This document shows positions 1 to 30,146 of a stretch of 30,146 bases of DNA, one piece after another. This DNA comes from Chloroflexota bacterium (GTDB lineage Bacteria; Chloroflexota; Anaerolineae; Ardenticatenales; Ardenticatenaceae). The stretch's first letter is position 1. Each line of letters starts with the position of its first letter. Made by a program: the position numbers and the translations under genes. The stretch lies in the NCBI GenBank assembly GCA_003520455.1, contig DOUV01000080.1:1-30146 (forward strand). Reading direction: 5' to 3'. Under the pieces are notes generated by a model. The model worked only from the letters and a program-made list of their open reading frames with translations. It did no database searches and was not told where the DNA came from.

Positions 1-403
1 CGCATCGCCGCCGGCGCCGCGATCTGCGGTGTAACTCGCGGCGGGGGTCACGCGGTTGGCGCGATGTGGAAGTGTGGGGCGAACGTGGCAGTTTTCGCGG
101 GCGCGGCGGGGCACGCAACCCGGCTGGCGCTCCGAAGAGTCGTGCTCTTCGTCTGGCGTTCTCTCACCATCGACGCTGAACCATTCGCACGGCGAGAGGC
201 GAACGCCATACCAGGACCACCATCGCTGTCGACCAGGCTGACCGGTGCACGCTCACCCTGTCGGACGTCCTCGAGCAGCTCATAGTCTGGCTCCGGCGCC
301 GTTTGCTTGAGTTGGCCACCTCATCCGGAGGCGACAGATCTGCGTTGACATGTGTTCACCATACTGGACGCTTCGACGACACTATCGGAGTGAGACGCTC
401 GAA
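1..403. other. Non-coding or decayed sequence, no gene recognised
   Basis: No open frame in this stretch resembles a protein family I know. The short frames at 56-241 and 64-285 overlap each other, are rich in Arg, Ser and Pro as expected of out-of-frame reading in GC-rich DNA, and lack a convincing ribosome binding site. Because a group II intron domain V hairpin follows directly at 404, part of this stretch may be upstream intron RNA sequence, but no reverse transcriptase motif is visible in any frame. Confidence 0.5.
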
Positions 404-435
404 AGCCGCGTGCAGGGAAACTTGTATGCGCGGTT
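404..435 (+). mobile_element. Group II intron domain V hairpin (intron 3' end remnant)
   Basis: The sequence folds as a textbook group II intron domain V. A seven-pair lower stem (AGCCGCG with CGCGGTT, one G-U pair) begins with the catalytic AGC triad. A two-base bulge TG follows on the 3' strand, then a six-pair upper stem (TGCAGG with CTTGTA) closed by a GAAA tetraloop of the GNRA type. Stem lengths, bulge side and loop match the family. The G-rich stretch just downstream resembles the start of a bacterial intron 3' end. No intron-encoded reverse transcriptase is visible upstream, so this is probably a truncated intron or the tail of an ORF-less one. Confidence 0.72.
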
Positions 436-646
436 CGGGAAGGGGCGGTTGGAAAAGGGTCGAACGGCATCTCGCTGGCCGCCTGCTTTACTACGGTCGA
501 GCTGGTTTCGACCTCTTACGACAACGGGTGCTCTATGCCGCCTGACCAGCCTGAGCACCAACATTGCGGAAGAGCCAAGTTTCCGGGCGCACTTCACAGC
601 GGGGAGCGCCGGTGGCCGTAAGCTTCTCTCGACATAAGCACAAGTG

Positions 647-880
647 TCATTTCCAATCGGTATAATGTTCTAGGGAGTCAGAAGAGACAATTTCCGCCGG
701 GTCGAAAGGCACGAAGATCGGGTGTCCCCTGCAGTAGGTAATATGCCCATACACTCGGCCGCAGTAGCTTACTGTAGATCCGAAGGCCAGCAAGTCATCT
801 GCAAGTTGGATCAATCTTTGCGCGTAACGGTTGGCTTGACCCTTCAACTCCTGCTGCCGATTTGAAAGATCCAAATGCAT
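647..880 (-). CDS. Small hypothetical protein, 77 aa
   Basis: I do not recognise this protein. An ATG at 880-878 is preceded by a strong AAGGAGAG ribosome binding site, which argues for this start over an in-frame codon 17 residues further upstream. The product is soluble-looking, with a Gln/Arg-rich N-terminal helix (around residues 5-30) and a C-terminal half rich in Tyr, Gly and aromatic residues, including two Cys near residues 40 and 50 (YCGR and YCRG). No membrane segment or signal peptide is seen. A short inverted repeat, CACCT-CGC-AGGTG on the minus strand, lies just upstream of the ribosome binding site. It is isolated between the intron remnant and a decayed dehydrogenase. The good translation signal is the main reason to believe it is real. 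Confidence 0.55.
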   Translation of the reverse strand: MHLDLSNRQQELKGQANRYAQRLIQLADDLLAFGSTVSYCGRVYGHITYCRGHPIFVPFDPAEIVSSDSLEHYTDWK

Positions 881-1089
881 TGTTTCTCTCCTTACAGGGA
901 CAGACCACACCTGCGAGGTGCTTTTGTACAATCTATATTAGCTCTTCATTCCATCATTCTGCGGGTTGTCCTACCTGTGTCTCGTATAATGAGCCTATGG
1001 AGAGATTTCCCTGCTTTTAACGCAAAGGCTATCGCAGACGGCTGAATCAGGTAAAGGTGAGTTTCGGTGATGGGCCGTCATCAGCCACC

Positions 1090-1597
1090 TCAGTGGTGCG
1101 GCAAGGCGAGATCGGCCATGGTGAGAAGGCCCGGGCGAGCAATGAGAAGCAGCTGCACGACGCGGAGGACGAATCTGGCGGTGGCTCTATCTCCATGGAT
1201 GCCTTCCACTGTCATAGTCAGCTCTGGATCGCCACCAACGATGATGCGGTCGGCAGCAGCCGGCACGCTAACCGCCATTGTCAAGTCGAGCGTTACACGG
1301 TCTCAGGTACCCTCCCACCCATGCCCGACTTGGTGCACGCCGGCGACGTGTCCCGGCGTAACAGTCAGGTACACATGTAGTAATCGTCTCACGTGCCACC
1401 ACTGGTTGGATCTGCGAGTCGATGCTATCGAGTCTCCGACTGGGCGGCGCGGTTGCCGCGGCGCCCGACTCGTGCAATCCCACGTGGCCGCTGGCACCAG
1501 CCGCCACGCCAACTGCGAACGCCTTGTGGCTCAGGCCCGTGCCAATTTTGCGTTGGAGCGGCGAATCGACTCGCCAGGACACGGGTGTCAATATTAA
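1090..1597 (-). pseudogene. Dihydrodipicolinate reductase-like (DapB/2,4-diaminopentanoate dehydrogenase type) remnant
   Basis: Read on the minus strand, three pieces join into the C-terminal part of a DapB-like amino-acid dehydrogenase. The first piece contains LQRKIGTGLS and ends with QPVVARETITT. The second continues TVTPGHVAGVHQVGHGWEG. The third contains IIVGGDPELTMTVEGIHGD and ends PGLLTMADLALPHH at a TGA. These match the conserved end of the family (K-I-G-x-G-L-S, G-V-x-Q-V-G, E-G-D-P-x-L, G-x-H-G-D-x-A-T, P-G-L-L-T-M-x-D-L). One frameshift lies near 1390-1400 and an in-frame TGA at 1305-1303. The N-terminal nucleotide-binding half is absent upstream of about 1597. The gene is therefore dead. 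Identification rests on motif memory, not alignment. Confidence 0.75.
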
Positions 1598-1745
1598 AGG
1601 GAGTGTATCATCGCGAAGCCAGGATTCAGACCCATGCCCACCAACATAACGCTGGCGGCGCGGACAGCCTGATCGAGGCTGACAGCCGTGCCGGCTGGGG
1701 GAAGACCGGGAGGTGGCTTCTTCCGACTGCAGGCGATCATATTCC

Positions 1746-3194
1746 TTACATCAGTCGCACATCAAACACCATGGTTTTGATCTGCGTCATCCCCAGAATG
1801 GTGTACACCCCTCCGAGGCGACCAATGCCGCTCTTTTTCCCACTGTACCCGCCAAACGGCGTATGAGGTTGCCAGGAAGCACATACCTCGTTGACGTTTA
1901 CAATGCCCGTCTGAAGCTTTTCTGCATAGTATGTCCCGCGGGCAAGACTCTGCGTGAAAACCCCGGAGATCAACCCCCCGGAATTCTTGTTTGCTAATAA
2001 GATAGCCTCGTCGTCGTCCGCAAAAACCAAGATCGGCGCGACAGGGCCGAAGGTTTCCTCCATATTTAGCAGCATATCGGGTCGCACCCCCGTGACCACC
2101 GTAGGCAGATAGTAAAGAGCGCTCGGGAAGCCATCACTGCGGCTTCCGCCGACGAGCACATCCGCCCCCTTCTGTCGGGCGTCGGCAAGATGTTCATCCA
2201 CTTTGGCCGCTCCCGGCTCGTTGTTCAGCGGTCCCATCGTTGTTTGTTCATGCAGGGGATGGCCCAGACGAACCCGCTTGGCTTCGGATACCAATCCTTC
2301 TACGAATCGATCGTACACCTTCTCTTGGACTAGAATTCGCTCGACCGAGCTGCATTTCTGTCCCGCGTTGTCGAAACACCCCCAGGCAGTTCGGCGAATG
2401 GCATACTCCAAGTCGGCATCATCGAGTACGATTGTGGGTCCATTGCCTCCCAATTCTAACAAGACCGGTTTGGCGCCAGCCTTCCTGGCGACCTGGTCCC
2501 CGATTGCGAAACTACCAGTCAGTCCGATCGCGTCGATGCCGTCGTTGCTTGCGATTTCGTCGCCGACGATCGACCCTGGGCCAGTCACCACGTTCAAAGC
2601 CCCAGCTGGGAACCCAGCCTGCTCCACACACTCCATTAGCTGAATCGCACAGATCGGTGTAAAGCTGGAGGGTTTCCAGACAATGGTGTTTCCGCCAGCC
2701 AGTCCGGCCGACAGGTATTCGGTCGGAATCGACATCGGGAAGTTCCAAGGCGTGATGACCCCATACACCCCGTGCGGTTGGCGAATCGTGATTATTCGCT
2801 TATTCGGATCTGCCGAGGGGAGCACCGGGGTTTCTAAGCGTTTGATATCCTCGGCCGCGCCCCTGAACATCTCGGCGGCTTTGTCGACTTCGACCAACGC
2901 TTCGGTCCGATAGGGTTTGCCTTGCTCAAGCGAGATCCATCGTGCTAGCTGCTCTCTGCGCGATAGCATCGCGTCGGCGACCGCGTGCAATCGGGCCGCT
3001 CGCTCCCAGATAGGTATGTCGGCCATTACGGGTTTCGCCCGTCGCGCCGCTGCGATCGCTTGGTTCACGTCGGCTCGAGTCCCCTGTGGTACGATACCCA
3101 GCGGGTCGCCGGTTGCGGGGCTACGCACCTCATCGACTTCGCCGCTATCGCTGTCCACCCAGCAGCCGTCAACATACATCTGGAACTTCTGCAT
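1746..3194 (-). CDS. NAD(P)-dependent aldehyde dehydrogenase
   Basis: A full-length aldehyde dehydrogenase superfamily enzyme of 482 residues that oxidises an aldehyde to a carboxylate, most like the succinate-semialdehyde or generic medium-chain branch. Visible landmarks are the PWNFP motif (Asn151), the cofactor loop TGSFAIG (from 226), the general-base Glu247 in LELGGNGP, and the nucleophile Cys281 in NAGQKCSS. The usual EETFGPV motif follows in the C-terminal half. The ATG has a good AAGGAGAT ribosome binding site. It lies 70 bases downstream of the UGSC gene on the same strand and is the last gene of the minus-strand chain. It would finish the oxidation of aldehydes made by the SDR or Rieske enzymes. 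The substrate cannot be told from sequence. Confidence 0.93.
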   Translation of the reverse strand: MQKFQMYVDGCWVDSDSGEVDEVRSPATGDPLGIVPQGTRADVNQAIAAARRAKPVMADIPIWERAARLHAVADAMLSRREQLARWISLEQGKPYRTEALVEVDKAAEMFRGAAEDIKRLETPVLPSADPNKRIITIRQPHGVYGVITPWNFPMSIPTEYLSAGLAGGNTIVWKPSSFTPICAIQLMECVEQAGFPAGALNVVTGPGSIVGDEIASNDGIDAIGLTGSFAIGDQVARKAGAKPVLLELGGNGPTIVLDDADLEYAIRRTAWGCFDNAGQKCSSVERILVQEKVYDRFVEGLVSEAKRVRLGHPLHEQTTMGPLNNEPGAAKVDEHLADARQKGADVLVGGSRSDGFPSALYYLPTVVTGVRPDMLLNMEETFGPVAPILVFADDDEAILLANKNSGGLISGVFTQSLARGTYYAEKLQTGIVNVNEVCASWQPHTPFGGYSGKKSGIGRLGGVYTILGMTQIKTMVFDVRLM

Positions 3195-3264
3195 CGGTTA
3201 TCTCCTTGAGCCTCCTTCCGGACTCCGCAACCAATGAACCCGAGAGGATTCCAACGGGAGTTGC

Positions 3265-3804
3265 TCAAGCTCCGGAGATGGCTCGGGCGATTTCCGAGGC
3301 CACCGCTTGGGCTCGCTCCCGGAGCTGTGTCTGGTCAACGTTCGCGATCGGGTGGGGGATGACGACGTATGTGTAGTTAGGCACCCCCCTGGCTTGCGCC
3401 ATGGCTCGGGCACTGGAAATGAAGGCAGCAGTGATGATAGTTACCGTCGGAACCCATTGTTCCAGTTCGATCCCGTCGTGCACACTGCACGCGCTGCAGG
3501 AGCCTCAATCTCCGACACCGATGAGGACCAGGTCACACTGCTGCGCGATTTCCTGGAGAAGGGGAGCCGGTGCGGGCTGTGAATTGGCTTCTTTCTTCCA
3601 CCACCGAATGCCAGCCAAACTATGGCGCGCCGTAAGTTCCTCTGCGATGAACGCCAGCATGATTTCGGCGTTGTATTTGCCGTTGTCCAGCAGACCGAGT
3701 ACCTTGCCCTCCAACGTTGCCGGCCGCCTGGCTAGACCACGTTGTTGAACAAGTGGCATGCTCGTCGGGTCCAAAACTACCAGTTGTCTCTCGCCGCTAT
3801 CCAC
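3265..3804 (-). CDS. UGSC-family protein, probable selenoprotein (TGA read as selenocysteine at residue 100)
   Basis: Two open stretches in the same minus-strand frame are separated by one TGA at 3507-3505. Reading it as selenocysteine gives one 179-residue protein with the sequence GVGD-U-GSCSACSVHD, exactly the UGSC motif that names a known family of predicted (seleno)proteins. The regions on both sides fit the family: VVLDPT near the start, KVLGLLDNGKYNAE, CDLVLIGVGD before the U, and PTVTIITAAF, VVIPHPIANV after it. The start is a GTG at 3804 with AGGAGG eight bases upstream. Codons upstream of it in the same frame do not look like the family. Sec100, Cys103 and Cys106 form a redox-like cluster. 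The enzymatic role is not known to me. The real stop is also TGA. The alternative, a nonsense-mutated pseudogene, is less likely because the TGA hits the one position expected to hold Sec. Confidence 0.82.
3485..3499 (-). promoter_or_regulatory. Candidate bacterial SECIS-type stem-loop after the in-frame TGA
   Basis: On the minus strand, five bases after the in-frame TGA, CTGCA pairs with TGCAG around a five-base GCGCG loop. Bacterial SECIS elements are short hairpins just after the Sec codon with G or U in the apical loop, so position and loop are compatible. The stem is only five pairs and close to the codon, so this is tentative. Confidence 0.35.
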
Positions 3805-4151
3805 AGCTGGAACCTCCTCGTATGATATGTGATGGAGACGGTGCCAGCCCACCATCTCTTGACGAACTGAGAATCCCTGGCACGCTGGGGACTCGCCCAA
3901 GGAGGGCAGCGCGAGACCCCCTTTTGCACCCTGGCTGGTGACTTCTGTAAAAGCCTGCGCCCCTCAGCTCGATAAGCACTTCTCACCCTCATCTTGTTCG
4001 GACCCCAGCTGACTCTGGCAGCAGACCGAGGGCGTCCCCAGTGTGGGAGGAGTTCTGAATGACCGCGAGGCCGTTGCTCTCATCAGGCACCAAGGATTCC
4101 ACCTCCAATGGGCCAACGCCATCTATCCGGTTTTGAGAAGGAGCAGAGCTG
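3805..4151. other. Intergenic stretch between UGSC gene and IS110 remnant
   Basis: This stretch holds the upstream region of the UGSC gene and the 5' flank of the IS110 transposase remnant. The only clear signal is the AGGAGG ribosome binding site of the UGSC gene at its left edge. The open frames here are short, overlap on both strands and resemble no family. No convincing promoter was seen for the minus strand. Confidence 0.5.
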
Positions 4152-5427
4152 ATGGCTACTCCACTCCTGATGGGTGTTGGCCTCCACCGGACCACCAATC
4201 CGATCTGCAGGCAGGCCCAGTCCCCGAAGGTCGTGCCGCACTTCACCGTCAACCATAACCTGCCTGCGCCGAGGCCGTGGCTCAGCAGGCGGCCCACCTG
4301 CTGGGTGAGAGCGACTGCGATGGGCTGCAGGCGGTGGCCCACGCCACGGGCTGGTACTGGTTTCACTTCTTTCTGACCCTCCTGCACATTCCCTGCTTGC
4401 AACAATGGCTCGGTGGGGTCTCCGCCTTACACCTGAGGCTCAGGGCCAAGTTCAAAAGAGCTACGTCGACCCGGATCGTACTGACCTGATTGACGCCTTC
4501 GTGGTGGTGGATCGGCTGCGCTTCCAGCGTGACCTGGCCGCCTTCTGGCTTGACGAGACCTACCGACCGCTGTGGGTTCTCGCTATCGCTATCATGTCTC
4601 CACACCTTGGCTCGGAGAAGGCCTGCTGCTTGGCGATCCTGTGTCTCAAATTCAGCGAGTACAACCATCCTGACAAGCACCAGCGCCCCGTTGCCACCGT
4701 TTTTGGCGCCGCCAGTCCGGCCGTCGGCAAGAATTCGCCTCCATCGAGGAGGTCACCACCCTGCCCTTTGATGAGTTAGTCGCCTTCCTCGACAGCAAAG
4801 GCAAAGGTCGCTTTGCTGACCCGAGCGAGATGGCCCACAAACTGCCGCAGGCCGCCGACCGCTCGTGTCACCTCCCCGACGCTCTGCGGCTGTCCATCAA
4901 CCTCATCCTGCGATCGAGCCTGGAGCACATCCGCGCCTTGGAGCGTCAAGACCAACGGCTCAACGCCGCCCTTGCCGAACACATGGTCGCCATTCCACGG
5001 ACCTTAGACCCGATTCCCGGCATCGGCCCGCTCTTCGCCGCCGGTCTGATCGCCGAGATCGGGAATATCAACCGCTTCGACGCCAACGAAGGGAAAGTCG
5101 CCAAGTACGCCGAATCCAAGTGGCGCAAGACCCAATCGGCTGACTTCACCACTGACCAAACCCGCCTCACCTGCACTGGCAACCACTACTCGCGCTACTA
5201 CTCCTATAAAGCCGGCAACGCCACTCGGATGTGCGACGTTGAGTATGTGGCCTACTATGAGCGCAAATACCGTGAGGTCCGTGCCCATCAATAACAAACG
5301 CGCCATGGCGTTCACAGCTCACCAACTGGTTCGACTGGTGGTTCGGCTGCTGATACCAACCAGGCCTGCCAACCACGGAGGTAGCCCGGGACCTGCGCGC
5401 GTCACTTGGGTGCTCACGACTCGCTGA
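4152..5427 (+). pseudogene. IS110-family transposase remnant, several frameshifts
   Basis: Segments in different plus-strand frames together spell a long-type IS110 transposase. The order is GVGLHRTTN and PHFTVNHNLP (from 4152), then ATGWYWFHFF (around 4340), KSYVDPDRTDLIDAFVV and LRFQRDL (4450-4540), KACCLAILCLKFSEY (around 4640), FASIEEVTTLPFDELVAFL (around 4735), and PGIGPLFAAGLIAEIG, TQSADFT and YYERKYREVR (5010-5280), ending with NKRAMAFTAHQLVRLVVRLL (5293-5352). At least four frame changes are needed, near 4270, 4450, 4725 and 5290. The first catalytic Asp position (GIDLH in relatives) reads Gly. The element is inactive. IS110 elements have no long terminal repeats, and the exact ends were not found. 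It sits between two same-strand genes and so interrupts the minus-strand chain. Confidence 0.85.
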
Positions 5428-5570
5428 TAGCCCTGCCCCTTTCTTACTGTTGAAATGTGCGCCTACAACAGGTCTCGTTGCGCTTGTCTCCAAATCCGCC
5501 CTACCGCGCACAATTTCGGCCCTGACATTTCACCGCATCGCCGCTTTTTGCCCAAGTGGTGCAGCGAAGG

Positions 5571-6644
5571 CTACGCGCACTCCCAGCAGAAACCGATGCC
5601 GGTCGTCACGGGTTGAGATTCATATCCATCCCAAGCAGGAATGTAGGCTGAGAAACCTCCCGCATCTCCCCCGGCGACGACCAGCAAGAAATCGTTCGGA
5701 TCCTTCGCGATCGTGACCATTTCCTCCTCGTCGCCTGGCTGAATGTCCCCCAGGATCTTCTTGACTCGTTTCAGATCAGCTAAGGGCCGGCGCGCTTTTT
5801 CAAAGAGGAATTCTTTGACCGCTGCCCTCGACCAACCCTCGCCCGCAACTGTGCCGGCATGCTGCGGGCAGATGATGACAACGCCGCCCCCCTTGCCGGT
5901 GAAGTTAGCGTTTCCCAACCCAACCATTGTGTCGGCAATCGTCAGCAAGATGTCCTCGGTTCGGGTGCCATAGTGATTCTCGATTTGTACTGGTGCCTGC
6001 CCGGCAAATACAGTAACCGTGCTGGCTTCTGCCGGGAAGCCAAGGTCCACGTGAAGCGGGGGCCAGGGGCTCGCATCCTCTTTCTCTGCAATGCAGAAGC
6101 TATACTTGCCAGGGTGGCCGAGCGTAGACTTCTCCAGAGCACCCGGGATGGCGCCTGCAATGTTCATGAGGATGAGGCGAATCGCCCGGCCGATCGTGGC
6201 GTTGGCTCGGGTGCCGTGACCAAGCACATTCGTCGCACTGTTGATCCCCAGTTCACGGCAGATGGGACCGTTTACGATCAGTAGTGGTGAGCAACCGGCT
6301 GTGCTCATCGCTGGACCGTACAAGCCGAAGCGCTCATCGGCCAGGGCCTCAACGGCAGCGATCACGACGGGCAGGTAGTCTGGTAAGCACCCCGCCATCA
6401 CAGCGTTGATTGCAATCTTCGCTGCGGTGGCGATCCCGCCCCGCGGAGGCAGAACCGCAATGATGTCATCGGGGGCCCGCCCGGCAGCTTCTAGCATCAC
6501 GTAAACGCGTTCCTCAGTCGGCGGCACAATGGGCAGTCCGTCCGACCAACCGCGTTCATAGAAGAATTCGATTGCTTCCCACGCGTTGGCCACAGGATAG
6601 CGCTGCGATGACAGGACAGTGGAGGACGCATTGATTTGTTCCAT
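5571..6644 (-). CDS. Conserved protein of unknown function, GWSDGLPIVPPTEERV family, C-terminal CxxC
   Basis: A soluble-looking 357-residue protein. I recognise its conserved text (GWSDGLPIVPPTEERV near residue 32, INAVMAGC near 78, NGPICRELGINS near 125, ASPWPPLHV near 190) as a conserved uncharacterised family that, from memory, is met near or fused with UGSC proteins. I cannot confirm that here. Conserved Cys occur in MAGC, TAGCSP and CPQHAG, and the protein ends with CWEC-A, a CxxC pair that could be redox-active. The ATG has AGGAG nine bases upstream. It ends at TAG, with no sign of a recoded TGA. The IS110 remnant separates it from the UGSC gene, which would otherwise be next downstream. 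A paired function is an inference from proximity and shared Cys chemistry. Confidence 0.75.
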   Translation of the reverse strand: MEQINASSTVLSSQRYPVANAWEAIEFFYERGWSDGLPIVPPTEERVYVMLEAAGRAPDDIIAVLPPRGGIATAAKIAINAVMAGCLPDYLPVVIAAVEALADERFGLYGPAMSTAGCSPLLIVNGPICRELGINSATNVLGHGTRANATIGRAIRLILMNIAGAIPGALEKSTLGHPGKYSFCIAEKEDASPWPPLHVDLGFPAEASTVTVFAGQAPVQIENHYGTRTEDILLTIADTMVGLGNANFTGKGGGVVIICPQHAGTVAGEGWSRAAVKEFLFEKARRPLADLKRVKKILGDIQPGDEEEMVTIAKDPNDFLLVVAGGDAGGFSAYIPAWDGYESQPVTTGIGFCWECA

Positions 6645-6722
6645 AGAGATGATCTCCTAGCTCTTACAATTCTAAGGCCCAGCCTTCCACTGCTCTACAT
6701 TTCTATGGCCTCGACCCCCCTC

Positions 6723-8063
6723 TCATCGCTCGAGCGGTGCGCGAACACGCGCCGCTTGTCCGACCATGCGGATCCGGCGGGGCGCGGCTCCCCAGAAGGC
6801 AAGACACGAAACTCCCAGTGAGGCAATGGCGATGATGAAGCCCAACTGGTAGCTGGTACTCACGTCAAAAATGTAGCCTCCCAACCAGGAGCCGATGGCC
6901 CCGCCCAGGCCAAGAAACATCTCGAGCGCTCCAAGAATCGTGGCGATGCTGCTCCCCTGGAAGATATCGGCGACCAGGGCTCCACCGGTCGGGGTGCTTA
7001 TCCCGGTTCCTAGACCTAACAAGATGGCATACAGGTACAACATCCAGAGCCGGGTGGGATCACTCACTGCGAGGAGGATGAGGATTCCGAGGATACTTAG
7101 GCTCACGCTCAGCGTATAGCTCTGCTCTCTGCCCCAGTGGTCGCTCATCACACCCCCAAACAGGCTGCCGCCTGCTCGCACGAGGCCCCAGACTCCAATG
7201 ATTGAAGCGGCAAACAGCGCGTTATAGCCTACACTTACCATGTGAGCGGCCTGGTGCACTGTCAAAATGTAGATAGTGATGCCGACGCAACCATTCCCGA
7301 GAGCGACGAGCCAGAATCGCCCGGTCCCCGCGGCGTGGCGGAGGGTCCAGTTGCACGCCGCCCACTTCTGATTGACTACCAGAATCGGGCCAGGATTATC
7401 GGTCAGCAGGCCCAGCCACTTTCGTCGCTCGGACCCCTCCAGTAGGTGCCCTCCCTCTCCATCCGGCTCCAGGCCCATCTCTTGCGGCCGATGCCGCATG
7501 AGCACAGCCGTCAATGGGATGAGCGTGATCATTGAGAACAGTCCGAATATGACGAAGGCTGTCCGCCAGCTATAGGTCGAGATGAGAACTTGGATGAGCG
7601 GCACGAGAATCAATGTTCCCAGCCCGTAGCCAGCAAACATGACTCCACTTGCCGTAGCACGTCTCGCCTGGAACCAGTGTGAGATGACCGCCACCTGTGG
7701 CGCGAAGCTGAAAGCACCTGTGCCGAGGGAGATAATGCCGTAGGCGACGTAGAGTTGTGTGTTGCTCCCAACCTGACTTGCAAGAAGACAACCCAGCCCA
7801 AGGGCAACCGCCCCAATCGGCAGAATAATGCGGGGGCCAAACGCGTCGGTAACAGCGCCAATCGCCGGCGCCGTAAACCCGTAGATGAGGGCGCCAGCGG
7901 TCGCGGCGACCGCTGTAGCAGCATGGCTCCAACTGAACTCATCCAGAATGGACACGTAGAAGAGCCCGAAGGAGAATCGTGAGGCTCCGCCGACGGCGAG
8001 GCTGAAGGCAGACACGAGGGCGATGATCCAGCCGTAGAAGAGAACCGAGTTGTTTGGTCGCAT
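6723..8063 (-). CDS. MFS transporter (monocarboxylate/OFA-like)
   Basis: A 446-residue integral membrane protein with about 12 hydrophobic segments in two halves joined by a hydrophilic loop around residues 200-230. The N-terminal YGWIIALVSAF and the arrangement of the first helices resemble the oxalate/formate and monocarboxylate branch of the major facilitator superfamily. The loop between helices 2 and 3 carries GAVTDAFGPR, a variant of the usual MFS signature, and the second half has GGVMSDHWGRE at the equivalent place. It probably exchanges an organic acid or related metabolite across the inner membrane. The ribosome binding site is weak. The gene starts 25 bases after the threonine-synthase-like gene on the same strand, so co-transcription is likely. 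Confidence 0.88.
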   Translation of the reverse strand: MRPNNSVLFYGWIIALVSAFSLAVGGASRFSFGLFYVSILDEFSWSHAATAVAATAGALIYGFTAPAIGAVTDAFGPRIILPIGAVALGLGCLLASQVGSNTQLYVAYGIISLGTGAFSFAPQVAVISHWFQARRATASGVMFAGYGLGTLILVPLIQVLISTYSWRTAFVIFGLFSMITLIPLTAVLMRHRPQEMGLEPDGEGGHLLEGSERRKWLGLLTDNPGPILVVNQKWAACNWTLRHAAGTGRFWLVALGNGCVGITIYILTVHQAAHMVSVGYNALFAASIIGVWGLVRAGGSLFGGVMSDHWGREQSYTLSVSLSILGILILLAVSDPTRLWMLYLYAILLGLGTGISTPTGGALVADIFQGSSIATILGALEMFLGLGGAIGSWLGGYIFDVSTSYQLGFIIAIASLGVSCLAFWGAAPRRIRMVGQAARVRAPLER

Positions 8064-8088
8064 AACGCCCAGCTATAACCTGCGCGGA

Positions 8089-9294
8089 TTAGAGATGGGC
8101 CTCAATCGCCCGGTGCAGATCTTGAAGGAGCACCTTCTCTATCTCCACGCCTCGGTGCTCGAGAACAGAAATGTCCTTGATTCCGTCTCCCGTGATCAGA
8201 CAGATGATGCGTTTGTCCTGCGGCAGATCGCCTGTACGAAGCAGCTTCATTACGGCGGCCAACGGGGTAGCAGCACCCGGCTGGACAAAGAGCCCCTCCT
8301 CGCTTGCCAAGCGCCCTTGTGCCTCCAGGATCTCCTTATCGGAGACCGTCATGATCGAGCTATTCGGAAAAGCACGAAGCTGGCGCAGAACGTGGTTCCC
8401 ACTTGGTGGGTAGGGGTTGGAAATCTCTGGCGCGACAGTTCTGGGATTCGAAACGCGGCTAATTTCTTCTCGACCGGCCTGAAAGGCTCTTGCGATGGGA
8501 GACGCCCCCTCGGCCTGGACGCCGATGATAGCGGGGACTGAGTGCAGCCAGCCCATCTGCTCGAGCTCTCGAACTCCCTTCAAAATCGCACTCATGTTCC
8601 CACCGGAGCTGAGTGGGAGCACGATGTAGTCGGCCATACCCTGACCGAGCGCCTCCCACAACTCATAGACAATTGTCTTTTGGCCTTCCACACGGAAGGG
8701 ATCATCGCTATTCGCAAAGTAGATGCCCAACCTTTGACCGATGATCAAGCTCTGGAAGTACAGATCCCCGTAGTCGCCATCTACAGTAATCAAGCGCGGG
8801 CTATGGACGGCAATCGGCCCGAGTTTCTGAGGATTGATCGTATCGGAGACCAAAATGTAGCAGGAGAGGCCCGCGCGTGCGGCATAGGCAGCCACTGATG
8901 CGCCCATGTTACCTGAGGAGACTGTGCCGATGCGAGTCAATCCTAGCTCGAGTGCTCGCTGCACGGAGAGTACCGTCCCTCGATCTTTGAAAGAGCCGGT
9001 CGGATTGCGTCGTTCGTCCTTCAGGAACAACTCGCTCAGACCCAAGGCACTCTCCAAACGGTGCGCTCTCATCAGTGGGGTATTGCCCTCTGCCAGGGAA
9101 AGGGAGGCATCCATCTGGAGCGGCGGCAGCACTTGCTGAAACCGCACGAGAATAGAATCACCGGTCGGAAAAGGAGCTCTCGCCTCTGCAAGGTCCACCT
9201 GGACTTCTAGCGGTTCATTGCAACTCGGACACCGTTGGAGGAATTCCGTTCGCTGATAGTGGTGCCGGCAATTTGTACACCCCAATCTCGACAC
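8089..9294 (-). CDS. PLP-dependent threonine synthase-like enzyme with N-terminal zinc ribbon
   Basis: A 401-residue fold-type II PLP enzyme. An N-terminal zinc ribbon has Cys6, Cys9, Cys22 and Cys25. The PLP lysine is Lys103 in NPTGSFKDRG, followed by SSGNMGASVAAYAA and the phosphate-binding LSSGGNMSAI. This layout is that of threonine synthase and its relatives, which do beta- or gamma-replacement or elimination on amino-acid substrates. I chose the GTG at 9294 because AGGAGG stands seven bases upstream and because a longer frame would overlap the EamA gene. With this start only one base separates the EamA stop from the start, a sign of translational coupling. With no other threonine genes nearby it may be a catabolic PLP enzyme rather than housekeeping ThrC. 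Confidence 0.88.
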   Translation of the reverse strand: MSRLGCTNCRHHYQRTEFLQRCPSCNEPLEVQVDLAEARAPFPTGDSILVRFQQVLPPLQMDASLSLAEGNTPLMRAHRLESALGLSELFLKDERRNPTGSFKDRGTVLSVQRALELGLTRIGTVSSGNMGASVAAYAARAGLSCYILVSDTINPQKLGPIAVHSPRLITVDGDYGDLYFQSLIIGQRLGIYFANSDDPFRVEGQKTIVYELWEALGQGMADYIVLPLSSGGNMSAILKGVRELEQMGWLHSVPAIIGVQAEGASPIARAFQAGREEISRVSNPRTVAPEISNPYPPSGNHVLRQLRAFPNSSIMTVSDKEILEAQGRLASEEGLFVQPGAATPLAAVMKLLRTGDLPQDKRIICLITGDGIKDISVLEHRGVEIEKVLLQDLHRAIEAHL

Positions 9295-9295
9295 T

Positions 9296-10279
9296 CTATC
9301 GCCTCCTTCCACTTCTGCCTTCCCCCCCGCTGCCGCCACCTCGGCGCGCCGGCGCGTTCACCGCTGTCCAGAGCTGTTCCAACTGTCCAACAAGCACGCC
9401 CAGCAGAATCAACACCAGACCGGCCAACTGCCAGCCAAACAGGTGCTCGCCCAGAATCAAGTAGGCCAGGACAACGGACATGGCCGGCTCCAGGGTTCCG
9501 ATGAGCGCCGCCTCACCCGAGTGGAAATACTGGAGCGCTTTCAGAAAGGCAAAGAAGCCGACGAATCCGCCGACCGCGGCCATGTAGAGGGCTGGCCCCC
9601 ACAGTTCGGGCTGAAGATCAGCATGGACTAACTGCCAGGGAGGCCGGAGCAAAAGTAGGGTGAGGAAGGCGAAGGTGGTATAGTAGGGGGCGACGACTCC
9701 AGCCGAGAGCCGCGTCACATGGCGACGACTCAACACAAAGAAAATTGCATAGCAGATCGCGTTCGCGAGAGCCAGGATCGAGCCGAGATTGACCCTCATC
9801 CCCAGTGCCTGAACATTCTCTCCAAGGGTCAAGAATGCAGCCCCAACGAGGGCGGCCGCTAAGCCGAGGATTCGAGGACGAGTGATCGGCACCCCGTTTA
9901 GGATCCGATCCCCCACAGTGACCCACGACGGATAGGTGGCAAAGAGCAGCGCGACGTGTGAGGCGGGGATGCGGGCTAGCGCTAGCACCGAGAGGGTGGA
10001 AGCCACGCCACTCCCTAACGCACCAAGCAATCCAACACGCAGTAGCAGCCCCGATGGGAGCCGCACTACTCTCCGACACAACACCGCATAAGTCCAATGG
10101 AGTGCGAGACCAAAAGCAAAGCGCACAGCAACCAAGGTCAGTGGGTCCACGTCCTGGCGTAACGCGATCTTGGCGACTATGGCTTGCGAGGCGTACAGGG
10201 TGACCCCTATCAGCATGTAGGTCAAGCCAACCAGTTGGTCGTGCACAAGAGGTCGCCCTTCTCCCCGGCAGTAAGTCAC
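9296..10279 (-). CDS. EamA/DMT-family transporter
   Basis: About ten hydrophobic helices in two EamA halves make this a drug/metabolite transporter, 327 residues from the first possible start. Such proteins usually export amino acids or small metabolites. The second repeat has the family-like EPAMSVVLAYLILGE segment near residue 270. The GTG at 10279 has no clear ribosome binding site; an in-frame GTG at 10246 has a GGGGAGAAGG stretch upstream and would remove 11 polar residues, so the true start may be there. The C-terminus is a basic Gly/Arg-rich tail. It is 28 bases after the SDR and directly coupled to the PLP enzyme, suggesting it handles a product or excess substrate of that enzyme. Confidence 0.87.
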   Translation of the reverse strand: MTYCRGEGRPLVHDQLVGLTYMLIGVTLYASQAIVAKIALRQDVDPLTLVAVRFAFGLALHWTYAVLCRRVVRLPSGLLLRVGLLGALGSGVASTLSVLALARIPASHVALLFATYPSWVTVGDRILNGVPITRPRILGLAAALVGAAFLTLGENVQALGMRVNLGSILALANAICYAIFFVLSRRHVTRLSAGVVAPYYTTFAFLTLLLLRPPWQLVHADLQPELWGPALYMAAVGGFVGFFAFLKALQYFHSGEAALIGTLEPAMSVVLAYLILGEHLFGWQLAGLVLILLGVLVGQLEQLWTAVNAPARRGGGSGGEGRSGRRR

Positions 10280-10307
10280 AATCGCTTGCGGCGAGGCGGC
10301 ACTGGCA

Positions 10308-11090
10308 TCAGGGCGAGATGAAAGCGCCGCCAGTCACCATGATGTTCTCGGCATTGATATAGCTGGCCTCAGACGAGCAGAGAAAGGTGATGACCGCGGC
10401 GACTTCCGCAGGTCGTGCCATACGCGGAATCGGATGGTGCTTGTAGCGCTCCCTGATCTCCTCTTCCGTTTCCGGCCATAGACCTTCAGCCCACAACTCG
10501 TGCGACCGTTCTGTCTCGGTATCTCCTTGAGAGATGGCATTGCAAGTGATACCATGCCGGCCAAGCTCGATGGCGATCTGGCGCGTGAAGCCGAGCACTC
10601 CCGCTTTTGCAGCCGAATAGGCGGGTGACCAGGCAAGTGGCTCACCGTGGGTTCCCGCACTCGAGGCAATGTTGACAATCCGGCCCCAACCCTTCTTTTT
10701 CATAAAGGGTACCACGGCCTTGGTGCACCGGAACTGGCTCCCGAGGTTGAAGTCCACTACGCGAGCCCAGTCCTCCTCGGATATCTCCTCGAGAAAACGT
10801 GGTGTCTGCAAGCTCCCACCGGCACTATTGACCAGGATATCGACGCTACCGAAGATGTGGACCGCGCGCGCGACCATCTCCTGGACCTGCTGGGGCTTGG
10901 TCACATCCGCGTTGACGGCCAAGACGTCCGCGCCGGTCGCCTTGACGTCCGCTTCCGCCTGTCGCAGGCGCTCTTCGACGATATCGTTGAGGACGATTGC
11001 GGCGCCTTGCGCTGCCATCTGCAAAGCAGCTTCCTTCGCGATGCCTCGCCCCGAGCCGGTCAGCAGCGCCACTTTCCCTTCGAATGTCAT
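10308..11090 (-). CDS. SDR-family oxidoreductase (SDR-1, minus strand)
   Basis: A classical short-chain dehydrogenase of 260 residues starting at an ATG with an AAAGGGGA ribosome binding site. A longer in-frame start 16 residues earlier adds no family sequence. The cofactor motif is TGSGRGIA (11-18), with Ala instead of the last Gly. Asp36 at the end of strand 2 predicts NAD(H). The NNAG motif reads NSAG. Catalytic Ser143, Tyr158 and Lys162 are present, and Asn is kept in FNLGS. It has the WPET segment and ERS/ERxxE start of the substrate lid that mark six of the nine SDRs here. Its closest local relative by eye is the SDR at 24665, sharing GGSL(Q/R)TPRF and LWAEGLWPET-like text. It oxidises an alcohol or reduces a carbonyl; the substrate is unknown. 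Confidence 0.92.
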   Translation of the reverse strand: MTFEGKVALLTGSGRGIAKEAALQMAAQGAAIVLNDIVEERLRQAEADVKATGADVLAVNADVTKPQQVQEMVARAVHIFGSVDILVNSAGGSLQTPRFLEEISEEDWARVVDFNLGSQFRCTKAVVPFMKKKGWGRIVNIASSAGTHGEPLAWSPAYSAAKAGVLGFTRQIAIELGRHGITCNAISQGDTETERSHELWAEGLWPETEEEIRERYKHHPIPRMARPAEVAAVITFLCSSEASYINAENIMVTGGAFISP

Positions 11091-11206
11091 CTGCTTCCCC
11101 TTTCGGCATTGTCCACGATGGATGAAGTACAGAGTCATAGTTCGTACTTCTCAGCCTTATCAGGACACACGCATTGTTTGGATACAGGTAGGAGTGCGAC
11201 GAGCGT

Positions 11207-11845
11207 TCAGACCGCGAGTACTCGTGCAGGGTTTTCGACCAGCATTGTGCGTAGGGCAGCATCCATGATCCCCATCCTCTCGCACATGAAGCTGACGTTG
11301 GGGAGCAGGTGATCGTATCTCCACCCACCATAGCGACGCAGGTTCGTCTTGAAACAGACGTCTTGCGAGAGGCACCCATGTTCGATCATCTCGAGCAGTG
11401 CCGCAGCGCGCTCCGTGTCCTGTGGCTCTGCCCATAGCGTACGGTAAGACCCGGGATGGAGCGCGTAATAGTGCTCGTGGCCGAAGCAGTCAGACTCGAT
11501 GAAAAAGCCTTCATCGGCAGCGGCGCGGTAATACTCTGCCTTCATTGGCTCATCGATATGCCAAAAAGATGACGCGCTGCGAGTCGACCCCCTCGGCTTT
11601 AATGATTGCCATCACGTGAGCAATCTCCACCCCGTTGGCTCGCGAGCCAAACAGGCCAAGGCTGGCCATGCCCACCGCTTCGTCACCGCACTCGGGAACC
11701 GGTGAGGCGTCAGGCAGAGTCCCGGCCAATCAGCCCGGCAGAGCAACTGCCCATGCATGAGCGTAACGCCGAGCTCTGCCGGGCTGATTGCACGGGTAAT
11801 GGTCATGACTGGCTTGCTGTCAGTCGCCACTGTCTCTACCCCCAC
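11207..11845 (-). pseudogene. Phosphotriesterase-family hydrolase, internally deleted and frameshifted
   Basis: Minus-strand reading begins with KPVMTITRAISPAELGVTLMHGQLL, the typical N-terminus of phosphotriesterase-family (amidohydrolase superfamily) proteins, where relatives have the metal-binding HEH; here the text is HGQ. About 100 bases later the sequence jumps to GVEIAHVMAIIKAEGVDSQR, then FGHEHYYALHPG, SQDVCFKTNLRRYGGWRYDH and MLVENPARVL, the C-terminal third of the family. Most of the middle of a barrel of about 320 residues is therefore missing. A one-base shift in a run of five T near 11563 separates the last two pieces. A perfect 18-base inverted repeat sits at the N-terminal deletion point. 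The gene cannot make a working enzyme. It lies between the M24 gene and SDR-1. Confidence 0.82.
11727..11790. repeat. Perfect 18-bp inverted repeat inside the phosphotriesterase remnant
   Basis: The arms at 11727-11744 and 11773-11790 are exact reverse complements (CAATCAGCCCGGCAGAGC and its complement), separated by 28 bases. The right arm is native coding sequence for the ISPAEL part of the protein. The left arm lies where family similarity breaks off, so it looks like an inverted copy made during the event that deleted the middle of the gene. Confidence 0.85.
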
Positions 11846-11927
11846 GAGGGAACCTGGCTGGAGATCAACCGAAGATTGCCCAACCAGCTCTTGCGCAGCA
11901 AAGCAGAGAAGTTCTACGGAGGCAAGC

Positions 11928-13067
11928 TTATACGACCACCAGTTGGCGCTCGAAGTTAGTCAAGGTCTCCCGGCCATCCTCTGTTATAAGCACAACCTCA
12001 CCGCACGCTATGCTGTACTTGCGATCATGGAACTCGAGGTGTGGGACCAAGTGAAAGACCATGCCTGGTTGAAGTGGACTGGGATCGTCCGGCTGTAAGG
12101 ACATGGCGTAGGTCTCCGGCCATTGCAGTCCGATTGTGTAGCCCGCTCGGTGCTGAAAGTAGGGGAGATAGTTGGTCTCTTCAAACGCCTTCTCACATAC
12201 TCGCTGCACCTCGCCAGAGGTCACACCTGGGTGCATTGCCGCGATTGTTCGCCGGAGCGCCAGCGTGACAGCCTGCGCTGCGCGCTCGACGTGCTCGTCC
12301 GGCTGACCAAGAACTGCCGTGCGTAGCAGGGGGACGGTGTAGCCTTGCACCCGGCAGGAAATCTCGAAGAAGACGATGTCCCCGCGCTCAATCCTCTTTC
12401 CATTCCAGCTCGCGTGGGGAATTACAGACCGCTCACCTGCCACGATGAAATTGGTATTAACCATGTGTTCGCTACCAGCCAGAATAGCGGCCTGATAGAC
12501 GGCAGCCGCCAATTCGTTCTCGCTTTTCCCCTCTTCGATAGCGGCCACCCCCGCCCGCATCGCCGCTTCGACCGCTCTCGCGGCCTGGCGCATATATTCA
12601 ATCTCAGCCGGAGACTTGATCATGCGGAGTCGTTCCACCACACCGGCGCTGTCCACGAGCGTCGCCCGTGGTAAGAGTTCCTGTAGCCGTTCGAACTCCT
12701 CCGCTGAGACACGATTCTTTTGGATGCCGATCTTCCCATTCGCGAGGTCGAGCCCCGCAAGCAAGGCCCGAACCACCTGTAACGGATCCGCCCCTGGTCG
12801 GTATGAGGTCCAGTCCTCAATCCAGTTGAAGTGCTCGGCGTTGTACTCCTCAGTCACATAGATCAACAACCGCGGTGGGCCATCGCGCGGGACGATCAGA
12901 TACTGAGGCGGCCCCCAGTTCATAGAGAGCCCGCTCAGGTAGTAGAGATTCTCCGCGCCACTGACGAGAAGAGCATCAACTCCCGTCAGCTCCATCTGGC
13001 GGCGGAGCCGGTCTCGGCGTTCCTCGTACTCCCCTATCGAAAACGGAAGGTTACTGGCTACTGACAT
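11928..13067 (-). CDS. Creatinase-like M24-family protein (metal ligands not conserved)
   Basis: A 379-residue protein with a creatinase N-terminal domain (about 1-150, with VDALLVSGAENLYYLSG) and a pita-bread catalytic domain. The usual M24 metal ligands are largely absent: GDIVFFEI has Glu where the first Asp is expected, GYTVPLLRT lacks the second Asp, and MVFHLVPHLE lacks the Glu of the normal IEP. His is kept in HRAGYTIGL. This pattern fits the metal-independent creatinase and ectoine-hydrolase (DoeA-like) side, which cleaves C-N bonds of small molecules, rather than aminopeptidase P. The ATG has GGGGAGAGG upstream. It is the first gene of the minus-strand block, behind the promoter at 13332-13304. 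A second M24 gene closes the window at the other end. Confidence 0.85.
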   Translation of the reverse strand: MSVASNLPFSIGEYEERRDRLRRQMELTGVDALLVSGAENLYYLSGLSMNWGPPQYLIVPRDGPPRLLIYVTEEYNAEHFNWIEDWTSYRPGADPLQVVRALLAGLDLANGKIGIQKNRVSAEEFERLQELLPRATLVDSAGVVERLRMIKSPAEIEYMRQAARAVEAAMRAGVAAIEEGKSENELAAAVYQAAILAGSEHMVNTNFIVAGERSVIPHASWNGKRIERGDIVFFEISCRVQGYTVPLLRTAVLGQPDEHVERAAQAVTLALRRTIAAMHPGVTSGEVQRVCEKAFEETNYLPYFQHRAGYTIGLQWPETYAMSLQPDDPSPLQPGMVFHLVPHLEFHDRKYSIACGEVVLITEDGRETLTNFERQLVVV

Positions 13068-13303
13068 CCACCTCTCCCCGTCGGCACCCAGATTGCGTGC
13101 GTGTCGATGCCGATCAACTGTGCGTGAGTCAAGTTCGGGATATTCGCATCAAGATCTCAGCGGAGCATGTCGTTTCGCAGTTCTTGATTACAGGCCCAAG
13201 CAACGATTGCCGGGCCAGTAGAGGTTGGCGCGGATGGTAGACAAAGAGGGTGTTGAGTTCGCGCGATCTTCAGCGGAGAGCCGTGTGACCAGATATGTCA
13301 AAT
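13068..13303. other. Leader of the minus-strand block, no gene
   Basis: This stretch is the 5' untranslated part of the minus-strand transcript expected from the promoter at 13332-13304. Plus-strand frames that start here (13225, 13295) run through the plus-strand promoter and end inside or before the SDR gene, with no family resemblance. A further TGTCAA copy lies at 13296-13301 beside the minus-strand -10 element and could be a third half-site. Confidence 0.5.
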
Positions 13304-13332
13304 CTTATAACAAAGACCGCGGTTTTTGTCAA
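13304..13332 (-). promoter_or_regulatory. Sigma-70-type promoter for the minus-strand block
   Basis: On the minus strand TTGACA (13332-13327) is followed after exactly 17 bases by TATAAG (13309-13304). That is a perfect -35 and a five-of-six -10 at the ideal spacing. It faces the M24 gene starting at 13067, giving a leader of about 230 bases. Confidence 0.7.
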
Positions 13333-13345
13333 TACTCTCTTGACA
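13327..13345. promoter_or_regulatory. Palindrome TGTCAA-N7-TTGACA formed by the two -35 boxes
   Basis: The -35 elements of the two divergent promoters are mirror images separated by seven bases, so together they form an inverted repeat. One protein bound here would cover both -35 boxes and could control both directions at once. No regulator gene is in the window. Confidence 0.5.
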
Positions 13346-13368
13346 CATGGCGGAATTCGTCGTATTAT
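13340..13368 (+). promoter_or_regulatory. Sigma-70-type promoter for the plus-strand block
   Basis: TTGACA (13340-13345) is followed after 17 bases by TATTAT (13363-13368), a perfect -35 and a five-of-six -10. Transcription would start near 13375, about 85 bases before the first SDR of the plus-strand block. Confidence 0.72.
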
Positions 13369-13460
13369 GGCGGCACCCTCGTCGCAGGGACCTCGCCTCA
13401 GCGAGAACACCCTCAATACATCCTCTCTCGACTGCCTACTGTTACTCAAGGGGAGGAGAC

Positions 13461-14225
13461 ATGCTCATGAGATTCCAGGGGAGAGTCGCGTTGGTCACCG
13501 GATCGGGTCGTGGGATCGGGAAGGCGACGGCGTTGCGCCTGGCTCGCGAGGGGGCAGCGGTCGCTATCAATGACGTGGTCGAAGAGCGTCTACAGCAAGC
13601 GCGGACCGACTTCGATGCAATTAGCGCACAGCTCTTGACAATCAAAGCCGATGTCACCGATACCCAGCAGGTGCGCCAGATGGTCGATCAGGTCGTCGAA
13701 CGATTCGGCCGGCTCGACGTTCTGGTGAACAACGTGGGCGCCAGTTGGGGCTCGACCAAGATAGACGTGGATGAGGCTGACTGGGACCGGATTCTCGACG
13801 TGAATCTCAAGAGCGTTCTCCGGTGTGTGCAGGTCGCCGTTCCCCATATGGTCAGACAGGGCGGCGGTAAGATTGTCAATATCGCTTCGAGCGCAGGACG
13901 CTACCGCTCGCTCTTCGCCGGCCACCCGTATGTCTGTGCCAAAGCCGGCATACTTGGGTTCACGCGTCAGCTCGCATTCGAACTGGCCTCTAAGGGGATC
14001 AACGTCAACTGCGTGGTGCCCGGGAATATCGGAACAGAGGAAGGCGAGAAAGACTGGGCGAACCTTCCAAAAGATCTCACAGATTTCATCATGGACTCCA
14101 CACCGATTCGGCGTCTGGGGAAGCCCGAAGAAATCGCGGCGGCCATCGCGTTCCTGGCCTCAGATGACGCCAGCTATGTTACGGGTGTCGCCCTCGATGT
14201 AAACGGTGGATTGTGGATGGCCTGA
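13461..14225 (+). CDS. SDR-family oxidoreductase (SDR-2)
   Basis: A 254-residue classical SDR, the first gene behind the plus-strand promoter. The ribosome binding site GGGGAGGAG serves either the ATG at 13461 or the in-frame ATG at 13467; homologues usually begin at the second (MRFQGRVALVTG). The cofactor motif TGSGRGIG is at 13-20, Asp38 predicts NAD(H), and the NNxG motif is NNVG. Ser143, Tyr157 and Lys161 are intact, and Asn is kept in DVNLKS. It belongs to the second local subgroup, with EEGEKDWANLP in the lid and an NGGLWM ending, shared with the SDRs at 16581 and 17378. It is cut off from the next gene by 359 bases containing hairpins. Confidence 0.92.
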   Translation: MLMRFQGRVALVTGSGRGIGKATALRLAREGAAVAINDVVEERLQQARTDFDAISAQLLTIKADVTDTQQVRQMVDQVVERFGRLDVLVNNVGASWGSTKIDVDEADWDRILDVNLKSVLRCVQVAVPHMVRQGGGKIVNIASSAGRYRSLFAGHPYVCAKAGILGFTRQLAFELASKGINVNCVVPGNIGTEEGEKDWANLPKDLTDFIMDSTPIRRLGKPEEIAAAIAFLASDDASYVTGVALDVNGGLWMA

Positions 14226-14584
14226 TTCTGGGCGAGGCAGACATTGTAGCATCCTCTCATCGTCAGATCCGGTCTCTTTGACTGGGGCGGACATTCGTGG
14301 TCGATCCTCCTGTAGCCTCGTTGCTACAGCGAGAGGGTACAGGCACCGTCCATCGCCTGTGGCCACACTAACCGTCAGCCGGACACCATTCATTCGTGGA
14401 TAGCATTTCCACTCCAATCGCAGAACAACGCGCCGGGTCGTGCTATTTTCCTCTCGATACGAACAGCTACCCCGGCGACATTCAACCTCCCAGCACCTTC
14501 GTCAGAAAGTGGGGGCGGAGGGGTGTTGCGCGCGGCTGAGCCACGCGCAAGACCCCCTTACCCCCAACAGAGCGGAGCCATGTG
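14226..14584. other. Intergenic leader with hairpins, no gene
   Basis: No coding frame is credible here. Two RNA hairpins are visible: CTGTAGC pairing with GCTACAG around a six-base loop (14310-14329), and a much stronger one at 14520-14556 described separately. No good promoter was found; the TTGACT near 14278 lacks a matching -10. The stretch may end or attenuate transcription between SDR-2 and the transporter/oxygenase genes. Confidence 0.5.
14520..14556 (+). promoter_or_regulatory. Strong hairpin upstream of the ABC ATPase gene
   Basis: A near-continuous stem: an outer GGGT/ACCC segment, a seven-pair TTGCGCG/CGCGCAA core and an inner GGC/GCC, with two single mismatches and a TGA loop. 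It ends about 28 bases before the ATPase start and is not followed by a T run, so it is not a standard terminator. It may be an attenuator, an RNA-processing barrier or a terminator helped by Rho. Confidence 0.6.
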
Positions 14585-15355
14585 ATGGCCGACGACATTA
14601 TGGTACGTCTGAGCGACGTACATAAGTGGTATGGCGACCTCCATGTTCTCAAGGGCATCGATCTGGAGGTGCGGCGCTCGGAGAAACTGGTGCTGATCGG
14701 GGCCAGCGGCTCCGGGAAGACCACGATCCTGCGCTGTGTAATCGGCCTGGAGCACATCGACCATGGCGCGATCGGGATTGAGGGGGAAACGTTTCAGTCG
14801 GCAGTTGATGGCCGACTCAGCTCTCCAAGCGAGAAGAACATGCGGCGCCTCCGCAACAAAGTTGGCATGGTCTTCCAGCAGTTTAATCTTTTCCCCCATA
14901 TGACAGTCCTCGAAAACATCATCGAAGCTCCGGTCTACAGCAAGAAAGTTCCGAGATCCGAAGCCATCTCCAAAGCAGAATGGCTGCTTGACAAGGTGGG
15001 GTTGCTGGATAAGCGCGACGTCTATCCCTCCAGACTTTCGGGAGGTCAACAGCAACGCACGGCTATCGCACGAGCACTGGCGATGGAACCCGATATCATG
15101 TTGTTCGACGAGGTCACCTCCGCTCTAGACCCGGAATTGATCGGCGAAGTCTTGAACGTCATGCGCCAACTGGCCCGCGAGGGCATGACAATGCTCATCG
15201 TCACCCACGAGATGGGCTTCGCGAATGAGGTGGCCGACCGAATTATCTACATGGACGGAGGGCTCATTATCGAAGAGGGTCCACCTGAGCTGATCTTCAA
15301 ACAACCATCCCACGAACGGACCCAGTCCTTCCTGCGCGCGATTCTGGAGCATTAG
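14585..15355 (+). CDS. Polar amino acid ABC transporter, ATP-binding subunit
   Basis: A 256-residue cytoplasmic ATPase that powers the importer whose other parts lie at 25555-28208. Walker A is GASGSGKT (39-46). The Q-loop region is [18 protein letters not shown], the signature is LSGGQQQR, Walker B is [12 protein letters not shown] and the H-loop is VTHEMGF. These and the length match the GlnQ/HisP family. The ATG at 14585 has GGAG seven bases upstream; a GTG three bases earlier and an ATG at 14600 are poorer. The ATPase is about 10 kb away from its binding protein and permeases, with the oxygenase and SDR genes in between, which ties the transporter to their pathway. The gene ends four bases before the Rieske gene. 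Confidence 0.94.
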
Positions 15356-15359
15356 CGCC

Positions 15360-16568
15360 ATGAGCCCCAGTTTCATGAACGACGAGATCCGCGGGCTGAT
15401 CGAGAATCATCGGCTGGGCTGGACCCTGGCCCGTCCGTTCTACACGGATTCCGCGGTGTATGAGCTAGAGGTCGAGCGGATCTTCCGGAAGTCCTGGCTC
15501 TTTGCCGGCCACATTAGTCGGATCCCGAAGCCGGGTGATTACTTCCTCTACGAGTTCGACGGCGAGTCGTTGATCATCATCCGCGCCGACGACGACAGGC
15601 TGCACGCGCTCTTGAATGTCTGCCGCCACCGCGGCTCGCGAGTCTGTCCTGATGAGTCCGGGCACGTACACTACCTCGTATGCCCGTACCACGCTTGGGC
15701 ATACGAGCGTGACGGCAGACTGAAAGCCGCCCGACTGATGCCCGACGATTTTGACCGGACGCAGTTCGGGCTTTGCGAGGCCAGGCTTCAGGTGCTCGAA
15801 GGCTTCATCTTCGTGAGCCTGGCCGATGATCCGCCGGACTTTACGCCGGTTGTACGAGATATCCGGCCCCATCTCGAGCCGCACGAATTCGGTCAGGTCC
15901 GGATCTGCCACACAGCACGCCGCCTCGTCAGAGCGAACTGGAAGATTCTCGCCGAAAACTTTCGTGAGTGTTACCACTGCGGCCCGTCGCACCCCGAGTT
16001 GTGCCGCACTCTGCTGTTAGCAGCGGCGGTCGGTTCCCCGAGACTTACGCAAAAAGAACGACACTTGAACGAGCAAGCGATGGCTCGATGGCGGCAGATG
16101 GGGCTGGTCACAGATCGTGTCGCGCACACAGTCGAGAACTGGTTTCAGGCATACCGTGTGCCGATCGGCGAGGGCATGGTGAGCTTGACCCTGGATGGCC
16201 AATTTGTCGCGCCGCCAATGGGCTGCTTCGGAGACCCGGAGGAGGTCGGTCACCTGAATGTTGCGATCCTACCCACCTTCTGCCTCGAAGCCAGTGTCGA
16301 TCACGCCCTGATCATGTGTTTCACACCGGTTGGGCCGGCACTGACCCGACTGCAAATGGACTGGCTGGTTCGTGGTGACGCCGTGGAAGGCGTTGATTAC
16401 GAGGTCGAGCGCGTCACCGAGATGTGGCAGATTGTGGGCGACCAGGATTGGAAGCTCTGCGAGGACACCCAAGCCGGTGTCACCTCGCGCCACTATCAAC
16501 CGGGGCCATACGCAGAGATTGAATCGAAACCGGACATTTTCGTGCGCTGGTATCTGCGGCAGTTATGA
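15360..16568 (+). CDS. Rieske non-heme iron oxygenase, alpha subunit (GbcA/CntA-like)
   Basis: A 402-residue ring-hydroxylating-type oxygenase alpha subunit. The Rieske [2Fe-2S] ligands are Cys88, His90, Cys108 and His111 (CRH then CPYH). The mononuclear iron site has His206 and His211 in ENFRECYHCGPSH, with Asp363 in DWKLCED as the likely third ligand. The residue bridging the two centres is Glu203 rather than Asp, as described for carnitine monooxygenase CntA and seen in glycine-betaine oxygenase GbcA-type proteins. That points to N-dealkylation of a quaternary or methylated amine rather than to an aromatic ring, but the exact substrate is open. No reductase or ferredoxin partner is in the window. 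It follows the ABC ATPase by four bases. Confidence 0.9.
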   Translation: MSPSFMNDEIRGLIENHRLGWTLARPFYTDSAVYELEVERIFRKSWLFAGHISRIPKPGDYFLYEFDGESLIIIRADDDRLHALLNVCRHRGSRVCPDESGHVHYLVCPYHAWAYERDGRLKAARLMPDDFDRTQFGLCEARLQVLEGFIFVSLADDPPDFTPVVRDIRPHLEPHEFGQVRICHTARRLVRANWKILAENFRECYHCGPSHPELCRTLLLAAAVGSPRLTQKERHLNEQAMARWRQMGLVTDRVAHTVENWFQAYRVPIGEGMVSLTLDGQFVAPPMGCFGDPEEVGHLNVAILPTFCLEASVDHALIMCFTPVGPALTRLQMDWLVRGDAVEGVDYEVERVTEMWQIVGDQDWKLCEDTQAGVTSRHYQPGPYAEIESKPDIFVRWYLRQL

Positions 16569-16580
16569 GGGAGGAACGCC

Positions 16581-17342
16581 ATGCTGCTGAAGGGAAAGGT
16601 GGCGATGGTGACCGGCGTAGGGCGCGGGATCGGCAAAGCAACCGCCCTGGCCCTCGCTAAAGAAGGCTCGAATCTCGTGCTAGCTGAACTGAATGAGGAG
16701 ACCCTATTTCGCACCACTGACGAGGTGCGGGCCATAGGGGCCGAGGTCGTTGCGAGGCAGACCGATGTGACCGACAGTGAGCAGGTCCATGCGATTGTCG
16801 CGGCCGGGATCGAACGGTTCGGACGAATTGATGTTCTGGTCAATAACGTGGGCGGCAATTGGGGCGGGATGTCGGTCGACGTCGATGAAGAGACCTGGCA
16901 CAAGATCCTCGATCTCAATGTGACCAGCCAGTTTCTCTGTGCCAAGGCGGTCGTCCCGCACATGCAGGCCCAACGAGATGGCCGCATCGTGAATATTGCC
17001 TCCAATGCCGGCCGCTACATGTCCCGCTACTTTGCCGGTCTCCCCTACTGTGCCGCCAAGGCCGGTGTCTCTGGGTTGACCCGCGAACTGGCGTACCGTC
17101 TCGCCCGTGACGGCATCCGCGTCAACGCGATCGAGCCCGGCCACGTCTTCACGGAACTGACCGCGGAAGACTGGCCGCGGTTCTCCGACGAACTGAAGAA
17201 AACGATCATTGACGAGATTCCCTTGAGCCGGATGGCCGAGCCGTCTGAGATTGCAGATGCCATTGTCTTCCTGGCGTCCGATGAATCGAGCTACATGACC
17301 GGCGCCACTCTCGAAGTCAACGGCGGGCTATGGATGTCCTGA
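16581..17342 (+). CDS. SDR-family oxidoreductase (SDR-3)
   Basis: A 253-residue classical SDR, 12 bases after the Rieske gene, with a GGGAGGA ribosome binding site. The cofactor motif TGVGRGIG is at 11-18. Strand 2 ends in LAEL, with Glu rather than Asp, still favouring NAD(H). NNVG, Ser141, Tyr156 and Lys160 are in place, and Asn is kept in DLNVTS. It shares the NGGLWMS ending and the GRY(M/R)S insertion before the Tyr with the SDRs at 13461 and 17378. Placed right behind the oxygenase, it is a good candidate to act on the oxygenase product, though this is only positional. Confidence 0.93.
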   Translation: MLLKGKVAMVTGVGRGIGKATALALAKEGSNLVLAELNEETLFRTTDEVRAIGAEVVARQTDVTDSEQVHAIVAAGIERFGRIDVLVNNVGGNWGGMSVDVDEETWHKILDLNVTSQFLCAKAVVPHMQAQRDGRIVNIASNAGRYMSRYFAGLPYCAAKAGVSGLTRELAYRLARDGIRVNAIEPGHVFTELTAEDWPRFSDELKKTIIDEIPLSRMAEPSEIADAIVFLASDESSYMTGATLEVNGGLWMS

Positions 17343-17377
17343 AGACTGGTCTGGGTGCGGTAGAAAGGAAGCCTGGT

Positions 17378-18145
17378 ATGGAGCTGGAGAATAGAGTTGC
17401 GATCATCACCGGGTCCGGCCAAGGGATCGGCAAAGCGACAGCCACAGCACTTGCGAAGGCAGGGGCCTGCATTGTGTTGAACGATATCGTCGCGGAGCGG
17501 GTCCAAAAAACCGCGCGCGAGATTGAGGCTCTGGGAACCAAAGTGCTGGCCGTGCCCGGTGATGTGACTCGGACCGATGATATCGCAAACATCGTCAATC
17601 AGAGCCTGGAGACGTTCGGCAAGATTGATATCCTGGTCAACAACGTGGGGATTACTCGTGGTGTGCCGGGGGTTGAGATCGACGAGAAGGACTGGCGTGC
17701 GGTCCTCGAACTCGATGTGACGGCCCACTATCTGTGCGCGAAGGCGGTCGTACCGCTTATGAAAGCTCAACGATCCGGCAAGATCGTGAATATGGCTTCA
17801 CAGATCGGAAAGTACCGCTCCTCGATTGTCTACGGCGGTACGCTGGCCCTGGCGACGGCAAAAGCGGCAGTGCTCGGTTTTACCCGGCAACTGGCTTACG
17901 AGCTGGGGCAGTACCGAATCAACGTGAACGCCGTCGCGCCTGGAAATATCTTGACGGAAGAGGGCGAGAAGGATTGGAACGGCCTGCCCGAGGAAATGCG
18001 GACGCGAGTGCTCAGGGAAACGGCGATGGGTCGTCTCGGACGTCCGGAAGAGATCGCCAGCGTGATCAAGTTCCTGGTATCAGATCGGGCCCGTTACATC
18101 ACCGGGCAGACCTTGCTCGTCAACGGCGGCTGGTGGATGTCTTAA
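17378..18145 (+). CDS. SDR-family protein lacking the catalytic Tyr (SDR-4)
   Basis: A 255-residue SDR-fold protein. The ATG at 17378 has AAAGGAAG upstream and starts at the family N-terminus; a longer frame overlaps SDR-3. TGSGQGIG (11-18), Asp36 for NAD, NNVG and the catalytic-loop Ser (MASQIG) are present, and Lys162 is in ATAKAAVLGF. But the residue four before this Lys is Leu158, not Tyr, and the tetrad Asn position reads Asp113 (LELDVTA). A Tyr152 lies six residues before Leu158. Reading frame and downstream sequence are intact, so this is substitution, not decay. It may be catalytically altered, a structural partner of a neighbouring SDR, or use a shifted Tyr. Its ending and EEGEKDW lid match SDR-2. 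Confidence 0.9.
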   Translation: MELENRVAIITGSGQGIGKATATALAKAGACIVLNDIVAERVQKTAREIEALGTKVLAVPGDVTRTDDIANIVNQSLETFGKIDILVNNVGITRGVPGVEIDEKDWRAVLELDVTAHYLCAKAVVPLMKAQRSGKIVNMASQIGKYRSSIVYGGTLALATAKAAVLGFTRQLAYELGQYRINVNAVAPGNILTEEGEKDWNGLPEEMRTRVLRETAMGRLGRPEEIASVIKFLVSDRARYITGQTLLVNGGWWMS

Positions 18146-18160
18146 GAGGAGGAAGAAGGG

Positions 18161-19015
18161 ATGCGCTTAGAAGGCAGGGTGGCGTTAATCACCGGCTCTT
18201 CAAGAGGAATCGGGCGGGCCACTGCGCTGATGATGGCCCGTGAGGGCGCCGATATCGTCGTCAATGGGCGCAGTGAAGAACGAATCTGGAATGTTGTGGC
18301 CGAGATCGAAAGCTTGGGCCGGAGGGCCTTGGCTGCTCCCGCCGACGTCGGCGTCACCAGTGAGGTCAACGCCATGGTTGAAAGAGCCGTTGAGACATTC
18401 GGCCGGATAGACATCCTCGTGAACAACGCGGGCGGAACCTTCCCGGCGCCGTATCGCTTCTTCCTCGATTACTCACTTGAGGATTGGTGGAAGGTCGTCG
18501 ATCTGAACTTGACCAGCCAATTTCTCTGCTGCCGCGCAGTCGTGCCCCACATGAAGAAGAACAACTGGGGCCGGATCATCGGCGTCTCGTCGATTGCCGC
18601 GGTGTGGGGTGTTCCGACGCTCTGGTCGCCCGCCTACTGTGCCGCCAAGGCAGGCGTTCTGGGCCTGACGAAGCAACTGGCGCTCGAACTGGGCCCCTAC
18701 GGCATCACCATCAACGCCGTCTCCCCGGTTGATACCATCACCGAGCGAATGGAAGAGCTCTCCAGTGGGACGTCAGCTTGGCCGGAGAGCGGTGAAGAGA
18801 CGGTGGCTCGCTACAAAACCTATCCCCTAAGGCGCCTCGCCGAGGCCACGGAAGTGGCCTCAGTCATCCTCTTCCTTTCCAGCGAGGAGGCCAGTTATAT
18901 CAGCGGCGAGAACCTGATTGTCAGTGGTGCGAGCTATGGACGCTGGGCGCAGAGCCGATTCCTGCAAATCGAGCGCGAGAAGGCCGAGGCGCTGCGGAAG
19001 GGGAATGAGCCGTGA
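18161..19015 (+). CDS. SDR-family oxidoreductase, probably NADP(H)-preferring (SDR-5)
   Basis: A 284-residue SDR with a good GAGGAGGAAG ribosome binding site, 15 bases after SDR-4. TGSSRGIG is at 11-18. Strand 2 ends NGRSEER with Arg37 and no Asp at 36, the usual mark of NADP(H) use and different from all the other SDRs here. NNAG is canonical, and Tyr159 and Lys163 sit in LWSPAYCAAK. The lid has the ERMEE and WPE(S) text of the WPET subgroup. The C-terminus runs about 25 residues past the usual end and is charged (REKAEALRKG). Its last codon overlaps the start of the next gene by four bases, so the two are translationally coupled. An NADP/NAD pair of coupled SDRs could act in opposite directions. 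Confidence 0.92.
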   Translation: MRLEGRVALITGSSRGIGRATALMMAREGADIVVNGRSEERIWNVVAEIESLGRRALAAPADVGVTSEVNAMVERAVETFGRIDILVNNAGGTFPAPYRFFLDYSLEDWWKVVDLNLTSQFLCCRAVVPHMKKNNWGRIIGVSSIAAVWGVPTLWSPAYCAAKAGVLGLTKQLALELGPYGITINAVSPVDTITERMEELSSGTSAWPESGEETVARYKTYPLRRLAEATEVASVILFLSSEEASYISGENLIVSGASYGRWAQSRFLQIEREKAEALRKGNEP

Positions 19016-19797
19016 GAAGACTGGAAGGCAAAGTCGCCCTCGTCACTGGTGCGGGCCAGGGCATTGGCAAAGCCACCGCAGTCAAAATGGCTCGTGAGGG
19101 GGCCAGGGTTGTCTTCAACGACATCTTCGATGAGCGCCTCAGGCAAGCTGAAGCCGACATCCAGGCACTCGGTGGCGACGTGCTTGCGGTCAAGGCCGAC
19201 ATGACCCGCCAGCATCAGGTGGAGGGCTTCGTGGCCCGGGCCCTGGATCGTTTCGGCCAGATTGACGTGCTGGTCAACAACGTCGGCGGAACCTACGCCT
19301 CCACCAAGCGCTTCTTGCACGAACTCGAGGACGCCGACTGGCATAATACCCTCGACCTCAACCTGACCAGCAACTTTCTCGCCACGCGGGCGGCGCTGCC
19401 TCATATGCGGAAACGTGGATCGGGCAAAATCATCAATGTCGCCTCGCTCGCGGCAGTGATGGGCGAGCCGCTCATCTGGTCGCCACCGTATGCAGCCGCG
19501 AAGGCAGCGGTGCTGGGCCTCACCCGGCAGCTCGCAATCGAGCAGGGACCCTACGGCATTACTGTGAACGCCATCGCGCAGGCAGACGTTCTCACCGAAC
19601 GCACCCTCGAGCATCTGGCGGGAACGAGCTGGCCAGAGACCTACGATGAGATGATGAAGCGATTCACCCACTATCCGTTGGGGCGTCTGGCCCAACCCGA
19701 GGAAATCGCCAATGTGATCTTCTTTCTCGCCACAGACGGCGCGAATTTTATGAACGGCGAGACAGTTCTCGTGAGTGGAGGCGTCTGGTTTGGGTAG
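19012..19797 (+). CDS. SDR-family oxidoreductase (SDR-6)
   Basis: A 261-residue SDR that starts at a GTG overlapping the stop of SDR-5 (GTGA), with GGAAGGGGA upstream. TGAGQGIG is at 12-19, Asp37 predicts NAD(H), and NNVG is present. Tyr160 and Lys164 are in IWSPPYAAAK, with Ser kept in NVASLA and Asn in DLNLTS. The GGTYASTKRFLHE loop after NNVG closely matches SDR-7 (GGTYPSTKRFLEE), making these two adjacent genes likely recent tandem copies. The lid carries ERTLE and WPET. Confidence 0.93.
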   Translation: MRRLEGKVALVTGAGQGIGKATAVKMAREGARVVFNDIFDERLRQAEADIQALGGDVLAVKADMTRQHQVEGFVARALDRFGQIDVLVNNVGGTYASTKRFLHELEDADWHNTLDLNLTSNFLATRAALPHMRKRGSGKIINVASLAAVMGEPLIWSPPYAAAKAAVLGLTRQLAIEQGPYGITVNAIAQADVLTERTLEHLAGTSWPETYDEMMKRFTHYPLGRLAQPEEIANVIFFLATDGANFMNGETVLVSGGVWFG

Positions 19798-19821
19798 ATC
19801 GTCCTGATTGGAGAGGTGAAG

Positions 19822-20601
19822 GTGAGATTTCAAGGCAAGACTGCAATTGTGACCGGCTCGGGTCGCGGCATCGGGAAGGAGAGCGCACTGATCCTGGCGT
19901 CGGAAGGCGCCAACGTTACGATCAACGACATCCGCTCCGATCTCCTCGAGCAGACCGCTGCAGAGCTCAGGGCGACCGGCTCCCGGGTGCTGGCAATCGA
20001 GGCCGATGTGACCGATGAGGCTCAGGTGCAACGGATCGTGGCGCAAACGGTCGAGGCCTTCGGCCAGATCGATATCCTCATCAACGTTGTCGGCGGCACT
20101 TACCCCTCAACGAAGCGGTTCCTGGAGGAGATCGGCGACGAGGACTGGCACAACTTGCTCAATCTCAACCTGACCAGCCATTTCCTCTGTAATCGGGCGG
20201 TGGTCCCCTACATGCAGAAGCGCGGGTATGGTCGGATCGTAGGCGTTTCGTCCATTGCCGCTGTCTGTGGCGAACCTCTTCTCTGGTCACCACCCTATGG
20301 CGCCGCGAAAGCGGCGGTGCTTGGCCTGACCCGCCAACTCGCGATCGAGCTGGGTCCGTACGGCATCACCGTCAATGCAGTCGCCCAATCGGACACGATG
20401 ACCGAGCGGATGTACGAGCACTTCAAGGGGAACTGGCCGGAGACGGAAGCGGAGTTCCGGACCAGGTTTAGCCAGTACCCTCTGGGTCGTCCCTCGCAAC
20501 CCCATGAGGTTGCTCGGGTCATCGCCTTCCTCGCGTCCGACGAGGCGTCTTTCGTGACGGGTGAAACCACCCTGGTCACAGGCGGAGCCTATATTGAGTA
20601 A
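19822..20601 (+). CDS. SDR-family oxidoreductase (SDR-7)
   Basis: A 259-residue SDR. Of two in-frame GTG codons I chose 19822, because the GGAGAG ribosome binding site touches the earlier one at 19816. TGSGRGIG is at 11-18, Asp36 predicts NAD(H), and Tyr159 and Lys163 are in LWSPPYGAAK. The NNxG motif is altered to NVVG, a change in a structural turn that normally holds the central sheet near the cofactor. Asn of the tetrad is kept in LNLTS. The lid has ERMYE and WPET. It begins 24 bases after SDR-6, its nearest relative here. Confidence 0.92.
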   Translation: MRFQGKTAIVTGSGRGIGKESALILASEGANVTINDIRSDLLEQTAAELRATGSRVLAIEADVTDEAQVQRIVAQTVEAFGQIDILINVVGGTYPSTKRFLEEIGDEDWHNLLNLNLTSHFLCNRAVVPYMQKRGYGRIVGVSSIAAVCGEPLLWSPPYGAAKAAVLGLTRQLAIELGPYGITVNAVAQSDTMTERMYEHFKGNWPETEAEFRTRFSQYPLGRPSQPHEVARVIAFLASDEASFVTGETTLVTGGAYIE

Positions 20602-20622
20602 ACACTGATATGGAGAAGGAAC

Positions 20623-20838
20623 ATGCCAACGATTCATGTGCACTGGCTGAAGGGCCGCAGCCAGGAGACCCGCGAGAAGGTTGCGAAAGCATTTATCGAG
20701 GCTATGGCCTCGATCGAGGGGACACATGTCAAGGGGCCATCCGATGTCGAGATCTGGTTCCACGATATCGAGCCGGGCAGCCTCTTCAGTAATGGCAAGG
20801 CTTTGCGACCGGGCTGGATGGACGAGGAGGGTGAGTAG
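20623..20838 (+). CDS. 4-oxalocrotonate tautomerase-family protein
   Basis: A 71-residue member of the tautomerase superfamily. Pro follows the initiator Met (MPTIHVHW), so it would become the N-terminal catalytic Pro1 after Met removal. The length and the beta-alpha-beta layout, with a helix at SQETREKVAKAFIEAM and a second strand at DVEIWFHDI, fit. These enzymes move double bonds between keto and enol forms. Relatives in this branch often have Arg near residue 11; here the loop reads KGRSQETR. The ribosome binding site is GGAGAAGG. It is 21 bases after SDR-7 and may isomerise an unsaturated keto acid made by the SDRs. Its stop codon lies inside a hairpin. Confidence 0.87.
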   Translation: MPTIHVHWLKGRSQETREKVAKAFIEAMASIEGTHVKGPSDVEIWFHDIEPGSLFSNGKALRPGWMDEEGE

Positions 20839-20868
20839 ACTGCTCGACTAAGCGGGAAAGTCTACTCA
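20832..20868 (+). promoter_or_regulatory. Ten-pair hairpin over the tautomerase stop codon
   Basis: TGAGTAGACT (20832-20841) and AGTCTACTCA (20859-20868) are perfect reverse complements around a 17-base loop. The left arm contains the tautomerase TAG. No T run follows, so it may be an RNA-stability or attenuation element at the join between the SDR group and the membrane-protein group. Confidence 0.6.
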
Positions 20869-20909
20869 GGTAGAGCCGCCTGTTCCTCGGCCGGAACGGA
20901 AGGATCGCC

Positions 20910-21461
20910 ATGAGCCTATCAAAACCATCTCAGGTATCGCTCAATGACCCAGCCCGGTTTGGCCTCGTTCTCTTTACAGGAACGCTCCTGATTCAGCTCT
21001 TCCACGAGGCCGAGCACGTCTTTCAGTTCCTCCAGAAGTACCACTGGCACTGGCAGAGCTACCCCGGGCTGCTCGGTCAATGGTTCGATTTCGAATGGGT
21101 CCACTTTCTCTACAACGCGGCCCTCGCGATTGCACTGCTTGCTACGTGGGTGACACACCGCCGGAATCCCGGCATCTGGCGGGCCAGTGGCCTCGGATCC
21201 GCGGCCTTGACCTTCCTCGTTGTCTTCCAGGCCTACCACTGGTTCGAGCACCTGATCAGGCTCATCCAGTACATCAATCATGTGCCGACCCCCCCCGGCC
21301 TTCTCGGCCAGATCTTTCCGCAACTGGAGTTGCACTTCTGGCTCAATGGGGTGGTTACGGTCACCATGTTGGTTGCGTACGGGCTCTTCCTGCCCTGGCG
21401 CATCCGTCCGCCCAAGCCGGAGACGGCGCAGCTTTGCGTGGTTCTCGATTCCGGTCATTGA
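20910..21461 (+). CDS. His-rich integral membrane protein of unknown function
   Basis: I do not recognise the family. The 183-residue protein has about four hydrophobic helices: near 18-30, 63-80, 95-112 and 145-162. His and aromatic residues cluster at or in them: HEAEHVF (32-38), HWHW, EWVHFLYN, QAYHWFEH and ELHFWLN. Pairs of His facing one another in a helical bundle could bind haem or a metal, but no established motif is met. The ribosome binding site is GGAAGGA, with the ATG at 20910. Its stop overlaps the TTG start of the next small gene by four bases. It goes with the following two genes, both membrane-anchored, and may form an envelope complex with them. Confidence 0.78.
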   Translation: MSLSKPSQVSLNDPARFGLVLFTGTLLIQLFHEAEHVFQFLQKYHWHWQSYPGLLGQWFDFEWVHFLYNAALAIALLATWVTHRRNPGIWRASGLGSAALTFLVVFQAYHWFEHLIRLIQYINHVPTPPGLLGQIFPQLELHFWLNGVVTVTMLVAYGLFLPWRIRPPKPETAQLCVVLDSGH

Positions 21462-21655
21462 CGGAGGGGGCGATACTCGTAATCTTGCTGCACGTCAGTC
21501 CGACCTCGCCGGAGGGACTGGTACTCGTTCTGGTGCTCCTGGTTGCAGCGCTGTTGGCGCTGCACCACGCGCTGCGCCTGCCGCAGCTTCCAAAGTACCA
21601 ACACAAGCCGAGCGAGGGTCGGTGGAGAGAGGACCGTGGGGATCCCATTCGCTGA
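21458..21655 (+). CDS. Small single-pass membrane protein, 65 aa
   Basis: This frame starts with a TTG that overlaps the previous stop (TTGA), a layout typical of reinitiation, and has no strong ribosome binding site of its own. The product has one hydrophobic helix (GLVLVLVLLVAALLAL, about 20-35) followed by HHALRLPQLPKYQHKP and a charged tail. The LRLPQLPKYQ stretch resembles the IRLPRLTAYQ just after the first helix of the next protein, so it may be a duplicated N-terminal anchor of the CRTAC1 protein. It overlaps that gene by 20 bases. The TTG start is uncertain, but the composition and the similarity make the frame credible. Confidence 0.55.
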   Translation: MTEGAILVILLHVSPTSPEGLVLVLVLLVAALLALHHALRLPQLPKYQHKPSEGRWREDRGDPIR

Positions 21656-23810
21656 ACTCGTTATCGGAGCGGCGATGGTGGTGGCGCTCGCCGGCCTCTA
21701 CCGGGCCATCCGCCTGCCCCGGCTGACAGCGTATCAGGAGGCGCCCATCTCGGCGAGATTCAAGCGCTTCTCCTGGCTCGTCATCTTGATGTTGCCATTG
21801 GTGCTGGCCGTGCCGCTCTGGCCTGTATTGAGGCCGCGGAGCCCGGTGCGGCTGCTTCTCTCAACCACTGCCTTCCTCTATAAGGATTCTGGGGCGATAC
21901 AGGGCAACAGCCTCCTTCTCATGGTGACGCCGGCTCAAAGCCATATCCCTCAGGGAGGAGTTCTTCCAATTTTCTACGGCGTAGAGAACAATCGGCCCGA
22001 GACGGCGCGCGGTCGCTTGTTTGCTGAGGTGATTCTGCCGGACGGTCGCGTGATCCCAACCAAGGAGGTCAATGGTACTCCCTTCGCGCTTGATCCCCTG
22101 GTCAAGACCGGGGAACTGGTGAATTTTGATATTGGCGCGCTGACGGATGCTAGTGGCGAGATGACGCTGCGCTTCAGATGCGTTGAAAATGGTGTCGAGA
22201 TGGGCCAACGCGCGGTTGCCTTCACGGTCGGCGAGTCCGGGCCGACTTTCTTCAAGGATGTCACTGCCGAGGCCAACGTTCTGGTAGAGCACAGGCCCAA
22301 TCCCCACGACGAGTTGCCTTTTGGCAATGGGGTCGCCTTTACAGATTACGACACTGATGGTTGGGTCGATATTTACATCACTAACCAACTCGGTAGCAAC
22401 GCGCTGTTCCGTAACAACGGTAATGGGACGTTCACGGATCAGGCGAGAAGCGCGGGCGTCGACCTGCCCGATGCTTTGAGCACCGGTGCCCTCTTCGCGG
22501 ACTACGATAATGACGGCGACCGTGACCTGTACGTGTTACGGTACGGTCCGAACGTGCTCTTCCAAAACAATGGCGACGGGACCTTCACGGACGTCACAGC
22601 CGTCGCAGGTGTTGGCAACCGGGGGCGGGGGGTCAGCGCTGCTTGGGGCGACTATGACCGCGACGGCTACCTGGACCTTTACGTCACCAATCACACGTCT
22701 AAGCTTACCCAGGATTTCTCCCATGTTCGGTCCGGCGGTGCCGCTCAACCGGACCCTGGCGCCCGTGATGCACTCTACCACAATAACAGGGATGGGACTT
22801 TCACCGATGTCACTGACCTCTTGGGTCTAGACCGACAGAAGACCGGAATGGGCTTCGTCGCGAGCTTTGTGGATTACGATAACGACGGCGACCCGGATAT
22901 CTATCTGGTCAACGATGTCTATGTCGGCCGAGCCTACGGTGGCAACCTGCTCTGGCGAAATGACGGCCCGAGCCGGAACGGGAGATGGCGGTTCACGGAG
23001 CTGAGCGAAGCAGCACGGGTCAACGCCGCCATCTTCGGGATGGGGCTCGCCGTGGGTGACTATGACAACAATGGATTTCAGGATCTATTCATGTCGAATG
23101 TCGGCCGCCCGGTGCTCTACCGGAACAGTGGGAACGGGACGTTCAGGGACGTCACGGACTGCGCAGGTATCGCGCACGCCCACATTAACGACGCAAACGC
23201 TGTGAGTTGGGGGGTTGGGCTCTTCGACTACGACAATGATGGCTGGCTGGACGCCTATGTGAACAACGGCAACATGATGTACTTCGGTCCAAGTGTCGAG
23301 TCCGATCCGCTCGATCAGCCCAACTCTCTGTTCCGCAACAACCGCGACGGGACCTTCACCGACGTTTCCGGCCTGAGTGGAGCTGATAATCCCCTCAAAT
23401 CGCGAGCGTTGGCGTACGGCGATTTCAACAATGACGGATACCTGGATCTGTACGTAAGTAACTTTGACGGCCCGACGGCCCTGTACCGCAATGAGAGCCA
23501 CAGGAACAACTGGCTCGTGATCAAGCTTGAAGGAACGAGCAGCAATCGCGATGCGATCGGCGCCAAGGTTCGAGTCTCCGCCGCTGGCATTACCCAGTTG
23601 CGGGAGCTTCGCAGCGGTGAGCATCACGGCTCGGCCAGCGAGATCGGGGCCTTTTTCGGGCTTGGGCAGAGCCGGAACGTCGATCGTCTTGAGATCCTCT
23701 GGCCGAGCGGGCTGGTCCAGACCTTTGCCAACGTGTCTGTGAACCAGCGGCTGCATATCGTGGAAGGTGACACCGACCGACCGGCGGCAGCCCGAGAAGC
23801 CGGCAAATAG
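21636..23810 (+). CDS. CRTAC1-type FG-GAP/VCBS repeat protein with ASPIC/UnbV domain
   Basis: A 724-residue envelope protein. Two hydrophobic helices lie at about 7-22 and 46-64, then a beta-rich domain (to about 200) with no family I know, then seven FG-GAP/VCBS repeats each with a calcium-loop-like D-x-D-x-D-G (DYDTDG, DYDNDG, DYDRDG, DYDNDG, DYDNNG, DYDNDG, DFNNDG), and an ASPIC/UnbV domain at the C-terminus (WLVIKLEGTSSNRDAIGAKV, LRSGEHHGSAS, EILWPSGL). The bulk most likely sits outside the membrane as a calcium-stabilised propeller. I start it at the GTG 21636 (GGAG eight bases upstream) because the longer frame begins with Cys/Arg-rich text. Its presence inside a catabolic operon is unusual; a binding or assembly role is inferred only. 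Confidence 0.88.
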   Translation: MGIPFAELVIGAAMVVALAGLYRAIRLPRLTAYQEAPISARFKRFSWLVILMLPLVLAVPLWPVLRPRSPVRLLLSTTAFLYKDSGAIQGNSLLLMVTPAQSHIPQGGVLPIFYGVENNRPETARGRLFAEVILPDGRVIPTKEVNGTPFALDPLVKTGELVNFDIGALTDASGEMTLRFRCVENGVEMGQRAVAFTVGESGPTFFKDVTAEANVLVEHRPNPHDELPFGNGVAFTDYDTDGWVDIYITNQLGSNALFRNNGNGTFTDQARSAGVDLPDALSTGALFADYDNDGDRDLYVLRYGPNVLFQNNGDGTFTDVTAVAGVGNRGRGVSAAWGDYDRDGYLDLYVTNHTSKLTQDFSHVRSGGAAQPDPGARDALYHNNRDGTFTDVTDLLGLDRQKTGMGFVASFVDYDNDGDPDIYLVNDVYVGRAYGGNLLWRNDGPSRNGRWRFTELSEAARVNAAIFGMGLAVGDYDNNGFQDLFMSNVGRPVLYRNSGNGTFRDVTDCAGIAHAHINDANAVSWGVGLFDYDNDGWLDAYVNNGNMMYFGPSVESDPLDQPNSLFRNNRDGTFTDVSGLSGADNPLKSRALAYGDFNNDGYLDLYVSNFDGPTALYRNESHRNNWLVIKLEGTSSNRDAIGAKVRVSAAGITQLRELRSGEHHGSASEIGAFFGLGQSRNVDRLEILWPSGLVQTFANVSVNQRLHIVEGDTDRPAAAREAGK

Positions 23811-23875
23811 GACCTGGACCGTTCGTCTGCTGAGACCGATTCTTGGATGTGTTCAACCTAATGGAGTGAAACACG

Positions 23876-24652
23876 ATGCGATTTGAGAATCAAGTAGCGA
23901 TTGTGACCGGCGCCGGTCAGGGCATTGGCAAGGGCGTGGCCAAACTGCTCGCCGCGGAGGGTGCGAAAGTAACGGGCTGCGATCTGGTCGGGGAACGCAT
24001 CGAGGCCACCGCCAGGGAGATCAGGGCGGCCGGCGGGGAATGCCTCGCCACTGTGACCGACGTGACCAACGAACGGCAGGTCCAGGAGATGGTCGACCAG
24101 ACGATAGCGGCCTTCGGCAGGATCGATATTCTGATCAACAACGTCGGCGGTGTCTTCGGTCTGGAGAAATCCCTCAGGGAGATCTCGGATGATCTTTGGC
24201 ACAAGACGCTGGATGTGAACCTGACAAGCCAGTTTCTCTGTAGCCGCGCGGTCGTGCCCCACATGAAACGACAGGGTTACGGCAAGATCGTCAACATGTC
24301 GTCGCTCGTCGGGGTGAGACCGAAACTCAGTGACGCCTTACCCTACGTTGCCGCGAAGGGCGCGGTTCTTGGGCTGACACGCCAGCTTGCCTTCGAACTC
24401 GGACCGCACGGAATCAATGTCAACGCCATCGCCCACACCGATACAATCACTGAACGATTCTACGAACAGATTGAGGAGGCGAGTTGGCCCGAAACGGTCG
24501 AGGAAGTACGAGCCCGTCATGCTCAGTACCCATTGGGCCGGCCGGCGGAAATCGAGGATGTCGCCAGGGTCGTCGCTTTTCTCGCCTCGCGGGCCGCCGA
24601 CTATGTCTTGGGCGAGACGATGATTGTGAGTGGTGGGAACTTCATGGTTTGA
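23876..24652 (+). CDS. SDR-family oxidoreductase (SDR-8)
   Basis: A 258-residue SDR, 65 bases after the CRTAC1 gene, with a TGGAGTGA ribosome binding site. TGAGQGIG is at 11-18 and Asp36 (GCDL) predicts NAD(H). NNVG is present, Ser is kept in NMSSLV, Asn in DVNLTS, and Tyr157 and Lys161 in LPYVAAK. The lid has ERFYE and WPET. The segment before the Tyr (VRPKLSDALPY) lacks the WSP text of its subgroup, so the active-site entrance differs from the SDRs at 18161-20601. Confidence 0.93.
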   Translation: MRFENQVAIVTGAGQGIGKGVAKLLAAEGAKVTGCDLVGERIEATAREIRAAGGECLATVTDVTNERQVQEMVDQTIAAFGRIDILINNVGGVFGLEKSLREISDDLWHKTLDVNLTSQFLCSRAVVPHMKRQGYGKIVNMSSLVGVRPKLSDALPYVAAKGAVLGLTRQLAFELGPHGINVNAIAHTDTITERFYEQIEEASWPETVEEVRARHAQYPLGRPAEIEDVARVVAFLASRAADYVLGETMIVSGGNFMV

Positions 24653-24664
24653 GAGAGGTGAAAC

Positions 24665-25444
24665 ATGAGATTCGAAGGCAAGGTCGCTCTCGTGACTGGC
24701 GCGGGGCGGGGCATCGGGAAGGCCGCTGCGATGATGATGGCCCGCGAGGGGGCAGTCGTCGTCTTCAACGACATTCGAGACGACCTCCTGGCGCAAGCGA
24801 GGGAGGAAGCCACGGCGGTAGGCACCGAGGTGCTTGCGATCAACGCCGACGTGACCCGGCGCCCAGCAGTCAAGGCCATGGTCGATCAGGTGATCAAGAG
24901 CTTCGGTAAGATCGACATTTTGGTCAACAACGTCGGGGGCAGCCTCAGGACACCCCGCTTCATCGAGCAAATCTCGCTGACAGACTGGTGGCGCGTAATC
25001 GATCTCTGCCTGACAACCCAGTTCCTCTGCTGCCAGGCAGTCGTGCCACACATGCAAGCCCGGAAATACGGCCGGATTGTCAACGTGTCGTCCGTCGCCG
25101 GTACCTTCGGCGAGCCGCTGATCTGGTCGCCGAGCTACTCGGCGGCCAAGGCGGGCGTGCTGGCGCTCACTCGGCAACTGGCCCTGGAGCTCGGGCCGGA
25201 CGGCATTACTGTGAATGCGATTGCCCAGGGCGACACGACCTCAGAACGAACCCAGGAGATCTGGGCAAGCGGATTGTGGCCGGAAACGATGGAGGAGCTG
25301 AACCAGCGTTACCAGCGCTATCCGATCAAGCGGCCGGCAACGCCGGAAGAGATCGCGGCCGTCATCGTCTTTCTGGCATCCGATGACTCGGGCTACATCA
25401 CGGGTGAAACTGTGAACTGCAACGGCGGACAGTTCATGGTCTAG
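24665..25444 (+). CDS. SDR-family oxidoreductase with Cys at the tetrad Asn position (SDR-9)
   Basis: A 259-residue SDR, 12 bases after SDR-8, with a GAGAGGTGA ribosome binding site. TGAGRGIG is at 11-18, Asp36 predicts NAD(H), and NNVG is present. Ser is kept in NVSSVA, and Tyr158 and Lys162 in IWSPSYSAAK. The tetrad Asn, conserved in DLNLTS of its neighbours, is Cys115 (DLCLTT), which should affect the proton relay. It resembles SDR-1 on the opposite strand most closely (GGSLRTPRF, ASGLWPET), so these look like a duplicated pair now on both sides of the promoter region. It is the last enzyme before the transporter genes. Confidence 0.92.
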   Translation: MRFEGKVALVTGAGRGIGKAAAMMMAREGAVVVFNDIRDDLLAQAREEATAVGTEVLAINADVTRRPAVKAMVDQVIKSFGKIDILVNNVGGSLRTPRFIEQISLTDWWRVIDLCLTTQFLCCQAVVPHMQARKYGRIVNVSSVAGTFGEPLIWSPSYSAAKAGVLALTRQLALELGPDGITVNAIAQGDTTSERTQEIWASGLWPETMEELNQRYQRYPIKRPATPEEIAAVIVFLASDDSGYITGETVNCNGGQFMV

Positions 25445-25554
25445 ACCGAAGGAGGTGATTCCTCGCAGAGTCTTTCTTCAGATTCCGTTCGGGTCCGTGC
25501 AGACCGCAAGTTGCTCTCGTGAACCATCCTGGCTTTCTCAAGGGGGAGGAACAA

Positions 25555-26577
25555 ATGTCCCACTACAAGAAGCGCCTCGCACTGCTGCTGTTATTGCTCA
25601 TAGGCTTCGTACTTGTTTCCTGCGGCCAGCCAGCGACACCGCAAACAGTCGAAAAGGTGGTGACGCAGGTTGTGGAAAAAGTTGTGACGCAGGTTGTGGA
25701 GAAGGAGGTAACTCAGGTCGTTGAGAAAGAGGTGACTACGATCGTCGAGGTCCAGGTAGAGCCGACGGCTGGGCCATTCCTCGAAAGAGCCCGCACCGAC
25801 GGTCTTCGCGTTGGCTTCGTTCAGGAGAAGCCATTCGGCTACGTCGACGATCAAGGCAACTGCACCGGCATCGACATCGAGGTCACCCGTGAGGCGGCCA
25901 AACGCCTGGGCATCAACGAGATTATCTGCGTCCACCTCGCCTGGGAGGGGCTGATCCCGGGGTTGCTCGCAAGCCGCATCGACGTGATCCCGGTCGGGAT
26001 GGCGATCAGGCCAGAGCGGTGCGAGGTCGTACAGTTCACCGATCCCTACCAGGCACAGGGCATTGCGGCCCTGGTCTTGAAAGAGAATCCCAAAAACATT
26101 CACGGCTTCCAGGACTTTGTAGACAATCCAAACCTCAAACTTGGCGCGAGTATCGGGGCCTCAGAGTTGACCATCGCCCGGGAGCAGTTCCATATCCCCG
26201 AGGACCGAGCAATCGGCTACTCGGAGCAGGTCCAGGTCATCGATGATATTGTCGCTGGCCGAATTGACGCCGGCATGTATACGGCCCCCTTTGTCAACCG
26301 CTACATTCAGGAGCAGGGGCCGGACAGTGCCCTCGAGCGCGCGACTCCATTCGACTCGCCTTCTTATTTCAATACTGGTCACGGCTTCCGCAAGGACGAC
26401 CCAGAGTTCGTGCAGCTTTGGAACAATACTCTCCTCGAGATGAAGCGCGACGGGACAATCGCGAAGATTGCTGGCGAGTTTGGGTATACCGATGCGGACT
26501 TGCTCGGTGAGGACGCGAAGGTTGAAAACTGCTGCAGCGGTGATAACTGGCAGAACCGGGCCTGTCTTCCCAAGTAG
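25555..26577 (+). CDS. Polar amino acid ABC transporter substrate-binding lipoprotein
   Basis: A 340-residue periplasmic-binding-type protein of solute-binding family 3. A lipoprotein signal (MSHYKKRLALLL, lipobox LVSC with Cys23) anchors it to the membrane. An eight-residue coiled repeat, VEK(V/E)VTQV, fills residues 32-68 as a stalk. The binding domain then opens with LRVGFVQEKPFGYVDDQG and has GIDIEVTREAAKRLG and GLIPGLLASRIDVIPVGMAI, the usual family 3 elements. The ATG at 25555 has a strong AAGGGGGAGGAA site; a GTG at 25519 lacks one. Two Cys near the end (ENCCSGDNW) are unusual. The ligand should be an amino acid or related small zwitterion, fitting the Rieske and creatinase-like enzymes. 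Confidence 0.93.
   Translation: MSHYKKRLALLLLLLIGFVLVSCGQPATPQTVEKVVTQVVEKVVTQVVEKEVTQVVEKEVTTIVEVQVEPTAGPFLERARTDGLRVGFVQEKPFGYVDDQGNCTGIDIEVTREAAKRLGINEIICVHLAWEGLIPGLLASRIDVIPVGMAIRPERCEVVQFTDPYQAQGIAALVLKENPKNIHGFQDFVDNPNLKLGASIGASELTIAREQFHIPEDRAIGYSEQVQVIDDIVAGRIDAGMYTAPFVNRYIQEQGPDSALERATPFDSPSYFNTGHGFRKDDPEFVQLWNNTLLEMKRDGTIAKIAGEFGYTDADLLGEDAKVENCCSGDNWQNRACLPK
25648..25743 (+). repeat. Four 24-bp coding repeats (octapeptide stalk)
   Basis: Four imperfect 24-base units encode VEKVVTQV, VEKVVTQV, VEKEVTQV and VEKEVTTI in the lipoprotein linker. The third-base differences show the units are not very recent copies. Such a stalk would hold the binding domain away from the membrane. Confidence 0.85.
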
Positions 26578-26614
26578 CCACCCTCCCTCTCCAGTTCAGG
26601 TCAGGTTGAAATGG

Positions 26615-26652
26615 CTGGGTTCGGGCACGCGCTGAGGCGTGTCTGAACCCAG
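26615..26652 (+). promoter_or_regulatory. Sixteen-pair intercistronic stem-loop after the binding-protein gene
   Basis: CTGGGTTCGGGCACGC pairs without interruption with GCGTGTCTGAACCCAG around the six-base loop GCTGAG, using two G-T pairs. It lies 38 bases after the binding-protein stop and 66 before the first permease. No T run follows. In many import operons a stem-loop at this point protects the binding-protein mRNA or partly stops transcription, so that more binding protein than permease is made. Confidence 0.75.
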
Positions 26653-26718
26653 GTGGAGTATCATCGTCTGAGCGACCGGCTGCAACCGGATCGCGAGACG
26701 CGAGAGAGTGATCGCTCG

Positions 26719-27360
26719 ATGGAACAGATTCGTGAGTTCGTCTCATTCCTCGCCGACGGGGCCGTCGTGACATTGGAGGTAACGCTCGCCACGGTGCCTT
26801 TGATGATCCTGATTGCCTTCATCGTCGGGCTGATACGGCTCTCTCGAAACCGGCTTCTCTACGGGATCGCCACCATCTACGTCGAGCTTATTCGCGGCAC
26901 ACCGCTCCTACTCCAGCTCTTTTACATCTTCTACGTGTTGCCGTTCGCCGGATTCGAGATCGAACCGTTCTCCGCGGCGGTCTTGGCACTTGGCCTAAAC
27001 TTCGGCGGCTACCTCTCTGAAGTCGTGCGCGCCAGCTTCCAGTCTGTTGCCCGCGGTCAGTGGGAGGCAGCGGTCGCGTTGAATATGTCCCCTGCGCTTA
27101 CCATGCGCAGGATCATCTTTCCTCAAGCAATACGCATCCTCCTACCGCCGCTGGGCAACAACATCATCGAGCTCTTCAAGGCAACCGCCATCGTCTCGTT
27201 AGTGTCTGTTCATGACTTGACCTACCAGGGGACTGTACTGACCACACGCACCTTTCAAACCGCTGTCATCTGGGTTCTCGTGAGCGGTTTCTATTTCTTG
27301 ATGAGCTATCCCTCCACCTTTGTGGTTCGATGGCTGGAACGGCGTACCGCCTTCCCTTGA
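26719..27360 (+). CDS. Polar amino acid ABC transporter permease (first)
   Basis: A 213-residue inner-membrane permease of the HisM/GlnP type with about five helices. It begins with the typical N-terminal FLADGAVVTLEVTLATVPLM, has IRGTPLLLQLFYIFY, and carries the EAA loop GQWEAAVALNMSPALTMRRIIFPQA that docks on the ATPase. I chose the ATG at 26719 (GAGAGAGTG upstream) because the longer GTG-started frame adds 22 charged residues and runs into the hairpin. It pairs with the second permease 53 bases on to form a heterodimeric pore. Confidence 0.92.
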   Translation: MEQIREFVSFLADGAVVTLEVTLATVPLMILIAFIVGLIRLSRNRLLYGIATIYVELIRGTPLLLQLFYIFYVLPFAGFEIEPFSAAVLALGLNFGGYLSEVVRASFQSVARGQWEAAVALNMSPALTMRRIIFPQAIRILLPPLGNNIIELFKATAIVSLVSVHDLTYQGTVLTTRTFQTAVIWVLVSGFYFLMSYPSTFVVRWLERRTAFP

Positions 27361-27413
27361 TCGTCGCAATCGTGGGATCGGAGGAGTCTGGATGGTAGGA
27401 GCATAGGCCATTC

Positions 27414-28208
27414 ATGGAAGTGATTGTCGAATTTATTCGACGCCATACGCCGCCCTTTAGTCTCGAAAAGTTTATCCAGTTCCTGCCCGAGCTGGCGAAG
27501 GGGGCGGTCGTCACCGTCCAGGTGACGCTTGCGGGCTTCGCGCTAGCGATGGTGCTCGGCCTCGTGATCGCTCTGGCCCGGATGTCGGACAAGGGCTGGC
27601 TGAGGAGGCCATTTACTGCCTTTCTCGAGATCATCCGGAATACACCCTTGCTTGTTCAACTCTACTTTGCGTTCTGGGTTTTGCCATCCGTCGGGATCAG
27701 GTTGCCGGCCTTCATCACGGGCGTGACGATTCTTGGGATCCATTACGGTGCCTACCTCTCCGAAGTATACCGGGCCGGGATCCAGGCAGTACCGCATAGC
27801 CAGGTCGAAGCCACCGTCGCCCTCAACATGACCCGAGCCCATGCCTTTCGTCGCATCATCCTGCCCCAAGCCTTCAGGACAATTATTCCGGCCATGGGGA
27901 ACTACCTCATCGGCATGTTCAAGGACTCAGCCTTCGTGTCTGCGATCTCGATTCAAGAAATCCTCGCTCGGACGCGGTACCGCGCCTCAACGACCTTCCG
28001 TTTCTTCGAGCTTTATACCGCGGCGGCACTGTTTTACTTCATGATCAGTTTCCCGACAGCAAGAGTCGTCAACGCCATCGAGCGCAACCTGAGACGAGAT
28101 TTGATCGAACCTCGCGTGGGAGCACCACGTGGACGTGTGCAAGGGATCGTCGCAAGCGCACGACGTTTCATCATGGGACGACCGGCGAAGGTGAAACGTG
28201 AAGTATGA
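27414..28208 (+). CDS. Polar amino acid ABC transporter permease (second)
   Basis: A 264-residue HisM/GlnP-type permease. The amphipathic start (MEVIVEFIRRHTPPFSLEKF) is followed by LAKGAVVTVQVTLAGFALAM, IRNTPLLVQLYFAFWVLP, the EAA loop SQVEATVALNMTRAHAFRRIILPQA, and MFKDSAFVSAISIQEIL. It runs about 40 residues longer than its partner because of a basic cytoplasmic tail (from about 228, rich in Arg and Lys). TAGGAG lies 12 bases before the ATG, a slightly long spacing. It completes the importer with the ATPase at 14585. Confidence 0.92.
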   Translation: MEVIVEFIRRHTPPFSLEKFIQFLPELAKGAVVTVQVTLAGFALAMVLGLVIALARMSDKGWLRRPFTAFLEIIRNTPLLVQLYFAFWVLPSVGIRLPAFITGVTILGIHYGAYLSEVYRAGIQAVPHSQVEATVALNMTRAHAFRRIILPQAFRTIIPAMGNYLIGMFKDSAFVSAISIQEILARTRYRASTTFRFFELYTAAALFYFMISFPTARVVNAIERNLRRDLIEPRVGAPRGRVQGIVASARRFIMGRPAKVKREV

Positions 28209-28330
28209 TCCTCGGCGCAGGTTCATGTCCTACGAGCATTCCTTCGTGATCTCACTGCGGTTGAGCGGTTCCCCTGAGTTCCCAATGCAAGGGGATGATC
28301 TGCACTGTATAAGGCAAGGAGTCGCACGGA

Positions 28331-29578
28331 ATGGCAACAGATGTGGTCATGCCACTCCTCGGGTTAACGATGGAGAAGGGAACTCTGGTTTCCTGGCTGA
28401 AACAAGAGGGTGATCCCATCCACAAGGGGGAGGTGCTCTTTGAGGTTGAAACCGACAAAGCGACCCAAGAGGTTGAATCCCAAGTAACCGGCTTCCTGGC
28501 GAAAATCCTGGTCGAGCCCGGAACGACACTCCCCATCGGCGCGATGATCGCGATCATCGCGGAATCGGAGGCCGAGCTCAGAGCAATCCAGCAGGGGAGT
28601 ATCAGTGTCCAGGAAGCGGTTGGTTCTGGACCAGCACGAGTTGAGCTGGAGGAGCGTGCACCTTATCAGGGGGAGCCAACCGCTCCTCAGGCCGCGGATC
28701 AGCCGACAGAAGCGCCAACGCCCGTCAGGGGTCGGGTCCCCGTTTCCCCGGCGGCGCGGCGTATCGCAGAAGAATACAATATCGCGTTGGAGACAATCAC
28801 CGGCAGCGGGCCGGGCGGACGGATCATGCAGGCGGATGTCTTGCAGGCGATCAAGGCGCGTGAACGGGTCGCGGCCGACCAATCGGAGTACGTCGAGTTG
28901 ACGCCGATCAGGAGACTGACGGCCCAGCGCATGGCCCAGAGCTTTCAAACCGTACCCCATTTTTACCTGTCCTCAGAGTTGGATGCCGCCGCTCTGGTTA
29001 CTTTCCGCCGCGAGCGTCTCGCCTCGATTGAAGCCGAAAGCGGGGTGCGGCTGAGTTTTACAGACCTGCTGATCACGTGCCTGGCTCTGAGTCTCAAGAA
29101 TCATCCCCTGCTCTACGCAACCTGGGAGGAAGAGAAGATCAAACTGAACCGGGCGATCAATATCAGTCTGGCGACCGAGACTGACCAGGGGCTGACGGTG
29201 CCGGTCATCCACGATGCGGATCGCCTCTCGCTGGTCGAGATCACCCGTCGGCGATCGGAGCTGATCGAGAAGGCTCAGGCCGGTGGGCTCTCGCTGGCCG
29301 ACCTCTCCGACGGGACCTTCACCCTGACCAATCTCGGGATGTTCGATGTGGATGTGCCTCAGGCCATCATCAACCCGCCGCAGGCGGCAATCTTGGCAAC
29401 AGGGGCCATCAAGGAGCGGGTGGTCGCCCGAGAGGGTGGGATCTACGTGCGCCCGACGATGCACGTGACGCTATCGGTCGATCATAGAATCGCGGATGGA
29501 GTTACGGCAGCCCGCTTCTTGCAGGACTTCCAGCACCTGATCGCGAACCTCGATCGGCTCAGGGCCGAAGTGGGGTAG
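28331..29578 (+). CDS. 2-oxo acid dehydrogenase E2 (dihydrolipoamide acyltransferase)
   Basis: A 415-residue E2 subunit. The lipoyl domain (1-78) has the lipoyl Lys43 in ETDKATQEVES. A Pro/Ala/Glu-rich linker (about 100-135) leads to an E3-binding domain (137-171: VPVSPAARRIAEEYN, GSGPGGRIMQADV). The catalytic domain (from about 185) ends with the active-site His385 and Asp389 in SVDHRIADG. It transfers an acyl group from lipoate to CoA in a 2-oxo acid (pyruvate, branched-chain or acetoin type) complex. AAGGAG stands nine bases before the ATG. No E1 or E3 gene is in the window, so it depends on partners elsewhere or just beyond the second M24 gene. It could turn a 2-oxo acid from the pathway into acyl-CoA. 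Confidence 0.92.
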   Translation: MATDVVMPLLGLTMEKGTLVSWLKQEGDPIHKGEVLFEVETDKATQEVESQVTGFLAKILVEPGTTLPIGAMIAIIAESEAELRAIQQGSISVQEAVGSGPARVELEERAPYQGEPTAPQAADQPTEAPTPVRGRVPVSPAARRIAEEYNIALETITGSGPGGRIMQADVLQAIKARERVAADQSEYVELTPIRRLTAQRMAQSFQTVPHFYLSSELDAAALVTFRRERLASIEAESGVRLSFTDLLITCLALSLKNHPLLYATWEEEKIKLNRAINISLATETDQGLTVPVIHDADRLSLVEITRRRSELIEKAQAGGLSLADLSDGTFTLTNLGMFDVDVPQAIINPPQAAILATGAIKERVVAREGGIYVRPTMHVTLSVDHRIADGVTAARFLQDFQHLIANLDRLRAEVG

Positions 29579-29594
29579 ACCGGAGAATTGCCTT

Positions 29595-30146
29595 ATGCAA
29601 GCGAACACCCTGGAGGCGAAAGAGCTGCCGTTTCCAGTGTCCGTATACCAGGAGCGCGTGGAGCGGGTGCGGCAGGGAATGGCGGCAGCTGGCATCGAGG
29701 TCTTGTTGTTGCACAGCCCGGAGAATCTTTTTTATATCAGTGGGTACAACACCCCAGGCTACTACTATGGCTATCAAAGCCTTGTGATTCCTCTCGAGGC
29801 GGAGCCTTTCATGATCCTGCGGCGGGTTGAGGAGTCGAACGTTCGCGGGCGCTCGTGGCTCTCCAAGTGGGATATCTATACCGATACCGACGACCCAATC
29901 GATGTTGCAATCGGGGCACTCGTGCGCGAGAAGCTCGACCGGAAGTGGATTGGCCTGAACAGGGGGACCCGCTTCCTGACACCAGCCGAGTGCGAGAAGC
30001 TGCAGGCAGGCCTTCCCAACGCCACATTCGTCGATGGATACGGGCTGGTAGAAGCACTGCGCCGTGTGAAGTCGGAGCAGGAGATAGACTACCTCCGCCG
30101 CGCCGCCCGCGCGACTGAGGCCGGCATGGCCGCTGGCGTCGAGGCC
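29595..30146 (+). CDS. M24-family (creatinase/Xaa-Pro peptidase-like) protein, N-terminal part, cut by window end
   Basis: An open frame of 184 codons runs from an ATG at 29595 (GGAG nine bases upstream) off the right edge without a stop. It reads as a creatinase N-terminal domain: ERVERVRQGMAAAGIEVLLL near the start, HSPENLFYISGYNTPGYYYG, then FVDGYGLVEALRRVKSEQEI and YLRRAARATEAGMAAG, the usual link into the pita-bread domain. It shares PENLFYISG and the RR(V/M)KS-type link with the M24 gene at 11928-13067. The metal-ligand region lies beyond the window, so peptidase versus creatinase-type chemistry cannot be judged. It starts 16 bases after the E2 stop and is probably in the same operon. 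Confidence 0.88.
   Translation, partial: MQANTLEAKELPFPVSVYQERVERVRQGMAAAGIEVLLLHSPENLFYISGYNTPGYYYGYQSLVIPLEAEPFMILRRVEESNVRGRSWLSKWDIYTDTDDPIDVAIGALVREKLDRKWIGLNRGTRFLTPAECEKLQAGLPNATFVDGYGLVEALRRVKSEQEIDYLRRAARATEAGMAAGVEA

Follow-up and report, generated by a model that had tools for sequence, protein, structure and literature searches.

Gene organization at the UGSC locus

Within the window, by which we mean the whole stretch of 30,146 nucleotides analyzed here, a gene with a single internal in-frame TGA lies on the minus strand between an aldehyde dehydrogenase gene and an IS110-type transposase remnant. The features on which the argument depends are as follows.

1746..3194, minus strand: aldehyde dehydrogenase gene (family match), downstream of the UGSC gene
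3265..3804, minus strand: putative UGSC selenoprotein gene, 179 aa, with GTG start at 3804, stop TGA at 3267-3265 and matches to PF24696 and NF041046
3477..3491, minus strand: candidate SECIS upper stem-loop, CGUGCA-GUG-UGCACG, 6 bp, with loop GUG at 3485-3483, identified by comparison with relatives
3505..3507, minus strand: in-frame TGA, the proposed Sec100, from the reading frame, the homologue alignment and TGA-bearing relatives
3813..3818, minus strand: ribosome-binding site AGGAGG, 8 nt upstream of the GTG
4830..5294, plus strand: IS110-type transposase ORF, 154 aa, with a PF02371 match, between the UGSC and partner genes and a remnant by its length
5571..6644, minus strand: partner gene, 357 aa, without a Pfam or NCBIfam match at E 0.001, whose profile is found near UGSC genes

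Read from 3804 to 3265 on the minus strand, the frame runs from GTG through the internal TGA (3507-3505) to the terminal TGA (3267-3265), and the product carries U100, C103 and C106 when the internal TGA is taken as selenocysteine. The initial annotation had described one frame with a single TGA at the U of UGSC, a GTG start with AGGAGG eight bases upstream, 179 residues including Sec100, Cys103 and Cys106, and the use of TGA both as Sec codon and as stop. All of these elements are recovered from the minus-strand reading, the strand itself being absent from that annotation. A plus-strand reading of 3265-3804 was rejected, as it yields an unrelated frame.

The open frame alone is weak evidence for a gene, because 181 of the 1,534 stop-to-stop gaps in the window reach at least 79 codons. 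The split frame is beyond chance on other grounds, namely a PF24696 match that spans the TGA and a degenerate GVGD-UGA-GSCSA pattern that occurs once in the window and in none of 100 shuffles. It had also been expected that standard gene callers would report two broken genes; this can be seen for the first half, which exists as a separate database entry (P0002, 99 aa, representing two member sequences) identical to the N-terminal part of the window's protein.

By its profile matches, the gene is a member of the known and named UGSC family (NF041046/PF24696), as initially assigned. Both scores exceed the curated cut-offs: PF24696 is matched with E=2.8e-56 and 190.8 bits (cut-off 25), the alignment running through the TGA from residue 10 to 177 (profile positions 2-171 of 172), and NF041046 with 150.9 bits (cut-off 125). 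UGSC is a major environmental selenoprotein family, with 255 genes in Table 2 of PMC2398784, and its function is uncharacterized. The window's gene shares with the family its full length, the motif, the alternation of Sec and Cys and the stem-loop after the codon. Nothing essential differs; the window has the C106 and H109 of a GSCSACSVHDG subgroup and the adjoining IS remnant. Conserved positions in the homologue alignment are Sec/Cys at 100, Cys103, D91, E115, H151 and P152. The gene itself is thus an ordinary, mis-called member. Some genomes show expansion of the family, with eleven UGSC matches in G173 and eight in G158.

Putative selenocysteine and cysteine at codon 100 across relatives

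A protein search returned 130 matches, and among the 120 listed, 35 were aligned; all 35 carry Cys at column 100. This protein-database sample is biased toward Cys forms because gene callers stop at TGA. We therefore turn to DNA, where the GVGD-UGA-GSCSA pattern, run over 84,980 species genomes, matched 40 genome contigs, all with TGA at the motif. These 40 stretches, from Actinobacteria, Chloroflexi/Dehalococcoidia, Latescibacterota, Gemmatimonadetes, Bacillota and one Gammaproteobacterium, all match a UGSC profile and encode UGSC protein on both sides of the TGA, continuing until a stop or the limit of the sequence (L003, L005, L010 and apparently L018 and L039 end early at one side). The alignment check proposed in the initial annotation hence gives Cys at column 100 in all aligned homologues and TGA as a common codon at that position in relatives, and the contrary outcome that it had named, homologues lacking a Sec/Cys alignment there, was not observed. 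That the window's TGA stems from a sequencing or assembly error, for which a single base would suffice, is extremely unlikely given the same TGA in 40 other contigs and the two member sequences behind P0002.

The prevalence of the TGA form was estimated in three taxonomic samples. In the phylum of G005 (the Chloroflexi genome holding locus L023; 301 genomes), 72 UGSC matches were found in 32 genomes, and 69 of the 72 contain exactly one TGA, its position being verified in 30 loci; one of the three matches without TGA is a fragment ending before the Sec site. In the phylum of G025 (L024, Solirubrobacterales; 198 genomes), 19 of 26 matches have one TGA, and several of the other seven are fragments. 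The order of G485 (200 genomes) presents a mixed picture, its 38 UGSC matches comprising 13 with one TGA, 14 with one TAG and 11 with neither.

A conserved stem-loop after the codon

The window's candidate SECIS has 6/6 pairs, 19 nt between UGA and loop, and an energy of -11.6 kcal/mol. The bSECIS criteria given in a figure legend of PMC13188914 comprise a 3-9 nt loop, an upper stem of 4-16 bp, a G in the first two loop positions, a spacing of 16-37 nt and an MFE of -7.5 or lower; the window's GUG loop, stem, spacing and energy all fall within these published limits. Folding energy gives no evidence for a SECIS, because 172 of 200 shuffles fold as well as the 45 nt from the window's UGA (z = 0.97). 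The fold suggested in the initial annotation as a check thus finds its support in comparison across relatives and in the Cys-form control, and none in energy.

The comparison covered 71 loci (68 distinct rows), excluding ten Sec rows whose motif is spelled differently as well as three odd hits. In these loci a six-pair stem (nt 17-22/26-31) with a three-base loop occupies a fixed place, with 95.8% of cells paired as against 15.7-50.5% when partners are slid. Stem covariation is 0.444 versus 0.152 in shuffled data, a value reached by none of 500 shuffles; two of five covariation measures do not rise above shuffles, these being pairs changed on both sides (209/500 as high) and further pair types (128/500). 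The covarying pairs 18-30 and 21-27 connect third codon positions. Since codons 106 and 109 pair with each other in the stem, the alternatives C106/H109 and A106/A109 are accompanied by compensating base changes. All six pairs form in 62 of the 71 loci, and a second register (nt 17-23/28-34, with a loop of four bases) completes the stem in another four, giving 66/71; five are incomplete in both. In a further set, 6/6 pairs were found in nine of nine TGA genes and ten of ten TAG genes.

At the same site, 12 Cys genes, not kinship-matched with the TGA genes, form 2 to 5 of the 6 pairs (one locus lacking the motif was dropped from this comparison). In either register, then, a complete stem is present in 85 of 90 TGA/TAG genes and in none of 12 Cys genes. 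Three of the 12 keep 6/7 pairs in the second register, so that stem loss is only partial in that Cys subgroup. Taken together, these comparisons support a stem-loop that would act as a SECIS element.

The same evidence bears on whether the window holds a pseudogene, in which a UGSC Cys codon mutated to TGA in this lineage and left a protein truncated at 99 aa. TGA is one base from TGC and TGT, and an IS remnant adjoins the gene. A decayed Cys gene would, however, sit poorly with the complete stem in the window, with the family residues A136, H151 and P152 retained after the TGA, and with the TGA form being the rule in the G005 phylum, and we regard it as very unlikely. Selenocysteine at UGA100, the reading put forward in the initial annotation, agrees with the wide distribution of TGA-form relatives and the covarying stem-loop, and on these comparative grounds it is highly likely.

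Decoding machinery and TAG-coded genes

No tRNA was found in the window itself. The capacity for decoding was assessed in the 36 genomes that hold the 40 TGA-bearing contigs. A tRNA-Sec of at least 55 bits is present in 30 of the 36; matches over the cut-off number 33 when weaker ones at 47-51 bits are included, and the 55-bit threshold was used because matches of 47-51 bits also occur in controls. In the G005 phylum, tRNA-Sec was found in 27 of 32 UGSC carriers and in 25 of 34 non-carriers (34 of 269 tested). Its presence in carriers and non-carriers alike indicates that Sec decoding is common there and is not tied to UGSC. SelB counts were dropped as evidence, since a match at E 0.001 appears in 36/36 genomes and in 14/14 controls, presumably through other elongation factors; matches over the cut-off occur in 25 of the 36 TGA-form genomes and 2 of the 14 controls.

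TAG stands at the Sec column in ten loci (L186, L187, L189-L194, L197 and L202), and the stem-loop has 6/6 pairs in all ten. Each of the ten genomes with TAG-coded UGSC has a tRNA-Sec-like gene with anticodon CUA, which ARAGORN labels Pyl. UAG-coded UGSC is already known from Geodermatophilaceae, as mentioned in PMC5330540 with reference to its ref. 56. The family is shared with those genes, and the TAG loci found here have the codon in the same column and retain the stem-loop; those genes combine TAG with a CUA tRNA-Sec, whereas the window has TGA (UCA). Genome G613 (L205, L227) contains two tRNA-Sec-like genes, UCA and CUA, on different contigs, which reflects either dual decoding or a mixed assembly.

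A recurrent partner gene and an IS110 remnant

The 357-aa protein encoded at 5571..6644 matches nothing in Pfam or NCBIfam at E 0.001, and 7,979 of 8,000 candidates scored are its relatives. Its predicted model (pLDDT 86.9) gave no convincing fold match against solved structures. Counting the window, 95 UGSC hits were scanned with the partner profile: 76 have the partner next to UGSC or fused with it, and 19, several of them on short stretches, lack it nearby; the 95 include repeats (for example, L016/L055, L023/L054 and L024/L108 are one gene each, and L072 is counted twice). UGSC and partner are fused within a single open frame in 13 of the 76 partnered hits (L025, L032, L070, L071, L073-L078, L122, L130 and L133) and lie within 2.5 kb of each other in the other 63. 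The two are on the same strand in all 76, with the partner upstream in 37 and downstream in 39, and gaps between hits in different frames measure 0-418 bp. The window is the exception at 1800 bp, and its gap contains the IS110-type transposase ORF.

Because the partner is so often adjacent or fused and always on the same strand, UGSC and partner very probably form one functional unit, which would have been split in the window by a mobile element. From this gene arrangement it can be expected with considerable confidence that the partner acts together with the UGSC protein, and the IS remnant may have upset expression of the pair in the window's organism.

A UGSC/Unknown_1 fusion is mentioned in PMC2398784. 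The joining of UGSC to a second conserved domain recurs here in 13 of 95 hits, whereas the window keeps the two as separate genes. The window's partner is probably the 'Unknown_1' domain.

Seven fused loci (L070, L071, L073, L074 and L076-L078) constitute a diverged subgroup with a U-S-T-C motif, partner-fused in 7/7, and their stem-loop has another sequence and register. An entry identical to the 357-aa partner (P0122) is found on 7 contigs, including one of 10.4 Mb, and the window's E2 protein on two contigs no longer than 30 kb; transfer or strain difference are possible causes of this differing spread. Among the 120 matches listed for that E2 protein, the named relatives (Planctomycetes, Anaerolineae, Chloroflexi, Ardenticatenaceae) reach only 45-47% identity.

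Apparent relationship to GrdB and PrdB

In the predicted model of the UGSC protein (pLDDT 91.9, pTM 0.84), strands and helices alternate five times, and Sec100 is placed at the end of the third strand, just before the next helix. A profile-profile comparison (hhalign) of 98 UGSC sequences, of which 88 were used, with 35 GrdB/PrdB-like Sec regions gave a score of 63.3 with probability 95.9 over 94 columns, aligning Sec on Sec. Against 10 GrdB alone the UGSC profile scored 57.4, and against 25 PrdB-like sequences alone 39.9; with 12 motif columns masked, the score against the combined set was 46.3. Controls remained far lower, at 17.2 for the reversed profile, at most 19.7 for 60 column permutations, 14.6 for SDR, 17.5 for E2, 14.8 for the partner and 22.7 for PF09338, the highest control. 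The aligned codon is TGA in 28 of the 35 GrdB/PrdB-like members and Cys in seven.

UGSC thus appears, by profile similarity, to share ancestry, as a distant cousin, with the Sec domain of the reductase subunits GrdB (glycine reductase selenoprotein B) and PrdB (D-proline reductase). Shared elements are Sec/Cys-xxC, then E and GIP following the helix, and, toward the end, a motif resembling HP. Unlike GrdB/PrdB (PF07355 plus the Sec region after it), UGSC is half as long and lacks a GRDB match, its partner is not PF09338, and many UGSC genomes have no GRDB match. The link to GrdB comes from the profile-profile comparison; a HMMER search of 36 UGSC proteins, run up to E 5, found GRDB (PF07355) in none of them. 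Stops are absent from nearly all of the Pfam GRDB matches listed, even though TGA occupies the Sec codon in most of the genes retrieved. The PF07355 model seems to end before Sec, leaving the Sec half of GrdB/PrdB outside the Pfam family, which may be why the kinship was overlooked. In the G005 phylum, GRDB matches are commoner among UGSC carriers (12/32) than in other genomes (49/269), and there may be a link between the two.

In the thioredoxin topology, the motif follows the first core strand. The predicted UGSC model departs from this in placing the motif after the third strand, and against a 17-sequence thioredoxin profile the UGSC profile scored 16.9, which is noise level and compares with 63.3 for GrdB/PrdB. 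That the protein is a thioredoxin-fold oxidoreductase and not a GrdB relative is accordingly unlikely, even though UxxC resembles the thioredoxin motif, a thioredoxin fold was suggested for UGSC in PMC2398784, and PMC13188914 names UGSC beside Trx-fold proteins. A statement of the UGSC-GrdB kinship was not found in the passages on UGSC consulted in open-access papers (PMC2398784, PMC13188914, PMC9312934, PMC9402790, PMC5029168, PMC7539508, PMC5330540 and PMC7435645), which is no proof of absence, subscription papers lying outside this coverage.

Proposed mechanism and function

A UGA-decoded UGSC selenoprotein that is kin to GrdB/PrdB and acts with its partner explains the observations best as a whole, and we hold this combined reading with good confidence. 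UGA100 would be read as Sec by SelB and tRNA-Sec, a capacity that relatives suggest for this organism, with the stem-loop 14-28 nt after the UGA guiding decoding and the second TGA terminating translation. The product would be a five-unit beta-alpha domain in which, according to the predicted model, Sec100 ends the third strand and is followed by Cys103 and Cys106. In the most likely mechanism, the Sec100 selenolate would attack a substrate bound or supplied by the partner (5571-6644), and Cys103/106 would resolve the selenium adduct, resulting in reductive cleavage of a small molecule. The roles of Sec100 as nucleophile and of Cys103 (and Cys106 in this subgroup) in resolution are proposed by analogy with GrdB, whose motif is given as UxxCxxC in PMC13188914.

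By the same analogy, UGSC is a probable selenolate-dependent reductase; for GrdB-like chemistry in particular, the prospect is a little short of even. UGSC itself is unlikely to be a glycine or proline reductase, because its partner is not PF09338 (GrdE/PrdA) and, of the UGSC genomes tested, 4 of 10 in one set and 0 of 22 in another have GRDB. Neighbors in the first 40 loci are mixed, comprising amidohydrolases, SDRs, PLP enzymes and transporters (85 of 136 ORFs scanned), and name no substrate. An aldehyde dehydrogenase homologue like that downstream of the window's gene was found near UGSC in none of 93 other loci.

It is also conceivable that UGSC is related to GrdB by descent and is a plain redox, metal- or metalloid-handling protein that cleaves no substrate. 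This would accord with the mixed neighborhoods, with the lack of a known substrate and with a partner unlike GrdE, which showed no detectable similarity to a 16-sequence PF09338 profile (score 15.3). The frequency of a single partner and the repeated fusions suggest instead a two-component enzyme, and we place the plain redox or metal-handling role somewhat below an even chance, while counting it a serious possibility.

Returning to the reductase reading, a family recorded as "function unknown" gains a testable hypothesis, that of a two-component reductase, from the tie to GrdB/PrdB together with the frequent partner; the tie also speaks against the thioredoxin-fold guess. The wider interest lies in the family's GrdB kinship and its partner, not in the single gene. 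We would propose only tentatively, considering it rather doubtful, that UGSC and partner represent an unrecognized class of two-component selenolate reductases, sister to glycine/proline reductase with a different substrate-handling subunit, which would occur in several phyla, some of the genomes having no GrdB match, reach up to 11 matches per genome and encode a single catalytic site by UGA, UAG or Cys codons.

Other features of the window

A group II intron match (RF00029) lies at 401-491 on the plus strand, scoring 45.5 bits where the gathering score is 40. Between 13347 and 25444 on the plus strand, eight ORFs resemble short-chain dehydrogenases, as judged by eye, and are accompanied by a Rieske oxygenase, ABC transporter genes (14582, 25519-28208) and an FG-GAP/ASPIC protein.
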